A stretch of DNA of 64,000 nt, taken from positions 1 through 64,000 of the forward strand of contig JAUHZU010000001.1 in assembly GCA_030425705.1 (NCBI GenBank), in the 5' to 3' direction. The translations under genes were made by a program, and so were the position numbers. Shown here piece after piece: positions 1 to 64,000 of this stretch. A model generated the notes under the pieces. The model saw only the letters and a list, made by a program, of their open reading frames with translations. It was not told the DNA's origin and made no database searches. The first letter of the stretch is position 1; each line of letters opens with the position of its first letter. The stretch is from Phycisphaerae bacterium. GTDB taxonomy: Bacteria > Planctomycetota > Phycisphaerae > Phycisphaerales > Phycisphaeraceae.

Positions 1-256
1 GCCAGCCCGCCTGCGTCACCGCCGCATGGAACGTGTCCACCGCCGACGCGTCGGGCATCGTCCACACGGCGAGGTAGTCGTACCCGGCCTTCTGCGGGGA
101 GGGGTCGGTGTTCTCGGCGAACGCGACGATCTCGATCCCCAGCCCCATAAGCTGCTGGATGGCCGGCCCGAGCTGCGCGACGTAGTCGCCGCGGTCGGCC
201 TCGGCCAGGGCGGTCCAGGCGGGCCTTGCTTTCCACAACTCAACCAGTACGTGCAT
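1..256 (-). CDS. DUF6616-like small protein (C-terminus cut off by window edge)
   Basis: The start codon is at 254-256, with AGGAG eight bases upstream. The 85 visible residues begin MHVLVELWKARPAWTAL and run off the left edge, so the C-terminus is missing. The pattern (short hydrophobic strand, WKARPAW, QLGPAIQQLMGLGIEIVAF, then YDYLAVWTMPD) matches, from memory, the uncharacterised DUF6616 family of about 110 residues. The size and strand pattern suggest a ferredoxin-like alpha/beta barrel fold of the kind seen in small monooxygenase-like proteins, but no catalytic residue is evident and no function is assigned. It is transcribed away from the thioredoxin gene on the other strand. Confidence 0.65.
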   Translation of the reverse strand, partial: MHVLVELWKARPAWTALAEADRGDYVAQLGPAIQQLMGLGIEIVAFAENTDPSPQKAGYDYLAVWTMPDASAVDTFHAAVTQAGW

Positions 257-344
257 CGTCTGCTCCTGTAAGAGGTTGGCACAGCATACCCGCCGGGCCG
301 GGGGGCGGGCACGGACCGGCATAGGGCCGAGAACCGATCGGCGG

Positions 345-350
345 TAGACT
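345..350 (+). promoter_or_regulatory. -10-like TAGACT upstream of the TlpA-like gene
   Basis: TAGACT resembles a sigma-70 -10 box. It would start transcription near 357, giving a leader of about 53 bases before the ATG at 410. No -35 box is evident. Confidence 0.4.
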
Positions 351-409
351 GCGTATGTGTGAAACACGGGCCCGCGTGGACCCGTCATTCCCCCGGAAAG
401 GAACCCGCC

Positions 410-1258
410 ATGAACCTCCGTTACGGACTCGCCGCCGCGGCCATCGCCGCGATCACCGTCCCCGCTACCGCCGAGGTCGGCGTCGGCGACACCCCCGCGT
501 TCGACTTTACCACGCTCGACGGCACCGATGTCTCCAGCGAAGACCTCGGCGGCCACGTCGTCGTCCTCGACTTCTGGGCCACTTGGTGTGGCCCCTGCAT
601 CGCGTCCTTCCCCCATATGAAGGAGCTGTACCACCGGTACAACGACCTGGGCGTCGAGGTCTACGGCATCTCGATCGACGACGAACGCGCCCCGCTCGAC
701 ACCTTCCTTGAGAACAACGACCTGCCCTGGCACATCGCCCACGACGAAGACGCCTGGGAAGGCATGGCCAAGGACTTCGGCGTGACCGGCATCCCCAGCA
801 TCTTCGTCTTCTCGCCGGACGGCGAGGTTGTCTGGGCCGGCCACCCGATGCGCCTGACCGAAGAGGTCATGGACGGCATCGTGACCGAGTACCTCGACGC
901 CGACCTGCCCAGCTACACCTACGAGGTGGTGCTGGAAGAAGACGCGATGCTCGACGAAGACGACGAGCGCACCTACGACGGCAAGCTGCTGCAGAAGTTC
1001 ACCGTCGAGCTCGAGGCCGGCGAGACCTATCAGATCGACATGTCGTCGGACCACTTCGACACCTTCATGGCTGTCCACACCCCTTCGGGCGATGTGGAAG
1101 TGAACGACGACGGCCCGGAAGGCACGAACTCGCGCCTCACCGTGGTGGCGGACGAGGCGGGGGTCTACACCGTCTACGCGACGACCTTCGGCCAGGGCGA
1201 GGCCGGCGGCTTCCTGCTCAAGGTCCAGCACCGGGTTGTGGAAGGCAGCCAGAACTAG
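410..1258 (+). CDS. Secreted TlpA/ResA-like thioredoxin with C-terminal PPC-like domain
   Basis: 282 residues. The ATG at 410 is preferred over an upstream GTG at 359 because GGAAAGGA lies just before it and a signal peptide (residues 1-22, ending PATA) then starts the protein. Residues about 23-165 form a TlpA-type thioredoxin domain with the redox motif FWATWCGPC (cysteines 60 and 63) and the cis-proline region TGIPSIFVF. Residues about 175-280 resemble a bacterial pre-peptidase C-terminal (PPC) domain: FTVELEAGETYQIDM, DTFMAVHTPSG, NDDGPEGTNSRL. The likely role is disulfide reduction or exchange in the periplasm, with the PPC-like module binding or targeting. The fusion is uncommon; such modules normally follow proteases. 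The gene stands alone and is followed by a strong terminator. Confidence 0.9.
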   Translation: MNLRYGLAAAAIAAITVPATAEVGVGDTPAFDFTTLDGTDVSSEDLGGHVVVLDFWATWCGPCIASFPHMKELYHRYNDLGVEVYGISIDDERAPLDTFLENNDLPWHIAHDEDAWEGMAKDFGVTGIPSIFVFSPDGEVVWAGHPMRLTEEVMDGIVTEYLDADLPSYTYEVVLEEDAMLDEDDERTYDGKLLQKFTVELEAGETYQIDMSSDHFDTFMAVHTPSGDVEVNDDGPEGTNSRLTVVADEAGVYTVYATTFGQGEAGGFLLKVQHRVVEGSQN

Positions 1259-1286
1259 CCCCGCGGCATCGACCGACAAAACCCGC

Positions 1287-1322
1287 AAAGGCCGGCTACC
1301 CGCGTAGCCGGCCTTTGTTTTT
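1287..1322 (+). terminator. Rho-independent terminator after the TlpA-like gene
   Basis: A 13-bp perfect stem (AAAGGCCGGCTAC / GTAGCCGGCCTTT) with a 4-base loop is followed by GTTTTT. Confidence 0.9.
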
Positions 1323-1439
1323 CGCCCGGTCGCGCGTGCGTGGACGAGGTGGCCCGGATGCCATGGCGTAACATGGTGTTTGCCGGGGCGTCCGTGTGAT
1401 GCCGATGTGTGTGGGTGTAACCCGATCGATTGGAGCCTT

Positions 1440-3395
1440 ATGCCGACGCTGACCCGCGACCTGAACCGACGCCAATTCATCGGGCACGCCGGGGGCGTGG
1501 GGATGCTGGCCATGCTGGGGGTGCCGGGGGCGCTGCGTGCCCGGGGCAGTGCCGACCCCGCGTTTGTGTTCCTCGAAGCCGAGGGGTTCGACGACTTGGG
1601 CGGCTGGGACCTGGACCAGCAGTCGATGGACCAGATGGCCTCGCCGTACCTGCTCGCACACGGGCTGGGCGTGCCGGTGGACGACGCAACGACGTCGGTT
1701 ACCTTCCCCTCGGCCGGGACGTACCGCGCCTGGGTGCGGACGCGCGACTGGGTCGCCCCCTGGGATGCGCCCGGCGCGCCGGGCAGGTTCCAACTGCTCG
1801 TCGATGGGACGCCGCTCCATACGACCTTCGGCACCGAGGGCGCAGACTGGCACTGGCAGGACGGCGGGACGGTCGAAGTGGGCACCGGCGACACGACCGT
1901 GGCGCTGCACGACCTCACCGGCTTTGAGGGGCGCTGCGAGGCGGTCCTGTTCTGCAAGGACACCGGCTTCGAGCCGACCAACGACCTGGACGCCTTGACC
2001 CGCTTTCGCCGGGCGCTGCTCGGGCTGCCCGACGAGCCCGACGACGGCGGGTCGTTCGACCTGGTCGTCGTGGGCGGGGGGATCGCGGGGACGTGTGCCG
2101 CGCTCTCGGCCGCGCGGCAGGGGTTGACCGTCGCGCTGGTGCAGGACCGCCCGGTGCTCGGGGGCAACGGCAGCTCGGAGGTCCGCGTCTGGCCGGAGGG
2201 CCACGTGCAGGTCGAGCCGTTCACGCACATCGGCGACATCGTGCAGGAGCTGCTCCCGCCCCCGCCGGCCGGGCACCACGGGACGCGCAACGGCCAGGCG
2301 GCGCACTTCTACGACGACCAGCGCAAGCTCGACCTGGTCCGTGCCGAGCCGCGGATTACCCTGCTGCACGAGCAGCGCGCGGTCCGTGTCGAGACCGCCG
2401 ACGAGACGGTCCGCGCGGTCGTGATCCAGCACACCCGGACCGGCCGGTGGACGCGCATCGCCGGCCGGCTCTTCGCCGACTGCACGGGCGACGCGGTCGT
2501 CGGCCACTTGGCGGGCGCGGACTACGAGTTCGCCCCGACGGGCAACATGGGCAACAGCAACCTGTGGAGCGTGCTCGACGCCGCCGACGAGCAAGAGGTC
2601 CTGCAGTGCGAGTGCAAGGACAAGGACGCGCTGAGCGCCGCGTTCGAGGCGGGGGACACCGAGCAGCAGTTCCCGCGTTGCCCGTGGGCAATCGACCTGA
2701 GCGACAAGCCGTTCCCGGGCCGGGCGAACTACCGCGGGCAGTGGGGCGGGGCCGACCCGCTGGCGAACCTCGGCGGGTGGTTCTGGGAGAGCGGCTTCGA
2801 CAAGGACCCGATCGAAGACATCGAGCGCATCCGCGACCTGAACTTCCGCGCGATGTACGGCGCGTGGGACACGCTCAAGAACGTCGATGGCATGTACCCC
2901 AACCACCGGCTGGGCTGGTCCGCGTTCATCGCCGGCAAGCGCGAGTCGCGCCGGCTCATGGGCGACGTCGTGCTCGATGCCGAGGACTTCCTCGAAGGCC
3001 GGGACTACGAAGACAAGGCCTTCCCCTGCTCCTGGCACATCGACCTGCACGTCGCGCACCCGTCGTTCGACGACGGGCTGGAGGGCGAGGAGTTCATCTC
3101 CCAGGCCACGGCCGGCGCGGGCTACACGTACCAGGGCCCGTACTGGGCGCCGTACCGCACGCTCTACAGCCGGAACATCGGCAACCTGTTTATGGCCGGG
3201 CGCGACATCAGCGTCACGAAAGCGGGGCTGGGGCCGGTCCGCGTGATGCGGACCTGCGGCGCGATGGGCGAGGTCGTCGGAAAGGCCGCGGCGGTCTGCG
3301 TCCGGGAGGGGACCACCCCACGCGGCGTGTACGCCGACCACCTCGGCAAGCTGCACGAACTGATGCGCCAGCCGGGCGCGACGCGGGTCGGGTAG
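1440..3395 (+). CDS. Tat-exported FAD-dependent oxidoreductase (FAD_oxidored type)
   Basis: 651 residues. The ATG at 1440 places a twin-arginine-like signal (NRRQFIGHAGG) at the N-terminus, so a longer frame upstream is rejected. Residues about 35-185 form a beta-rich module with aromatic residues (TYRAWVRTRDWV, DWHWQDGG) resembling carbohydrate-binding or golvesin-like domains. A Rossmann dinucleotide-binding motif VVVGGGIAGTCAA follows at about residue 209, then LGGNGSSEVR and the C-terminal FAD signature NLFMAGRDISVT. This is the PF12831-like family, abundant in planctomycetes and often linked to polysaccharide breakdown. The substrate is unknown. It converges with the peptidase gene downstream across 120 bases without an obvious terminator. 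Confidence 0.88.
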   Translation: MPTLTRDLNRRQFIGHAGGVGMLAMLGVPGALRARGSADPAFVFLEAEGFDDLGGWDLDQQSMDQMASPYLLAHGLGVPVDDATTSVTFPSAGTYRAWVRTRDWVAPWDAPGAPGRFQLLVDGTPLHTTFGTEGADWHWQDGGTVEVGTGDTTVALHDLTGFEGRCEAVLFCKDTGFEPTNDLDALTRFRRALLGLPDEPDDGGSFDLVVVGGGIAGTCAALSAARQGLTVALVQDRPVLGGNGSSEVRVWPEGHVQVEPFTHIGDIVQELLPPPPAGHHGTRNGQAAHFYDDQRKLDLVRAEPRITLLHEQRAVRVETADETVRAVVIQHTRTGRWTRIAGRLFADCTGDAVVGHLAGADYEFAPTGNMGNSNLWSVLDAADEQEVLQCECKDKDALSAAFEAGDTEQQFPRCPWAIDLSDKPFPGRANYRGQWGGADPLANLGGWFWESGFDKDPIEDIERIRDLNFRAMYGAWDTLKNVDGMYPNHRLGWSAFIAGKRESRRLMGDVVLDAEDFLEGRDYEDKAFPCSWHIDLHVAHPSFDDGLEGEEFISQATAGAGYTYQGPYWAPYRTLYSRNIGNLFMAGRDISVTKAGLGPVRVMRTCGAMGEVVGKAAAVCVREGTTPRGVYADHLGKLHELMRQPGATRVG

Positions 3396-3515
3396 CTGGG
3401 TTGGCGCGTGCCCGGGTGGGTGGCGCTCGCGGGACACGCTCTACACAACCTGCGGGAGACCGGCGCACTGCGGCAGACCGGCGTCCATAGGCCGCCGGCG
3501 GTCTGTGGCTGCGGA

Positions 3516-5642
3516 TCAGCCCAGACCGTTGATGCGGAGGAACGCGTCGGTGTTCGGGCCACGGCCGCGGAACTGCTCGAAGACCACCGCCGGGTCCTCC
3601 CCGCCGCCCAGCGCCAGGAACGTGTCGCGGAAGCGGCGGCCGATCTCGGCGACCTTGTCCTCGTTGTCCAGGCCGGCCTCCTCGAACGCGCTGAAGCAGT
3701 CGGCGCAGAGCACGTCCGACCAGAGGTAGCTGTAGTACCCCGCCGCGTACCCGCCGCCGAAGATGTGTCCGAACCCGCAGAGGAAGCGGTTATCCTTCAG
3801 GGGGGGCAGGGGGGAGTACTCGGTGGCGATCTCGAAGTGCAGCTCCTGGGCGGTCTTGGGGCCGTCGGGGTCGAACGTGCTGTGGAGCGTCATGTCGGTG
3901 ACGCCGAACTCGAGCTGGCGGATGTAGCGTGAGCCCATGCGGAAGGTGCGTGCGGCGACGATCTTCTCGAAGAGGTCGTCGGGCAGCGGGGCGCCGGTCT
4001 CGACGTGGGCCGTCATGCCGACGAGCGTGGGCTTGTGGTAGCACCAGTTCTCCATGAACTGGCTGCAGATCTCGACGGCGTCCCACTCGACGCCGGTGAC
4101 GCCGGCCGCGTCGGGCTCGTCGATGGTGGTGAGCATGCCCTGCAGCGCGTGGCCGAACTCGTGGAACAGCGTCTCGACCTCGCTGAAGCTCATGAGCGAG
4201 GGCGTGCCGCCGTGGTCCGGGTCGCCGATGGGCGGGGTGCCGTTACAGTTGTTGTAGACGACCGGGACCGTGAGCCCGCCGCCGGAGACCCGCCGGTTAA
4301 GGCAGATATCCATCCACGCGCCGCCCTGCTTGTCCTCCGGGCGGGAGTAGGGGTCGAGGTAGAACCCGGCGATGGTGTCGCCCATCTCGTCCTGGATGTG
4401 GTAGTACTGCACGTCGTCGTTCCACCGCGGGGCCGCGGCGTCGTCACGCTCGAACGTGATGCCGAACAGCTTCGTGCAGATGCCGAACATGCCCTCGAGC
4501 ACGCGGGGCATCGGGAAGTACGGCCGGAGCTGGTCGTCGGTGAAGTCGAACAGTTTTTCACGCAGGCGCTCGGCCCAGAAGCTGGCGTCCCACTGCGCCA
4601 GCGGCTCGTCCTGGCCGGAGGCCTTGGCCAGCTCGCGGAGCGCTTCGAGGTCGCTGCCCGCGGTTTTGGACGCCGCGGCGCGGACCTCGTCGCTGATCTG
4701 TTTCACGGCGTCGACGCTCTCGGCCATCTTCGTGCTCAGCGACAGCGCCGCGTGGTGTGGGTAGCCCAGTAGCGCGGCGCGCTCCTTGCGCAGCTTCAGG
4801 GTCTTGGCGATGATGTCGGTGTTGTCCAGCTTGCCCGACGACGCCCGGGTGGTGTAGGCCCGGTAGACCGCCTCGCGGAGCGCGCGGTTGCGGCAGTGCT
4901 CCATGAAGGGCACGAAGCTGGGGTAGTCGAGCGTGATCCGCCAGGGGCCGTCTTCGGGCGTGGCCTTCGTCTCGGGCTTGTGCTTCTGGTTGTAGGACTG
5001 GGCCGCGCCCGTCTTGAGCGACTTGGGCCAGCCCTCGGTGTCGGCCTTGTGGTTGACGATCAGCTCGTAGGCCTTGGTCGCGTCGAGGACGTGGTTGCTG
5101 AAGTCGGTGGAGAGCTGCGAGAGCTGCTCGGAGATCTCGAGGAAGCGGGCTTTCGCGTCGCCCTCGAGCGCGACGCCGGCGTGCTCGGCCGCGAGGATCT
5201 TCTGCTCGATGATGCGTTGACGCGGCCGGCTGTACGAGGCCCACGCCTCGCCGTCGCGCAGCTTCACGAGCGCCTCGTAGATCGGCTTGCTCTGCCCCAG
5301 CCGTAGCGAGAACTGCACGACCTTCGGCTGCACCGCCTCGTGGGCCGTCCGCAACGCGTCGGTGTTCTTCACCCCCAGCAGGTGGCCGACCGGCGACCAG
5401 AAGTAGGAGAACGCGTAGCCCAGGTCCTGCAGCGGCTCGACCACGCTGTCCCAGGTCGGCTCGGCCCCGGCTCCGAGCGACGCCTCGAGGGCCTCCAGCT
5501 TCTGGTTCAGCTCCGCCAGCCGGTACTCGACACCCGGCACCACGTGCTCGGGGGCGATGCGGTCCAGCGCGGGGTAGCCGGTGTTGACCAGCAGCGGGTT
5601 GTCGGCCAGGTCGGTCGGTGTCGTCGTGTCGGTCGCGGTCAT
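3516..5642 (-). CDS. prlC: M3-family oligopeptidase (oligopeptidase A / PrlC type)
   Basis: 708 residues, close to the usual length for oligopeptidase A. The zinc motif HEFGH is at residues 494-498 and the third-ligand region GVEWDAVEICSQFMENW follows. The C-terminal part contains the conserved FGHIFGGGYAAGYYSYLWSD. The start ATG has AAGGAAG upstream. It is expected to degrade short peptides, including cleaved signal peptides, in the cytoplasm; no signal peptide is seen. The scpA stop codon lies 45 bases upstream on the same strand, so the two may be co-transcribed. Confidence 0.93.
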   Translation of the reverse strand: MTATDTTTPTDLADNPLLVNTGYPALDRIAPEHVVPGVEYRLAELNQKLEALEASLGAGAEPTWDSVVEPLQDLGYAFSYFWSPVGHLLGVKNTDALRTAHEAVQPKVVQFSLRLGQSKPIYEALVKLRDGEAWASYSRPRQRIIEQKILAAEHAGVALEGDAKARFLEISEQLSQLSTDFSNHVLDATKAYELIVNHKADTEGWPKSLKTGAAQSYNQKHKPETKATPEDGPWRITLDYPSFVPFMEHCRNRALREAVYRAYTTRASSGKLDNTDIIAKTLKLRKERAALLGYPHHAALSLSTKMAESVDAVKQISDEVRAAASKTAGSDLEALRELAKASGQDEPLAQWDASFWAERLREKLFDFTDDQLRPYFPMPRVLEGMFGICTKLFGITFERDDAAAPRWNDDVQYYHIQDEMGDTIAGFYLDPYSRPEDKQGGAWMDICLNRRVSGGGLTVPVVYNNCNGTPPIGDPDHGGTPSLMSFSEVETLFHEFGHALQGMLTTIDEPDAAGVTGVEWDAVEICSQFMENWCYHKPTLVGMTAHVETGAPLPDDLFEKIVAARTFRMGSRYIRQLEFGVTDMTLHSTFDPDGPKTAQELHFEIATEYSPLPPLKDNRFLCGFGHIFGGGYAAGYYSYLWSDVLCADCFSAFEEAGLDNEDKVAEIGRRFRDTFLALGGGEDPAVVFEQFRGRGPNTDAFLRINGLG

Positions 5643-5687
5643 GGTCTTCCTTCTGTGTGGTGCGCGGTCGCTGAGCGGCCGAATGTT

Positions 5688-6842
5688 CTACGCCTCGTCC
5701 CCGTCCCCGTGTTCGAGGTAGTCCGCGTCGTCGGCCTCGATCGCCAGTTCTTCCTCGTCCAACTCGTCTATCCCGTCGGCCTGCTCCGACTTGTAACGCT
5801 TGAGGTCGAACGCCTCGCCGCGCTGCTCGGCGTCCTGTTTGGCCTGAAGCGTGGCCCGCAGGCGCTCGCGGCGCTCGAACCGCAGCCGGCTCGCTTCGTC
5901 CGGCCAGTCGTAGCGCATCTGACCGGTGGCGGGGTCGGTCCAGTCGGTCGCGGCGTCGGTGTCGTGCTGGTCCTTCCTGCGTTCGGACTCGGGTACCAGG
6001 ACCAGCCGGATGTGCCCGCCGGGCTTGGTCGGGTCGATGGTGTCGCCCGCCTGCACGGTGACGAGGTGCTGGCGGACCAGCTCCAGCGTCGCGAGGAACA
6101 GTCCGATCATCTCCGACTTGCCTTTGCGTCCCTCGAAGATCTCGGCGAGCGACAGGCCTTCGGGCGGGGCGTCGCGCTTCAGCCGGTCGTGGATGTCCTC
6201 GGCGTGGAGGGAGATAGGCGTGTCGTCGTAGGTGACCTCGTGGTCGCCCAGGTGGCCGACGGACTCGAGGATGTTTCCGAACGCGGCGCAGAGGTCAAAG
6301 ACGTTGACATCTTCGAGGTCGAGGGTTTTTTCCTCGGGCTTCTCGTCTTCCTGGATGCGTTTGCCGGCCCTGGCATGGACCGGGAAGCGGTTCTCCCACT
6401 CCGCCGCGCGGTCTTCGAGCGTGTAGGCGGCGTCCTTGTAGGCCTTGTAGGCGAGCAGCGACTGGACGAGCTCGAAGCGCGGGTCCTGCTCGGGCTCGTC
6501 GGGGATGTCGCGGGTCGGGTCGTCGTCCTCGTCGGCCCGCTGGCCGGCGGGGATGATCATCCGCGACTTCACCTCGACCAGGGTCGCGGCCATCACGAGG
6601 AACTCGCCCGCCGACTCGACATCGATCTGCTTGATGACCTCCAGGTGGCGGAGGTACTGCTCGGTGAGCGTGGCCATGGGGATGTCGTGCAGGTCGATCT
6701 CGTGGCGTTTCACGAGGTAGAGCAGCAGGTCCATGGGCCCGGCGTAGGCGTCCAGCCGGATGCGGTAGTCGGCGGTGTGGGGTGCCGGGTCTCGGGTCTC
6801 GGGGCTCGGCGTCGGTGTGTCGGTTTCTGTCGTCATGGGCAT
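5688..6842 (-). CDS. scpA: Segregation and condensation protein A (kleisin of SMC complex)
   Basis: About 384 residues from the ATG at 6842. An ATG at 6866 is unlikely because it lies inside the -10-like TATGAT (6862-6867); the ATG at 6836 is an alternative. The ScpA signature is clear: IRLDAYAGPMDLLLYLVKRHEIDLHDIP near the start, then the helical block TEQYLRHLEVIKQIDVESAGEF and a winged-helix-like segment containing SLAEIFEGRKGKSEMIGLFLATLELVR. ScpA bridges the SMC heads with ScpB in chromosome compaction. The C-terminal 80 residues are charged and specific to this lineage, making it longer than the typical 250-residue protein. scpB is not adjacent. Confidence 0.93.
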   Translation of the reverse strand: MPMTTETDTPTPSPETRDPAPHTADYRIRLDAYAGPMDLLLYLVKRHEIDLHDIPMATLTEQYLRHLEVIKQIDVESAGEFLVMAATLVEVKSRMIIPAGQRADEDDDPTRDIPDEPEQDPRFELVQSLLAYKAYKDAAYTLEDRAAEWENRFPVHARAGKRIQEDEKPEEKTLDLEDVNVFDLCAAFGNILESVGHLGDHEVTYDDTPISLHAEDIHDRLKRDAPPEGLSLAEIFEGRKGKSEMIGLFLATLELVRQHLVTVQAGDTIDPTKPGGHIRLVLVPESERRKDQHDTDAATDWTDPATGQMRYDWPDEASRLRFERRERLRATLQAKQDAEQRGEAFDLKRYKSEQADGIDELDEEELAIEADDADYLEHGDGDEA

Positions 6843-6860
6843 CCGGCCTGGGGTAGGGGT

Positions 6861-6867
6861 TATCATA
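6861..6867. promoter_or_regulatory. Overlapping divergent -10 elements (scpA / kdsD-like)
   Basis: The heptamer TATCATA reads TATCAT on the plus strand and TATGAT on the minus strand, so a single site could serve as the -10 for both divergent genes. The plus ATG is 11 bases from the box and the minus ATG 19 bases. Confidence 0.45.
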
Positions 6868-6877
6868 GCGGGTACCG

Positions 6878-7891
6878 ATGACGACCCCGCCCGAAACCTC
6901 CACCTCTCACGCCGCCTTCGCCCAGAGCGTCCTGGACGCCGAGCGCGACGCGATCGGGCTGATCCGGCTGGACGACGGGTTCGACCGTGCGGTAGAGCTG
7001 ATCCGCGGCCTGCCGGGGGCGCTGGTCGTTTCCGGGCTGGGCAAGAGCGGGCTGATCGGCCAGAAGCTCACCGCGACGTTCGCGTCGACCGGCACGCCCA
7101 GCCACTTCCTGCACCCGGTCGAGGCGATGCACGGCGACCTGGGCCGGGTCCGCCGCGGCGATGCCGTGCTGCTATTGAGCTTCGGCGGCGGGACCGAGGA
7201 GGTCCTCACCCTCGCCATGCTGCTCAAGCAGGACAACATCCCGATGATCGCGATGGTGGGCAAGCCCGGCAGCGAGCTCGGCCGGCTCTGCGACATCACC
7301 CTCTCGGTCGGCGACATCACCGAGGCCTGCCCGCACAACCTCGCGCCCACCGCGAGCACGACCGCGACCATGGCGCTGGGCGACGCGCTGGCGCTGAGCG
7401 TGATGCGGGCCCGGGACTTCAGCGCCAGCGACTTCAAGAAGTACCACCCCGGCGGCGGGCTGGGCAAGCAGATGATGCCCGTGACGCAGGCGATGCGTTT
7501 CAAGTGCAGCGAGAACCTGCGGACGATCGCGCAGGGCACCGCGATGAGCGACGCCTACGCCCAGGCCGAGCAGGCCGCCAAGGACAGCGGGCTGCGCCGC
7601 CCCGGTGCGCTGCTGGTCGTGGACAACGCGGGCAGGCTCGTGGGCTTTGTCACCGACGGTGACCTGCGTTCGGCGCTCATCAAGCAGGGGCCCGGCGTGT
7701 GGACCAGCTCGATCGACACGATCATGACCCGCAGCCCCACGACCCTGCCGGACGACGCGCTGGTGCGCGACGCGGTGCACATCGTCCGCGAGCACCGCTT
7801 CGACGAGATCCCCGTCGTCGCCGACGACGGCCGACCGGTCGGGCTCATCGATGTGCAGGACCTGGCGGCGCTGAAAGTCATTGAAGGGTGA
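6878..7891 (+). CDS. kdsD: KpsF/GutQ-family arabinose-5-phosphate isomerase
   Basis: 337 residues: a SIS domain (about 35-175) followed by two CBS domains (about 205-335). The SIS part contains VVSGLGKSGLIGQKLTATF, STGTPSHFLHPVEAMHGDLG and the ATASTTATMALGDALA-like helix, all typical of KdsD/KpsF. The enzyme converts D-ribulose 5-phosphate to D-arabinose 5-phosphate, the first step of KDO synthesis for lipopolysaccharide. A kdsC-like gene follows on the same strand 120 bases later, supporting a KDO role over a sugar-alcohol (GutQ) one. The gap between the two carries a palindromic repeat pair. Confidence 0.92.
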   Translation: MTTPPETSTSHAAFAQSVLDAERDAIGLIRLDDGFDRAVELIRGLPGALVVSGLGKSGLIGQKLTATFASTGTPSHFLHPVEAMHGDLGRVRRGDAVLLLSFGGGTEEVLTLAMLLKQDNIPMIAMVGKPGSELGRLCDITLSVGDITEACPHNLAPTASTTATMALGDALALSVMRARDFSASDFKKYHPGGGLGKQMMPVTQAMRFKCSENLRTIAQGTAMSDAYAQAEQAAKDSGLRRPGALLVVDNAGRLVGFVTDGDLRSALIKQGPGVWTSSIDTIMTRSPTTLPDDALVRDAVHIVREHRFDEIPVVADDGRPVGLIDVQDLAALKVIEG

Positions 7892-7896
7892 GTTTT

Positions 7897-7921
7897 TAGC
7901 CGCCGCGTCACACGCGGCGGG
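7897..7921 (+). repeat. Palindromic repeat, left half of a REPIN-like doublet
   Basis: The core at 7900-7920 is CCGCCGCGT-CAC-ACGCGGCGG, preceded by TAG. The same sequence occurs in inverted orientation 22 bases downstream. Confidence 0.85.
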
Positions 7922-7943
7922 TCCGGGGTTGGATGGCATGCTC

Positions 7944-7968
7944 CCCGCCGCGTGTGACGCGGCGGCTA
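7944..7968 (-). repeat. Palindromic repeat, right half of a REPIN-like doublet
   Basis: The core at 7945-7965 is CCGCCGCGT-GTG-ACGCGGCGG followed by CTA. It is the exact reverse complement of the left copy, so the pair can fold as two small hairpins or one long one between kdsD and kdsC. Confidence 0.85.
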
Positions 7969-8011
7969 TCCTCGCCTGCGAAAAGCCCAAGTCAACAGTA
8001 CGAGAAACACC

Positions 8012-8524
8012 ATGTCCGTCGCCAAGGAAGTCCAGCTCATCATCTTCGACGTCGATGGCGTCCTGACCGACGGCGGGCTTTACGTCGACGACGACGGGAC
8101 ACCGATGAAGAAGTTCCATGTGCGTGACGGGCTGGGCATCAAGCTCGCGCAGTCGGCGGGTCTCAAGATCGCGGTTTTGACCGGCAAGGTCAGCGAGGTC
8201 GTGCACCACCGGATGAACGAGCTGGGCATCGAGCATTTCATCCAGGGCAGCAAGGACAAGGGGACCGACGTCCACGCGCTCGAGGCGATGGCCGGCGTCC
8301 CGCTGGAGCAGACGGCGTATGTCGGCGACGACCTGATCGACCTGCCTGCGTTTTCGAAGGTGGGCTACCCGATCGCCGTGGCCGACGCGGTCGCGGAGGT
8401 CAAAGACGCGGCGATGTTCGTGACCCACGCCAGGGGCGGTCAGGGCGCGGCCCGTGAGGCCATCGAGCACATCCTCAAGGCCCAGGGCAAGTGGGACGCG
8501 GTTGTGGCCCGCTTCGCGGGGTAA
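8012..8524 (+). CDS. kdsC: HAD-family KDO-8-phosphate phosphatase (KdsC type)
   Basis: 170 residues, the normal KdsC length. HAD motif I is FDVDGVLTDGG with its catalytic aspartates, followed by KKFHVRDGLGIK, motif II in VLTGK, and motif IV YVGDDLIDLP. These are the KdsC hallmarks (small tetrameric C0-type HAD). It removes phosphate from KDO 8-phosphate, two steps after the neighbouring isomerase. The next gene starts 92 bases downstream and is unrelated. Confidence 0.93.
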   Translation: MSVAKEVQLIIFDVDGVLTDGGLYVDDDGTPMKKFHVRDGLGIKLAQSAGLKIAVLTGKVSEVVHHRMNELGIEHFIQGSKDKGTDVHALEAMAGVPLEQTAYVGDDLIDLPAFSKVGYPIAVADAVAEVKDAAMFVTHARGGQGAAREAIEHILKAQGKWDAVVARFAG

Positions 8525-8616
8525 CCGCTGACGTCGATTTTTCTGGCTTACCCAGGAACCCGCCATCCCCCGACGCATCTAAACCCCGTAACAGGCAGCT
8601 TACGGGAGTGTTTGCG

Positions 8617-9459
8617 ATGGCTGAAAAGCGGGTTTCGTTGGATGTGATCGGGGTGGCCGAGCCGTGCCACGAGGACTGGTCGGGTATGACCGGCGACGCG
8701 CAGAAGAAGTTCTGTGATAGCTGCGCCAAGCATGTCCACAACCTCTCGGAGATGACCCGCGAGGAGGCCGAGCGTTTTGTGACGGCGAACCCGACGGGTG
8801 TCTGCATCCGCTTCCACCGCGATGCACGTACGGGCCGGATGCTCACGGCGGACGACCGGTGCGACACCGGGCCCACGAAGTCTGAACCCCGCACCCCAGG
8901 CCGAGGCCGCTTCAGCCGCCGGGTGTTGTCGCGTCGGACCCGTTCGCCCCGGCCAAAGCCCACGCCGCGCCGCCCGCGTTATCGCATGGCCGGTCAGGTA
9001 TTTGTGCCGTTCCTGTCGTTGTTCTCGCTGTTGGCCGGGGCGGTCGCGGTGGTCTTCGGCGGGGCAGCGCGTTCGGCCGGGCCCGGCGGGTGCACGATGG
9101 GTGTGATGATGCCCGTGAACACGCCCCCGCAGCGCTACGCCGCCGCGGGCATCGGCACGGCACCGATCGCGCTGCCGCCGGCCGGATTCCTCACCCAGCC
9201 CCTGCCCGCGCAGGCCCAGCCGGCGCAGCCGCTCGAACCGGCCCCGCCGGCGATCATGGGGCGGATCGCGCCTCCTGCGTTGCAGCCCGCGCCCGCCGAG
9301 CCCCCGCCCGGCTCGGTGATCATGGGCGAGATCGAGATGATCATGGGCGACATCGCCTGCCCCGAGGAGCCACTGCGCGCGGTCGAACCGATCGAAGCGC
9401 CCCCGGCTGAACCCCCCGCGGCACCACCGGCCGAGCCCGGCAGCGCATCGCAAAGCTGA
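8617..9459 (+). CDS. Membrane protein with N-terminal cysteine-rich domain and Pro/Ala-rich tail
   Basis: 280 residues. ATG at 8617 with GGGAG upstream. The N-terminal 65 residues hold PCHEDWSGM, FCDSCAKHVHNLSEMTREEAE and GVCIRF. This cysteine-rich module recurs in many bacterial proteins of otherwise different architecture and looks like a small metal-binding or redox domain (my recollection, function unproven). An Arg/Pro-rich linker leads to one transmembrane helix (about 130-152), then a Pro/Ala-rich tail with repeated IMGRI, IMGEI and IMGDI segments, presumably extracytoplasmic. No enzymatic role is evident. Confidence 0.75.
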   Translation: MAEKRVSLDVIGVAEPCHEDWSGMTGDAQKKFCDSCAKHVHNLSEMTREEAERFVTANPTGVCIRFHRDARTGRMLTADDRCDTGPTKSEPRTPGRGRFSRRVLSRRTRSPRPKPTPRRPRYRMAGQVFVPFLSLFSLLAGAVAVVFGGAARSAGPGGCTMGVMMPVNTPPQRYAAAGIGTAPIALPPAGFLTQPLPAQAQPAQPLEPAPPAIMGRIAPPALQPAPAEPPPGSVIMGEIEMIMGDIACPEEPLRAVEPIEAPPAEPPAAPPAEPGSASQS

Positions 9460-9513
9460 GGCCGTTATGGCTTCGTTGAAGCTTGTGGTATCCGGGCGAC
9501 GCGGGAGCGCGCC

Positions 9514-9843
9514 TCAGGACGCCGCGGCTGCGCCCATCATCACGATCATGAACAGGAAGATTGCGCCGACGTAGAGCAGGCCGAGGATGATCGCCCACAT
9601 GTTGAACTTCTTGGCGAGGTTCGCGTGGCGGTGGGCCTGGTCGAAGTTGCCCGCGTTGTTGGCGGACATCGCCATCGCCGAGAACACGATCGACGCGATC
9701 CCCAGCGGCTGGCAGCAGAACAGCATGACGAGGATCGAGACGACGAGCTGGTCGTCGGCCTTGCCGCGGTACTGGCCCTGCTGCGGCGCCTGGTAGTAGG
9801 GCGGCGCGGGCGGCGGTTCGAAGTCCGGTGGGTATTGGCTCAT
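9514..9843 (-). CDS. CD225/dispanin-like small membrane protein
   Basis: 109 residues. A Pro/Tyr-rich N-terminus (PPPAPPYYQAPQQGQY) precedes two transmembrane helices. The first contains the CD225 pattern LVVSILVMLFCCQPLGIASI, followed by AMSANNAGNFDQAHRHANLAKKF. These features match the CD225/dispanin (interferon-induced transmembrane-like) family, common in bacteria and of unknown role there. It diverges from the DUF2752 gene. Confidence 0.82.
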   Translation of the reverse strand: MSQYPPDFEPPPAPPYYQAPQQGQYRGKADDQLVVSILVMLFCCQPLGIASIVFSAMAMSANNAGNFDQAHRHANLAKKFNMWAIILGLLYVGAIFLFMIVMMGAAAAS

Positions 9844-9868
9844 GGGCGGCCCCTCGAAACGGGATGGC

Positions 9869-9874
9869 TATGAT
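9869..9874 (+). promoter_or_regulatory. -10-like TATGAT upstream of the DUF2752 gene
   Basis: GGCTATGAT fits the local GCTANNNT pattern. It would give a leader of about 55 bases. Confidence 0.4.
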
Positions 9875-9935
9875 GGGCCCCGGCCGGCCCGGGCCGACGC
9901 GATCGTATCGCGGGGGTGCCCGGTCCGCAATCACC

Positions 9936-10409
9936 ATGAGCGCGACTCCCACCGCCCCCGAGCCGATCCGCCGCGAGCCGAACGCGCACCGTCTGATCTC
10001 CGCGGGCGTGCTGCTTGTGGCGCTGGCGGGCCTGGTGTTCGTGACCTTCAACAACCCGGTGGACCAGACCGTGCTGCCGCGCTGCCCGACCGAGCAATAC
10101 CTCGGCGTCTACTGCCCCGGCTGCGGCGCGACCCGCGCGACCCACCACCTGCTGCAGGGCCGGCCCGGCGCGGCGTGGGGCTACAACCCGCTGTTTGTTG
10201 TCCTCGGCGTGCCACTGATCGTGTGGACGCTCGTCGCGCTGGCCTACCACGCCTGCACCGGCCGGCGCGTCCGGCGGATGAGGCTGCCCGCGGCGGTTGG
10301 CTGGGGCGTCCTGGTGCTGATGCTCGGCTACGCGGTCCTGCGCAACCTGCCCGGCGAGCGGTTCGACCCGCTACGGCCGAGCGCGGTCGAACCTCAACAC
10401 GATGGATAA
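9936..10409 (+). CDS. DUF2752 membrane protein
   Basis: 157 residues from the ATG at 9936. The DUF2752 signature is present: RCPTEQYLGVYCPGCGATRA then HHLLQGRPGAAWGYNPLFV. Three transmembrane helices are expected (about 15-35, 85-107 and 120-138). The cysteine pair in CPGCG suggests metal binding or redox, but the family has no established function. It is transcribed towards the TPR gene on the opposite strand. Confidence 0.85.
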   Translation: MSATPTAPEPIRREPNAHRLISAGVLLVALAGLVFVTFNNPVDQTVLPRCPTEQYLGVYCPGCGATRATHHLLQGRPGAAWGYNPLFVVLGVPLIVWTLVALAYHACTGRRVRRMRLPAAVGWGVLVLMLGYAVLRNLPGERFDPLRPSAVEPQHDG

Positions 10410-10430
10410 CGGGCCGGTTTGTTCAAGCCA

Positions 10431-10748
10431 TCAACTCGCGGCCAGCATGCCGCGCAGCTCCTGCAGTTCGCCCAGCGCCTTGCCGTCGTTCGCCGCCGCC
10501 GCTTGGTCGATGCCCCGGTCGAGCACCGCGACGGCGTCGTCGTCTTCGCCCAGTTCGCTGAGCATCTTCGCCTTCTGGAAGTAGGCGTAGTGGTAGTGCG
10601 GGTCGAGCGCGAGGGCCTTGTCCAGCCAGGCGATCGCGTCGTCGAAGCGCTCGGCGTTGCCGTGCTCGATCGCGATCATGTACGGCAGGTCGGCGTCGGC
10701 GGGGTCGGCGGCGTGCATCTTCTCGAGCTGGGCGAGCCGGTCGGTCAT
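10431..10748 (-). CDS. Small tetratricopeptide repeat protein
   Basis: 105 residues. The start codon overlaps the stop of the upstream cupin gene as ATGA (10745-10748), which argues for translational coupling and against the longer frame. Two to three TPR-like helices are visible: DAIAWLDKALALDPHYHYAYFQKAKML and DAVAVLDRGIDQAAA. It is probably a soluble protein-protein interaction scaffold. It is the third gene of a three-gene set with the cupin protein and a small lipoprotein-like protein. Confidence 0.85.
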   Translation of the reverse strand: MTDRLAQLEKMHAADPADADLPYMIAIEHGNAERFDDAIAWLDKALALDPHYHYAYFQKAKMLSELGEDDDAVAVLDRGIDQAAAANDGKALGELQELRGMLAAS

Positions 10749-11116
10749 GGTGTCGGGTCCGTGTGGGCCTGGTCTCGGGCGGGTGGGCCGGCATCGTAGT
10801 GCACCGCGAGCCAGACGGTCGGCCCGCTGACGTCGGTGCACTCGACCCGGTGGCGGGTGTTGGCCGGGAGGTGGATGAAGTCGCCCGGGGTCATCGGGGT
10901 GTCGTCGGGCTCGTCGGCGAGTCGGAGCGTGGCGGACCCCTGGAGCAGGACGACCCACTCATCGCGGTCTTGCACCAGCCACGCGCCTTCAGGGGTGCAC
11001 TGCCCGGTGGAGACGATGCGTTCGATCAGGACGCCCGGGGCCTGCGCGAGCGTAGCGAAATGTTCTTCGTCAAACGGCGGGTCGGGGAGGTCGGCGAAGA
11101 GTCGGCCGGGTTGCAT
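10745..11116 (-). CDS. Cupin-domain protein
   Basis: 123 residues. The single-domain cupin is recognised by DEWVVLLQGSATLRLADEP, MTPGDFIHLPANTRHRVECTD and a final beta-strand TVWLAVHYD. The histidines and glutamate of the metal site appear only in part (H in NTRHRV and in VHYD), so the activity is uncertain. The gene starts six bases after the upstream lipoprotein-like gene ends and overlaps the TPR gene by four bases, so the three form an operon. Confidence 0.85.
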   Translation of the reverse strand: MQPGRLFADLPDPPFDEEHFATLAQAPGVLIERIVSTGQCTPEGAWLVQDRDEWVVLLQGSATLRLADEPDDTPMTPGDFIHLPANTRHRVECTDVSGPTVWLAVHYDAGPPARDQAHTDPTP

Positions 11117-11122
11117 GTCGGG

Positions 11123-11389
11123 CTACCAGTCGAACAGGCGTTGGTACCAGGGCTTGGGCCCGGGCGCGGCCGGGGGCTGGTAGCTGTCGGCCTCGAAGGT
11201 GTTGCGGGGCCCGGCGGAGTAGGACTGCAGCGGGTTGCCGAACCGGCTCTTCTCGGTCCGGCTCATCTCGACGCAGCCGGCCATCGGCCCCGCGGAGAAC
11301 AGCAGCAGGGCGGCGAGCAGGAGCGTTACCCCGCCGTGCACTCGGCGCGTCCGGCGGGGGCGGGTCGGTGGGGCGGGGGAGGTACGCAT
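11123..11389 (-). CDS. Small putative lipoprotein, first gene of cupin/TPR operon
   Basis: 88 residues. An Arg-rich start (RPRRTRRVHGG) is followed by a hydrophobic stretch and GPMAGC, which could be a lipoprotein cleavage site although the -3 residue Met is unusual. The rest is short, Pro-rich and ends PWYQRLFDW. No family is recognised. The start ATG sits six bases after TACAAT, suggesting a leaderless transcript covering this gene, the cupin gene and the TPR gene. Confidence 0.7.
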   Translation of the reverse strand: MRTSPAPPTRPRRTRRVHGGVTLLLAALLLFSAGPMAGCVEMSRTEKSRFGNPLQSYSAGPRNTFEADSYQPPAAPGPKPWYQRLFDW

Positions 11390-11395
11390 CTGTGT

Positions 11396-11401
11396 ATTGT
11401 A
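11396..11401 (-). promoter_or_regulatory. -10 TACAAT six bases from ATG (predicted leaderless start)
   Basis: On the minus strand TACAAT-N6-ATG precedes the gene starting at 11389, with no Shine-Dalgarno sequence and no clear -35. Confidence 0.55.
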
Positions 11402-11418
11402 GGGTTGATCCTGCCGAC

Positions 11419-11447
11419 TTGGCCGGGGCAGTTGAGAACGCTACACT
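11419..11447 (+). promoter_or_regulatory. carB promoter (TTGGCC-N17-TACACT)
   Basis: The -35-like TTGGCC (11419-11424) and the -10-like TACACT (11442-11447) are 17 bases apart. Transcription would start near 11454, leaving a leader of about 105 bases. Confidence 0.45.
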
Positions 11448-11558
11448 CGCTCGGATTTTGGCCGTTTTCTCGGCCCGTGGTCCCCGACCGCCGTGTGTTG
11501 CCGGCGGTATCGCTGCGCCCGCCCAAAACCGCTTTCCCGAAGCAGAAACCCCTCCACG

Positions 11559-15110
<3,552 letters not shown>

Positions 15111-15141
15111 GCGCGTACTGTCCAGCCCGTCTTGAGCGCAT

Positions 15142-15176
15142 AAAAAAACAGGAGCCCGATGGGCTCCTGTTTTTTG
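15142..15176. terminator. Bidirectional terminator between carB and a lipoprotein gene
   Basis: TAAAAAAA, then the stem ACAGGAGCCC-GAT-GGGCTCCTGT, then TTTTT. The A-run on one side and the T-run on the other serve both convergent genes. Confidence 0.92.
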
Positions 15177-15198
15177 CTTGATCGGTGGGTGGGCTGGA

Positions 15199-15459
15199 TC
15201 AGGGGACCGGCCAGGGGGTGAGCTGGGTGTTCTTATCGACGAAGAACATCCGGGCCAGGTCGTCGTGGATCGTCCGCCAGGCGTGGTGCCGGTGGATGAC
15301 CAGGTCGTTACGGAACTGCTCGTAGGTCTGGGTCTGCGAGTACAGCTCGGGGGTCGGGTCGTCACGGATGTCGGCCGAGGTGATCGTGTTGCAGCCGCTC
15401 AGCAGGGCGGTCGCGGTCAATCCAAGTGCCAAAACGGACAGGCGGACGGCTTGAAGCAT
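15199..15459 (-). CDS. Small lipoprotein of unknown function
   Basis: 86 residues from the ATG at 15459, chosen because GGGAG lies just upstream and a proper lipoprotein signal then begins the protein (hydrophobic stretch ending TALLSGC). After the lipid cysteine come about 60 residues with TPELYSQTQTYEQFRNDLVIHRHHAWRT split over two short helices. No family is recognised with confidence. It converges on carB and shares its terminator. Confidence 0.82.
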   Translation of the reverse strand: MLQAVRLSVLALGLTATALLSGCNTITSADIRDDPTPELYSQTQTYEQFRNDLVIHRHHAWRTIHDDLARMFFVDKNTQLTPWPVP

Positions 15460-15573
15460 CGATGGCTCCCTTCGGGTGAACAACGGTTGAGCCGTCATTG
15501 TCGCGGCTGGGGCGGGCCGTGTCAAACCCTAAATCATGTTCCGAGAAGGTCTTTTGTGACCGGGCGGCGGGGG

Positions 15574-16377
15574 TTAATCCCCGGGGGTGTCCGCCGGCGG
15601 GGCGGGTTCGCCCTCGACGGCTGCGGGCTCGGGGAGCACGAGGCGGACGCGAACGGCCGTGCCGACCTCGGGGATCTGGTCGGTCCGGGCCCCCCAGGTT
15701 TGGTTGTGGCTGTCGTTGCGGTCGGTCATGTCGGTCGCCCGGGCGAGCAGGTCGTCCCCGAAGTTGACCAGCGAGATCGCCGTGCCGTAGGCGTCCGCGA
15801 CGTACATTTCCTGGCCGTTGACCACGACGAACTTGGACCCGGCGAAGAGCCAGGTGTTGCCCCGCATGGTCTCGCCGGTCTTCTGATCCACGACCCACTC
15901 GTTGGCGGGGGTGAGCGACTCCTCGCCGTCCTCGTCGGTGGTCACGATAAAGACGGCGATGGCGGGGCCCTCGGGCGCGATCGTGCGGACGGTGTCGCCT
16001 TCCTCGACCCAGCGCATCGGCGAGCCGGGCTCCAACTCGAGCAGCAGCATCGCGCTGTGGATCAGTGACGGCGTCGTCTCCACCACCAGCAGCGACTCGT
16101 GCTCGCGGGTGTCCGGGGAGCAGGCGAGCTGCTCCAGGAACTCGGCCTCGCGCAGGCAGACCTTTGCATCGATATCGATCGTCCGGGCTGCGCGGTCGAT
16201 GGTGAGCCCGTTGTCGTCGGTGTTCAGCGCCTGGATCACGATGGCGACCGGGTCCGGGTCGGCCGGCTGGATCGCGGGGTGCGGCGGAGCGGCGGGCGTC
16301 TCCTGGGCGTTCAGCGGCGGCGTGCCGAGCGACAGCGGGAGGGCGAGCAGGACGGGCAGGGCGTATCGTTTCCGCAT
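15574..16377 (-). CDS. Secreted YdjY-domain protein
   Basis: 267 residues with a signal peptide (residues 1-24, ending NAQ). The body matches planctomycete YdjY-domain proteins: AARTIDIDAKVCLREAEFLEQLAC, THE-like HESLLVVETTPSLIHSAMLL, EWVVDQKTG, WLFAGSKF and YVADAYGTAISLVNFGDDLL. These proteins are secreted or periplasmic and the function is not established. The C-terminus is Pro/Ala-rich. The gene diverges from a small conserved gene, and the two may share overlapping -10 boxes at 16426-16432. Confidence 0.82.
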   Translation of the reverse strand: MRKRYALPVLLALPLSLGTPPLNAQETPAAPPHPAIQPADPDPVAIVIQALNTDDNGLTIDRAARTIDIDAKVCLREAEFLEQLACSPDTREHESLLVVETTPSLIHSAMLLLELEPGSPMRWVEEGDTVRTIAPEGPAIAVFIVTTDEDGEESLTPANEWVVDQKTGETMRGNTWLFAGSKFVVVNGQEMYVADAYGTAISLVNFGDDLLARATDMTDRNDSHNQTWGARTDQIPEVGTAVRVRLVLPEPAAVEGEPAPPADTPGD

Positions 16378-16425
16378 GGAAGACTCCGGCCGAGGGCTTT
16401 CGCAGGGGTGGGGTTAGGCCGTCTG

Positions 16426-16432
16426 TATCATA
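16426..16432. promoter_or_regulatory. Overlapping divergent -10 elements (YdjY gene / gene at 16497)
   Basis: TATCATA again gives TATCAT on the plus strand and TATGAT on the minus strand, as at 6861. For the minus strand TTGCAT (16452-16457) may be a weak -35 at 19 bases. Confidence 0.4.
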
Positions 16433-16496
16433 CGCAGGCGGCGGCCCGGCCATGCAAAAAGCGCTTCGCCGGCCGCGAGAACCATGGAGACGACGC

Positions 16497-16664
16497 ATGC
16501 AGGTCACGTTCAAGATCTTCCGCAGCACGCTCAAGAGCTGGGAAAAGCTGTGTCAGGACGCCAGCGCGTTCGCGTCCGCGCTGCCCGAGGGGCGGGTGAT
16601 CAGCATCTCGCACAGTGGGGACCACAGCGACGGGGTCGTGGTCCTGTGGTATGACAAGGGCTGA
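16497..16664 (+). CDS. Small conserved protein (55 residues)
   Basis: ATG at 16497 with ATGGAG upstream. The protein begins MQVTFKIFRSTLKSWEKL and ends GRVISISHSGDHSDGVVVLW plus YDKG. I recall similar short proteins (FKxFRSSFxSW ... ISISHSxDxxxGVVxVWY) in planctomycetes and other bacteria; none has a known role. The stop codon overlaps the next start (TGATG at 16662-16666), so it is coupled to the downstream gene. Confidence 0.8.
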   Translation: MQVTFKIFRSTLKSWEKLCQDASAFASALPEGRVISISHSGDHSDGVVVLWYDKG

Positions 16665-17050
16665 TGGCGGGGTCTCCCCAACAGCCCGAGCGTGAAGACC
16701 AGGTCTGGCGGCCCGACCGGCTGACCTGGGCGGTGCTGCTGGGCCGGTGGACGGACTTCGCCCGCAGCGCGGTGGCCTTGCCGGACGACGCGGCCGGGCG
16801 TCGGCTGCGGGCGTCGGTGGCAGACCTGATCGGGCTGCAGGCCGTCTGGTTCGCGCTGTCGCACCTGGAAGAACTGACCGACGACGAGCGCACGCTCGGG
16901 CTGATGCGTGCGGGGGTGCTGATCGATCGGTACGAAGCGGCGCTCCGCCGGCGGTTCGTACCGGACCCGCTGCCCGCGCAGGTAGAGGAACTCGTGAGCA
17001 ACGCGCGGTCGGCGCTGGCCGAGGCGTCTGCGACGCAGGCCGGCGGATAG
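16664..17050 (+). CDS. Conserved hypothetical protein coupled to gene at 16497
   Basis: 128 residues, mainly helical: WAVLLGRWTDFARSAVALP, RLRASVADLIGLQAVWFAL, TLGLMRAGVLIDRYEAALR. No signal peptide or transmembrane helix, and no family recognised. The start codon shares one base with the upstream stop. Its composition suggests a small cytoplasmic helical-bundle protein acting with the upstream product. Confidence 0.78.
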   Translation: MAGSPQQPEREDQVWRPDRLTWAVLLGRWTDFARSAVALPDDAAGRRLRASVADLIGLQAVWFALSHLEELTDDERTLGLMRAGVLIDRYEAALRRRFVPDPLPAQVEELVSNARSALAEASATQAGG

Positions 17051-17213
17051 GCATCCGCACCGCCGCGAATCGTGGGCCAGGGTTTCCCCCCGGCGGCAGG
17101 TGCCCGCGGTTTAAAGTGCTAACGGGTCAACCAGCCCCCGGCCCGCCCGTCGCGGGCCCGGGCAGCACGGGGCGGCCCGCAGACCACGATCGCCCCCGCG
17201 GAGTCCGGACACG

Positions 17214-17291
17214 ATGTTCGAGATGCTCTTCATCGGGCTGCGTTTCGTCGGCGCGATCATGTACGCCTTCCTCAACGGCGACGACTGGTAG
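17214..17291 (+). CDS. Possible 25-residue hydrophobic peptide
   Basis: ATG at 17214 with GGAG about ten bases upstream. The peptide starts MFEMLFIGLRFVGAIMYAFL and ends NGDDW. It would be one short membrane helix with an acidic tail. It lies alone in the 268-base gap between the 16664 gene and the convergent M29 peptidase gene. Coding status is uncertain. Confidence 0.35.
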   Translation: MFEMLFIGLRFVGAIMYAFLNGDDW

Positions 17292-17318
17292 CGCCCGCGC
17301 GGTCACGAGCGGTTCCGT

Positions 17319-18521
17319 TCACGCCCCCGGCCAGCCGTCGAACGCGAACACGCCGTCGCGCTGGATGACCTCGCCGTCAACGGTGATGGTCCCGCCCGAA
17401 GCGAGGTCTACCGACCCGTCTGGGAGCTTCCGGGTGCGCATGTCGCAGACCATGTCCCAGTGCAGGCCCGACTCGTTGCTGTTGCCGGTCTCCGGGTAGC
17501 CGGCCCCGACGGCGAGGTGGAACGTCCCGCCGATCTTCTCGTCGAACAGCGTGTTCTTGGTGTACTCGGTGATGGCGTAGTTCGTGCCAACCGCGATCTC
17601 GCCGGCGAAGCGTGCGCCCGCGTCCTGGTCGAGCATCGCGATCAGGTAGTCCTGGTTCTTGCTCGCGGTGGCCTCGACGACCCGGCCCTTCTCGAAGGTG
17701 AAGCAGATGTCGTGGACCTCTCGGCCGTTGTGGACCGCGGGGAAGCTGTACTTCACCACGCCGTTCACCCCGCCGTCGGGGTGGTCGAGGTTGGGCCCGG
17801 TGAAGACCTCGCCGTCGGGGAAGTTGGCCTCGCCGGCGCAGTTGATCCAGGTCATCCCGTCGATGTTGACGCGCAGGTCCGTACCGGCGTTCGTCTGGAA
17901 GTGGATGAGCTTCTTGCCGTAGAGGTAGTCGGCGACCTTCTGCTGGCGTTCGCGGATCTTCTTCCACTCGGCGGCGGGGTCGTCCTTGTCCAGGTGGCCG
18001 GCGGAGAAGACGAAGTCGGTGTACTCGCGGAGCGAGCGTTCGGCGTCCTGGGCGGCGCCGTCGGTGGGGTACTGCGTGCCGACCCAGAACAGCGGCCGGA
18101 CCCCGGGGTAGTCCTTGGGCGATTCCGCGGCGGCGGCCCGCTTCATGAAGACCTCGAAGATGGGCTTGCGTGACGCGCTGGCCAGCGCGCCGCGCTTGGG
18201 GTCCAGGCGTGTGGCCGACTTGGTGTTGATGTCGGCCCAGATACCGATCGAGGCGTCGATGTGCTCGACCTCGGCCATCGCCAGCGGGCTCACGTAGGTG
18301 AGCTGCTCCTCGCTGGCGTCCTGCATGAAGATGTCCTGGCAGGAGGCGGGGGTGAGCTTGAGCGTGGGGTGGCCGCCGGCCTTGAGGACGTGCTCGTAGA
18401 TAGCCTCGATCAGCGGCATCGCGGCGGGGTCGCCCTTGATGAGCACCAGGTAGCCGGGCTTCACTTTGGCCGAGTAGTTGACCAGGACGTCGGCGAGCTT
18501 GTCGAGGCGCTGATCGCGCAT
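17319..18521 (-). CDS. M29-family aminopeptidase
   Basis: 400 residues, the usual size for the thermophilic aminopeptidase (AmpS/AmpT) family. The ATG at 18521 has AGGA upstream; a longer frame to 18578 is rejected. Typical segments are LADVLVNYSAKVKPGYLVLI, the metal-binding region NCAGEANFPDGEVFTGP, AVHNGREVHDICFTFEKGRVV, IAVGTNYAITEYTKNTLFDE and the end GLHWDMVCDMR. It is a cytoplasmic two-metal exopeptidase with broad specificity. The neighbouring genes give no pathway context. Confidence 0.93.
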   Translation of the reverse strand: MRDQRLDKLADVLVNYSAKVKPGYLVLIKGDPAAMPLIEAIYEHVLKAGGHPTLKLTPASCQDIFMQDASEEQLTYVSPLAMAEVEHIDASIGIWADINTKSATRLDPKRGALASASRKPIFEVFMKRAAAAESPKDYPGVRPLFWVGTQYPTDGAAQDAERSLREYTDFVFSAGHLDKDDPAAEWKKIRERQQKVADYLYGKKLIHFQTNAGTDLRVNIDGMTWINCAGEANFPDGEVFTGPNLDHPDGGVNGVVKYSFPAVHNGREVHDICFTFEKGRVVEATASKNQDYLIAMLDQDAGARFAGEIAVGTNYAITEYTKNTLFDEKIGGTFHLAVGAGYPETGNSNESGLHWDMVCDMRTRKLPDGSVDLASGGTITVDGEVIQRDGVFAFDGWPGA

Positions 18522-18748
18522 GGGGTGTTTTCCTGTTTTTGGGAGCCGGTTTGTGAGACGGATGAGCGGCCGACCCACGTGAGCACGGCTGGCCGCGGGT
18601 CAGGGCGGTGTGCCCCGGCTCGGTGGCCGCGATGTTACGGCAGCCCCGCTGAATTGTCTTGCCGGGCCGGCGATTGTCCTGTAGGTTTTACCCCGGGGCA
18701 GGATCACGGACTCGCGTCTCACGACCCCCGAACTCGAAAGGCGGCCTG

Positions 18749-19783
18749 ATGGATCAGCCCGACGCGCTCGAGCACGTCCACGGCCTGGTTGGCGACGACC
18801 AGGCCCCGCCCGCCGACCTGTCCCCCCACGACAACCAGCCCCTCGAGTCGCTGCCCGACGCCCCGTCGGCCCTGCAGCCGTTCGGTGCCGCCCTCGCCCC
18901 GGTCCTGTTGGAGGTCTGCGGGGACCGGCTGCGCAACGTCCGCTGGTTCCGCACGGACTGGCAGCGCGGCGGGGCGCTCACCGGCTACTGCGACTGGATC
19001 GATGACGACGGCGCGACCCGCGAGGCGGTCGTGAAGATGCCCGTGCCCCCGGCCGAGCGGCGTTGGCTGGTCCGGCTCTCCAGCGACGAGGTCACGCCCC
19101 GCGTCTACGCCCACGGCACGGCGCTGGGCGGCTACGACCTGGCCTGGGTGATCATGGAGAAGCTGCCCTACGGCCCGGTCGGGCGGAAGTGGGGGGCGCA
19201 CGCGGTAGAACTGCTCGCCGAGGCCGCCGCGCACTTCTACGCCAGCGCCCGCGTCGTCCCGCCCGAGGGCCAGCCCAAGCGGCGCGACTGGCCGGAGCTG
19301 CTCAAGCGCGCCCGCGACCACGCCACGCCCCGTATGGTGCCCCACGCCCAGCGCTGGAAGCAGGCCCTCAAGCAGGCCGGCCGCAAGCTCGACGGCTGGC
19401 TCGACACCTGGCGCGGCCGGCCGCACGACACCTGGTGCCACGGCGACCTGCACCTGGGCAACGCCATGACCCGCGTCGCCCCGCCCGACGGGCCGGCCGT
19501 CCTCTTCGACCTCGCCAACGTCCACGCCGGCCACTGGGTCGAGGACGCGGTCTACTTCGAGCACCTCTACTGGGCCCGGCCCGAACGCCTCGGCGGGCAC
19601 AAGCCCGTCAAGCTCATCGCGCACTACCTCAAGGAGTACGGCATCAGCCCCGGCGAAGACTGGCCCGAACTGGCGAACCTCAAGCGCGCCATGCTCGCGA
19701 TGGCCGCGCCCGGGCTGATGGACACCGAGGGCGGCCGTGTGCAGGTCGAAGCCGCGCTCGAGGTGCTGGAGCGGTATGTCTGA
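18749..19783 (+). CDS. Aminoglycoside-phosphotransferase-like kinase
   Basis: 344 residues. The ATG at 18749 has AAAGGCGG upstream. The kinase-fold phosphotransferase core is shown by WCHGDLHLGNAM (catalytic Asp loop) and AVLFDLANVHAGHWVEDAVY (metal-binding Asp). The lysine region is REAVVKMPVP. The first 40 residues are acidic and proline-rich. The family phosphorylates small molecules such as aminoglycosides, choline, fructosamines or nucleosides; the substrate here cannot be told. A resistance role should not be assumed. Confidence 0.85.
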   Translation: MDQPDALEHVHGLVGDDQAPPADLSPHDNQPLESLPDAPSALQPFGAALAPVLLEVCGDRLRNVRWFRTDWQRGGALTGYCDWIDDDGATREAVVKMPVPPAERRWLVRLSSDEVTPRVYAHGTALGGYDLAWVIMEKLPYGPVGRKWGAHAVELLAEAAAHFYASARVVPPEGQPKRRDWPELLKRARDHATPRMVPHAQRWKQALKQAGRKLDGWLDTWRGRPHDTWCHGDLHLGNAMTRVAPPDGPAVLFDLANVHAGHWVEDAVYFEHLYWARPERLGGHKPVKLIAHYLKEYGISPGEDWPELANLKRAMLAMAAPGLMDTEGGRVQVEAALEVLERYV

Positions 19784-19932
19784 GTTGATGTGTTTGATAT
19801 ACCGCCGCGCCATACGCGTCGGGCGATGACACGGACACACGCAATGCCACGGCGATCCGACATGCTTGGGAGATGCAATCTCATCGGCCGCGCGTGCGTT
19901 GGTCTCGCATAAGCAAACCGTGGAGCCCAACC

Positions 19933-20985
19933 ATGAACAACCCCGCCCGCTGGCCTGCGTTCACCGCCGCTTCACTGGCAGCGCCGCTGGCCCTGGCCCA
20001 CCCGGGTCACGGCAGCGCGGCCCCTCCCGATGCGGTGGCAGGCCAGACCACCGGCTTTGTGTTCGCGGTGCCGAAGATCGCAGCGGCCGACGAGAACGAG
20101 GTGACCATCGAGGTGCGCAACGGTGTCCGGACGATCACCGCCAACGGGATCCCCGACCACACGCCCGGCCGCTTCCCCAACCGCGGCAACCCCAACGCGA
20201 TCACCGCGCAGCGCTACCGCTACCAGATGTCCGCGCGGCCCGAGGCCGCCGACGAACCGACGGATGCGCGCGGCATGCCGTTCGGCATCGGGCTCAACGG
20301 GGTGCCGTTCGACCCGGCGACCGCCGAGTTCTGGGAGCCGGGCATGCGGATCGGAGAGCGCGGCCGGACCCGCGGCGACTGGAACTACGAGGCGATGTCG
20401 GGGGTGATCAACCTCGGGCTCGACGAGCACAACGCGCACGTGCAGCCCACCGGCGCGTACCACTACCACGGCATCCCCACCGGCCTCGCGTTCAACGGCG
20501 CGCAGGGCGGCGAGGGCGCGGTGGTCATGGTCGGCTACGCGGCGGATGGCTTCCCGATCTACGCGCAGTTCGCTTACGAAGACGCAGACGACCCGCGCTC
20601 GGACATCGTCGAGATGCGGCCGAGCTACCGGCTCAGGGAAGGCCGACGCCCCACGGGCAACGCCGGCCCCGGCGGGTCCTACGACGGCACGTTCACCGCC
20701 GACTATGAGTACGTCGAGGGGCTCGGCGACCTGGACGAGTGCAACGGCCGGTTCGGTGTGACGCCCGAGTACCCCGACGGCACGTACTACTACGTCCTGA
20801 CCGAGGGCTTCCCGCACATCCCGCGGCTGTTCCGGGGCACGCCCGACCCGAGCTTCGAGCGGCGTGGCCCCGGCGGTGGCGGGCCTGAAGGCCCCGACGG
20901 CCGACCCGGACGGCCTGGCCCCGGCGGCGAGGATGGCCGACCACCCCGCCGTGGCCCGCGCGACAGACGCCCGCCACGGGGGTAG
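19933..20985 (+). CDS. Secreted YHYH-domain protein
   Basis: 350 residues; the ATG at 19933 follows GGAGC. The signal peptide ends about ALAHPGHG. The core matches the YHYH domain: MPFGIGLNGVPFDPATAEFW, LDEHNAHVQPTGAYHYHGIP, GYAADGFPIYAQF, SYDGTFTADYEYVEGLGDLD, CNGRFGVTPEYPDGTYYYVL. YHYH proteins are extracellular and histidine-rich, and presumably bind metal. The last 55 residues are a Gly/Pro/Arg-rich, low-complexity tail (GPGGGGPEGPDGRPGRPGPG), which could anchor to acidic surface polymers. The gene stands alone. Confidence 0.88.
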   Translation: MNNPARWPAFTAASLAAPLALAHPGHGSAAPPDAVAGQTTGFVFAVPKIAAADENEVTIEVRNGVRTITANGIPDHTPGRFPNRGNPNAITAQRYRYQMSARPEAADEPTDARGMPFGIGLNGVPFDPATAEFWEPGMRIGERGRTRGDWNYEAMSGVINLGLDEHNAHVQPTGAYHYHGIPTGLAFNGAQGGEGAVVMVGYAADGFPIYAQFAYEDADDPRSDIVEMRPSYRLREGRRPTGNAGPGGSYDGTFTADYEYVEGLGDLDECNGRFGVTPEYPDGTYYYVLTEGFPHIPRLFRGTPDPSFERRGPGGGGPEGPDGRPGRPGPGGEDGRPPRRGPRDRRPPRG

Positions 20986-21013
20986 TCAAGTTTAGGTGCG
21001 TGCATGCTGAGGT

Positions 21014-22189
21014 TCAGCGCCCGTACCGTCGGCTGAGCTTCGGGGACAGCCGGCAGAGCAGCTCGAAGACGCTGGTGTTGGCCAGGTCGGCGAGCCGGGG
21101 CAGCGCGTGCGGCGCGTCGGGGTCGTTGCTGTAAAGCTCGGCCTCGGCATCCAGGAGCGACGCGGGATCGTCGGTTACGGCGTCGGTGAGGTCGATGACG
21201 GTCTGGTCCATGCTCACCTGGCCGAGCACCCGGCAGTCGTAGCCGAGCACGCGGAGGGTGGCCTGGTTAGAGAGGGCGGCGGGGTAGCCGTCGCCGTGGC
21301 CGACGGGCACGACGCCGAGCACCGAGTCGCGCTGAAGGGTGTGCGTGCTGTCGTAGGAGACGGGCGTGCCCTGTGTGTAGCGCTGCACATGGATAACCCT
21401 GGAGCACCAGCGGAGCACGGGCTGGAGTGCCGGGGGCTGCTCGATCCAGCCGGCCTGGGCGGTGTCGGCCGTGTCGGGGCCGTAGCCGTAGATGCCGATG
21501 CCCGGCCGGACCATCCCGCGGTGCCAGTCGGTGTTGCGGATGAGTGCGTAGCTGTTCGCGGCGTGGCGGATCGCGTCGGGCGGGATCAGGTCGCCGGCGT
21601 CGTCGAGCAGCGCGTCGAACCGCGCGATCTGCTCGGCGGCGAAGGCGGGGTTGGACCCGCTGGACGCGAGGTGGGTGAACGCCCCGGCGATGCGGACGTA
21701 GCGGTGGGCGGTGGTCGAGCGGAGCAGGTCCATGGCCTGGGCGGTCGAGAGCCCGGAGCGTGACATGCCGGTGTCGATGTAGAGGTGGCAGGGCAGCTTG
21801 ATGCCGAGCTGCTGGCCGACGGCGTTGATCTCGTCGAGCTGGCCGGGGTCGTGGATCGACAGGTGCAGCTTCTCGGCGACGGCGTGTCGGTAGAGCCCGT
21901 CGGTCCGGGCGAGCTTGCGCACCGGCATGAGGATGAGGATCGGCGTGGTCACAGCGCTGGCGACCAGCCGCTCGGCCTCGTCGGGGGTGTAGACGGCGAA
22001 CATCGCGGCCCCGGCCTTCGCCAGGCGGTGGGCGATGGGCACGGCCCCGAGCCCGTAGGCATCTTTCTTGAGGACCGGGCACAGCCCGCAGGCCGGGCCG
22101 ATGGCGTCCTGGATCGCCCGGGCGTTGGCATCGAGCCGGCAGAGGTCGATCTCCAGCCAGCTCAGGTCGGTGCTGGCCGGCTGCTCCAT
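21014..22189 (-). CDS. alr: Alanine racemase
   Basis: 391 residues from the ATG at 22189; an in-frame extension to 22366 lacks family similarity. The PLP-lysine region is PVLKKDAYGLGAVPIA and the catalytic tyrosine region is GTPVSYDSTHTL. Other hallmarks are YIDTGMSRSGL, HLASSG, NSYALIRN, MVRPGIGIYGYGP and LGQVSMDQTVIDLT. It makes D-alanine for peptidoglycan, consistent with planctomycetes having a thin peptidoglycan wall. No obvious Shine-Dalgarno precedes the start; a TATAGA box lies further upstream. Confidence 0.92.
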   Translation of the reverse strand: MEQPASTDLSWLEIDLCRLDANARAIQDAIGPACGLCPVLKKDAYGLGAVPIAHRLAKAGAAMFAVYTPDEAERLVASAVTTPILILMPVRKLARTDGLYRHAVAEKLHLSIHDPGQLDEINAVGQQLGIKLPCHLYIDTGMSRSGLSTAQAMDLLRSTTAHRYVRIAGAFTHLASSGSNPAFAAEQIARFDALLDDAGDLIPPDAIRHAANSYALIRNTDWHRGMVRPGIGIYGYGPDTADTAQAGWIEQPPALQPVLRWCSRVIHVQRYTQGTPVSYDSTHTLQRDSVLGVVPVGHGDGYPAALSNQATLRVLGYDCRVLGQVSMDQTVIDLTDAVTDDPASLLDAEAELYSNDPDAPHALPRLADLANTSVFELLCRLSPKLSRRYGR

Positions 22190-22468
22190 CTGGACAGGGG
22201 CGGCGATCGGGAATCGGGCTTGGAGTTGTACCACCGGCGGGGTCTTTCTATAGTCATCCGTTGACAGGGTCGCTTCCAGGGCAAATGAAGCGGCCACCCC
22301 CCGGCTCGCGGACCTCCTGTCCGAAGACGACCGGGAACGCGGGACCCGTGCCGCAGCGTGCGGCACACGGCCGCCTCACCGGGTGTTATCGGTCCCGACC
22401 GAGACATCCTGACATAAAACCCGCCGCGCTGCACGTTGCCTCGCGCTAGCGCCGCAAGCGACCCTCCC

Positions 22469-23824
22469 ATGTCTGACATCCTGAACACCGGAGTCACCTT
22501 CGACGACCTCGGTCTGCGCGACGATGTCCTCGCCGGCATCAAGTCCTACGGCTTCGTCCACCCCACCGATATCCAGGCCGAGCTGATCCCCGTCGCCCTC
22601 CGGGGCAAGGACGTGATCGGCCAGGCCCGCACCGGCACGGGCAAGACCGCCGCCTTCACCCTCCCCATCCTGCACTTGGCCGACCCGGACATCAAGGGCC
22701 AGGCCCTTGTCCTCGCCCCCACCCGTGAGCTGGCGGTGCAGATCACCAAGGAGATGCAGGAGCTGGCCCAGGGCACGAACCTCCAGGTCACCTCCATCAT
22801 CGGCGGCGAGTCCATGCGCGACCAGCAGGACTCCCTCGAACGCGGCGGCCACCTCATCGTCGGCACGCCCGGCCGGGTCATGGACCTTTACGGCCGGCGG
22901 CAGCTCTCGTTCAAGAACATCCGCTTCGCCGTCCTCGACGAGGTCGACCGGATGCTCGACATTGGCTTCCGAGACGACATCAAGAAGATCCTGGGCAACA
23001 TCAAGGGCGACCACCAGACCGTCTTCGTCTCCGCGACGATGGACCGCGAGATTGAGTCGCTGGCCCGGCAGTTCATGAAGGACGACGCGGAGAAGATCAC
23101 CACCGTGTCCGGCTCGCTGACGGTCTCGCTGGTCGATCAGAAGTACCTGCCCGTCGAGCCGTGGGACAAGCGGGCGCTGCTGCTGCACCTGCTCCGCCAC
23201 GAGGAGCCGGACACCACGGTCGTGTTCTGCCGGACCAAGATGACCGTGCGGAAGATCACCCAGTACCTCAAGGACAAGGGCATCTCCGCGAGGGAGATCC
23301 ACGGCGACCTGCACCAGTCCAAGCGCAACCGCGTGATGGAGCAGATGCGGCAGGGCAAGCTGGACGTGCTGATCGCCTCGGACCTCGCGGCGCGCGGGCT
23401 GGACGTCGAGCACATCACCCACGTCATCAACTACGACCTGCCCGACGACCCCGAGGTGTACGTCCACCGGATCGGGCGGACGGCGCGGGCGGGGCGGCGC
23501 GGCATCGCGTGGACGTTCGTGACGCCCGAGCAGGGGCAGCTCTTGACGGAGATCGAGAAGCTCTCGGGGGCGATGATCGAGCAGATGCACTACCCCGACT
23601 TCAAGCCCGGCCGGGTGCCCGACGACATCCGTGAGCAGCGGGAGTCGGACGCCAAGCGCGGGTCGGGCCGGACCACCCACGCTGACCGCGTGATCGGCCC
23701 GAAGAAAGACGAGCATCACGGCATGTCGGAGCAGGAACTGAAGGCGATGTTCCCCGACGGCAAGATCCCCCAGAACATGCCCAAGCGGGGTATCGGCGCG
23801 AAGTTCCGCCGCCGCGGGCGGTAG
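22469..23824 (+). CDS. DEAD-family ATP-dependent RNA helicase with DEVD box
   Basis: 451 residues. Q-motif FDDLGLRDDVLAGIKSYGF, motif I ARTGTGKT, Ia PTRELA, motif III SAT, motif IV VVFCRT, motif V SDLAARGLD and motif VI HRIGRTARAG are all present. Motif II reads DEVD (residues 157-160) rather than DEAD. The protein is otherwise a normal cytoplasmic RNA remodelling helicase of the RhlE/CshA kind. A short basic C-terminal tail ends KFRRRGR. The conserved Walker B acidic residues are kept, so ATPase activity is expected. Confidence 0.93.
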   Translation: MSDILNTGVTFDDLGLRDDVLAGIKSYGFVHPTDIQAELIPVALRGKDVIGQARTGTGKTAAFTLPILHLADPDIKGQALVLAPTRELAVQITKEMQELAQGTNLQVTSIIGGESMRDQQDSLERGGHLIVGTPGRVMDLYGRRQLSFKNIRFAVLDEVDRMLDIGFRDDIKKILGNIKGDHQTVFVSATMDREIESLARQFMKDDAEKITTVSGSLTVSLVDQKYLPVEPWDKRALLLHLLRHEEPDTTVVFCRTKMTVRKITQYLKDKGISAREIHGDLHQSKRNRVMEQMRQGKLDVLIASDLAARGLDVEHITHVINYDLPDDPEVYVHRIGRTARAGRRGIAWTFVTPEQGQLLTEIEKLSGAMIEQMHYPDFKPGRVPDDIREQRESDAKRGSGRTTHADRVIGPKKDEHHGMSEQELKAMFPDGKIPQNMPKRGIGAKFRRRGR

Positions 23825-24112
23825 GGTGCTCGTCGTCTAACAGATTCGCAACCGTGTTAGGTTAAGCACGAGGGGGGCTATTCCCCAGCTTTTGAGGCGA
23901 TCCGCGTGGTTGGGGCCGTTTGGCTTGTCTGACCCGCGGCGTGCGGCCTATCCTCCTGTAACGGGCAGGATCGGGCCCCGTCCTTTTCCTCCGGCGGGTC
24001 GTCCGTTCTGGTCGTCCGGCCGGGCGTTTGAATCGGGCCTTGTTGGCCCGGGCGCGGCACGGAGATGAGGCCTCGCCGTGCCAGGTTCCTTTCCTCTAGC
24101 GGGAGCAATTTC

Positions 24113-24529
24113 ATGTTGAACATGAACCTCTTGCGCGGCGCGGCCCTCGCGCTCGCCGCCGCCGCGGCCGGCTTTGCCGGGACCCCCGCGTCGGCGGGTG
24201 GCTGCTATTCGGGTGGCTACTACGGTGGCTACTCGGGCGGGTACGGCGGGTGTGACTACACCTACCGGACCCCGGATCGCCGCACCAGCCGGCGTTCCAC
24301 GCACCACGACCACGTGACCACGGTGCACCACGACGTCCGGCGGCACGGCAACCACGTCCACGTGGAAGAACGTGTCACCCACCACGTCGAGCCGGCGGGC
24401 TACTACACCACGGTGTACCGCGCACCGGTCTACCGGACGTACTACGACGCCTGCGGCTACCCGTACCGCGTCCAAGTCCGTGCCGGCTACCACGAGCGTG
24501 TCTGGGTCGCCGGCGGCCGCCGCCACTAA
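24113..24529 (+). CDS. Secreted Gly/Tyr/His-rich protein
   Basis: 138 residues; the ATG at 24113 has GGGAG upstream. A signal peptide (ending ASA, about residue 28) is followed by GGCYSGGYYGGYSGGYGG, then a His/Val-rich stretch (STHHDHVTTVHHDVRRHG) and a Tyr-rich C-terminus (YRAPVYRTYYDACGYPY). It looks like a small structural or metal-binding surface protein. No defined family; similar low-complexity secreted proteins are common in planctomycetes. Confidence 0.78.
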   Translation: MLNMNLLRGAALALAAAAAGFAGTPASAGGCYSGGYYGGYSGGYGGCDYTYRTPDRRTSRRSTHHDHVTTVHHDVRRHGNHVHVEERVTHHVEPAGYYTTVYRAPVYRTYYDACGYPYRVQVRAGYHERVWVAGGRRH

Positions 24530-24562
24530 ACCCTGATCCGCAACCGGTTGGTTGGACTCAAC

Positions 24563-24594
24563 CCGGGCGGGTGCCGTGCACGGCACCCGCCCGG
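24563..24594 (+). terminator. Perfect 16-bp palindrome after the Gly/Tyr-rich gene
   Basis: CCGGGCGGGTGCCGTG is followed immediately by its reverse complement. There is no T-run, so it may act as an mRNA-stabilising hairpin or weak terminator. Confidence 0.6.
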
Positions 24595-24786
24595 TGTCGT
24601 TACGTCCGGATCGGCGTTTTTGGCGTCCAAAGCCGTCCCGCTCGATGCGGGCATTCCCTAGTGTCCATTTTCCACGCCTACCCGCCTTCTATCTGTGGCA
24701 GGCAGTCTGTCTTCGTTGCCGGATTCATGCCCGCCTGTCGTTGTGTCTGACCGTTTCCTTTCTACCCAATTCCGTGAGGAGAATAG

Positions 24787-25581
24787 ATGCTTTACCCCCG
24801 AACCGCCGTCCCCGCCTGCCTGACCGCCCTGGCCGCGGGTGCCCTGCTGGCCCCTGTCGCGTTTGCGGAAGGGACGCCACTGAGTGTGAGCGGGTTTAAT
24901 GCCGACCTGGTGGTCGAGATCGGCTCGTCGGCCCCGTACACCGACGACGCTGACAACTTCGACCTGCCCAACACCTATGCCTACAACGAGTTGGGCCTGA
25001 ATGGGTCGACGGTGGGTCTGCCCGTGGGAGGCACGATTGTCTCGGATACCATCTTTGGAGCGAGCGCGACGGTCTTCCAGATCGCTGACTACAGCTCGGA
25101 CAACGCGCTGCTCCTGACCGACGCGACCCCCACCGGCACCCTGACGCTCAATACGCCGACTGCGCTCAACTCTATCTCGTTTCTAGCTGCATCGACGAAT
25201 GGGAACGGGAACCCGACGGTCGTCATCACGTTTGCCGACACCTCGACATTGACCACCGATATCGCCGCCCCGGACTGGTTCTTCAACAACGGGGGCACCA
25301 CCCCGGGTGGCAACAGCTACAACCATGCGATCCAAGGCACCGGCCGAATGGGTCTGGTTTCCGGCATCATTGAAGATAACGGGACGAACCCCGACCTCTT
25401 CGAGACCGTGATCGATCTGGGTGGCCAGACCGTGACCTCGATCGCTTTCACATACGACAACACCAATACGAGTATGGCAGGTGCAAACGCCATCCTCGCG
25501 GTCAGCGGGGATGTCGTCCCCGAGCCCGGCTCGCTGGCGTTGCTCGGCCTGGGTGGCCTGGCGATGCTCCGCCGCCACTGA
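24787..25581 (+). CDS. PEP-CTERM sorted secreted protein
   Basis: 264 residues with AGGAG upstream. The signal peptide ends VAFAEG. The mature part is acidic, Thr/Asn/Gly-rich and beta-rich (NSISFLAASTNGNG, TDIAAPDWFF). The C-terminus is a PEP-CTERM sorting signal: [21 protein letters not shown], made up of the PEP motif, a helix and a basic tail (written here as [11 protein letters not shown] then LGGLAMLRRH). Exosortase would cleave and export it to the cell surface or matrix; no exosortase gene is in the window. The same tail pattern recurs in the gene at 39081. Confidence 0.9.
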   Translation: MLYPRTAVPACLTALAAGALLAPVAFAEGTPLSVSGFNADLVVEIGSSAPYTDDADNFDLPNTYAYNELGLNGSTVGLPVGGTIVSDTIFGASATVFQIADYSSDNALLLTDATPTGTLTLNTPTALNSISFLAASTNGNGNPTVVITFADTSTLTTDIAAPDWFFNNGGTTPGGNSYNHAIQGTGRMGLVSGIIEDNGTNPDLFETVIDLGGQTVTSIAFTYDNTNTSMAGANAILAVSGDVVPEPGSLALLGLGGLAMLRRH

Positions 25582-25613
25582 GCCGGTCCGACTTCAACGG
25601 CTTTCTCCTCCAG

Positions 25614-25650
25614 AAAAACCGCCGCGCCCCTGTGGGCACGGCGGTTTTCT
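25614..25650 (+). terminator. Terminator after PEP-CTERM gene
   Basis: Stem AAAACCGCCG / CGGCGGTTTT around a 14-base loop, ending TTTTCT. On the other strand it also follows the tRNA-Val gene. Confidence 0.85.
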
Positions 25651-25653
25651 CAT

Positions 25654-25726
25654 GGGCGCTACTGGACTCGAACCAGTGACCTACTCGGTGTAAACGAGTT
25701 GCTCTAGCCAACTGAGCTAAGCGCCC
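25654..25726 (-). tRNA. tRNA-Val (anticodon TAC)
   Basis: Read on the minus strand the cloverleaf is complete. The acceptor stem is GGGCGCT / AGCGCCC, the D stem GCTC / GAGC, the anticodon stem ACTCG / CGAGT around loop TTTACAC (anticodon TAC), and the T arm ACTGG-TTCGAGT-CCAGT. The CCA end is not encoded. Confidence 0.97.
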
Positions 25727-25747
25727 GCAGGGACCCGATCCCGGGTA

Positions 25748-25776
25748 ATCTTAGAGCGGGCCGGTGCCATCAACAA
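25748..25776 (-). promoter_or_regulatory. tRNA-Val promoter (TTGTTG-N17-TAAGAT)
   Basis: On the minus strand the -35 TTGTTG (25771-25776) and the -10 TAAGAT (25748-25753) are 17 bases apart, about 21 bases before the tRNA 5' end. Confidence 0.6.
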
Positions 25777-25832
25777 CCGCTTGGTGGGTGTGCCGGCGGT
25801 TGTTTTAGATTTGGACCTCTTGGAGGATCGGG

Positions 25833-27314
25833 ATGCTGCTTGTCTCTGGCCGACGATTCCTGTTGCTTGCCGTGTGGTGCCTGGTGTGTGTGGGTACGGG
25901 CGGGGCGGATGCCCAGGAGGCGCGCCGGCCGCCGAACGTGATCTTCATCATGGCGGACGACCTGGGCTACGGCGAGCTGGGTTGCTACGGGCAGGAAAAG
26001 ATCCGGACCCCCAACCTCGACGCCTTGGCCGAGCAGGGCATGCGGTTTACCGATGCGTACTCGGGTGCGCCGGTGTGTGCCCCGGCCCGGTGCGTGCTGA
26101 TGACCGGCCAACACCCCGCGAACGCGCAGGTGCGCGGCAACAAGGAGGGCGGCGGCTGGGGCCCGGACGAGCCCGAGGGCCAGTGGCCGATCGCCGACGC
26201 GATCCTCACCGTCGCGGAGCTGATGCGAGCCGCCGGCTACGCCACCGGCGCGATGGGCAAGTGGGGGCTGGGCGGGCCCGGGTCCGAAGGGCACCCGTGC
26301 TTTCAGGGGTTCGATAGCTTCTATGGCTACCTCTGCCAGCGCGTCGCTCACAACTTCTACCCCACCCACCTCTGGGACAACCACGACGTCGATATCCTCG
26401 GCAACGACTACTTCTCCGCGCATCAGAAGATCGACAGCGCCGACGACGGCTTCGCGCAGTTCTACGGCGAGACCTACGCGGCTGACAAGATGCTCGAGCA
26501 CGCGTTGGCGTTTATCAACGACAACCACGACGCGCCGTTCTTCCTCTACCTGCCGTTCCTCGAGCCGCACGTCGCGATGCAGCCGCCGCAGGAATGGGTC
26601 GAGCGCTACCCCGAAGCGTGGGACGACGCGCCGTACCTCGGCGGGCGCGGCTACCTGCCGCACCCCCGGCCGCACGCGGGCTACGCCGCGATGATCAGCG
26701 ACCTGGACGAGCACGTCGGCGCGGTCGTCGCGCTCATCGATGAACTCGGGCTCGGCGAAGACACACTCATCGTCTTCACCTCCGACAACGGGCCGACGCA
26801 CGACGTCGGCGGGGTCGACACCGGCTTCTTCAACTCCGCGGGCCCGCTGCGCGGGCGCAAGGGCTCGGTGTTCGAGGGCGGCATCCGGGTCCCGATGATC
26901 GCGCGCTGGACCGGCCGGATCGCGCCGGGCACCACGACCGACCACCTCACCTGCTTCCAGGACCTGATGGCCACCCTGGCCGACCTCACCGGGCTGGAGG
27001 CGCCCGCCAACTGTGACGGCATCAGCTACCTGCCCGTGCTGCTCGGCGAGGCGAACCCGCGCGCGCACGACTACCTCGTGTGGGAGTTCTACGGCTACGG
27101 CGGGCAGAAGGCCGTCCGCATCGGCGACTGGAAGGCCGTGCTCCGCGACATCCACAAGGGCAATACCGAGATCCTGCTGTTCAACCTCGCCGAGGACCTG
27201 GGCGAGCAGCACAACGTCGCGGCCGACCACCCGGAGATCGTCGCGCAGGCCCGCGCGATCTTCGAGAACGACCGCACGCCCAGCCCCAACTTCCCGATGT
27301 CGGCGTACGACTAG
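25833..27314 (+). CDS. Secreted type I sulfatase
   Basis: 493 residues with GGAGG upstream. The signal peptide ends GADAQ. Sulfatase hallmarks are NVIFIMADDLGYGELGCYG (metal aspartates), the formylglycine site CAPAR at residues 82-86 within a CxPxR context, MGKWGLGG, and the second metal site FTSDNGPTHDVGG. The cysteine needs conversion to formylglycine by a maturase, which is not in the window. It likely removes sulfate from algal or host polysaccharides, as do many planctomycete sulfatases. No polysaccharide lyase or glycosidase is adjacent; the nearest is the sialidase 8 kb away. Confidence 0.94.
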   Translation: MLLVSGRRFLLLAVWCLVCVGTGGADAQEARRPPNVIFIMADDLGYGELGCYGQEKIRTPNLDALAEQGMRFTDAYSGAPVCAPARCVLMTGQHPANAQVRGNKEGGGWGPDEPEGQWPIADAILTVAELMRAAGYATGAMGKWGLGGPGSEGHPCFQGFDSFYGYLCQRVAHNFYPTHLWDNHDVDILGNDYFSAHQKIDSADDGFAQFYGETYAADKMLEHALAFINDNHDAPFFLYLPFLEPHVAMQPPQEWVERYPEAWDDAPYLGGRGYLPHPRPHAGYAAMISDLDEHVGAVVALIDELGLGEDTLIVFTSDNGPTHDVGGVDTGFFNSAGPLRGRKGSVFEGGIRVPMIARWTGRIAPGTTTDHLTCFQDLMATLADLTGLEAPANCDGISYLPVLLGEANPRAHDYLVWEFYGYGGQKAVRIGDWKAVLRDIHKGNTEILLFNLAEDLGEQHNVAADHPEIVAQARAIFENDRTPSPNFPMSAYD

Positions 27315-27366
27315 ACCGACCGTCGGTCCGGGGCGGGTTTTTCTTGGCCGGCCCGCGTATGGGGTT

Positions 27367-27372
27367 TATGCT
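27367..27372 (+). promoter_or_regulatory. -10 TATGCT six bases from ATG (predicted leaderless start)
   Basis: TATGCT-N6-ATG precedes the gene at 27379. The six bases (GGCAAG) form no useful ribosome binding site. Confidence 0.5.
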
Positions 27373-27378
27373 GGCAAG

Positions 27379-28164
27379 ATGCCGGGCAAGACCCCAACAC
27401 CCCAGGCCACCGCCGAGACGATCGCCGGCTGGCGTACCCGCCGGGGTGCCTTGCTCGCCAAACTCGACGCGGACCCCGACGGGCCTTGGGCCTGGCTCTG
27501 GCGGGTGCATGTGGACATCATGGACTACCTGCTGCACCGCTACGCCGGGGTGTCGCACGACGCCCCAGTGCAGGATCAGGCGGACGAGGGGAGCGGTGCT
27601 GTTGCGGCGGATGACGCGATGGCCGACACCATCGACGGTTTGGCCGAGCCGTACGGTCGGGTCACGTTTCGCAAGGCCGCGTCGCTGGAGGGCGAGGCGG
27701 GCGAGGTGCTGCGTTCGACGATGCGCGAGCGTTTGGCCTCGCTGCACACGACGAACACCGAGCGGCGTAAGGCGCAGCCACCGATCCTGCCGACCCCGCC
27801 GCCGCTGGGTTTCCGCTACAACCCTACGGGCCTCCGCCCGATGCCGCGCTGGGTCGAGCGGCTGTTCACCCTGCCTGACCACGCGCTGTTCCCTCAGGAA
27901 AGCCGCGGGCCGGGATCACACGGGTACTGGGTGCTGCGGACCACCTACCCCGAGCAGTTCCACGACGACGCGGCAGGCACCGAGCAGACCGGGCTGGACC
28001 CGCTGGACGCCGAATCGCTGGCGCTGCTGCAACACGCGTTGGCGGAAGACAAGGACTGGCAGCTGGACGACGGCCGGGCCTGGAGCGACGAAGAGATCGC
28101 CAGGATGCTGTCGGGCGATGCGCCTGGCGGGAGGCCGACGCCGGGTGACTCGGCCGGTACCTGA
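27379..28164 (+). CDS. Hypothetical protein
   Basis: 261 residues. ATG at 27379 is chosen because a -10-like box sits six bases before it and upstream sequence in this frame overlaps the sulfatase. The protein is soluble and charged: helical N-terminus (TIAGWRTRRGALLAKLDADP, HVDIMDYLLHRYAG), a central Pro-rich segment (ILPTPPPLGFRYNPTGLRPM) and an acidic C-terminus ending in low complexity. No signal peptide, transmembrane helix or known motif. It is probably lineage-specific. Confidence 0.72.
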   Translation: MPGKTPTPQATAETIAGWRTRRGALLAKLDADPDGPWAWLWRVHVDIMDYLLHRYAGVSHDAPVQDQADEGSGAVAADDAMADTIDGLAEPYGRVTFRKAASLEGEAGEVLRSTMRERLASLHTTNTERRKAQPPILPTPPPLGFRYNPTGLRPMPRWVERLFTLPDHALFPQESRGPGSHGYWVLRTTYPEQFHDDAAGTEQTGLDPLDAESLALLQHALAEDKDWQLDDGRAWSDEEIARMLSGDAPGGRPTPGDSAGT

Positions 28165-28190
28165 TACGACCGCGCCGCACCCGGGTGGGC

Positions 28191-28196
28191 TAGACT
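28191..28196 (+). promoter_or_regulatory. -10 TAGACT six bases from ATG (predicted leaderless start)
   Basis: GGCTAGACT-N6-ATG. GGAGG lies between, but only one base from the ATG, too close for a normal Shine-Dalgarno. Confidence 0.55.
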
Positions 28197-28202
28197 GGAG
28201 GC

Positions 28203-28463
28203 ATGACGGAGTCCGATGAAGGGTTCGATTGCCCGAACTGCTGCGACCCTGTGCCGGGCGGCGCGCTGGCGTGCCCGTCCTGCGGCGCAGACGAAGACAC
28301 CGGGTGGTCCGAAGACACGATGTACGACGGCCTGGGGCTGCCCGATGAAGCGTTTGACGACCGCCCCGCGCCAACCACGCGGCAGGGCAGCACGTGGTTC
28401 CAATGGGTCGTGATCGCGATGGTCGGGCTTATCCTGCTCTTCCTGCTTGGCCGTCTGTTCTAA
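28203..28463 (+). CDS. Zinc-ribbon protein with C-terminal membrane anchor
   Basis: 86 residues. Two CxxC pairs (CPNCCDPVPGGALACPSC) form a zinc ribbon near the N-terminus. An acidic linker follows, then one transmembrane helix (about 65-84: WFQWVVIAMVGLILLFLL). It is a tail-anchored protein with the metal-binding part probably in the cytoplasm. Function unknown. Confidence 0.82.
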   Translation: MTESDEGFDCPNCCDPVPGGALACPSCGADEDTGWSEDTMYDGLGLPDEAFDDRPAPTTRQGSTWFQWVVIAMVGLILLFLLGRLF

Positions 28464-28535
28464 CGACAACGGGGGATGCTTGCAGAATAGGGTATCTACC
28501 CCCATCAAACACCAAGCACGCCTGGGTGAACTCGC

Positions 28536-28541
28536 TACAAT
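28536..28541 (+). promoter_or_regulatory. -10-like TACAAT inside the gap before the histidine kinase
   Basis: CGCTACAAT is the same -10 form used by tRNA-Glu. No gene starts close by; transcription from here would reach the hairpin at 28717 first. Confidence 0.4.
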
Positions 28542-28716
28542 GCCCGCCCTGCTGATGGCCGCCGCAACGGCGGTTTTCGATCACGGATCCTCAGGGCTCC
28601 CCTTTCTCTAACAACATGGCGACCGCTTGTTGTGAACGGTCGCTGTCCTATGGCTTCCCCCGCGAAAGCGTGGGTTGCGCTTATGGTGCCGCCGGCTTGC
28701 CCGGCCGGCGCCTCGA

Positions 28717-28763
28717 CCCCCCGTCGGCCACTCCCCCCCCTTGGTCGGCGGGGGTGTCTTTTA
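28717..28763 (+). terminator. Hairpin with poly-C loop, left of the kinase/regulator pair
   Basis: Arms CCCCCGTCGGCC (28718-28729) and GGTCGGCGGGGG (28743-28754) pair with two G-U wobbles. The loop contains eight C and is followed by TGTCTTTTA. A closely similar element sits at 32018. Confidence 0.7.
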
Positions 28764-28870
28764 AGCGTCGTGCCACGGAACCGACCCGATCGGCCGTGCC
28801 CGATTATGCTGGGCCGCCGAGCCGCTGCGAACAGGCCGCATCGGCATGGCGCGTGCCCGCAGGGGAACCG

Positions 28871-31048
28871 ATGCCCGATGAACCCCTCCTGATCTGGTTG
28901 GCCCTGGCCGCGGCCACGGCCGCACCGCTCGCGTGGTGGGGGGTACGCCAACCCGGCGCGGCCCGGCCGCTGGCGTTGCTGCTGGCGTTCGGCATCGGCT
29001 ACGCGGCGATCCACGAGCTCAGCTCCGCGACGTACTTTCAGCCCATCGGCGAAGATCCCGAGTTGGTGGCGGTCTTCTGGCCCAGCAGCGGGTTCCTGAT
29101 GGGCGTGCTGCTCGTCACGCGGTTCCTGTACTGGCCGTGGGTCCTGCTGGTCGGCGCGGCCGTGCTTATGCACTCGGACCTCCGGCTGCACGACCTGGCA
29201 CTCGGGCAGACCCTGGTCTGGACACCCGTCGGCCTGCTGGAGGGCGTGCTGGGCGCGCTGCCCCTGCGGCTGATCGCGCGCGGCACGCCCGACCTGACCC
29301 GGCCGAGGGACTGGGGCCTGTTCATCGTCTGGTCGGTCATCGTGGCCACCGCGGCCAGCGCGGCACTGGGCGCGATGACCTATGTGATGACCTTCCCCGA
29401 CACGCAGTACCTGCCGGTCTGGCTGGTCTGGTGGATGTCGGACGGTCTGGGTGTGCTCGCGGTCGCGCCGCTCGTGGTCGCCTGGGCGGGACCGACCGAG
29501 ATGGCCCGGGTCGATCAGCCCCTGCTGCACCGCGTCGAGGCGATAGCCCTGATCGTGCTGCTGGTGCTCGTCGGGATGCTGTCGGTCGGCCCGTTGCGCC
29601 TGGCGACCAGCTCGGTCCTGGACTTCCCGTACCTGGTGATCCCCTTCCTCGTCTGGGCAGCGCTGCGCTTCAGCCCGCGCGTTTCGATGACGGCGACCCT
29701 GCTCGCGACCCTGCTCGCGGTGTTTACCGCCAAGGGCGCGGTCGCCCGTCTGGTCGGCCTCGACCCGGACCTGTTCCGCGGGCCGTTCTACCGGCCCGAC
29801 CAACCGCCCGGCGACACCGTGCGTTCGTTGCAGGCCTTTCTGTTTGTGATGCTGTTCTCCACCATGCTGCTGGTGGCCTTGGCGCGGCAGCGTTACCGCA
29901 AGTCGCAGGAAGCGATCGCGCTACGCGACCAGCTCTACGACGCCCAGCGGATGGAGGCCGTCGCGCAGCTCGCCGCCGGCGTCGCGCACGACATCAACAA
30001 CCTCCTCGCGGTCCTCGCGATCCATCGCACGCAGATCGCGGAGCGTCTCGGGCAGGACCCGGAGTTTTCGTCGTCCCTCAACGCGATGGACAACGCCACC
30101 GACCAGGCGGTCGCGCTCTCGCGGTCGCTGCTGGACCTGAGCCGACGGCCGGACGCGTCACGCATGACGACGATCGACCTGGCGCATGCGCTGCGTGAGG
30201 CGGTCCGTCTGTACCGCGGGCTGATACCGGCCGGGACCCGCCTGGTGCTGGTCGAGCTCAGCGGGCCGGCCCCGCTGGTCCGCGGCGACCCGGCCCGCCT
30301 GCAGCAGGTCATCCTCAACCTCTTGGTCAACGCGCGCGATGCGCTGCCCATTGGTGGTGGCCGGATCGAGATCGGGCTCCGCAGGACCGGTCTGGCCGGC
30401 AACGAGACCGAGCTGTTCATCCGCGACGCGGGCAAGGGCATCGATCCCAAGGACCTGCCGCACATCTTCGAGCCGCTCTACACCACCAAGCCGCGGGGAG
30501 AGGGCACGGGGCTGGGCCTGTCGGTGGTCCACTCGATCGTCGAGGAGATGGGCGGCGCGATCGAGGTCCAGAGCGTGGTCGGCCGGGGGACCGAGTTCGC
30601 GATCCGCTTCCCGATGGTGGGGGCCGCTGCGGAGCCGTTGCCTGCCGGAGGAGTCAGTCTGAGCGCAGGCATGTTCGGCGCCGCCGCGCGCGAGGGGGCC
30701 CGCCGACGGCACAACTGCGCCCGCGAGGTGTGGGTCGCGGTCGCCAACCGGCAGGTCCGGGGCGCGATCCTGGCGGACCTGACCCTGCACGGCATGCACG
30801 CCCTGCCATGCGAGGACCCCTTGGCCCGCCTGGAGCAGATCATGGGTAAGGCGAAGAACGGGGCCGTGCTCGTCGCGGAGATCGAGGAGTTCGGGCCGGC
30901 CGACCTTGCTCCCATCGCCGACAGGTCGCCGCCGGTCCTGCTGCTGGGTACGGCAGAGTCCCTGGCACCCGCCAGGGAGCTCGGCCTGAAAACGCATGAA
31001 AAGCCGTTCCGCATCGCGGCGCTGTCCGCGGCGATTGATTCGATGTAG
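28871..31048 (+). CDS. Membrane histidine kinase (MASE1-like) with degenerate receiver domain
   Basis: 725 residues from the ATG at 28871, preceded by AGGGGA. The N-terminal 330 residues hold about eight transmembrane helices and conserved FWPSSGFLMGVLLVT and WWMSDGLGVLAVAPLVVAW, typical of MASE1-like sensors. A HisKA domain carries the phospho-accepting His373 (GVAHDINNLLAVL), followed by HATPase_c (NLLVNARDAL, DAGKGI, GTGLGLSVVHSIV). From about residue 615 a receiver-like fold follows with the final Lys (THEKPF, about 709), but the usual phospho-Asp position reads VLVAEIEEFG. The response regulator gene lies 48 bases downstream and is the likely partner. Confidence 0.9.
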   Translation: MPDEPLLIWLALAAATAAPLAWWGVRQPGAARPLALLLAFGIGYAAIHELSSATYFQPIGEDPELVAVFWPSSGFLMGVLLVTRFLYWPWVLLVGAAVLMHSDLRLHDLALGQTLVWTPVGLLEGVLGALPLRLIARGTPDLTRPRDWGLFIVWSVIVATAASAALGAMTYVMTFPDTQYLPVWLVWWMSDGLGVLAVAPLVVAWAGPTEMARVDQPLLHRVEAIALIVLLVLVGMLSVGPLRLATSSVLDFPYLVIPFLVWAALRFSPRVSMTATLLATLLAVFTAKGAVARLVGLDPDLFRGPFYRPDQPPGDTVRSLQAFLFVMLFSTMLLVALARQRYRKSQEAIALRDQLYDAQRMEAVAQLAAGVAHDINNLLAVLAIHRTQIAERLGQDPEFSSSLNAMDNATDQAVALSRSLLDLSRRPDASRMTTIDLAHALREAVRLYRGLIPAGTRLVLVELSGPAPLVRGDPARLQQVILNLLVNARDALPIGGGRIEIGLRRTGLAGNETELFIRDAGKGIDPKDLPHIFEPLYTTKPRGEGTGLGLSVVHSIVEEMGGAIEVQSVVGRGTEFAIRFPMVGAAAEPLPAGGVSLSAGMFGAAAREGARRRHNCAREVWVAVANRQVRGAILADLTLHGMHALPCEDPLARLEQIMGKAKNGAVLVAEIEEFGPADLAPIADRSPPVLLLGTAESLAPARELGLKTHEKPFRIAALSAAIDSM

Positions 31049-31096
31049 ATTGATGGGGGGAGTCGGTACTGCCCGTGCAGCCAGATAGGGGGACGC

Positions 31097-31753
31097 ATGT
31101 CTGAAATCACGGTCCTGCTTGCAGACGACCACGAACTGTTGATCGGTACGCTCGGTGACCGTCTCGACAAGGAACCGGGCCTGCGCGTGGTCGGCCGGGT
31201 CAAGGACGCGGCGCAGGCCGTGTCGCTCGCGCGCGAGACCTCCCCGGCCGTCGTGTTGTTGGATATCGACATGCCCGGGAAGGTGAGCTTCGACGCGGCG
31301 CGCGAGATCAAGGAGGCGCTGCCCGACACGCAGGTGGTCTACCTCAGCTCGTTCTTCAACGACCGCTACATCGAGGACGCGTTGCGTTCAGGGTGCTCGG
31401 GTTACATTACCAAGGACGAGCCGGTCGAGCGCGTGGTCGAGGCGATCCGCCAGGTCGCGCAGAACGGCGCATATTACTCACCGAAGGTGCGCGATCGGCT
31501 GGTCGCCGACCCGGAACGCGGGCTTGTTCTCGACGGCGAGGGATCGACCAAGGCGGCTACGCTGACGGCCCGCGAGCTCGAGGTCCTGCGTTATGTCGCT
31601 CAGGGCATGACCAAGAAAGAGATCGCCAAGCAGGTCCACCGCAGCGTCAGCACGATCGACAAGCACGTCGAGAACCTGATGCGCAAGCTCGATATCCACG
31701 ACCGCGTCGAGCTGACCCGCTACGCGATCCGCGAGGGGCTGGCCGAGGCCTAG
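31097..31753 (+). CDS. NarL/FixJ-family response regulator
   Basis: 218 residues; AGGGGG precedes the ATG. The receiver domain (1-120) has acidic pocket ADDHE, phospho-acceptor Asp56 (LLDIDMPG), Ser/Thr at VYLSSFF and Lys in YITKDEP. The LuxR-type HTH (about 155-215) reads LTARELEVLRYVAQGMTKKE then STIDKHVENLMRKLDI. It should be phosphorylated by the kinase just upstream and bind DNA as a dimer. Its HTH closely resembles the N-terminal HTH of the GAF/PAS protein at 34110, so the two may see related sites. Confidence 0.95.
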   Translation: MSEITVLLADDHELLIGTLGDRLDKEPGLRVVGRVKDAAQAVSLARETSPAVVLLDIDMPGKVSFDAAREIKEALPDTQVVYLSSFFNDRYIEDALRSGCSGYITKDEPVERVVEAIRQVAQNGAYYSPKVRDRLVADPERGLVLDGEGSTKAATLTARELEVLRYVAQGMTKKEIAKQVHRSVSTIDKHVENLMRKLDIHDRVELTRYAIREGLAEA

Positions 31754-32065
31754 CCCGGCGGTATCCCTCCACCTGGGGCATTGACCCCATTCTCATCTGG
31801 AACGTGACTTCTTCGGTGCTTACCCCATGGCGGGCCGTGGGGTCGGTGACGATACTACTCCCGTCGCCACGCGGTGGACTGCGTTCGCCGATCGCGATCC
31901 CGCCTACACGCCCGCAGCACGGGCGGCTTCCGGCCTGACAACATTCCTCCCTGAGTCCTGGCTCGTGTTGTGCCAAGACCGACGCCCGGTCGGGTTCCTG
32001 GCCCGTACCGATTGTGTCCCCCGCCGGCACCTCCCCCCCCCCCCCCCAGCCGGCGGGGGGCCTTT
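31754..32065 (+). other. 312-base gap with no gene
   Basis: Between the response regulator and folA. The only structure I see is the poly-C-loop terminator at its right end. A short frame at 31827-32069 ends in a proline run made by the poly-C tract and is not credible. Confidence 0.5.
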
Positions 32066-32067
32066 TT
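32018..32067 (+). terminator. Poly-C-loop terminator, right of the kinase/regulator pair
   Basis: Perfect 11-bp stem CCCCCGCCGGC / GCCGGCGGGGG around a 20-base loop that includes 15 consecutive C (32033-32047), followed by CCTTTTT. The T-run overlaps the folA stop codon on the other strand. Confidence 0.8.
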
Positions 32068-32608
32068 AATCTGTATGCGACGGCTCCGGGCAGCCCGGTG
32101 TGGCCGATCCCAATTCCCGCGCGAAGCACGTCGCGGTCCAGGCAAATGCGTGCCGATCGTCCGCGGGGTGCGACTCGATCACGTTGCTTGTCCAGCCGGA
32201 GAAGTCGAACGGGGGCAGGTAGGTATCGCCGTCGATCGAGGCATGGACCACCGTCTCGTAGACCGTGCCGGCCTGTTCGAAGGCCCGCTGGAACAGCCCG
32301 ACTCCGCCGATAACGAAGACCGGCCCGCCGTCCCGGTGCTGCTGCTCGGCCCGTGCGATCGCGCTCTCCAAGGTGTGCGCCACCTCGACCCCCTCGGCCG
32401 GTTGGTACCCCCGGTCGCGGGTGACCACGATGTTCAGCCGGCCCGGCAGCGCGGACTGGTGGTCCTCATAGGTCTTGCGCCCCATGATGATCGGCCGACC
32501 CATCGTGGTCCGCTTGAAGTGCGCAAACTCATCGGGCAGCCGCCAGGGGATCCGGCCGTCCTTCCCGATGCAGTGGTTCTCGCTGCGCGCGTAGATGAGG
32601 GCCAGCAT
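32066..32608 (-). CDS. folA: Dihydrofolate reductase
   Basis: 180 residues from the ATG at 32608, which fits the family start (MLALIYARSENHCIGKDGRI). A GTG at 32620 overlapping the thyA stop as GTGA is a possible alternative. The DHFR core includes IPWRLPDEFAHFKRTTMGRP, IMGRKTYE, NIVVTRDRGY and FVIGGVGLFQ. It regenerates tetrahydrofolate from the dihydrofolate made by the thymidylate synthase encoded just upstream, a classic operon. It is slightly longer than usual at the C-terminus. Confidence 0.95.
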   Translation of the reverse strand: MLALIYARSENHCIGKDGRIPWRLPDEFAHFKRTTMGRPIIMGRKTYEDHQSALPGRLNIVVTRDRGYQPAEGVEVAHTLESAIARAEQQHRDGGPVFVIGGVGLFQRAFEQAGTVYETVVHASIDGDTYLPPFDFSGWTSNVIESHPADDRHAFAWTATCFARELGSATPGCPEPSHTD

Positions 32609-32616
32609 GCAACTTC

Positions 32617-33477
32617 TCACACCGCTACCGCGGCCTTGATGTGCGGGTGCGGGTCGTAGTTCAGCAGCTCGAAGTCGTCGAACGTGAACGCGAACAGGTC
32701 GGTCACGTCGGGGTTCAGCCGCATCGTCGGCAAGGCGCGGGGCTCGCGTGCGAGCTGCTCGCGGGCCTGGTCGACATGGTTGTCATACAGGTGTGCATCG
32801 CCGAGTGTGTGGATGAACTCGCCGGGCGCCAGGCCGGTTACCTGCGCGATCATCAGGGTGAGCAGGGCGTAGCTGGCGATGTTGAACGGCACGCCGAGGA
32901 AGATGTCGGCCGAGCGCTGGTAGAGCTGGCACGACAGCCGGCCGCTTTCCTCGCCATCCGCCGGCGGGCTCACGTAGAACTGGAAGAACGCGTGGCAGGG
33001 GGGCAACGCCATGTCCTCGACCATGCCCGGGTTCCAGGCGCAGACGATGTGACGCCGGGAGTCCGGGTTGCTGCGGATCTGCTCGACGACCTGCGCGACC
33101 TGGTCGACCGCGCCGTCGGTGCGGGTCGTGCCATCGGCCTCTCGCACGACGCGGGGGAAGCTGCGCCACTGGTAGCCGTAGACCGGTCCGAGGTCCCCGG
33201 TATCGGGATCGGCCCACTCGTCCCAGATGCGCACGCCGTGGGTTTTCAGGTAGGCGATGTTGGTTTCACCGCCCAGGAACCACAGCAGCTCGTGGATGAT
33301 CGAGCGGAGGTGCAGCTTCTTGGTGGTCACACACGGGAAGCCGCCGCCCGACCGGGACGGGTCGAGGTCGAAGCGCATCTGGTGGCCGAACACCGAGCGG
33401 GTGCCCGTGCCGGTGCGGTCGGCTTTGGGGCAGCCGTGGTCCAGGACATGTTGCATAAGATCGAGGTATTGCCGCAT
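32617..33477 (-). CDS. thyA: Thymidylate synthase
   Basis: 286 residues. Starts [15 protein letters not shown]; the dUMP/folate sites include [26 protein letters not shown], the catalytic Cys161 in [32 protein letters not shown] and [14 protein letters not shown]. It converts dUMP to dTMP using methylene-tetrahydrofolate. folA follows with a 4 to 12 base overlap or gap. The ATG lies six bases after TAGACT, predicting a leaderless operon transcript. Confidence 0.97.
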
Positions 33478-33483
33478 AGGCGT

Positions 33484-33489
33484 AGTCTA
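33484..33489 (-). promoter_or_regulatory. -10 TAGACT six bases from thyA ATG (predicted leaderless start)
   Basis: On the minus strand GTTAGACT-N6-ATG, with the six bases ACGCCT containing no ribosome binding site. Confidence 0.6.
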
Positions 33490-33589
33490 ACGGTAGTACG
33501 GGGCGTCTCGGACGGAGGGGGGTGGGCGGATTTGTTTTGCAAAAAAGTCGGCGGGGCCGATGGTGAATGTTATGATGAAGGGCGTGATC

Positions 33590-33997
33590 ATGACACTCGC
33601 CGAATCCGGTTCCTCGTTCAACCACTACGCCGCGCTGGGCGTGCTGCTGCTGATGGCGGTGGGCTTCGGCGTGGCGAACGTGACGCTGACGACCTTCCTG
33701 GGGCCCTCCCGCAAGGGCGAAGTCAAAGGCACCGTCTACGAGTCGGGCATGAACCCGATCGGCTCCGCCCGCCGGCGATTCAACGTGCGCTTCTTCATCC
33801 TCGCGATGACGTTTCTCCTGTTCGATGTCGAGATCGTGTTTCTCTATCCATGGGCCGTGACCTTCCCGTCGCTCGGCGGTGAGGCGGTGGACGGCGGGCT
33901 GGACCTGCTGTTCCTCGGCCGGATGCTCTTCTTTGTCTTGACGACGATCGTTGCGTTTGTGTATGCCTGGCGCAAGGGCGTGTTCCGCTACGACTAA
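33590..33997 (+). CDS. nuoA: NADH-quinone oxidoreductase subunit A, isolated gene
   Basis: 135 residues. The ATG at 33590 is chosen because AAGGG lies eight bases before it; upstream in-frame ATGs at 33560 and 33575 lack this. Three transmembrane helices are seen. Family hallmarks are TVYESGMNPIGSARRRFNVR and FFILAMTFLLFDVEIVFLYPW. NuoA is a membrane-arm subunit of respiratory complex I. Usually it heads the nuoA-N operon, but here the next genes are regulatory and no nuoB follows. A TATGAT box at 33571-33576 is a plausible -10. Confidence 0.93.
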   Translation: MTLAESGSSFNHYAALGVLLLMAVGFGVANVTLTTFLGPSRKGEVKGTVYESGMNPIGSARRRFNVRFFILAMTFLLFDVEIVFLYPWAVTFPSLGGEAVDGGLDLLFLGRMLFFVLTTIVAFVYAWRKGVFRYD

Positions 33998-34009
33998 TTC
34001 GTTTAGGTA

Positions 34010-34084
34010 GGCCGCGGTGGGGTACCGCGGCCGGATCGACAACTGGGGGGGCTTCACAGCACGCCGCAAGGCGGTGCGTTTTCA
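34010..34084 (+). terminator. Two hairpins after nuoA
   Basis: A perfect stem GGCCGCGGT / ACCGCGGCC (34010-34032), then an imperfect stem GCACGCCGC / GCGGTGCGT followed by TTT. The second could terminate nuoA transcription just before the next gene. Confidence 0.45.
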
Positions 34085-34109
34085 CGTTTCACGGATAGGG
34101 GGACATCTG

Positions 34110-35324
34110 ATGTCGCAGGAAAACCCAACGACGCTTGATCAACTGACACCGCGTGAGCGCGAGGTGCTGACCTATGTCGCCAAGGGTCTGTCTCTGCCCG
34201 AGATCGCCGAGAAGCTGCACCGCTCGCTCAAGACGATCGAGAGCCACCGCCTGTCCCTGGGCCGCAAGCTCGGCGCGTCCAACCGGGTCGAGCTGACGCG
34301 CATCGCGATCGGGGCCGGGCTCGCACCGATCGAGGTGACGCTGCCCGAGGACATCTCGGCCGGCGCGAGTGACCCGGAGCGTTCCGCGTCCCGCGCCGAG
34401 TTGGAGAGCCGGGCGCAGGCGCTGCAGCAGTTCCAGACGATCAATGACGAGGTCTTCTCCGCGACCGGGCCGACGTTCCTCCGCCGGCTGGTGTTGGCGC
34501 TGTCGCGTGTCCTCGGCAAGCGGATCGCGATGGTCTGTGCCCTGCAGATCGAAGACGGCAAGCAGGCCATGAACGCGATTGCTATCTGCGACAGCGGGGC
34601 GATGATGGACCCGGCCTGGTACGACCTGGCCTGCACGCCGTGCGAAGACGCCATGAGGCACGGCCGGGCCTGCTACCTCGACCACGTCGCGGACGCGTTC
34701 CCCGAAGATACCTACCTCAAACAGGTCGACGCGGTGTGCTACGTCGGGGTCCGGCTGGACAATCAGCAGGGCAACCCGATCGGCCTGCTGAGTGTGCTCG
34801 ACGACCGGCCGCTGACCGACGCCCGCGAGATCGAGCTGATCCTGAAGATGTATGCCCCGCGCGTCGCGGCCGAGCTGGACCAGCTTAAGACCAGCGACCG
34901 TGTCCGCGAGCTGACCGAAGACCTGGAGACCGAGGTGCAGAAACGCACCGCCGAACTCGTGCGCGCTAACGCGGTGGTCCAGTCCATCGTCAACCGCACC
35001 ACCGACGGCATCGGTGGGGTCGACGCCGACGGCAACATCACCTACATGAACCCGAAGCTCGCGGAGATGATCGGGCGCCCCATGGCGGACGTCATCGGTC
35101 AGTGCAATATCGTGGACCTGATCCACCCCGACGACCTCGAAGCATTCAAGCAGCACCACTACAAGACAACGCACCAGCGGAGCAACCACTACCGCGTGCG
35201 GATGCTCCACGCCGACGGCTCGTCTGTACCCTGCAGCGTCACCTCCCACGCCCAGGTCGACGAGAACAACGAGTACCTGGGCTGCTTCGCGGTGCTGGCG
35301 CGAGACGCCGATGAGTCCGAGTAG
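34110..35324 (+). CDS. Regulator with N-terminal LuxR HTH, then GAF-like and PAS domains
   Basis: 404 residues; the ATG at 34110 follows GATAGGGGGACATCTG, a leader very like that of the 31097 regulator. Residues about 8-70 are a LuxR-type HTH (LTPREREVLTYVAKGLSLPE, HRSLKTIESHRLSLGRKLG). A GAF-like sensor follows (about 120-285) with CTPCEDAMRHGRACYL and YVGVRLDNQQGNPIGLLSVL. A coiled linker (TEDLETEVQKRTAELVRANA) leads to a PAS domain (about 310-400; GVDADGNITYMNPKLAEMIG). There is no kinase or receiver domain. The reversed order, output domain first, is unusual. It is probably a one-component transcription factor sensing a small ligand or redox state. Confidence 0.88.
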   Translation: MSQENPTTLDQLTPREREVLTYVAKGLSLPEIAEKLHRSLKTIESHRLSLGRKLGASNRVELTRIAIGAGLAPIEVTLPEDISAGASDPERSASRAELESRAQALQQFQTINDEVFSATGPTFLRRLVLALSRVLGKRIAMVCALQIEDGKQAMNAIAICDSGAMMDPAWYDLACTPCEDAMRHGRACYLDHVADAFPEDTYLKQVDAVCYVGVRLDNQQGNPIGLLSVLDDRPLTDAREIELILKMYAPRVAAELDQLKTSDRVRELTEDLETEVQKRTAELVRANAVVQSIVNRTTDGIGGVDADGNITYMNPKLAEMIGRPMADVIGQCNIVDLIHPDDLEAFKQHHYKTTHQRSNHYRVRMLHADGSSVPCSVTSHAQVDENNEYLGCFAVLARDADESE

Positions 35325-35380
35325 TCGGGCGCGCCAACGCATCGATTCACCGGCTCGTCCTGCAACAACTGCCCGGCTGC

Positions 35381-35386
35381 TAAAGT
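35381..35386 (+). promoter_or_regulatory. -10 TAAAGT six bases from sialidase ATG (predicted leaderless start)
   Basis: GCTAAAGT-N6-ATG, with AGGTGG directly abutting the ATG, too close to act as a normal ribosome binding site. Confidence 0.5.
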
Positions 35387-35392
35387 AGGTGG

Positions 35393-36637
35393 ATGAACCG
35401 TACACCGCATGCCGGCGACAAGACTCGGACCCTCCATAACCTCCTGTCCCGGTACGGCTTCAGCGCCGTGCTCCTATGGGTCGGGGTCGGACTCCTGAGT
35501 CCCGCGCCGCACCAGGTGGGGGCCGATGAAGCCACACCGGGATCATCTATTCCCTTTCAGACCACCGACGTGTTTATCGCCGGCGAAGACGGCTACCACA
35601 CCTACCGGATCCCCGCGGTCGTCGCCGCGGCCAACGGCGACCTCCTCGCCTTCGCCGAGGGCCGGGTCAACGGACGGGGCGACGCCGGCAACATCGATCT
35701 CGTCATGAAGCGGTCCACCGACGGCGGGCGGACCTGGGGTGACCTGCAGGTTATCGCCGAAGATGGGACGAATACGGTCGGCAATCCTGCGCCCGTGGTC
35801 GACCGCGCGACCGGCGACGTCCTGCTGCTGGTGGTCAAGAAGCCCGGCGACGCGCACGAGGGTGACATCCGCAACGACCAAGGGGGATACTGTGACCCGT
35901 ACCTGCTCCGTTCCATCGACCACGGCGCGACCTGGACCGGGCCGGTGTCCCTCGCCGAGACCTGTGACCGTGACGACTGGCGGTGGTACGCGACCGGCCC
36001 GTGCCACGCGATCCAGCTCCGGCACGGCGACCACGCCGGCCGGCTGGTCGTTCCCGCTAACTTCTCAAGGGTCGGCAGCGGCGGCAACGACCACCTCGGT
36101 GCCCACGCGCTGCTCAGCGATGACGGCGGGCACACCTGGCGCATCGGCGCGGTCGATGCGTCGTACATCGGGGACAACACCCTCAACCCCAACGAGTCGA
36201 CAGTAGCAGAGCTCGCAGACGGTCGGCTGATGTTCAACTGCCGCGACCAGCACGGCACCAGCCGGGCAACCCGCGCCGTCACCTTCAGTGACGACGGCGG
36301 CGAGACTTTCACCGGCCCCTATACCGCCGACGAACGGCTGGTGGCCCCGGTCTGCCAGGCCTCACTCCTCACGGTTGATCAGCAGGACGGCGGGCAGTTG
36401 ATCGTGTTCAGTGGCGCCTCGGAGTGGGACAGCCGCAGCCAGATGCAGCTGCGGGTCTCCGCGGATGCCGGCCGGACCTGGCACGATGGACCGGTCCTCC
36501 ACGCCGGCAGCGCGGCCTACAGCGATCTTGTCGCGCTGGCCCCCGAGACGATCGGCTGCCTCTTCGAGGCCGACAACTACGGCCGTATCGTCTTCACGCG
36601 CGTCCCGGTCGCGTCGGTATCGGCCGATCTCGAGTAG
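35393..36637 (+). CDS. Secreted exo-alpha-sialidase (GH33-like)
   Basis: 414 residues with a long N-terminal signal (about 1-44). The sialidase RIP motif TYRIPAVVAA is followed by five Asp-box-like repeats (STDGGRTW, SIDHGATW, SDDGGHTW, SDDGGETF, SADAGRTW) of the six-bladed propeller. Likely catalytic parts are ESTVAEL (Glu), the arginines of FNCRDQHGTSRATR and the Tyr in YSDLVAL. It would release sialic acids from glycoconjugates outside the cell. Sialate uptake or catabolism genes are not in the window. It precedes the sigma/FecR cassette on the same strand. Confidence 0.92.
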   Translation: MNRTPHAGDKTRTLHNLLSRYGFSAVLLWVGVGLLSPAPHQVGADEATPGSSIPFQTTDVFIAGEDGYHTYRIPAVVAAANGDLLAFAEGRVNGRGDAGNIDLVMKRSTDGGRTWGDLQVIAEDGTNTVGNPAPVVDRATGDVLLLVVKKPGDAHEGDIRNDQGGYCDPYLLRSIDHGATWTGPVSLAETCDRDDWRWYATGPCHAIQLRHGDHAGRLVVPANFSRVGSGGNDHLGAHALLSDDGGHTWRIGAVDASYIGDNTLNPNESTVAELADGRLMFNCRDQHGTSRATRAVTFSDDGGETFTGPYTADERLVAPVCQASLLTVDQQDGGQLIVFSGASEWDSRSQMQLRVSADAGRTWHDGPVLHAGSAAYSDLVALAPETIGCLFEADNYGRIVFTRVPVASVSADLE

Positions 36638-36740
36638 CAAACCGCAGGTGCGGCATGGCTACTTGGCACGTGGGCGGCTGTGCCGCCAAGGGGCGGTGTC
36701 AGGTGGCTGCTCCGATCGGGTCCTAAACAAAAAAACTGAA

Positions 36741-36771
36741 AACCGGTGGCAGATTCGTCTGCCGACCGGTT
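36741..36771 (+). promoter_or_regulatory. Hairpin just before the ECF sigma factor gene
   Basis: Arms AACCGG-T-GGCAGA and TCTGCC-GA-CCGGTT with a TTCG loop, 22 bases before the start codon. It may terminate sialidase transcription (no T-run, but preceded by an A-run) or structure the sigma-factor leader. Confidence 0.55.
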
Positions 36772-36792
36772 CATTCATGTTAGAGGACGACG

Positions 36793-37335
36793 ATGATGCC
36801 CGACTTCCGACCCGATGCCGAGTTTGCCAGCCGTTGGGTGACGGTGCAGCCGTCGGTCGGTGCGTACATCCGCTCGGCGGTGCGTGACGCCCAGCACGCG
36901 GAAGACGTACTTCAGGAAGTGGCCAGGGCGACCATCGAGCAGTTTGGTAGCTACGACCGGTCGCGGCCGTTCCTGAACTGGGTGATGGGGATCGCACGGT
37001 TCCGCATCCTTAACTACTACCGCTCCCAGCGTGGGGACAGACTGGTCTTCCAGGAGGCCGTCCTCGAGATGATCGAGCGTGCACATGTAGAGGTTGCCCC
37101 TTCGGTGGGCGACCGAGAGCAGGCGTTGGCGGATTGCTTGGAGCGGGTCGATGGCCGGGCCCGCGACGTACTGGCCAGGCGGTACGACGCGGGGATGGCG
37201 GTGGGACAGATTTCACAGGTGCTGGGCACGACGCCGAACGCGATCAGCCGGCTCTTGTACCGGACCCGGCTGCTGCTGAAAGACTGTATCGAATCGCGGC
37301 TGCGGCAGAAGGGGGTGTTCGATGGACGGGCGTGA
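36793..37335 (+). CDS. ECF sigma factor (planctomycete-type)
   Basis: 180 residues with AGAGGACGACG upstream; an ATG three bases later is an alternative. Sigma region 2 covers about residues 12-80 (QHAEDVLQEVARATIEQFGS, PFLNWVMGIARFRILNYYRS). Region 4 covers about 115-170 (LERVDGRARDVLARRYDAGM, GQISQVLGTTPNAISRLLYR). It directs RNA polymerase to its own promoters. The gene overlaps the FecR/LamG gene by 14 bases, so that membrane protein is the probable partner or anti-sigma factor. Such pairs are common in planctomycetes. Confidence 0.93.
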   Translation: MMPDFRPDAEFASRWVTVQPSVGAYIRSAVRDAQHAEDVLQEVARATIEQFGSYDRSRPFLNWVMGIARFRILNYYRSQRGDRLVFQEAVLEMIERAHVEVAPSVGDREQALADCLERVDGRARDVLARRYDAGMAVGQISQVLGTTPNAISRLLYRTRLLLKDCIESRLRQKGVFDGRA

Positions 37336-38971
37336 ACTCGTCGCGGCATTTTTCGATAACACCCTGGACGAGGCGGGGCAGGCCGAACTAGCGGAGTGGA
37401 TCGCCGTTTCGCCGGACAACGCCCGGTTCTTTGCGGAATGGTCGGTGCTGGAGGACCAGATCGGAGAACGCTACGGGGTCGTCGAGGTGCTCCGGGCGGA
37501 CAAGCATCTCTCATCCCAGAGCGCGTCAATGCGTCTGTCCCGGCAGGTTCGACGTCCATCTCAGCGTGTGTTGCCGTGGCTGCTTGCCGCGGCCGTGGTC
37601 GTGTTGCTGGTATCGGTCGCTGCGATCTGGTCGCCCTGGAGCCGACCGACAAGCACGCTACCGGTGGCCAAAACACCGCCGGTCGGGGGCGATGCGTCCT
37701 TGGCATCGGTGGCGATGCTCGTCGGGCAGCGTGGTGCGGTATGGGGTACAACGGCAGGCCGTGAATCGGTAGCGCCGGTTCCCGGCGACCGTTTTGAGGC
37801 GGGGGAGCAGCATCTTCTCGAAGGGGTCGCCCATCTCCGTACGGGGAGCGGGACCGATCTGTTTATCGAGGGGCCAGCGCGGTTTGATCTCGTCGATGAT
37901 CAGACCCTCCGTTTGGAGTCGGGCCGGGTCTACGGCGAGGCCGGGGGCTCCGCGAAGGGCTTCACGGTCAAGAGCAACCGGATGGATATGGACGGGTGCA
38001 GCCGGTCCTTTGGCATGTTTGCCGGCCCAGACACCTCAATGTGCCAAGTGTATGCGGGTACGGCTGATGTGTTGTCGCGGAACAATGACGGGAATGTCCA
38101 GCACGTTTCCCGCCTGATGCCCAACCAATCCCTGACGGTGGGGGCCGACGGCCGGGTGTCCTTGGGTCGGCTTGATGCCTCTGCCCTGGTCCGCACGCTC
38201 GAGCCCTCGGAGTTGGGGATCGGGCGGGCGTATGTCCAGGCGGTCCATGCATCGGGCCCGACGGACTACTGGCGTTTTGAGCAGTTGGATGGCGGGGACA
38301 TCTACAACGAGGTGCCGGGCCGGTCCGCGTTGCGGGTCCAGTCGATCGGCGGGGGGCTTGTTCTCAGCGAAGATGTCCAGAACCGGCATCTCCAGCGGAC
38401 GGCGGTGACCGGTGAGTTCCTGGTCTCCACCGAGAAGCTGACGGTGGACTCCGACCGCTACACCATCGAGTGCTGGGTCCGCAACGACCACGCCGGAGAT
38501 TGGACGACCCTGTTCGCGTTCCAGGCGTTTCCCGAAGCACGGACCGAACTGGAGTATGGCCTGATCCAACTCGAGATGCTGCCGGCGGTCGAAGGTGAGG
38601 CCGCGGCGGGCCACCGGTACCTGCTCACCCACGCCGATGAAGCCGGCTTCCGCCCACATGACTTGCATACCCAGGCCGATGTAGATGCCTCCGCCTGGCA
38701 CCACATCGTCATCGTCCGTGACGGGCCGCGGATCGCACTGTTCCGTGACGGCGAACGCTGGGCGGTGGCGCAAGCACACATGGCCGGGCTGCCGATGGAG
38801 GTGGTCCTCGTGGTGGGGCGCAACGGCGTAACGCCCGGCGGGCACTACCGCCTCTTCCGCGGGTCGCTCGACGAGCTTGCGCTATACGACCGGCCCCTGA
38901 CCGAACGGGAAATCCGAAGCCACTACCAGGCGATGCAGCCTCTGCCCGAGCGGCAAAGGGCGGTCCAGTGA
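37322..38971 (+). CDS. FecR-like / LamG-domain membrane protein, putative anti-sigma partner
   Basis: 549 residues. The N-terminal 60 residues (DNTLDEAGQAELAEWIAVSP, ARFFAEW) match the cytoplasmic anti-sigma-type segment of planctomycete FecR proteins. One transmembrane helix lies at about 84-104 (LPWLLAAAVVVLLVSVAAIW). A FecR-like beta domain follows (about 130-260; GAVWGTTAGRE, LRTGSGTDLFIEGPARFDLV, LESGRVYGEA), although its central motif is altered (RMDMDGCSRSFGMF). The C-terminal 230 residues form a LamG/concanavalin-like domain (YTIECWVRNDHAGDWTTLFA, AWHHIVIVRDG, FRGSLDELALYDRPLTEREI). It probably senses a carbohydrate or surface signal and releases the sigma factor. Confidence 0.87.
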   Translation: MDGRELVAAFFDNTLDEAGQAELAEWIAVSPDNARFFAEWSVLEDQIGERYGVVEVLRADKHLSSQSASMRLSRQVRRPSQRVLPWLLAAAVVVLLVSVAAIWSPWSRPTSTLPVAKTPPVGGDASLASVAMLVGQRGAVWGTTAGRESVAPVPGDRFEAGEQHLLEGVAHLRTGSGTDLFIEGPARFDLVDDQTLRLESGRVYGEAGGSAKGFTVKSNRMDMDGCSRSFGMFAGPDTSMCQVYAGTADVLSRNNDGNVQHVSRLMPNQSLTVGADGRVSLGRLDASALVRTLEPSELGIGRAYVQAVHASGPTDYWRFEQLDGGDIYNEVPGRSALRVQSIGGGLVLSEDVQNRHLQRTAVTGEFLVSTEKLTVDSDRYTIECWVRNDHAGDWTTLFAFQAFPEARTELEYGLIQLEMLPAVEGEAAAGHRYLLTHADEAGFRPHDLHTQADVDASAWHHIVIVRDGPRIALFRDGERWAVAQAHMAGLPMEVVLVVGRNGVTPGGHYRLFRGSLDELALYDRPLTEREIRSHYQAMQPLPERQRAVQ

Positions 38972-39080
38972 CACCCGCACCTGCCACGTGCCCTGGGGTG
39001 GGTTTCGCCAGATCGATTCACCGAGGGACGGCGCTGTTTGCCGTCTCCAGCACTTTTTCTCTGCTTTTGGAGGTTAGATC

Positions 39081-39752
39081 ATGTCTCGATACGCAACACT
39101 GATGGGTGCGACACTCGCCGCCGGTACACTCGCCCTCGCCGCGAACGCGGCGCCTGTCGTGGTCTCCAGCTACAGCTACGACAACGCGGGCGACTTCAAC
39201 GGGCAGGCCGGCAAAGACGACGCCGCCGCGACCGCCCAGGCACTGTCAGATGGCCTGGGCCTGTCCGGGTCCTACACGCCCGGGACATTCTTCTGGGAGG
39301 CCGGAGAAGAAGGCAGCATCTACAACATGTTGGATGCGGATATCTTGGCCGGCGAAGGCCTGCCGTCGATCACTTTCGACCTGGGCAGCCCCCAGTCATT
39401 CCAGAGCATCTATGTGCACTACGGCGTCCGCAGCGGATCGGGCATCGTCGCGCCGGAGAATGTCGAGGTCTTGGTAGACGGCACGTCGATCGGTACGTTT
39501 TCTGGATTCGACACCTCAAGCAGTGTCGAAAACTTCGGTGATATCCGTGTCTATGGGTTCGATGTCGGTGCGCAGAACGGCCAGTCCGTGCAGTTGGTGT
39601 TTACCGGAGGGATCGACCCGAACCCGGCCTTCGACAACAGCTGGCACGGTTTGACGGAAGTTGTTTTCGACACGGAGCCCGTCCCCGAGCCCGGCTCGCT
39701 GGCGCTGCTCGCTTTGGGCGGTCTGGTGATGGCCCGCCGACGCCGGGCCTGA
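39081..39752 (+). CDS. PEP-CTERM sorted secreted protein
   Basis: 223 residues with GGAGGT upstream. The signal peptide ends NAAPV. The mature domain resembles a beta-sandwich carbohydrate-binding fold ([40 protein letters not shown]). The tail has the PEP-CTERM signal: [19 protein letters not shown] then RRRA. It is exported and processed by an exosortase encoded elsewhere. Its position after the sigma/FecR pair suggests it is a target of that sigma factor. Confidence 0.92.
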
Positions 39753-39903
39753 CCCCCACCCTCCTTCGCCATCGGCCCGCCGTATGCGGACCGGTGGTTT
39801 TCCACCCGGCGGATCGTCCGCACAAACGGAGCGGGCGGTCCCATTCGGCCCAAGTGTGAATGCGCTAAGGGTCAACAATACATCGGACCTCAAGGAGCAT
39901 CGT

Positions 39904-40653
39904 ATGCGACCGCGCTATGCCTTTACCCTGATCGAACTACTCGTCGTCATCTCGATCATAGCGCTGCTGATCGCGATCCTGCTCCCGGCCTTGGCCGCCT
40001 CGCGGGACAGCGCCAGGGCGCTCCAGTGCAACGCGAACCTCCACTCCCTGGTCACGGCCTGGCACAACTACTCGGCGGACCACAAAGGCAACAATGCCGC
40101 GAGTTGGACCGCGGGCGGGGTCCTGACCGGAGTCGGACGCTACTGGACGCTGGAGCTCGAGGAGTACTACGCCGACGAACGCGACATCTTGGCGTGCCCC
40201 CAGACCTCGCCGCCCGACTACGAGTACGGCCTCGGAGACGCCGCGACCGCATGGGCCTCGCACGCGCCACACGCCGAAGACTCCGAGGCCGGTGACATCG
40301 GAAGCTACACCTACAACAACTACATGGAGCACAACCCCACCGCCTGGCCCTACGGCGGGGGGAAAGAGAAGTTCATCTCGAGCATCGACGACCAGGTGCC
40401 GACCTCCGAGACCCCGGTCCTGGCCGACGGCATCTGGGTCGATGGCGGCTGGCCGAACGAAACCGACATCCTCCTGCCCGATCATGATGAGCGGTTGGGA
40501 GCGTTCAACCCCTACATCGGCCGGTACGCGATCGACCGGCATAAACGGGCGGTCAACATCGCATTCCTTGACGGCTCGGTTCGTACGACACCCCTCAGCG
40601 ACCTCTGGCAACAACGCTGGCACAAACAGTGGCAGCCACATGATGGACCGTAA
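39904..40653 (+). CDS. Type IV prepilin-like protein with HX9DG-type motif
   Basis: 249 residues; ATG at 39904 with AGGAG upstream. The prepilin leader and helix are clear: [20 protein letters not shown]. The body is typical of planctomycete pseudopilins ([20 protein letters not shown], then [13 protein letters not shown]) and ends with [14 protein letters not shown], an HX9DG-like motif. It would be cleaved by a prepilin peptidase and could build a type II secretion pseudopilus or surface fibre. It is the last gene of the cassette that begins with the sigma factor. Confidence 0.92.
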
Positions 40654-40754
40654 GCTTATGCTTCCCCCCAACCCGGCTCCGAGTGCCCAGAATCGCACGT
40701 GCATCGGCCCGGGATCGCCTCGATCCGCAGGGTCTCAAACCTCAAGCTACGGAC

Positions 40755-40782
40755 TTGCAGAGCCGTTCGCGCTGGCTACAAT
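40755..40782 (+). promoter_or_regulatory. tRNA-Glu promoter (TTGCAG-N16-TACAAT)
   Basis: -35 TTGCAG at 40755-40760 and -10 TACAAT at 40777-40782, 16 bases apart, 17 bases before the tRNA 5' end. Confidence 0.75.
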
Positions 40783-40799
40783 ATCTCGCTCCGCCGGAC

Positions 40800-40874
40800 G
40801 GCCCCTTCGTCTAGTCTGGTCTAGGACACCAGGTTTTCATCCTGGTAACACGGGTTCAAATCCCGTAGGGGTCA
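40800..40874 (+). tRNA. tRNA-Glu (anticodon TTC)
   Basis: Acceptor stem GGCCCCT / AGGGGTC (one G-U), anticodon stem CCAGG / CCTGG around loop TTTTCAT (anticodon TTC), T arm ACGGG-TTCAAAT-CCCGT. No encoded CCA. Confidence 0.97.
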
Positions 40875-40880
40875 CTTCCA

Positions 40881-40917
40881 AAAACCCCGCTCTGGCAGCC
40901 GCCAGTGCGGGTTTTTT
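40881..40917 (+). terminator. Terminator after tRNA-Glu
   Basis: AAAACCCCGC pairs with GCGGGTTTTTT (one bulged C), with an inner stem CTGGC / GCCAG. It ends in six T. The A-run on the left may also serve pstA on the minus strand. Confidence 0.88.
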
Positions 40918-40978
40918 CGTAGATACCGGGGGTTCGCGGCGCTCAACCCTGACCACGCTATGAGCCGTCAGCCCCAAC

Positions 40979-42730
40979 CTACTGGTGGCGGCTGGCGCGC
41001 TGGCGGATGTAGATCGCCAGGGCGTTGAAGCTGAGCAGGACGACCAGCAGGATAATGATGCCGGCCGCGGCGATGTGCTGGAAGCCCTCGTCGGGTTCGC
41101 GGGCCCACTGGAAGATCTGCATGGGCATGGCGGCGAAGCGGTCCATCGCGTGCTGGGGCGTGGCGGTGATGAAGCCCACGCCGCCGAGCACGAGCAGCGG
41201 GGCGGCCTCGCCGATGGCCCGGCTGATGGCGAGGATCGTGCCGGTACAGATGCCCGGGATCGCGGCGGGCAGCGCGGTCTTGCTGACCGCCTGCCAGCGG
41301 GTCGCGCCCATCGCCAGCGCGCCCTGGCGGTAGCTGTCGGGCACGGCCTTGAGCGCTTCCTGCGACGCGACGATCACGATCGGCAGCACGACCAGCATCA
41401 GCGTCAGCCCGCCGGCCATCACGCCCCGGCCCAGCGGCAGCGACAGGTAGTACCAGGCCTTGCGGTCGGTCCGCACCGGCATCGCGCCGACCATGAGCGT
41501 GTCCGTCAGGCGGGTGCGGTACTCCCGGTCCACCGCGGTGTTGATGACCTCCCGCCGGGCACGGCTGAGGTCCCGCCGATCCAGCCCGTCGATCGCGGCG
41601 ACCAGCGGGATCAGGTCCTTGCGCAGTTCGGCCGGGTCGGACTCCCAGCGTCCGGCGGCCATGGCCTCGTCGACGATCCCCTCGGCGGTGGCGGCGTCGA
41701 TCGTGGCCGGGCCGCGGCCGCGGGCGCCGCGGGTCGCGTCGATCGCGTCACGCAGCGCGTCATCGAAGGCGTCCATCTCGCCCTCGATCGAGTCCCGACG
41801 CTCCTTCGCCTCGTCCTCGGGGAGGAAGGTGAGCGACACGGTCTGGCTGGAGCCGGGCCTGGCGTAGTAGGTCATGTCCGCGGCGGCGGGGGTCTTCTCG
41901 ACCTTGTCCACCGGGCCGCTCACGGGGATGTAGTAGCTGTTGCGGTCCTCGCCGACGTACTGATCGTACCACGACTGGCCGATGGCGAACTTGCCCGCGC
42001 CCATGTCGCCGAAGAGCCCGAACATCGTGGCGAAGGCGGTGACGCCGAGGATGCCGTAGACGATGGACGGGACGCCCGCGAGGTTGCGGATGTTGGTCTC
42101 GACGATCCCGTGCACGAAGAGCAGGACCGATTCCTTCGCGATGAAGTGGACGACCGCAAACCAAGCTGCTGCAAAGACGACTAATCCTAGAATCCAAACA
42201 AGTACTACCGCTTTAAACTTGATAGCTCCTACGCCAGGTAGCGAAAACTCCAGCACTCTGCCTCCAGCATTGTGCCCAACGAAGTAGGTCAGCAGCAGGA
42301 TGGCCGCGGTCGCGCCCCAGCCGATCGCCCAGGCCTTGCCCGAGATGTGCCCGGTGTTCTTGGCGCGGGGCCGGAACTCCTCGATGAGGATAGCGGTGCC
42401 GACGCCCAGGGGGATGGCGGTGGCGGCGCAGATCGCGCAGACGATGATGGTGCCGATGAGCGCGGTGTAGACGCCCGCGGTCGTGGGGTCCGAAGAGTTG
42501 AGGTTGCGGAGGAAGTCGAGGTTGATGTACCCGATGCCCTGGATAAAGATCGAGAGCAGCAGCACGGTGAGGATCAGGATCGCCAGCCCGGTGCAGCCGA
42601 GGCAGAGGTAGATGAACGCGCGGTTTTTAGCCATCCGCGCCGAGGTCGAGCGGGTCGTTCGGCCGGCGGTGCTGGACGAGATCGACGGCGTCATGGGTGG
42701 CTTCGGGCTGGGGTTGATGGCCTGGGTCAT
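40979..42730 (-). CDS. pstA: Phosphate ABC transporter permease PstA, enlarged
   Basis: 583 residues from the ATG at 42730, about twice the usual 280-300. The permease core is clear: LRNLNSSDPTTAGVYTALIG, VGTAILIEEF, NIRNLAGVPSIVYGILGVTA and the EAA-like loop EALKAVPDSYRQGALAMGATRWQ, then ISRAIGEAAPLLVLGGV. Two insertions enlarge it: an extra pair of transmembrane helices at about residues 130-195, and a charged hydrophilic block at about 240-425. DNA for the first insertion is AT-richer than its surroundings. It forms the phosphate channel with PstC. No pstB follows; downstream are a tRNA and terminator. Confidence 0.93.
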   Translation of the reverse strand: MTQAINPSPKPPMTPSISSSTAGRTTRSTSARMAKNRAFIYLCLGCTGLAILILTVLLLSIFIQGIGYINLDFLRNLNSSDPTTAGVYTALIGTIIVCAICAATAIPLGVGTAILIEEFRPRAKNTGHISGKAWAIGWGATAAILLLTYFVGHNAGGRVLEFSLPGVGAIKFKAVVLVWILGLVVFAAAWFAVVHFIAKESVLLFVHGIVETNIRNLAGVPSIVYGILGVTAFATMFGLFGDMGAGKFAIGQSWYDQYVGEDRNSYYIPVSGPVDKVEKTPAAADMTYYARPGSSQTVSLTFLPEDEAKERRDSIEGEMDAFDDALRDAIDATRGARGRGPATIDAATAEGIVDEAMAAGRWESDPAELRKDLIPLVAAIDGLDRRDLSRARREVINTAVDREYRTRLTDTLMVGAMPVRTDRKAWYYLSLPLGRGVMAGGLTLMLVVLPIVIVASQEALKAVPDSYRQGALAMGATRWQAVSKTALPAAIPGICTGTILAISRAIGEAAPLLVLGGVGFITATPQHAMDRFAAMPMQIFQWAREPDEGFQHIAAAGIIILLVVLLSFNALAIYIRQRASRHQ

Positions 42731-42789
42731 GTCGGTTCGCCGGGGGTGGGGCAGTGGGCGGGTCGTGCGACGCTTGGGGCGGTGCCGGC

Positions 42790-43887
42790 TTAGCTGTACT
42801 TCTCGCGGAAGCGCTTCTGCACCTGGTTGCCCAGGACGGTGAGCCCGAGGGTGATGACAAAGAGCGTGCCGGCGACGGCGTAGCTGGAGTAGTACTCGAC
42901 GCTGCCGTGCGGCGCGTCGCCGGTGAACATCTGCACCATGTAGCCGGTCATCGGGAGGACCGGGTCGGTAAGCGAGAGGGCCGAGCCGACCGAGCCCATA
43001 TCGACCGAGCGTCCGCCGGCCGCGAGGGCGACGATCATCGTCTCGCCGACGGCCCGGGCGATCGCCAGCAGCAGCGCCGCCACGATGCCCGACAGCGCCG
43101 CGGGGAAGACGACCTTGACCGAGGTCTCGAATTTGCTGCTGCCCAGCCCCAACGCCCCCTCGCGGAGGGCCTTGGGCACCGCCCGCAGCGCATCCTCGGA
43201 CAGCGAGGTGATGATGGGCAGGCACATGATGCCCACCGCGAGGCCGGCGCCCAACGCGTTGTACGTCCCGAAGTCCAGCCAGCCCAGGAACCCGGCCGGC
43301 TCGGTCACCGTCGCGCCCGTCACCGGGTCGGTCAGGACGTTGCCCGCGTCGTCATACACCGGCCGCTGCAGCCATTCCCACCGCAGCAGCACCGGCGTGA
43401 TAAAGGTCACCGCGAAGAAGCCGAAGACGACCGTCGGGATGCCGGCCAGCACCTCGAGCACCGGCTTGATGATCGACCGGGCCCGGTGCGAGGCGTACTC
43501 GCTGAGCCAGATGGCGGAGATCAGCCCGACGGGGATCGCGAAGACCATCGAGACGAAGACGATCTTGAACGTGCCGATGACCAGCGGCATGACGCCGAAG
43601 TGTTTTTCGGCCCCGAGCAGCGGGTTCCACTGCGTGCCGAAGAGGAAGTCGGTGACGTGGACGACCGTGTTTTCCTGCTGCGCGTCCTTGTGGCCGGCGG
43701 GGTCGAAGAAGGTGAACGTCTCGACCGAGAGGATGCCGATGATGCCGAGCGTCACACCGAGGGTGATGAGCCCGAAGAGAATGAGCACGCCGAGGATGCC
43801 GTATTCGCGGAGGTCTCGGAGCTTGTCGGAGCGTGGCGTGCCCAGCCGGGTCACGGAGGGGACGGGCGGGGGGTTCAAGCTGCTCAT
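42790..43887 (-). CDS. pstC: Phosphate ABC transporter permease PstC
   Basis: 365 residues with about six transmembrane helices. PstC hallmarks are FLFGTQWNPLLG, EKHFGVMPLVIGTFKIVF, AIWLSEYASHRARSIIKPVL, LAGIPTVVFGFFAVTFITP, the EAA loop EDALRAVPKALREGALGLGS and IARAVGETMIVALAAG. It pairs with PstA in the high-affinity phosphate importer. An extra hydrophilic loop (RPVYDDAGNVLTDPVTGATV) faces outward. It lies between pstS and pstA with gaps of about 125 and 60 bases. Confidence 0.96.
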   Translation of the reverse strand: MSSLNPPPVPSVTRLGTPRSDKLRDLREYGILGVLILFGLITLGVTLGIIGILSVETFTFFDPAGHKDAQQENTVVHVTDFLFGTQWNPLLGAEKHFGVMPLVIGTFKIVFVSMVFAIPVGLISAIWLSEYASHRARSIIKPVLEVLAGIPTVVFGFFAVTFITPVLLRWEWLQRPVYDDAGNVLTDPVTGATVTEPAGFLGWLDFGTYNALGAGLAVGIMCLPIITSLSEDALRAVPKALREGALGLGSSKFETSVKVVFPAALSGIVAALLLAIARAVGETMIVALAAGGRSVDMGSVGSALSLTDPVLPMTGYMVQMFTGDAPHGSVEYYSSYAVAGTLFVITLGLTVLGNQVQKRFREKYS

Positions 43888-44012
43888 GGGCGGGCTCGTG
43901 GCGTGTTGCGGTGCTGTCTAGGAAAGACAGCGCGACGCGGGTCGGCGTCGCGCTGCGGGTTCGTGTCGCCCCGCGGCTCCCCTCCGGGGCCAGGCCGGGG
44001 CGGTGGTGTGGC

Positions 44013-45014
44013 TTACTGGTAGACCTCGGTGATCGGGCCTTCGACCTTGTCGCCGTTGGCGTCGAGGTACTGGGTGCCGGTGCGGCGGTTCTCGACGTTG
44101 GCGCGGGCCCGGTCGTAGATCACTTCGGGGAGGCGGACGTAGCCGACCTCTTCGCAGAGCTCGGGGCACTCATCGAGGTAGAAGTCGATGAACGCGGCGA
44201 CCTCGGGGCGGTCCAGCGCGTCTTCACGGACGTAGATGAACAGCGGCCGGGAGAACGGGTTGTAGCTGCCGTCTTCGATGGACTCGGTCGAGGGGAGGAT
44301 CGCGTCGCCGGCGTCGTTGATGATGGCGACGGCCTTGAGCTGGTCTTCGTTCTCGAAGTAGTAGGCACAGCCGAAGAAGCCGATCGCGCCGCGGTCGCCG
44401 ATGATGCCACGGACCAGGACGTTGTCGTCCTCGTTCGGGGTCACGTCGTCACGGATGCTGCCTTCCTTGCCGGCGACGACTTCCTTGAAGTAGTCGAAGG
44501 TGCCCGAGTCGGTGCCGGGGATGAACATCTTGATCTCGATGTTCGGCCAGGCGGGGTTGACGTCACGCCAGGTGGTGACTTCGTCGGCGGTCGCCGAGAG
44601 GAAGATCAGCTGGAGCTGCTCGACGGTGAGCTCATCGACCCAGGTGTTGTTGCGGTTGACAACGATGGTCAGGCCGTCGTACGAGACGGGGACCTCGATG
44701 AAGTCGATGCCGGCGGCGGAGAGCGCGTCGACTTCGGACTTTTTGATCGGGCGGGAGGCGTCGGAGATGTGGGTCTCGCCGTTGGCGAACTTTTTGAAGC
44801 CGCCGCCGGTGCCGGAGAAGCCGACCGCGATGCTGACGCCTTCGTTGCCGTCGGCACGGAACTCTTCGGCGACGAGCTGGGTGATCGGGTACACGGTCGA
44901 CGAGCCATCGACGATGATCTCACCGGCGAGGTTCTGGGCGGCGGCGGGCACGGCCAGGGCCGCGGCGGCGCCGAGCGACAGGGCGGTGCGCTGCAGGCGG
45001 GTCTTGAGTTGCAT
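44013..45014 (-). CDS. pstS: Phosphate-binding protein PstS
   Basis: 333 residues with AGAGGAAC upstream. The signal peptide ends AAAQ. Phosphate-binding loops are DGSSTVYPIT, GFSGTGGGFKKF, DASRPIKKSEVD and IPGTDSGTFDYF. It captures phosphate in the periplasm and delivers it to PstC/PstA. It is the first gene of the pst set, and an AT-richer promoter region lies upstream. Confidence 0.96.
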   Translation of the reverse strand: MQLKTRLQRTALSLGAAAALAVPAAAQNLAGEIIVDGSSTVYPITQLVAEEFRADGNEGVSIAVGFSGTGGGFKKFANGETHISDASRPIKKSEVDALSAAGIDFIEVPVSYDGLTIVVNRNNTWVDELTVEQLQLIFLSATADEVTTWRDVNPAWPNIEIKMFIPGTDSGTFDYFKEVVAGKEGSIRDDVTPNEDDNVLVRGIIGDRGAIGFFGCAYYFENEDQLKAVAIINDAGDAILPSTESIEDGSYNPFSRPLFIYVREDALDRPEVAAFIDFYLDECPELCEEVGYVRLPEVIYDRARANVENRRTGTQYLDANGDKVEGPITEVYQ

Positions 45015-45319
45015 GTTCAGGTTCCTCTAAAGGGGGGTGGGTGCGGGGGGGACAGGCCCCGCGTGCGGACGGGAAAATAAGCCCGGACTGTGAGCAAACG
45101 GTTAGACGTATGCGAAGAATGAGTAAGGTGTCCCGCTAAAACCCGTCCGGAGAAGGGGAGGCGTCCTAACAATCCGCACTGACACGGGTTACGGGAGCCG
45201 GCCGGCCTGAACCCCGCTCAGGTTTTCTTGATCTTCACGCCCGGCCCGCCGACGGGCCGATGGCTCAGCAAGCCGCGCGACGCCGCGCACGCCCCGGACA
45301 CGACCGATAAAATCCAGCC
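45015..45319. other. 305-base divergent gap between pstS and a lipoprotein gene
   Basis: The stretch at 45070-45145 is visibly AT-richer and probably carries the pst promoter on the minus strand. I could not find a convincing repeated Pho-box. The right end holds the leaderless promoter at 45308. Nothing else is seen. Confidence 0.5.
45308..45313 (+). promoter_or_regulatory. -10 TAAAAT six bases from ATG (predicted leaderless start)
   Basis: TAAAAT-N6-ATG precedes the HEAT lipoprotein gene. The six bases CCAGCC are not a ribosome binding site. Confidence 0.6.
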
Positions 45320-46144
45320 ATGGCCCAGATTCTGACGTGTCAACCGATCCGCCTCGCCGCCGGGGCCATGCTGCTGGCCGGGGCGCTCGTCGCCGGGGCG
45401 GGCTGTGCCAACGGCACGATCGACCCCGCGGCCGCGCTCGCCAACGCCTTCCCCCAGCCGCCCACGCCCAAGGAAGCCGTCGCCATGATGTTCGACCGCG
45501 ACGACGCCGACCGCCGGCGCGAGGGCATCAACTGGCTCTCCGCCGCGCCCTTCGGCGGGGAGGAGGTCTACCTCGAGTCCTACCGCCTGTTCTTCAACGA
45601 CCCGGACCCCTCCGTCCGCGCCGCCTGCGCCAAGGCCCTCGGGCTGCACGGCAACGTCGACGACGCGAACCTGCTCATCCTCATGCTCGAGGACGACAAC
45701 CCCCAGGTCCGTTGGCAGGCGGCCAACGGGCTGCGCATGATCCACAACCCCGCGGCGTCGGCGCCGCTCACCGCGCGCATCAGCGACGTGGACGAGCCGG
45801 ACTCGGATGTCCGACAGGCCGCCGCCGACGCGCTGGGCCAGTACGCCGAGACGTCGGTGTTCAACGCGCTGTCACGCGCCCTGGAAGACCGCAACTACGC
45901 CGTCATCGCCGCGGCCCGCCGGTCGCTGGTCACGCTCACCGGCCACGACGCCGGGCTCGACCCGCGCGACTGGGCCCAGTGGGCCGACCAGCAACCCAAC
46001 GGCAACCTCTTCGCCGGCCAGCAGCAGTACACCTACGCTCCGTACCAGAAGCCCCGGGGCTGGACCGACACGATCCGTTTCTGGCGCAACCGCGAACCCG
46101 CCGAGCCCCAGCCGCCCACCGGCCTGGAAGTCGCGGAGCGTTAG
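45320..46144 (+). CDS. HEAT-repeat lipoprotein
   Basis: 274 residues. The signal ends with lipobox VAGAGC. HEAT-like helical repeats cover about residues 50-215: SVRAACAKALGLHGNVDDAN, QVRWQAANGLRMIHNPAASA, DVRQAAADALGQYAETSVFN, YAVIAAARRSLVTLTGHDAG. The C-terminus is Pro-rich. It is probably an outer-membrane-attached scaffold for protein complexes. The start is supported by the -10 box six bases upstream. It converges with the ABC-F gene. Confidence 0.88.
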   Translation: MAQILTCQPIRLAAGAMLLAGALVAGAGCANGTIDPAAALANAFPQPPTPKEAVAMMFDRDDADRRREGINWLSAAPFGGEEVYLESYRLFFNDPDPSVRAACAKALGLHGNVDDANLLILMLEDDNPQVRWQAANGLRMIHNPAASAPLTARISDVDEPDSDVRQAAADALGQYAETSVFNALSRALEDRNYAVIAAARRSLVTLTGHDAGLDPRDWAQWADQQPNGNLFAGQQQYTYAPYQKPRGWTDTIRFWRNREPAEPQPPTGLEVAER

Positions 46145-46198
46145 CTCCGGTCGCATTTCTGGTAGCGAACGCCCTCAAGCGAACTGCATACGGCTTGC

Positions 46199-48217
46199 CT
46201 AGGCCCGCGAGGCCCACTCGGTTTCGAGTGGCTCCAGCTCGGCCTTCAGCTTTTCGTGGCTGCGCTGCAGCTCGCTGAACTTGGCGTGGTCGCGGTAGGT
46301 GTCGGGGTCGGCCAGCTGCTGCTCGACCTCGGCGACCTTTGCCTCCAACGCCTCGATCTTTGCTTCGAGCTGTTCGACCGCCAGCCCGCCGAAGGCGTTG
46401 TTCTTCTTCGCTTTGCGCTTGGCCTTCCCGCCCGATGATGCGGGCTGCGCCTTCTTCGCCTTCTCTTGGCGCTTTGGGGGCTTGGTGTCTTGGCGCTGTT
46501 GGCCCTGGTTCGGCTTCTTGTCGTTCGCCGCAGCGTTGGCATCGACCAGCACGCTGCCCGCCTGGGCCTGCTCGAGGTACTCGCTGTACGTGCCCAGGAA
46601 GTGCTGCACATGGCCCGCGCCGTCGAAGATCAGGAGCTGGTCGACCAGGTGCTCGAGGAGCATGCGGTCGTGCGTGATGAGGATGAGCGTGCCCTCGCCG
46701 CCGCCGGCCCCGGTGGTGGAGAACTTCTTCTGCGCCGCGTTGTATCGGCGGAGCGCTTCTTCCAGCCGTTCGGCGCTGGGGATGTCCAGGTGGTTGGTCG
46801 GCTCGTCCAGCACCAGCAGGTTGTGCCCGCAGGTCATCAGCCCGGCCAGTACCGCGCGCGACCGCTCGCCGCCCGAGAGCGAGGCGAGGGGCTTCTCCGA
46901 GTCGTTGCCGGAGAACAGGAACGCCCCGGCCAGGTCGCGGGCCTCCTGCTCGGTGCCGCTGGGCACGAACTTGCGCAGGTACTCGACGATGGACTGGCCC
47001 ATGTCCAGGTGCTCGTGGGTCTGCCGGTACCAGCCGACATCGACCTGCGCCCCGAGCTTGCTCTGTCCCGCGGTCGGGTCCTGCTCGCCCAGGAGCACGC
47101 GGATCAGTGTGGACTTGCCCGCGCCGTTGGGGCCGATGACGCCGATCCGGTCGCCCCGCTTGATCGTCAGCGTGAAGCCGTCGAACAGCGTGCGCGTCTC
47201 GTATGCCACGGCCAGGCCCTCGGACACGACGACCTGGTCCCCGCTGCGCACCTTCGGCTCCAGCGACAGCTTCATCGTGTCCAGCTCGACCGGCGGGGCC
47301 AGCGACTCGTCACGGATGTACCGCTCCAGCCGCTTCTCCCGGCCCTGCGCCTGCTTGGACCGCTGGCCCGCGCGGTAGCGGTCGATAAACGACTGCTCGT
47401 GCTTGATCTTTGTCTGCTGCTTTTCAAAGGCGCGGCGCTGGTCCTCGATCCGCTCGGCGCGGAGCTGGCGGAACTTCTCGTAGTTGCCCGGGAACTCGAC
47501 CATCTGACCGGCCTCGAGCTCGTAGATCTTGCTCACCACCCGGTCCAGCAACCAGCGGTCGTGGCTGATCAGGATCACCCCGCCCGTGTACGAACGCAGG
47601 AAGCCCTCCAGCCACTCCCGGCCGGCGATGTCCAGGTGGTTGGTCGGCTCGTCCAGTAGCAGGATGTCCGGCTCGCTCAGCAGCAGCTTCGCCAGCGCCA
47701 GCCGGCCCTTCTGCCCGCCGGACAGGTCGCCGCACTTCACCTTGAAGACCGCGTCGTCCAGCCCGAGCCCGTGCAGGGTCTCGTCGATCTTGTGATCGAC
47801 CGCGTAGCCGCCGGCCGCCTGCATCTCGTGCTCCAGGCGCTCGTACCGCTTGAGCAGCCGGTCCATGGCCTCGCCGTCGGCTTCGCCCATCTGGTGGGCC
47901 GTTTCGTCCAGCTTGCGGTGCAGCTCCGCCAGCTCGGCGAACGCGGAGCCCGCCTCCTCGCGGAGGGTCTTGCCCGGCTCGAAGTGGTGGTCCTGTCGGA
48001 GGTAGCCCGCCGTGCTGCCCCGGGCGAGCTGGACTTGGCCGGCGTCGGGCTTGTTGGACTCGAGCCCGGCGATGAGCTTGAGCAGCGTCGATTTGCCGCA
48101 GCCGTTGCGCCCGACCAGCCCGACGTGCTCGCCCGCCGACACCGTGAGGTTCACGCCGTCCAGCAGGTGGCGGTCCCCGAACGAGAACACGAGATTTGCA
48201 ACAGACAGCAGTGCCAT
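46199..48217 (-). CDS. ABC-F family ATPase (Uup/EttA-like)
   Basis: 672 residues. Two ABC domains, each with Walker A (GLVGRNGCGKSTLL; GVIGPNGAGKSTLI), signature (LSGGQKGRLALA; LSGGERSRAVLA) and Walker B (ILLLDEPTNHLDI; LLVLDEPTNHLDI). The linker between them is the positively charged ABC-F P-site tip helix region (QTKIKHEQSFIDRYRAGQRS). No transmembrane segments. The C-terminal 100 residues form a Lys-rich then coiled-coil tail (AKIEALEAKVAEVEQQLADP) as in Uup. It most likely acts on the ribosome or on DNA/rRNA structures. An antibiotic-resistance role is not indicated. Confidence 0.94.
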   Translation of the reverse strand: MALLSVANLVFSFGDRHLLDGVNLTVSAGEHVGLVGRNGCGKSTLLKLIAGLESNKPDAGQVQLARGSTAGYLRQDHHFEPGKTLREEAGSAFAELAELHRKLDETAHQMGEADGEAMDRLLKRYERLEHEMQAAGGYAVDHKIDETLHGLGLDDAVFKVKCGDLSGGQKGRLALAKLLLSEPDILLLDEPTNHLDIAGREWLEGFLRSYTGGVILISHDRWLLDRVVSKIYELEAGQMVEFPGNYEKFRQLRAERIEDQRRAFEKQQTKIKHEQSFIDRYRAGQRSKQAQGREKRLERYIRDESLAPPVELDTMKLSLEPKVRSGDQVVVSEGLAVAYETRTLFDGFTLTIKRGDRIGVIGPNGAGKSTLIRVLLGEQDPTAGQSKLGAQVDVGWYRQTHEHLDMGQSIVEYLRKFVPSGTEQEARDLAGAFLFSGNDSEKPLASLSGGERSRAVLAGLMTCGHNLLVLDEPTNHLDIPSAERLEEALRRYNAAQKKFSTTGAGGGEGTLILITHDRMLLEHLVDQLLIFDGAGHVQHFLGTYSEYLEQAQAGSVLVDANAAANDKKPNQGQQRQDTKPPKRQEKAKKAQPASSGGKAKRKAKKNNAFGGLAVEQLEAKIEALEAKVAEVEQQLADPDTYRDHAKFSELQRSHEKLKAELEPLETEWASRA

Positions 48218-48290
48218 GAGCCGCGTAGGGTAGCAGGTGCGTAGCGTTCGGTGTCAGTCACACCCCGGCCGGGAACGGCATGGTGCTAGG

Positions 48291-48322
48291 AAAACCGCCA
48301 CGGCTTAAAGCCGTGGCGGTTC
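48291..48322 (-). terminator. Terminator after the inactive Clp-fold paralogue
   Basis: A 14-bp perfect stem AACCGCCACGGCTT / AAGCCGTGGCGGTT with a one-base loop. On the minus strand it is followed by TT within GGTTTTCC. Confidence 0.8.
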
Positions 48323-48362
48323 TTGACAACGATCTTCATAGAGTCTGGACTCTGGTCAGGCG

Positions 48363-49763
48363 TTAGCCGTATGTGACGCCGTACTCGTCTTCGGGATAGG
48401 GCACCTTGTAGATATCGTCCCAGTAGTGGGCGTTGCCGTACTCGCCGATCCCCTTGAGGTGGGTATCGATGCGGTCGAGGGCTTCGATGTAGGGGTCCAC
48501 GAAATCGGGGTTCAGCCCGAAGTTAGGCACGATCCCCATGCGGACAACGTCGAGCGCCTCAATCGCATTCTGTAACGTGTTAAGCCCCGAGCGGATACGG
48601 GAGACCAACTGCTGGGACTGGCGGAGGTCGTTCGCCCAGGCGTCGGGGTCGGCGAGGATCGTCTGGCCGTACTGCCCGGGAAAGTAGACGTGCCGCTCGG
48701 GGTGGGTGGCGTAGAGGTCTTCGACCGCCTCGGCGACGGTATCGATGGCGTCGACCCCGCGGTCCAGGGCGCGCTTCGCGTCGCGGAGGCGCTCGATCTG
48801 GGGGTTGTTGCTGTTCTCGCTGTTACGGGGGATCGCGGGGAGCTGGTTGTTCAGGCCGTCGAGACCTTCCTGGAGCGGCGCGAGGCCGTTCATGATCACC
48901 GCGAGGTCCAGGGTGACGAAGCCGTAGCGGTTGGCGGGCGTCCAGTTCTGCGCGCCGATCAGGTCGCCGACCCAGACTGCGTCGTACTCTTCGATGTGCT
49001 GGGCGAGGCCGAACTTGATGGCCTGGTCATGGTTGAGGAAGACGGTCTCGCCCTCGGACAGGGGCGTGACATGCTCGTAGTCCTGGAGGTGGCCGGTGCT
49101 AGGGGGCGCGGTGTTGGTGACGTGGATCTCACCGCCTTCCAACCAGTAGTGCAGGGACTTCGTCTCGTCGATCATCGCGCGGACGATGTCGGGATTATGG
49201 CCGCGGGTTTCGGCTGCGGAGGCGAGCTGGTTGGTGGTGATACCGACCCACTTGGCGAGGACCTCCTGGCTGCCGGGTGGGAAGTATCGCTTCAAGGGCA
49301 TGCCGCCGACCCGGGCGCCGTCGGTCACGAAGATGGAGTCGCTGAAGAACACGGGGAACGTCGCGAGGAACAGGGCGTCCTGGATGACCGCGTGGAACTC
49401 CAACTCGTTGGCGTGGATGCCGACGACCTCTTTGTCATAGAGCTGGCCGCTGTCCGCATCGCTGTTGATCATGAACACGGCGTGTTGGATGTACGGGTTA
49501 GCGGCGGCCATGCGGATCGTCTCGATGACGTTCTCGCGGTGTGTGTCTTGCCCGAAGGTGCCGGCGAGGGGGACCTCGACGTAAAGGGTTGCGTCGTAGA
49601 TCAGCGCGTCGAACCCATCGCTGGTGACCGGGTCGGCCGCGGCGCGGGCCGGGGCATGCGCAACGGGCGGGGCCTTGATACCGGAGGACGCGGAGGTGAG
49701 GCCGGCCGGGGCTAGGCAGGCGGCGGCCGTGCAGGCAGCCGCGAGCAGGAGGCGGGTCTTCAT
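48363..49763 (-). CDS. Secreted Clp/crotonase-fold paralogue lacking the active-site serine
   Basis: 466 residues with a signal peptide (about 1-25). It is clearly homologous along its length to the product of the neighbouring gene at 49789-51147: TSDGFDALIYDATLYVEVPL, HAVFMINSDADSG, SDSIFVTDGARVGG, LHYW, HPERHVYFPG and TILADPDAW align in order. The glycine loop (TGGG in the partner) is here SDAD, and the partner's Ser140 aligns with Phe132 (QDALFLATF). It therefore looks like a non-catalytic member. The C-terminal third is helical. It follows its paralogue by 25 bases, so the two should be co-expressed. No named family is assigned. Confidence 0.75.
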   Translation of the reverse strand: MKTRLLLAAACTAAACLAPAGLTSASSGIKAPPVAHAPARAAADPVTSDGFDALIYDATLYVEVPLAGTFGQDTHRENVIETIRMAAANPYIQHAVFMINSDADSGQLYDKEVVGIHANELEFHAVIQDALFLATFPVFFSDSIFVTDGARVGGMPLKRYFPPGSQEVLAKWVGITTNQLASAAETRGHNPDIVRAMIDETKSLHYWLEGGEIHVTNTAPPSTGHLQDYEHVTPLSEGETVFLNHDQAIKFGLAQHIEEYDAVWVGDLIGAQNWTPANRYGFVTLDLAVIMNGLAPLQEGLDGLNNQLPAIPRNSENSNNPQIERLRDAKRALDRGVDAIDTVAEAVEDLYATHPERHVYFPGQYGQTILADPDAWANDLRQSQQLVSRIRSGLNTLQNAIEALDVVRMGIVPNFGLNPDFVDPYIEALDRIDTHLKGIGEYGNAHYWDDIYKVPYPEDEYGVTYG

Positions 49764-49788
49764 CGTGTTGTTCCTTTTGAGTGCTTGG

Positions 49789-51147
49789 CTATTCGATCTC
49801 GTAGACCACTTCGTTCTCGGCCCAATACGCGGCGTTACCCTGGCGGGCGATGCCTTCGATGCGGTTGGCTACATCTTCTAGCGCATCTTCCAAGTCCGAG
49901 ATGTTGCCGGCGTCAATGTCCAGCTTCGCCAAGGCTCGTCGGATGTTCGAGAGGGCGCCACGGAACGAGCGGGCGTAGTTGCGACTGGCTTGCGTGTCCT
50001 GCTTCCACTGCTCGGGGTCGGCGAGGATCGTGCGGCCTTCGGCGTCGGTAAAGTAGATGTGCCGTTCGGGGTGAACGTAGGGCAGATTGTTCAACGCCTC
50101 GTTGATCGTGCTGTATCCGTCCAGCAGCAGCTTATAGGTGGCCCGCTCCTCAAGCACCGCAGCGATCTGTGGGTTGTCGCGGTTATCGCGGTTGTCGCGG
50201 AAGTAGGGGATGGACGCGAGGGAGCGTTCAAAGAAGTCTTGGTCGACACGCGTGACGTTGTAGATGTCGGCGATCTCGTGGACGACCTGGCCGTAGTGGT
50301 TGGCCCGCCTCCACCCGGGGACACCGATCTTCTCGCCGACCAGGTCGGCGTGGTAGCCGCTGATGCGCTCGGCGAGGCCGACCATCTCGGCCTGGGCGGT
50401 GGTGAGGGTCAGGACGTCTTGATCCGAGTCGATGAGGTGATAGTTATCGACGGAGTTGGGCGAACTCGGAGCCTTGTCGGAGAGGACGCCCTCGCCGTTG
50501 ACTTCCCAGTAGTGCAGTTCGGCGGGCTGGTGCATCATGGCGGGCATGAACAGCGCGGAGTGGCCATTGCGTTCGGCGACCTTGCCCATGCGTGCGGCGA
50601 CGAAGGCGAGGTTGTCGGCGACGATCGGTGTGCCGTCTTGCAGCGTAACGTAGCCGACCGCGCCCCCGACGGTGCCGCCGTCGATCATAAAGATGTTGTC
50701 GCAACTGAAGACGGTCCAGGTTCCCGCGGAGATCGCGTGCTCGATGATGATGGTGTACTCGGTGGTGTCGTGGTACTCCTCAATGACATCGAGCATGGCA
50801 TCGGCATGGAACATCAGCCCCCCGCCAGTCCGCATCAGGAAGACGATATGGTTGATGTCGGGGTGCTCACCGACGTAGCGTACGTTATTGATGATACTTT
50901 CGGCGGTGACGTTGTCACCGATCCCACCAGACGACGGCCGGGGGTTGACCAGCGAGACCACCGGTGAAGGGGCGTCGATCATCGGGACCTGGATGTAGAA
51001 GGTCTTGCCGTAGCTCAGGTCCTCGAACCCATCGCTGATGACGTTGGGGTTGTCGCTGTCGCCCTGCGCCCAGGCGGCGGTCGGGAGCAGGCCGGCGAGG
51101 GAAAGCGCGGCGGCGGTCATCGCGGTACGGGCATAGCGTTGGAACAT
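49789..51147 (-). CDS. Secreted Clp/NfeD-like serine protease-fold protein
   Basis: 452 residues from the ATG at 51147; an upstream frame to 51174 is not needed. Signal peptide ends AWAQG. Residues about 50-250 show the Clp/crotonase-fold order seen in NfeD/SppA-type proteases: YIQVPMIDAP, the glycine loop LMRTGGGLMFHADAML (108-110), the candidate nucleophile Ser140 in EHAISAGTWTVFSCD, then GGTVGGAVGYV. A matching lysine is not certain. The C-terminal 180 residues are helical and contain the in-frame repeat RDNRDNRDN. It probably processes envelope proteins with or under control of its inactive paralogue. This is inference from motif order, not a database match. Confidence 0.72.
   Translation of the reverse strand: MFQRYARTAMTAAALSLAGLLPTAAWAQGDSDNPNVISDGFEDLSYGKTFYIQVPMIDAPSPVVSLVNPRPSSGGIGDNVTAESIINNVRYVGEHPDINHIVFLMRTGGGLMFHADAMLDVIEEYHDTTEYTIIIEHAISAGTWTVFSCDNIFMIDGGTVGGAVGYVTLQDGTPIVADNLAFVAARMGKVAERNGHSALFMPAMMHQPAELHYWEVNGEGVLSDKAPSSPNSVDNYHLIDSDQDVLTLTTAQAEMVGLAERISGYHADLVGEKIGVPGWRRANHYGQVVHEIADIYNVTRVDQDFFERSLASIPYFRDNRDNRDNPQIAAVLEERATYKLLLDGYSTINEALNNLPYVHPERHIYFTDAEGRTILADPEQWKQDTQASRNYARSFRGALSNIRRALAKLDIDAGNISDLEDALEDVANRIEGIARQGNAAYWAENEVVYEIE
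50173..50199 (-). repeat. Three tandem 9-base units inside the Clp-fold gene
   Basis: On the plus strand GTTGTCGCG, GTTATCGCG, GTTGTCGCG; they encode RDNRDNRDN in the protein. Confidence 0.8.
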
Positions 51148-51261
51148 CGTTGTCTTCCGAAAGTGAGGGGCCACGGACGAGCCGGGAGGAGGGTCCCGGT
51201 CCCTATCAGGATAAGGCGGCGGGGGGCCAGGGGCAAGGAATCCGGGCCGGCTTTAGTAAAG

Positions 51262-51293
51262 GAAAAGCCCGCGGCTGGTCGGCCGCGGGCTTC
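51262..51293 (-). terminator. fusA terminator
   Basis: Stem AAGCCCGCGGC / GCCGCGGGCTT with a 6-base loop; on the minus strand it is followed by TTCCTTTA. Confidence 0.85.
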
Positions 51294-51315
51294 GGGGGGT
51301 CGGGTGGGGCGGGGG

Positions 51316-53463
51316 TTACTTGTCTTCGCCCTGCTTCTCGAGGATTTCCTTGGCGATGTTCGCCGGCACCTCGCGGTAGGTCAGCGGCTCCATGGCGTAG
51401 GAGGCCCGGCCCTGGCTCATGCCGCGGAGCGAGTTGGAGTAGCCGAACATCTCCGACAGCGGGGCCTCGGCGGTGATGACGCGGGTGTTGCCCCGCTCCT
51501 CATCGCCCATGATCATCGCACGGCGGCGGTTCAGGTCGCCGGTCACGTTCCCGAAGAACTCGTCGGGGGTGGTCACGGTGACCTTCATGATCGGCTCCTG
51601 CAGGACGAGCCCGGCCTTGCGGGTCGCGTTCTTGAAGGCGATCGTGCCTGCCATCTCGAAGGCGATCTGCGACGAGTCGACGTCGTGGTACTTGCCGTCG
51701 ATCAGCTTGACCTTCACGCCCAGCAGCGGGTAGCCCGCCAGGACGCCGGTCTTCGCCGTCGCGCGGGCCCCGGCCCCGACGGAGGGGATGAACTCGCGCG
51801 GGATCGCACCGCCGACGATCGCGTCCTCGAAGGCCACGCCGTCGTCGTACTTGAGTTCCTGCTCGAGCGCCTCTTCCTCGGTGATCGGGGAGACCTCGAT
51901 TGTACAGTCGCCGAACTGGCCGCGGCCGCCGGACTGCTTCTTGTGCACGCCCTGGGCCGTCGCCGTGCCGGTGATCGCTTCCTTGTACGCGACGCGGGGC
52001 TGGCCGACGTTGATGCCGATCTTCATGTCCCGGCTGATCTTCGTGGTGATGATCTCCAGGTGGAGCTCGCCCATGCCCGCGATGATGGTCTCGCCGGTCT
52101 CTTCGTCGTAGTGGGTCTGGAACGAGGGGTCTTCACGCCGGATGGTGCCCAGCGCGTTGGCGAGTTTTTCCTTGTCGCCGCCGGACTTCGGCTCGATCGA
52201 CATGGAGATCACCGGCTCGGGGAAGTCCATGCGGTCCAGCACGATGGGCGCGTCCGGCGAGCACAGCGTCTCGCCGGTGTAGCTGTTCTTCAGGCCGACC
52301 ACGGCGACGATCTCGCCGGCCAACGCCTCGTCACGGGCCTTGCGGTCGTTGGCGTGCATCTCGAAGATACGGCTGACGATCTCGCGCTTGCCGTTGTTGG
52401 TGTTGAGCACACGCGTGCCCTTCTCCAGCTTGCCCGAGTAGACGCGGACGTAGGTCAGGTCGCCGTGCGAGTCGTTGACGACCTTGAAGACCAGCGCCGA
52501 CAGCGGGGCTTCCTCGTCGTGCGGGCGGGTGAGCCGCTTGTCCGCGTCGTCGGGGTCGGTGCCCTCGACGTCCGGGACCTCGGTGGGGTTGGGCAGGTAG
52601 TCGACGATGCCGTCCAGCAGCTTCTGCACGCCGATGTTCTGCAGCGCCGAGCCGGCGAACGTCGGGTGGATGCTCCGGGCGATCGTGCCCTTCCGCAGCG
52701 CGGCACGGATCTCGTCTTCGGTCAGCTCGCCGGACTCGAGGTACTTCTCGGTCAGGGCGTCGTCCTGCTCGGCGGCGGTCTCGACCAGCTTCTCACGCAG
52801 ATCGTTGGCCTTGTCGGCGTACTCCGCGGGGACCTCGCCCTCGGTGATGGTCGTGCCCATGTCTTCCTTCGAGAAGTAGTAGGCCTTCATCGAGATCAGG
52901 TCGATGATGCCCTCGAAGGTGTCGGCCTTGCCGATGGGGTACTGCACCGCGATCGCGGGGGCCGCCAGCCGGTCGTACATCGTCTGGAACGCGTAGTCGA
53001 AGTCCGCGCCCATCTTGTCCATCTTGTTGATGAAGCAGATGCGCGGGACCTTATACCGCTGGGCCTGGCGCCAGACGGTTTCGGACTGGGCCTCGACGCC
53101 TTCCTTGCCGTCGAACACGACGACCGCGCCGTCGAGGACGCGCATGGAGCGTTCGACCTCCATGGTGAAGTCGACGTGGCCGGGCGTGTCGATGAGGTTA
53201 CAGGTGTACTCGACGCCGTTGCGGGACCACGGGCAGGTGGTGGCGGCGGAGGTGATGGTGATGCCGCGTTCCTGCTCGTCCTGGAGGTGGTCCATGGTGG
53301 CGGTGCCCTCGTGGACCTCGCCGATCTTGTAGGCCTTGCCGGTGTAGAACAGGACGCGTTCGGTGGTGGTGGTCTTGCCCGCGTCGATGTGGGCGCAGAT
53401 CCCGAAGTTACGGGTCTTCTGCAGGCGGGAGAGCTTGGCGGGTGGGGTGGTCGTGGTGGACAT
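51316..53463 (-). CDS. fusA: Elongation factor G
   Basis: 715 residues. GTPase motifs: G1 [14 protein letters not shown]2/G3 [12 protein letters not shown] and [15 protein letters not shown]4 [10 protein letters not shown]. Domains II-V follow, with FMEM-like [32 protein letters not shown] and the C-terminal [20 protein letters not shown]. It drives ribosomal translocation. The long G2-region insertion is normal. Unlike the common rpsL-rpsG-fusA-tuf order, it stands alone here with its own strong promoter at 53670-53697. Length and motifs fit a canonical EF-G, although planctomycetes often carry several fusA copies. Confidence 0.97.
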
Positions 53464-53669
53464 CGTCGGTCCTTGGCAAGGGGTGTCCGGGTGTTCCCGG
53501 GGGCTTGGGGCCGAGCCCCGGTGCCGGGGCCCGCGGAATCCCGTTCCGGGGCAGGCGGGGGAGCTATTGGGCCCGCTCCGGCGGGCCTGGTCAGTGGCAG
53601 AACATCGGTCGGACCCGTCCGGCAGGGCTGGGGCGATCGCGCCCGTCCCGCGGGTCGGGAGAATCGAGC

Positions 53670-53697
53670 ATTATAGGGCGCAAGGGGGGGGCGTCAA
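53670..53697 (-). promoter_or_regulatory. Near-consensus fusA promoter (TTGACG-N16-TATAAT)
   Basis: -35 TTGACG (53692-53697) and a perfect -10 TATAAT (53670-53675) on the minus strand. Transcription would start near 53663, leaving a leader of about 200 bases before the fusA ATG. This is the closest match to sigma-70 consensus in the window. Confidence 0.85.
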
Positions 53698-53756
53698 GGG
53701 TGGGAAGGGGCATACATCCTTAACGAATAACCCCAGCCCAGCATGAATATGGGAGC

Positions 53757-55691
53757 TTAGCTCCGCCCGAACTGCCGTTCGAGGTCCTTCAGCGTCAGCC
53801 GTAGTGTGGTTGGCCTTCCGTGGGGGCAGTTGCTGGACCGCTCGATCGCGTCGCGTTGTTCGAGGAGGGACGCCAGCTCCTGCTCGCTCATCTTGTCGCC
53901 GGCCTTGATGGCTGCCTTGCAGCTCATCATGTCCAGCACCTCGTGCAGCGCCGCTTCTTCCGGGAGCTGTGCGTCCGTGCCCCCGGGGGCGTCGCCGAGT
54001 TCGATCTTGTCGAAGGCCCCGCCATCGGCCTTGTCGAGGAGTTCTTCCATGAACGGGCCGACCTTCACGTTGCGGGAGAACAGCAGGGACGGGAAAGCGT
54101 GGACCGCGACCTCGCCCGGGCCGATGGGCGACGCCTCGATGCCCAGCCGGGCGAGCAGCGGCTGGAGGTCTTCCATCGCCGCCTGCCGGGCCGCGTCGGC
54201 ACGGACGACCTCGGGCACGAGCAGCCGCTGGCTCTCCAGCGTTTCGCGGTCGTCGAGGATGCGGGCCCGGAGCTTCTCGAACATGACCCGCTCGTGCAGC
54301 GCGTGCTGGTCGATGATGACCAGGCCGTGCTCGTCCTGCGTGACCACGTAGCTGTCGTGGACCTGCAGGATGGACTGGTGGGTGGTGGTTGGTGGCGGGT
54401 GGCTGGTGGAAGCAGCCGCTTGCCTGTTCAGCAACTCCTGCTCGAACGCGTCGTCCTCGGCAGAGACCGCTCCCGGGGCCTCTTCCTTGAGCTGCTTCTT
54501 CACCTCCTGATAGACAAAGCCCTTCTGTGTGGGGTCCATCCTGCGGAAGTAGTCGACGAAGTCGGAGGCGGTGTGGATGTCCGATGTCCGATGTTCGATG
54601 TTCGGCGGAGCGGCTAACGCGGTCCCGCCTTCATTTCGGGCATTGGACATCGGAGATCGCACATGCGCCGCCGGCGTCAGGTCCGCGCCCAGCAACCGCT
54701 GCCGCAGCGCGGTCAATACCAGCCCGTGCAGGTACGAGGGGTTGCGGAAACGCACCTCGGATTTCTGGGGGTGGACGTTGACATCGACCTGGGCCGGGTC
54801 GAGGTCGATGAAGGCGACCAGTTGCGGGAAGCGGTCCGGCGGCATGAGCCCGCGGTAGGCCTCCTTGATGGCGTGCTGCAGGTTGCGGTCCTTGACCGGC
54901 CGGCCGTTGACGCAGACGTGCTGGAACTTCGTCGTAGCCCGGCCGAGCGAGGGCATGCCCGCCAGGCCCCACACCCGGGCGCTGCCGCGCGACGGGTCGT
55001 CGGTGCGCTCAAACTCCAGCAGCGCGTCGGCGATGTCCTTGCCCATGAGCGCGACGCAGCGGTCCCTGCGGGTCTGGTTGCGCGGCAGGTCCTGGACCTT
55101 CCGGCCGTTGTGCGTGAGGGTGACGCCGCAGTCGGGGTTCACCATGGCGATCTTCTGGACGCAGTCGTTGATGTGGCCGAACTCGCTGCCGGCCGAGCGC
55201 ATGAACTTGCGTCGTGCAGGGGTGTTGAAGAACAGGTCCCGGACCTCGATGACCGTGCCGGGCCGCGACGCGCCGGGGGACGGCCCGCGGACCTCGCCGC
55301 CGTCGACCTCGAGGACGCCGGCGTGCTCGGCGGTGCCGTCTTCGCGGGTCGGCCGGGACGTGATGCGCAGGCGAGACACCGACGCGATGGACGCGAGCGC
55401 CTCGCCGCGGAAGCCCAATGTGCCGATCGCTTCCAACTCGTCGGCGCTGGTGATCTTGCTCGTCGCGTGGGGGGCGACGGCCAGGGCCAGCTCGTCCTCG
55501 GGGATGCCGATGCCGTCGTCGCTGACGCGGATGAGCTTCGCGCCGCCTTCCTCGATGGCGATGTCGATGTCCGTCGCCCCGGCGTCGAGCGCGTTCTCGA
55601 CCAGTTCCTTGACCACCGAGGCCGGCCGCTCGATCACCTCGCCCGCGGCGATCTGGTTGATGACAAGCGTCGGGAGCTGGCGGATGGGCAT
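53757..55691 (-). CDS. mutL: DNA mismatch repair protein MutL
   Basis: 644 residues from the ATG at 55691 (MPIRQLPTLVINQIAAGEVI), the family start. GHKL ATPase motifs: ELVENALDAGATDI, DDGIGIPEDEL, GFRGEALASIASVS. The N-terminal transducer domain ends about residue 335; a linker with repeats follows; the C-terminal dimerisation domain (about 440-640) includes VVTQDEHGLVIIDQHALHER and ends SNCPHGRPTTLRL. The endonuclease motif DQHA(X)2E(X)4E is represented only in part by DQHALHERVMFE. It couples mismatch recognition to repair. The promoter is leaderless-like, and rsmA diverges from it. Confidence 0.95.
   Translation of the reverse strand: MPIRQLPTLVINQIAAGEVIERPASVVKELVENALDAGATDIDIAIEEGGAKLIRVSDDGIGIPEDELALAVAPHATSKITSADELEAIGTLGFRGEALASIASVSRLRITSRPTREDGTAEHAGVLEVDGGEVRGPSPGASRPGTVIEVRDLFFNTPARRKFMRSAGSEFGHINDCVQKIAMVNPDCGVTLTHNGRKVQDLPRNQTRRDRCVALMGKDIADALLEFERTDDPSRGSARVWGLAGMPSLGRATTKFQHVCVNGRPVKDRNLQHAIKEAYRGLMPPDRFPQLVAFIDLDPAQVDVNVHPQKSEVRFRNPSYLHGLVLTALRQRLLGADLTPAAHVRSPMSNARNEGGTALAAPPNIEHRTSDIHTASDFVDYFRRMDPTQKGFVYQEVKKQLKEEAPGAVSAEDDAFEQELLNRQAAASTSHPPPTTTHQSILQVHDSYVVTQDEHGLVIIDQHALHERVMFEKLRARILDDRETLESQRLLVPEVVRADAARQAAMEDLQPLLARLGIEASPIGPGEVAVHAFPSLLFSRNVKVGPFMEELLDKADGGAFDKIELGDAPGGTDAQLPEEAALHEVLDMMSCKAAIKAGDKMSEQELASLLEQRDAIERSSNCPHGRPTTLRLTLKDLERQFGRS
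54576..54658. repeat. Imperfect inverted repeat inside the mutL linker
   Basis: Left arm GATGTCCGATGTCCGATG (54576-54593) matches the reverse complement of the right arm (54641-54658) at 16 of 18 positions. The left arm is part of four tandem 7-base units (GATGTCC x2, GATGTTC x2). Confidence 0.7.
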
Positions 55692-55697
55692 GGATGC

Positions 55698-55703
55698 ATT
55701 GTA
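55698..55703 (-). promoter_or_regulatory. -10 TACAAT six bases from mutL ATG (predicted leaderless start)
   Basis: On the minus strand CTACAAT-N6-ATG; the six bases GCATCC hold no ribosome binding site. Confidence 0.6.
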
Positions 55704-55742
55704 GGTTCTCGCGTGACCACCGGGCGGCTTCGCCGCACCCGC

Positions 55743-55748
55743 TAAACT
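55743..55748 (+). promoter_or_regulatory. -10-like TAAACT upstream of rsmA
   Basis: CGCTAAACT lies 58 bases before the rsmA ATG and about 40 bases from the divergent mutL box. Confidence 0.45.
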
Positions 55749-55806
55749 GAAGATCCGCGTGGTATGAAACCCCAGACCCGAGACCCCAATCCCGGAACCC
55801 GGCCGA

Positions 55807-56628
55807 ATGGCCCAGACGCTCAACGACATCAAGCGCCTCCTCGCCGACCACGGGCTGCACCCCAAGAAGAAGTTCGGGCAGAACTTCCTGCACGACGGCA
55901 ACCACATGGCCAGGATCATGGAGGCCGCGGCCTTGTCGCCGGGCGATGTCGTGCTCGAGGTCGGCCCGGGCACCGGCGCGCTGACCGAGCGGCTGGCGGA
56001 CGCGGGGGCGCGGGTGGTCGCGGTCGAGATCGACCGCGACATGGAACCGATCCTGCGCGGCCGGCTGGGCGACCGGGTCACGCTGCACCTGGGCGATGCG
56101 CTGGACGGCAAGCACGCGATTAGCCCGGAGGCCTTGGCGTTGTTGGAGCAGCATCACGCCGAGCGATTCAAGCTCATCGCGAACCTGCCGTACCACATCG
56201 CCTCGCCGCTGCTGGCGAACCTGGCGCTGGACCACCCGGCCATGACGCACGCGGTTGTGATGATCCAGAAGGAGGTCGCCGACCGCCTCACCGCGCCGCC
56301 GGGCACGAAGGCGTACGGCCCGCTGGGCATCCTGCTGCAGGCGGTGTTCGAGATCCGCCGTGTGGGCGTGCTCAAGCCCGGGTGCTTCTACCCGCCGCCG
56401 TCGATCGACTCGGCCGTCGTCGCGCTGCACCGCCGAGCAGCGCCGCTTTGCGACGACCCGCACGCGTTCTCGGCGATGCTGCACACGCTCTTCAGCAAGC
56501 GGCGGAAGCAGCTCGGGGCGATCCTCGGGCGGGACGCCGAGCTCCCCGCGGGCGTCGAGCCGACGATGCGGCCCGAGGTGCTGTCGCTGGATCAGTTGTG
56601 CGAGCTGGCGGGGCTCCGCCGCGTGTGA
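55807..56628 (+). CDS. rsmA: 16S rRNA dimethyladenosine transferase (KsgA)
   Basis: 273 residues. Begins with the family block PKKKFGQNFLHDGNHMARIM. SAM-binding motif VLEVGPGTGALTERLA, acidic EIDRDM, GDAL, and the catalytic motif NLPYHIASPLL are present, as is LGILLQAVFEI. It dimethylates two adjacent adenines near the 3' end of 16S rRNA. The last residues (LRRV) and the stop codon are encoded by a copy of the palindromic repeat. Confidence 0.96.
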   Translation: MAQTLNDIKRLLADHGLHPKKKFGQNFLHDGNHMARIMEAAALSPGDVVLEVGPGTGALTERLADAGARVVAVEIDRDMEPILRGRLGDRVTLHLGDALDGKHAISPEALALLEQHHAERFKLIANLPYHIASPLLANLALDHPAMTHAVVMIQKEVADRLTAPPGTKAYGPLGILLQAVFEIRRVGVLKPGCFYPPPSIDSAVVALHRRAAPLCDDPHAFSAMLHTLFSKRRKQLGAILGRDAELPAGVEPTMRPEVLSLDQLCELAGLRRV

Positions 56629-56638
56629 CACGGCGGCT
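56614..56638. repeat. Palindromic repeat copy overlapping the rsmA stop codon
   Basis: Core CCGCCGCGT-GTG-ACACGGCGG (56616-56636), one mismatch from the consensus. The TGA stop of rsmA is at 56626-56628 inside it. Confidence 0.75.
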
Positions 56639-56662
56639 GTTGTCAGCGGCCCAGGCGACGCC

Positions 56663-56668
56663 TACAGT
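56663..56668 (+). promoter_or_regulatory. -10-like TACAGT upstream of the glycosyltransferase gene
   Basis: CCTACAGT would start transcription near 56675, between two possible ATG codons' leader positions (56684 and 56714). Confidence 0.35.
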
Positions 56669-56713
56669 GGTTCGCCCCTTTTCATGTCGAACCTCGCAGA
56701 TCGGACGCCGCCT

Positions 56714-57475
56714 ATGAAGAAGAACCTCGTCGCCGTGCCCGTATACAACGAGCAGAAGTACGTCGCCCGTGTGATCGAGCGGATCACCGACCACGCCCAG
56801 TGCGTGCTGGTCATCGACGACGGCTCGACGGACTACACGCCGATGCTGCTGGCGATGCAGCAGGTAGACGTGATCCGCAACAAGACCAACCGCGGCTACG
56901 GCACGGCGCTGCGCATCGCGTTCAAGTGGGCGCAGATGTACGGCTACGACTGGGTGGTCACGATGGACTGCGACGAGCAGCACGAGCCCGAGGCGCTGCC
57001 CACGTTCTTCCAGGCCATCGAGGACGATGACGCGGACGTGATCTCCGGCAGCCGGTACATGTGCCCCGAGCGGTGCGGCGACCCGCCGCCGATCGAACGT
57101 CGGCGGATCAACCACACGATCACGCAGTGGGTCAACGCCGGGCTGGGGCTGGGGATCACCGACGCGTTCTGCGGGTACAAGGCGTACCGCGTGAGCGCGA
57201 TGGCCGAGCTGGACCTCACCGAGGACGGCTACGCGATCCCGCTGCAGCAGTGGGTGCAGTTCGCGGCGCACAAGCTGCGCGTCCGCGAGGTGCCGGTCCG
57301 GCTGATCTACAACGACCCGAACCGCTCGTTCGGCGGCCCGCTCGACGACGCGGGTCACCGCCTGGCGCACTACCGCGAGGTCTTCGAGCGCGAGCTCGCG
57401 CGGCACCCGGGGCTGGCGAAGCTCAGCGTCAGCGATTTGATGCACCCGCCCTGCGAGTGCGGCGCCGCGATCTGA
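56714..57475 (+). CDS. Family 2 glycosyltransferase
   Basis: 253 residues from the ATG at 56714 (MKKNLVAVPVYNEQKYVARV), the usual family start; ATG at 56684 would add ten residues. GT-A features: LVIDDGSTDYTP, NRGYGTALRIAFKWAQ, the metal-binding segment VTMDCDEQHEPEALP, then SGSRY and FCGYKAYR. There is no transmembrane tail, so it resembles soluble dolichol-phosphate-mannose-synthase-like GT2 enzymes acting on a lipid or surface polymer. The next gene starts 15 bases later, suggesting co-transcription. Confidence 0.88.
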   Translation: MKKNLVAVPVYNEQKYVARVIERITDHAQCVLVIDDGSTDYTPMLLAMQQVDVIRNKTNRGYGTALRIAFKWAQMYGYDWVVTMDCDEQHEPEALPTFFQAIEDDDADVISGSRYMCPERCGDPPPIERRRINHTITQWVNAGLGLGITDAFCGYKAYRVSAMAELDLTEDGYAIPLQQWVQFAAHKLRVREVPVRLIYNDPNRSFGGPLDDAGHRLAHYREVFERELARHPGLAKLSVSDLMHPPCECGAAI

Positions 57476-57490
57476 GCGACCGACCCGCGC

Positions 57491-58972
57491 ATGGCCGACC
57501 CGCAACCATCCCGCGTCATGGCCGACCCGCCGATCGCCGCGTGGCGGCTGGGGGAAGGTTCGGCCACGCACCGCGGCGACCGCGCCGCGCTCGCGCCGCT
57601 GCTCGACACCTTCGGCCTGCACAACACACCCTTCGACCCCACGCGACCCATCATCGCCACCGGGCACCAGGCCGCGTTCTGGCACCCGGGCATCCTCGCC
57701 AAGGACATCGCGATGGCGGTCGCCTGCGCCCGGCGGGGGGCGCAGCCGGTCCACCTGGTCGTGGACCACGACAACAACCCGGCGCAGACGCTGCGCCTGC
57801 CCGTCCGGTCCGGCGATGCGCTCTCAGCCGAGTTGCTGGTCCTCGGCAAGGACGACCCGGCCACCCGCACCGGCGAACGACCGCCGATCGACGACGCCGG
57901 TCTGCAGCGGGCCGTCGCCGGCTTCCGCGCGCGTGCCGACGGCGAGGTGGCGGTGGATTGGGGTCCGCTGCTCGCGCCGCTGCCCAAGGGGGCCGAGCCG
58001 GCCAACCTGGCCGACAGCATCACGCTTCGCCAGCTTCGGTGGATGCGGCCGGTGGTGGGCGAGGTGTTTGTGCTGCGCACGTCCCGGCTGGCGCGACTGG
58101 ACGCGTTTGAGCAACTGGTGCAGCGGATGCTCGGGGACGCGCGCCGCTGTGTGTCGGCGTACAACCAGGCGGCCGCGGCGGTGCCGGAGGCCGGGGTGGC
58201 GCCTCTGGCGGTCGAGCGCGACCGGGTCGAACTGCCGCTGTGGTACCTGGCCGACGCCTCGGCGGGCGGGGGCCGGCACCGCGTCTTCGCCGACCTGGCC
58301 GACAGCACCCCGATCCTGACGCAAGCCGACGGGGCACCGATCCAGCGGGTATCGCCAGAAAGAGGCGGGCATTTCCCGCTCGCGCCTAAGGCGTTGCTGC
58401 TCACGGCGTTTCTGCGTGCGGTGCTCTGCGACCTGTTCATCCACGGCACGGGCGGCGGCGTGTACGAGCGCGTCACCGAGCGCTGGTGGAACGCTTGGAG
58501 GGGCACGCCACTCGCGCCGCTCGCGGTGGTCTCGGCGGATGTCTATCTCGAGACCGACGCCCCGGTCGCTTCGCTGGCCGACGTCGAGCGGGCGGTGTGG
58601 TACCGCCACCACCTGCCGCACAACATCGACCGCGCGGTGGACGGGCTGGACCCCGCGCTGCTCGCGGACAAGGCAGAGATCGTCAACGGCCGGGGCGAAG
58701 ACCACCCAGCCCCGGCCCGCCGCGCGGCGCGGCGGCGGCTGCGCCGGATCAACCGCGCGTTCGCCGACCAGCACCCCGGCCTCCTCGCCGCGGCCGACGC
58801 CGCCGTCCGGCGGGCCCGGCGGGGGCTCGCCAACGCCGAGACCGCGGCCCGGCGGGACTGGTGCTTCGCGCTGTACCCGCCGGCGAAGCTCGCGGAGCTG
58901 CGCTCCCTGCTCGAAGAATCCGCGGATGGGGGGTGCGGGAAAACCCGGCCCGCCGGTACAATCCGGGCATGA
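57491..58972 (+). CDS. Conserved protein of unknown function
   Basis: 493 residues, soluble, no signal peptide. Conserved-looking blocks are PIIATGHQAAFWHPGILAKD, VHLVVDHDNNPA, PLAPKALLLTAFLRAVLCDL and FIHGTGGGVYERVTERWW. I recall similar planctomycete proteins, always unnamed; the histidine- and glycine-rich blocks suggest a nucleotide or metal site. A distant likeness to bacillithiol synthase BshC is conceivable but not supported by any motif I can name. The C-terminus is Arg-rich and helical. It follows the glycosyltransferase by 15 bases and overlaps the next gene by four (ATGA). Confidence 0.7.
   Translation: MADPQPSRVMADPPIAAWRLGEGSATHRGDRAALAPLLDTFGLHNTPFDPTRPIIATGHQAAFWHPGILAKDIAMAVACARRGAQPVHLVVDHDNNPAQTLRLPVRSGDALSAELLVLGKDDPATRTGERPPIDDAGLQRAVAGFRARADGEVAVDWGPLLAPLPKGAEPANLADSITLRQLRWMRPVVGEVFVLRTSRLARLDAFEQLVQRMLGDARRCVSAYNQAAAAVPEAGVAPLAVERDRVELPLWYLADASAGGGRHRVFADLADSTPILTQADGAPIQRVSPERGGHFPLAPKALLLTAFLRAVLCDLFIHGTGGGVYERVTERWWNAWRGTPLAPLAVVSADVYLETDAPVASLADVERAVWYRHHLPHNIDRAVDGLDPALLADKAEIVNGRGEDHPAPARRAARRRLRRINRAFADQHPGLLAAADAAVRRARRGLANAETAARRDWCFALYPPAKLAELRSLLEESADGGCGKTRPAGTIRA
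58957..58962 (+). promoter_or_regulatory. -10 TACAAT six bases from ATG (predicted leaderless start)
   Basis: GGTACAAT-N6-ATG lies inside the end of the upstream gene, before the secreted protein gene at 58969. Confidence 0.55.
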
Positions 58973-59865
58973 AACACACCCTCGCCCTGACCGCCCTGGC
59001 CGGATCGCTCACCCTGGGTGCCGCCCCGGCCACGCCCGCCGTCGCGGGCCCCGACCCGGCGGTCGAAGACACTGTCGCCGCGACGCCGGCCGGCCTCGCG
59101 GAGCTGCTCGGCCCCGACGGCCCGGAGGGCGCGCTCTGCGACATCTACCTGCGCATGGAGATGACCGGCGGCGAGGAAGAACGCGGCATCATGCGCTGGG
59201 CCACCGTCATCGAGGACGGCCACCTGGTTTTCCTCATGGAGCAGCACTCCGCCGACGACAGCCAGAACACCGAACGCCACGTCTACACCCTCGACGGCGA
59301 GTTTGTGCAGCGGCACACCGCGACACAGTCGCCCGACTACGAATCCACCAGCAGCGTGGTCCGCCGCGGCGACAAGGTGACCGTCACCAGCAGCTACACC
59401 TTCGACGGCGAGTTTGGGGAAGACAGCGAGGAAACCTTCGACTACGTCCCGGCCGAGGACACGATCCCGTCGGCGTGGATGTCGCTGGCGCTGGCCTACC
59501 ACCTGCGGGCCGGGCACGAGCAGTTCCTCATCCGCATGGGCGACAACTACGGCGGCGACGTGTCGTTCGTGCAGACCTTCGCGTGCGACGACGTGGGCAC
59601 CGAGGTGATCGAGGTCGACGGCGAGCCGCAGGAGGCGCACGTGCTCATGATGCGGCTGGGGACGGAGATGGACGGCCAGCCGTTCGACGGCGGGGTCGAC
59701 GACGAGCAGGTGATGCAGATGTACGTCCTCGAAGACGGCCGGATCGTCAAGCTGTTCATGGAGATGGAGGGGCTGACAGTCTCCGCCAACGCCATCACCG
59801 CCGAGCAGGCCCGCGCGATCCTGGAAGCCGACGCCCCGGCCGACGATGACGCAGACGACGAGTAG
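58969..59865 (+). CDS. Secreted protein, paralogue of the 60004 product
   Basis: 298 residues; signal peptide ends PAVAG. The mature start TPAGLAELLGPDGPEG and the C-terminal half (IPSAWMSLALAYHLRAGHEQ, FLIRMGDNYGG, VIEVDGEPQEAHVLMMRLGT, VSANAITAEQARAIL) align with the product of 60004-60885. The domain also resembles, loosely, the region before the transglutaminase domain in the gene at 60951. It ends in an acidic tail. No named family is recognised; probably a periplasmic or surface beta-rich domain. ATGA overlap with the upstream gene. Confidence 0.78.
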   Translation: MKHTLALTALAGSLTLGAAPATPAVAGPDPAVEDTVAATPAGLAELLGPDGPEGALCDIYLRMEMTGGEEERGIMRWATVIEDGHLVFLMEQHSADDSQNTERHVYTLDGEFVQRHTATQSPDYESTSSVVRRGDKVTVTSSYTFDGEFGEDSEETFDYVPAEDTIPSAWMSLALAYHLRAGHEQFLIRMGDNYGGDVSFVQTFACDDVGTEVIEVDGEPQEAHVLMMRLGTEMDGQPFDGGVDDEQVMQMYVLEDGRIVKLFMEMEGLTVSANAITAEQARAILEADAPADDDADDE

Positions 59866-59896
59866 GCCGGGCGTATTGACGCGGTTCCACATTCTT

Positions 59897-59923
59897 TAGC
59901 CGCCGCGTGACACGCGGCGGCTA
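59897..59923. repeat. Palindromic repeat, perfect 12-bp arms
   Basis: TAGCCGCCGCGT-GAC-ACGCGGCGGCTA: a perfect palindrome between two paralogous genes, and the best-preserved copy in the window. Confidence 0.88.
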
Positions 59924-60003
59924 TGATCGTTGGGCGGGCCGGTGTGCTCGAAAGTGGATGTGCCCGCGCGACCCGTGCTGGATCGGATAGCGTAGAGAAC
60001 CCT

Positions 60004-60885
60004 ATGAAACCAACCTACCCGCTCTGCCTGGCCCTGACGCTCTTGATGGCTGTGTCCGCGTGGCTTCCGCTGGACGCGGCGCGGGCCGATGCGGATGCAG
60101 AGGTTGTTGCGACAACTCCAGCCGATCTCGCCGAACTCTTAGGGCCGGGTGGGTTGGAAGGGGTCTCGATCGAGTCCCGGTTGAAACTGTCGACCAAGGA
60201 TGAAGACGATGCTGGGATCGAGTGTTGTTGGATCGGTAGTGAGCAAGATCAGTTAGTGATTGATATGCAAACCCGCGACGGCCCACACGGTGTTGGAACA
60301 CAACATCACAGATTCTCGGCAGACGGACTTCTGGTCGAGAGTCGGCATCAAGGCGGTTCGATTGATTATGAAACTACCAAGACGGCCACCCGTGATGGGG
60401 ATCAGATTCACCTGACTCATGTGTTCAGGCCAGCTAATGAAGAACCCCAGTTTGATGAAGAAGTCGTACCCTATCAGCCAATTTCAGGAACAATACCGTC
60501 GGATTGGTTACCCTTGGCATATGCGTACCACATGCGCGAAGGAAACACCCGATTCATCATTCGTCTGTCTGACGATTATTCTGGCCGAAACAGGTATGTC
60601 CAAACCTTTCATGTAACTGATGCTGGGGTTGAAGAAATCGAAGTTGCTGGCGAATTGCGAGAGGCCCATGTATTGAGCATTCGCTTCGGGATTGAAGTTG
60701 ATGGACAGCCGATGGACCTGGGGCCTGGATCTGCGGGTGACTCGCTGCAGTTGCATGTGTTACCCGATGGCACGGTTGTGCGGCTCAGGATGGAGACGCG
60801 CGGCTTTGTAGTGTCTGGTGAGGCGGTGTCAGAAGAGGAAGCAGATGAGATACTGAGGGGTGTGGGGGACGGCAGTGCAGAGTGA
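60004..60885 (+). CDS. Secreted protein, AT-richer paralogue of the 58969 product
   Basis: 293 residues from the ATG at 60004 (signal peptide MKPTYPLCLALTLLMAVSAW onwards). Matching blocks with the upstream protein: TPADLAELLGPGGLEG, IPSDWLPLAYAYHMREGN, FIIRLSDDYSG, EIEVAGELREAHVLSIRFGI, VSGEAVSEEEADEIL. From about 60230 onwards codon choice is visibly less GC-biased than in neighbouring genes, unlike its paralogue. It may have been acquired or recombined more recently, or be under weaker codon selection. Function unknown. Confidence 0.78.
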   Translation: MKPTYPLCLALTLLMAVSAWLPLDAARADADAEVVATTPADLAELLGPGGLEGVSIESRLKLSTKDEDDAGIECCWIGSEQDQLVIDMQTRDGPHGVGTQHHRFSADGLLVESRHQGGSIDYETTKTATRDGDQIHLTHVFRPANEEPQFDEEVVPYQPISGTIPSDWLPLAYAYHMREGNTRFIIRLSDDYSGRNRYVQTFHVTDAGVEEIEVAGELREAHVLSIRFGIEVDGQPMDLGPGSAGDSLQLHVLPDGTVVRLRMETRGFVVSGEAVSEEEADEILRGVGDGSAE

Positions 60886-60939
60886 GTAATGCCAACCTTG
60901 AGCCAAGCACGTTTCGCGACTGAGAATAGAGACCTAACG

Positions 60940-60945
60940 TAAAGT
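60940..60945 (+). promoter_or_regulatory. -10-like TAAAGT five bases from ATG
   Basis: TAAAGT-N5-ATG precedes the transglutaminase gene at 60951. It is the same arrangement as the leaderless set but one base shorter. Confidence 0.45.
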
Positions 60946-60950
60946 CCGTT

Positions 60951-62525
60951 ATGAATCCAACCCTCCTACTTCGTTGTTTCCACCCTCTCCTGCTTGCGGC
61001 TATTTTTTTGGCCGTTTCACACCCTGCCTGGTCAGACGCGGCAGATGAAACGCAACCCGCCGCCCTGGCCGGGCACCCCGCGGCCGACCTGGTGTACGAC
61101 CAGTGGTACCTGGACACGGTGGACGGCCAGCCGTCGGGATACACGCACGAGTGGCTGCGTGTCCTCGACGACGGGACCATCGAGACCGGCTACGCCTCGC
61201 GGCGGGTCGAGTCGCACGGCGGGGACCTGATGATCAGCGACAACCGCACGGTCTGGCTGGAGACCGCGGACCTGCGGCCGATCTCGGTGACCAGCGAGAG
61301 CTCGGCCGGGACCGAGACGGTGCGTCAGACCTATACGCTGCTCGACGACGGGATCGAGCTGGTCAGCGAGCAGGGCGGCCGGGCGACGACCCGCCGGCTG
61401 CCGGCGGTGTCGGGGGACTGGCTGTCGCCGACGGCGTTCGAGCTGGCGTGGCGGGAGCGTGTCGCGGCGGGGGAGCGGGTGTTTGAGCTGACGACCTGGG
61501 ACCCGGACCTGGGCAGCACGCCGGTGACGCTGCGCTACGAGCGCGAAGACGCCGAGCAGTTGGAGATGCCCTCGGGCGAGGTCGTGGAGGCGACGCGTTG
61601 GAAGGTGAACTACTCGGCGATCCCTGGCGTGGACCTGTACGAGCTGTACGACGCCGAAGCGGTGATGCAGGCCCAGCGGGTGTCGTTCGCGGGGCTGGCG
61701 ATGGCGTCGTACCTGTCGGACGAGAGCGTGGCGGTGCTGGAGTTTGAGCCGCCGGAGATGGCGGGCAACTCGACGGTCCGGCCGGACCGGGCGATCCGTC
61801 GGCCGCAGCGCGTGCAGCGTGCGGTGTTCGACCTGACGTTTGGGGACGGCGCGCCCGAGGACCTGCTCCCGCCGACCACGCCGCACCAGCGGGCCGAGCG
61901 CTTGGCCAACGGCAAGGTGCGTTTGACGGTGGACCTGGGCGAGATCAATGCCATGGCCGAGGACGACACGCCGGGCACGGACCCGTCGTATATGGACGCT
62001 TCGATCATGATCGACCACACCGACGAAGAGGTGCGTCGCCTTGCGGAGGTCGTCCTGCAGCGTGCGGGCGATGAGCCGGACGACGAGCGTTTCGCGAAGG
62101 CGGCCCGCCGGTACGTGACGCGTTACGTCACCGGGATGAACCTCGCGACGGGCGACGCCACGGCCAGCGAGGTCGCGCGCAACCGCAGCGGCGACTGCAC
62201 CGAGTGCTCGGTCCTGCTCGCGGCGATCCTCCGGGCGCAGGGCATCCCCAGCCGGTGCGTGACCGGCCTGGCCTACGCGGACACGGAGTTTGCCGGCGAG
62301 TCGGACGTGTTCGTTTATCACATGTGGACGCAGGCGTGGATCGCCGACGCGTCCGGGCAGGGTGGGCGCTGGCTGGACCTCGACGCGGCGCTGTACCGCT
62401 ACACCGCGACGCATATCACGCTGGGCACCTCCGCGATGGGCGACGCCGAGGCGGCCGGCGAGATGATCCGCATGCTCCCGCTGATGAACGGCCTGGTGAT
62501 CGAGGTCGTCGAGACCGAGCAGTAG
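60951..62525 (+). CDS. Secreted transglutaminase-like protein
   Basis: 524 residues; signal peptide ends AWSDA. The N-terminal 300 residues are beta-rich with no named domain (DQWYLDTVDGQPSGYTHEWL, LRYEREDAEQLEMPSGEVVE). The transglutaminase-like core has Cys416 (SGDCTECSVLLAAILRAQGI), His (VYHMWTQAWI) and Asp (WLDLDAALYRY). Such periplasmic domains act as cysteine proteases or peptide cross-linkers. A paralogue follows 52 bases downstream, and the two genes before it share the N-terminal type of domain. Confidence 0.9.
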   Translation: MNPTLLLRCFHPLLLAAIFLAVSHPAWSDAADETQPAALAGHPAADLVYDQWYLDTVDGQPSGYTHEWLRVLDDGTIETGYASRRVESHGGDLMISDNRTVWLETADLRPISVTSESSAGTETVRQTYTLLDDGIELVSEQGGRATTRRLPAVSGDWLSPTAFELAWRERVAAGERVFELTTWDPDLGSTPVTLRYEREDAEQLEMPSGEVVEATRWKVNYSAIPGVDLYELYDAEAVMQAQRVSFAGLAMASYLSDESVAVLEFEPPEMAGNSTVRPDRAIRRPQRVQRAVFDLTFGDGAPEDLLPPTTPHQRAERLANGKVRLTVDLGEINAMAEDDTPGTDPSYMDASIMIDHTDEEVRRLAEVVLQRAGDEPDDERFAKAARRYVTRYVTGMNLATGDATASEVARNRSGDCTECSVLLAAILRAQGIPSRCVTGLAYADTEFAGESDVFVYHMWTQAWIADASGQGGRWLDLDAALYRYTATHITLGTSAMGDAEAAGEMIRMLPLMNGLVIEVVETEQ

Positions 62526-62577
62526 ACGCCCCGCCCCGAAACCAGATGACACGAGAGACTCGAACCCTGGAGACGCG

Positions 62578-64000
62578 ATGAATCGTTTGTGGATGCTGAT
62601 GTGTTGCTGTGTGCTGGCCGTGCTGCCGACCGTGGTCGTGCACGCTCAGGACGCCGAGGCGTTCGAGCCGTACGAGGCGTGGTTCGTGATGCGGATGAAC
62701 GGCGAGAAGGTCGGGTACCTGCACACGCGGATGGCGCTCGACGAGGCGGGCCGGATCGTGACGACCAGCGACTCGCGGATCACGATCGCGCGGGGCGCGA
62801 CCGAGATCAAGATCGAGACCGGCTCGCGGTTTGTCGAGACCCGGGACCACCGGCCGGTCGAGGCGAGCACGCGCATGCTCATGGCCGCGATGGCGACCGA
62901 GCAGCGGCTGGTGTTCGGGGAAGACGCGTGGGTCATCACGACGACCAGCGCCGGGCGGACCAGCACCGAGACGATGGAGCCGGGCAACACCGACTGGTCG
63001 ACGCCGGCCGCATCGATGCGCGAGGCCGAGGCCGCGATCGCGCGGGGCGACGAACGCATCGAGGTGACCAACTTCGACCTCGGCGCCGGGACCGAGCCGA
63101 TCCGCACGGTGATGACCTTCGTGCAGCGCGGCGAGGTCGAGGTGTTCGGGCGGATGGTGCCCGCGTCGCTGTGGGATGCCGAGGTCTCGATGTACCCGGG
63201 CATCGCGATGCAGATGTGGGTCGACGACCGCGGCCAGCCGGTGGTGCAGACCGTGCCGCTGGCCCCGGGGATGGACGTGGATATCGTCCTGGCGGACGAG
63301 CAGCTCGCGCTGGCGGAGTTTGATGCGCCGGAGATGATGGCGAGCACGCTCATCACGCCGGACCGGAAGATCGAGAGCCCGCGGATGCTCCGCAGGGCGG
63401 TGTACGAGATCAGCGGGCCGGGGCTGGACGCGCTGGACCGCGACAGCGTCCCGACCGCCGGCTTCCAGACCGTCGACTGGCTGGACGAGGACACGATGCG
63501 CATCACGATCGACCTGGGTTTCCAGACGCCCGGCCCCGGGCTTGGCGCAGACGAGGCGGGCTTCCTCGCCGCGACCAACGCGCTCAACCACGCGGACCCC
63601 GCCGTCGCCGGTCTGGTCGAACAGGCTCTGGCGAATGCCGCGGGCAACGGCCCCGCCGCGCAGGCGCAGGTGCTCCGGGCGTTCGTCGCCAACTACATCG
63701 ACGCGAAGAACCTGTCCGTCGGCTTCGCCACCGCCAGCGAGGTCGCCCGTACCGCCGAGGGCGACTGCACCGAGCACGGCTGCCTGCTCGCTGCCATGCT
63801 CCGAGGGGCCGGCATCCCCAGCCGGACCGTCACCGGCCTCGTCTACGCCGACCAGTTCCTCGGCGGCCGCGACATCTTCGGATACCACATGTGGACCCAG
63901 GCCTGGCTCGAGACCGGCGAGGGCCAAGGCGTCTGGGTCGACCTCGACGCCGCCTTCCCCGGGGGGGTCAACCACTTCGACGCCACCCACATCGCCCTCT
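62578..64000 (+). CDS. Secreted transglutaminase-like protein (C-terminus cut off by window edge)
   Basis: At least 474 residues; ATG at 62578 has GGAG upstream. Signal peptide (MNRLWMLMCCCVLAVLPTVV) ends about VHAQD. The architecture equals that of the upstream gene: N-terminal beta-rich region (AWFVMRMNGEKVGYLHTRMA, APEMMASTLITPDRKIESPR) and a transglutaminase core with Cys (EGDCTEHGCLLAAMLRGAGI), His (GYHMWTQAWLETG) and Asp (VWVDLDAAFPGG). The frame is open to the window end. The GDCTEH form of the cysteine motif is the more canonical one. It is probably co-transcribed with the preceding gene. Confidence 0.9.
   Translation, partial: MNRLWMLMCCCVLAVLPTVVVHAQDAEAFEPYEAWFVMRMNGEKVGYLHTRMALDEAGRIVTTSDSRITIARGATEIKIETGSRFVETRDHRPVEASTRMLMAAMATEQRLVFGEDAWVITTTSAGRTSTETMEPGNTDWSTPAASMREAEAAIARGDERIEVTNFDLGAGTEPIRTVMTFVQRGEVEVFGRMVPASLWDAEVSMYPGIAMQMWVDDRGQPVVQTVPLAPGMDVDIVLADEQLALAEFDAPEMMASTLITPDRKIESPRMLRRAVYEISGPGLDALDRDSVPTAGFQTVDWLDEDTMRITIDLGFQTPGPGLGADEAGFLAATNALNHADPAVAGLVEQALANAAGNGPAAQAQVLRAFVANYIDAKNLSVGFATASEVARTAEGDCTEHGCLLAAMLRGAGIPSRTVTGLVYADQFLGGRDIFGYHMWTQAWLETGEGQGVWVDLDAAFPGGVNHFDATHIAL

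Follow-up and report, generated by a model that had tools for sequence, protein, structure and literature searches.

The gene pair and its predicted products

Within the window (the whole stretch of DNA analysed, 64,000 nucleotides from a Phycisphaerae bacterium), two adjacent genes lie on the minus strand, P0001 at 51147-49789 and P0002 at 49763-48363, separated by a 25-nt gap. Their products share 30% identity over 423 aa (BLASTP, E 1e-56), and the two proteins align nearly end to end, close to the full-length alignment claimed in an earlier sequence-only reading. The features of the locus are the following.

49789..51147, minus strand: Ser-subunit gene P0001, 452 aa (ORF, PF25145 match, AF2 model, structural matches)
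51064..51147, minus strand: predicted signal peptide of P0001, residues ~1-28 (sequence with the cleavage site set by eye, AF2, hydropathy)
50284..51012, minus strand: Clp-fold domain of P0001, residues ~46-288 (VIA-align to 6m4b_A)
50818..50826, minus strand: oxyanion-type glycine loop Gly108-Gly109-Gly110 of P0001 (G109 and G110 in 67/67 Ser subunits)
50728..50730, minus strand: codon of the candidate nucleophile Ser140 of P0001 (family Ser column on Ser97 of 1510-N; 67/67 Ser subunits)
50614..50616, minus strand: codon of Asp178 of P0001, in the place of the catalytic Lys138 of 1510-N
49813..50295, minus strand: helical C-terminal part of P0001, residues ~285-445 (AF2 secondary structure)
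49764..49788, minus strand: intergenic spacer of 25 nt between the P0001 and P0002 genes
48363..49763, minus strand: Lys-subunit gene P0002, 466 aa (ORF, BLASTP to P0001, AF2 model, structural matches)
49368..49370, minus strand: codon of Phe132 at the Ser position of P0002 (alignment to P0001 and family columns)
49251..49253, minus strand: codon of Lys171, the kept catalytic lysine of P0002 (family column on Lys138 of 1510-N)
48291..48323, minus strand: hairpin with a 15-bp stem directly 3' of the pair, a possible terminator (fold z-score -5.95)

The hairpin is absent from the listing of a consensus promoter/terminator scan, which returned one promoter-like and one terminator-like site, neither tellingly placed (shuffle means 0.5 and 2.2). 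Searching the organism's own genome with P0001 (E <= 0.01) retrieved only the P0001 and P0002 genes, while a broad family profile (E <= 1e-4) gave five matches and hence three more distant relatives besides the pair. Viral contigs scanned with P0001 held no relatives.

The same tandem pair, in the same gene order, occurs in three other genomes of the genus; a fifth genus genome (70% complete) gave no match to it. The pair is flanked by genes for EF-G and for an ABC-F-type ATPase in all four genomes that carry it, with one small ORF ahead of the ATPase gene in L033 and L034. These flank identities come from Pfam for both neighbours in the window and in L032 and for one neighbour each in L033 and L034, the rest being assigned by eye. 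Chance adjacency of the two genes is unlikely, as they occupy the same place in four genomes. Together with the 25-nt gap, this constant genomic place in 4/4 genus genomes with the pair is the basis for treating P0001 and P0002 as a two-gene unit. Co-occurrence of the genes, which the sequence-only reading had put forward for checking, is conserved in the genus; within the family, strong matches to the genus Lys gene (E below 1e-200) are confined to that genus (4 of the 51 family genomes). In the window, the nearest genes on either side match PBP, HEAT-repeat, ABC-F-type ATPase, EF-G and MutL profiles; no SPFH/stomatin gene was found among them by profile matches.

The AF2 model of P0001 (pLDDT 85.7) matches best the structure of 1510-N (PH1510), the NfeD-type stomatin-specific protease of Pyrococcus horikoshii, followed by SppA; residues 46-288 superpose on 6m4b_A with Z 21.1 and an rmsd of 2.4 over 183 aligned residues (VIA-align), and ClpP chains match at Z about 15-16. 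For P0002 (pLDDT 82.9) the best match is again 1510-N (Z 18.2), with SppA next and ClpP chains at Z about 12-14 alongside crotonases. Structure prediction thus agrees with the Clp/crotonase-type fold suggested for both proteins and with a long helical C-terminal part. Both N-termini read as secretion signals, in line with the proposed secretion. In P0001, AF2 places a helix at residues 2-18, nearly all of residues 1-31 fall below pLDDT 50 and the hydropathy maximum lies near the N-terminus.

P0001 exceeds the Pfam gathering cut-off of PF25145 NfeD1b_N (44.3 bits versus 40) but stays below the SppA domain model TIGR00706 of NCBIfam (13.3 bits versus a cut-off of 155.45). P0002 falls below the PF25145 cut-off on its own (11.5 bits), was joined to P0001 by BLASTP, and had no match listed to the SppA domain model. 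In neither protein did Pfam list a match up to E 10 to an NfeD domain or to PF00574 CLP_protease, a model matched at E <= 0.01 by 4 of 14 Ser subunits from the order-wide pairs described below. In sequence searches of the PDB, profiles of the Lys subunits retrieved no Clp-fold chain (order-wide profile, E <= 1; genus profile, E <= 10), so the fold of P0002 is taken from its AF2 model and its homology to P0001.

Distribution of the catalytic residues

The sequence motifs noted earlier are all present. P0001 carries R-TGGG-L and then H-AISAGT with Ser140, in the order known from NfeD- and SppA-like proteins; Ser140 follows the strand 130-139 and directly precedes the helix 141-147 of the AF2 model. 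P0002 has SDAD-SG in place of the glycine loop and ALFLA, with Phe132, in place of the serine. Its Lys171 is the second residue of the predicted helix 170-186. A family profile retrieves 1510-N chains from the PDB and places the Ser column on Ser97 and the Lys column on Lys138; Ala occupies the Ser column in 6m4b (the S97A chain) and the Lys column in 3bpp (the K138A chain).

We then compared 67 tandem groups, the window pair included, in a non-random sample drawn from the best-listed matches at roughly one per genus. Loci L001-L015, L017 and L029, covered by larger loci or by the window, were left out, as were 7 of 182 hits that were redundant. With subunits assigned to the Ser or Lys class by gene order and not by their residues, the Ser genes encode the serine and the Gly-Gly in 67/67 cases and the lysine in 3/67 (L081, L110 and L120), whereas the Lys genes encode the lysine in 67/67, Gly-Gly at the aligned columns in 0/67 and the serine in 1/67 (L063); the Lys gene of L019, truncated upstream of the Ser column, was counted as lacking the serine. 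Among the 67 Lys subunits the lysine is the sole invariant column out of 400, and in the Ser subunits this column varies among 13 residue types. The exact complementary pattern is found in 59 of the 63 order-wide pairs; with only 3 phylogenetically independent contrasts for it, a sign test cannot reach significance. Unpaired relatives mostly have both residues (27/34), and 4/34 have neither. Two unpaired proteins have the serine only; one of them, L105, sits close to the start of its contig, which may therefore not reach the partner gene.

The sequence-only reading had described a candidate protease with a pseudoenzyme partner, perhaps a regulatory subunit without activity; on that view P0002 would serve P0001 in a regulatory or structural role, much as ClpR serves ClpP. 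P0002 does lack the serine and the glycine loop, and the fold is common to both proteins. But P0001 is itself incomplete, with Asp178 where its closest solved relative has the catalytic lysine, and P0002 is not merely inactive, as it keeps exactly that lysine, invariant in the 67 Lys subunits. A degenerating or purely regulatory paralogue would have no evident reason to keep it. The lysine distribution therefore points to a composite active site and away from a ClpP/ClpR-like division of labour, which we consider improbable.

Slightly less probable again is that both proteins are pseudoenzymes forming a structural or peptide-binding heteromer. Each chain alone has an incomplete dyad, and the 4/34 unpaired relatives without either residue indicate that catalysis can be dispensable in this family. 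A dead pair should nevertheless lose its catalytic residues, whereas serine, Gly-Gly and lysine are each kept throughout their own class of subunit while the counterpart positions vary.

The Ser subunit might finally use a base of its own in cis, such as His114 next to the glycine loop, present in 4/4 genus Ser subunits, or the Glu that 97% of the order-wide ones have there; this is the least probable of the three, since the residue differs between the two groups, B. subtilis SppA has Glu at the matching place (profile alignment) and yet its K199A variant is described as inactive (PMC7568657), and the partner's invariant lysine would be left unexplained. Neither a Lys nor a His reaches 85% conservation at any position in the 63 order-wide Ser subunits. 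Lys189 of P0001 was ruled out as a base, being absent from 2 of the 4 genus Ser subunits.

Two lineages of pairs

Two types of pair separate in the tree, the genus pair with the Ser gene first and an order-wide pair with the Lys gene first. The latter (for example L044, L046 and L098) comes from other families of the same order and has an extra N-terminal segment; its matches are strong in families f2-f5 and weaker in the window's family f1, where there is one such match per genome except for two in G008. The eight genus proteins form one clade (support 100/99) that sits amid most of the unpaired genes (26/34 rows) and apart from the order-wide pairs (support 100). AU tests, on groups named after the first tree was seen, rejected the grouping of both kinds of Ser subunit (p-AU 3.4e-6) and of both kinds of Lys subunit (p-AU 4.4e-4). 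Of the 63 order-wide pairs, 22 entered the trees, and the second tree left out 7 of the 86 rows of the first (near-duplicates or long branches). Tree and tests reject a single ancient pair common to genus and order. Because the tree separates the pairs and the AU tests reject shared subunit origins, the Ser/Lys split probably arose twice in the order. The two genus copies could look like products of a late duplication if gene conversion had acted between them.

A probable composite active site and its known counterparts

P0001 and P0002 are likely to constitute a heteromeric Ser/Lys protease that is secreted and whose active site is composite, the equivalent in two genes of E. coli SppA. Sequences, predicted folds, residue pattern, tree and synteny are direct results of the analysis; secretion, assembly, proteolytic activity and catalysis in trans are what we infer for such an enzyme. 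Each protein would be one half of a single secreted serine protease of the NfeD1b/1510-N/SppA type, with P0001 providing the nucleophile Ser140 and the glycine loop and P0002 the general base Lys171. Once assembled, whether into a heterodimer or into a higher-order hetero-oligomer, they could bring the lysine at the helix start of P0002 to the serine of P0001 across the subunits. Each dimer would then have a single working site, of composite make-up, while the other, with Phe132 and Asp178, would be dead. Such a pair may have originated when a self-sufficient ancestor with both residues was duplicated and each copy then lost one of them, complementarily; another lineage of the order, whose genes stand the other way round, would have gone through the same split on its own.

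With somewhat less confidence, though still on balance in favour, we propose a two-gene class of secreted Ser/Lys proteases with nucleophile and general base on neighbouring paralogues, which evolved at least twice in Phycisphaerales by complementary loss from ancestors whose dyad already lay between subunits. Such an active site, naturally split between the subunits of a heteromer, would be convergent with the single-chain E. coli SppA. If this is true, proteins that annotation would class as pseudoenzymes provide a residue essential for catalysis, and equating a missing serine with a dead enzyme fails for an entire class. As two separate events, the splits would offer a clean natural case of complementary degeneration of duplicates at the level of single catalytic residues. 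They would also imply that the ancestral NfeD1b-like dyad operates across the subunit interface, a point that bears on the mechanism of 1510-N and NfeD proteins.

Among the literature matches listed, from coverage with subscription journals mostly outside it, none recognisably dealt with a Ser/Lys protease split over two genes or with the planctomycete pairs described here. The likeness to ClpP/ClpR and ClpP1P2 hetero-oligomers lies in the pairing of homologous subunits, ClpR being a homologue of ClpP without the serine. ClpP differs from the pair in that its Ser-His-Asp triad lies within one subunit and that it is cytosolic or organellar and ATPase-linked, and ClpR is not known to supply a missing catalytic residue.

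The closest solved fold for both proteins, 1510-N, has the same order of glycine loop, Ser and Lys, at columns that coincide with those of the P0001/P0002 family. It functions as a dimer, and its S97A and K138A variants are each inactive (PMC3795559). The two residues 138 lie very close in the dimer; the parts of that paper drawn on here do not state whether the dyad forms within or across subunits (PMC3795559). Ser97 and Lys138 stand on one chain in 1510-N, whereas with S140/D178 in P0001 and F132/K171 in P0002 the dyad is complete only jointly. Unlike 1510-N, both proteins are without an NfeD-domain match and have an extra helical C-terminal part. NfeD1b proteins combine a ClpP-like part with a C-terminal NfeD domain and have an SPFH gene beside them; the pair shows neither that domain nor that neighbour.

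E. coli SppA (protease IV, S49) resembles the pair in its layout, with two related Clp-fold domains, Ser in one and Lys in the other. Its Ser409 is in the C-terminal domain, where the Lys column of the family profile holds Asn, and Lys209 is in the N-terminal domain; we placed Lys209 by residue number and take it to be the catalytic partner of Ser409, since the Lys-subunit profile failed to align the N-terminal domain usefully. E. coli SppA is one polypeptide with the Lys domain first, whereas the present pair belongs to another family and is encoded by two genes, the Ser gene preceding the Lys gene. B. subtilis SppA matches the folds of P0001 (Z 17.3) and P0002 (Z 14.7), and is described as a homo-octamer with active sites built from residues of two neighbouring monomers (PMC7568657). 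Being a homo-octamer, it draws both residues from copies of one protein, unlike P0001 and P0002. The residue pattern of the pair would fit an SppA-like composite site between two Clp-fold units.

The gene pair and its predicted fold

Two neighbouring genes, separated by 25 nt, encode proteins that share 30% identity over 423 residues (E 1e-56). A hairpin lies 3' of them.

51147-49789, minus strand: P0001, open reading frame of 452 amino acids
49763-48363, minus strand: P0002, open reading frame of 466 amino acids
48291-48323: hairpin (15-bp stem, 3-nt loop), fold z-score -5.95

Both N-termini are hydrophobic and modelled with low confidence; judged by eye, we read them as predicted signal peptides. 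Past residue 40, mean hydropathy stays at or below 1.4 in every 19-residue stretch of either protein, which gives no sign of an additional membrane segment. On the same strand, the pair is preceded by an EF-G gene and followed by an ABC-F-type ATPase gene, and these neighbours give no hint of the pair's role. The hairpin 3' of the pair may be a terminator or a repeat element, and a second one follows the EF-G gene (z-score -2.97). Hairpins flank the pair on either side, which suits a two-gene unit; both are absent from the consensus scan's list. The tandem pair occupies the same place in three further genomes of the genus, two of which carry a small extra ORF ahead of the ATPase gene. In one genus member, the pair is separated from the ABC-F-type gene by an ORF (L034:5429-5914) that, by eye, resembles a small-mobile-element transposase.

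AlphaFold2 models were built from 14-row alignments (P0001: pLDDT 85.7, pTM 0.83; P0002: pLDDT 82.9, pTM 0.81). The top structural matches of both were chains of 1510-N, the PH1510 NfeD-type Ser/Lys protease of Pyrococcus horikoshii (P0001 versus 6m4b_A: Z 21.1, rmsd 2.4, 183 aligned; P0002 versus 3bpp: Z 18.2, rmsd 3.8, 191 aligned), and Foldseek by itself again placed 1510-N top for P0001 (3viv_A, E 2.1e-6). Bacillus subtilis SppA ranked second (Z 17.3 for P0001, 14.7 for P0002) and the C-terminal half of Escherichia coli SppA third (Z 16.6 and 14.1), with ClpP, and for P0002 also crotonases, below both. Because these are the matches, the models support the Clp/crotonase-like fold that the sequence-only reading had proposed for both proteins. 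In the P0001 model, Ser140 sits between strand 130-139 and helix 141-147. P0001 passes the NfeD1b_N profile (PF25145, 44.3 bits, cut-off 40) and P0002 fails it (11.5 bits); a sequence profile search listed no NfeD domain for either.

Distribution of the catalytic residues

P0001 has a glycine loop (GGG, residues 108-110) and an AISAGT motif with Ser140; at these places P0002 has SDADSG and Phe132. The 1510-N dyad is Ser97 and Lys138, and the S97A and K138A mutants are both inactive (PMC3795559). To place the dyad columns, we aligned a profile built from 17 family members with PDB chains. Ser97, which is Ala in the mutant chain 6m4b (S97A), falls in its Ser column, and Lys138, which is Ala in the mutant chain 3bpp (K138A), falls in its Lys column, 17 residues ahead of a conserved Gly. 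At the Lys column P0001 has Asp178 and P0002 has Lys171. That is, the supposed enzyme is without this base and the supposed pseudoenzyme retains it: the earlier assignment of the serine and glycine loop to P0001 stands, but the division into protease and pseudoenzyme holds only in part. His114, conserved in 4/4 Ser subunits (P0001 type) of the genus, could be an alternative base there.

Within the order, 320 of 321 genomes that are at least 85% complete contain family homologues (broad profile, E <= 1e-4), and the window's own genome has five such matches, hence the pair plus three more distant relatives. Of the 175 non-redundant homologues from the fetched loci, 34 are unpaired genes; the rest form 67 tandem groups, for which residue patterns count the first two genes of each. 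All four genus groups are Ser+Lys- then Ser-Lys+. Of the remaining 63 groups, 59 show Ser-Lys+ followed by Ser+Lys-; three have an additional Lys in the Ser gene and one an additional Ser in the Lys gene (P0002 type). With subunits assigned from gene position alone, Ser genes carry the serine in 67/67, Gly-Gly in 67/67 and the lysine in 3/67 cases, and Lys genes carry the lysine in 67/67, Gly-Gly in 0/67 and the serine in 1/67. In the Lys subunits 400 columns are well filled, and of these only the lysine column is invariant; 13 residue types occur there in Ser subunits. Both residues are present in 27 of the 34 unpaired genes (neither in four, Ser only in two, one of them near a contig start, Lys only in one). 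Fisher's test for Lys among Ser-bearing proteins gives 2.8e-18, a value far too strong given relatedness, and the three independent contrasts are too few for significance.

Four consecutive family genes in L111:1282-7401 form two successive complementary Lys/Ser pairs, so the split pattern is kept even in a duplicated pair. At five loci (L043, L072, L089, L095, L109) a third family gene follows the Lys/Ser pair, in 5/5 cases without Lys at the column. Four unpaired relatives have lost Ser and Lys and kept Gly-Gly (L042:5113-6609, L048:4696-6141, L051:4625-6778, L022:1324-2625); judged from these residues, they are apparent pseudoenzymes. Three of the four belong to the window's family. Unpaired Ser+Lys+ relatives were also found in Verrucomicrobiota (L059-L062). 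A DGR or KDG motif occurs in an N-terminal segment of unpaired and order-wide paired proteins (L035, L037, L044 and others), a segment missing from the genus pair.

Origins of the two kinds of pair

In a tree built after removal of the catalytic columns, all eight genus proteins fall in a single clade (100/99), which groups with 26 of the 34 unpaired genes, mostly Ser+Lys+, apart from the pair found in other families of the order. The Lys subunits of this order-wide pair form one clade as well (100/98). Constraining the Ser subunits of both kinds of pair to group with each other cost 161 log units (p-AU 3.4e-6), and the corresponding constraint on the Lys subunits cost 88 (p-AU 4.4e-4), with groups defined only after the first tree. 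Gene order differs too: Ser gene first in the genus pair, Lys gene first in the order-wide pair.

Strong matches to the order-wide Lys profile occur in families f2-f5. In the window's family (f1) its best E is 1.2e-37, and each genome with a match has a single one, except G008, which has two on separate contigs; the window's own genome yields P0002 alone, weakly. Of 391 sampled genomes across the phylum, 37 matched this profile at E <= 1e-15; 33 of these belong to f2, f3 and f5 and one to f1, and the three matches elsewhere are weak. The genus Lys-gene profile matches strongly (E below 1e-200) in 4/51 family genomes, all of the genus.

A possible shared active site

If the ancestral dyad lay within one chain, a copy without Ser and a copy without Lys would both be dead, and neither residue should stay invariant. 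An active site formed between subunits would explain why each type of subunit keeps its own residue invariant. Two adjacent monomers of B. subtilis SppA jointly build each active site (PMC7568657). In the dimer of 1510-N, residue 138 of one chain lies very near residue 138 of the other, with a single peptide bound per dimer and a single cut point (PMC3795559). Given this invariance and the precedents of B. subtilis SppA, 1510-N and E. coli SppA, we read P0001 and P0002 as the putative Ser and Lys subunits of one protease, which would be secreted, assemble, and carry out proteolysis by catalysis in trans. We found no account of such split pairs in the openly accessible literature, which is no proof of absence. 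E. coli SppA offers a one-chain parallel: residue 409 is Ser and residue 209 is Lys, the latter a catalytic residue, and in its Ser domain the profile's Lys column is occupied by Asn.
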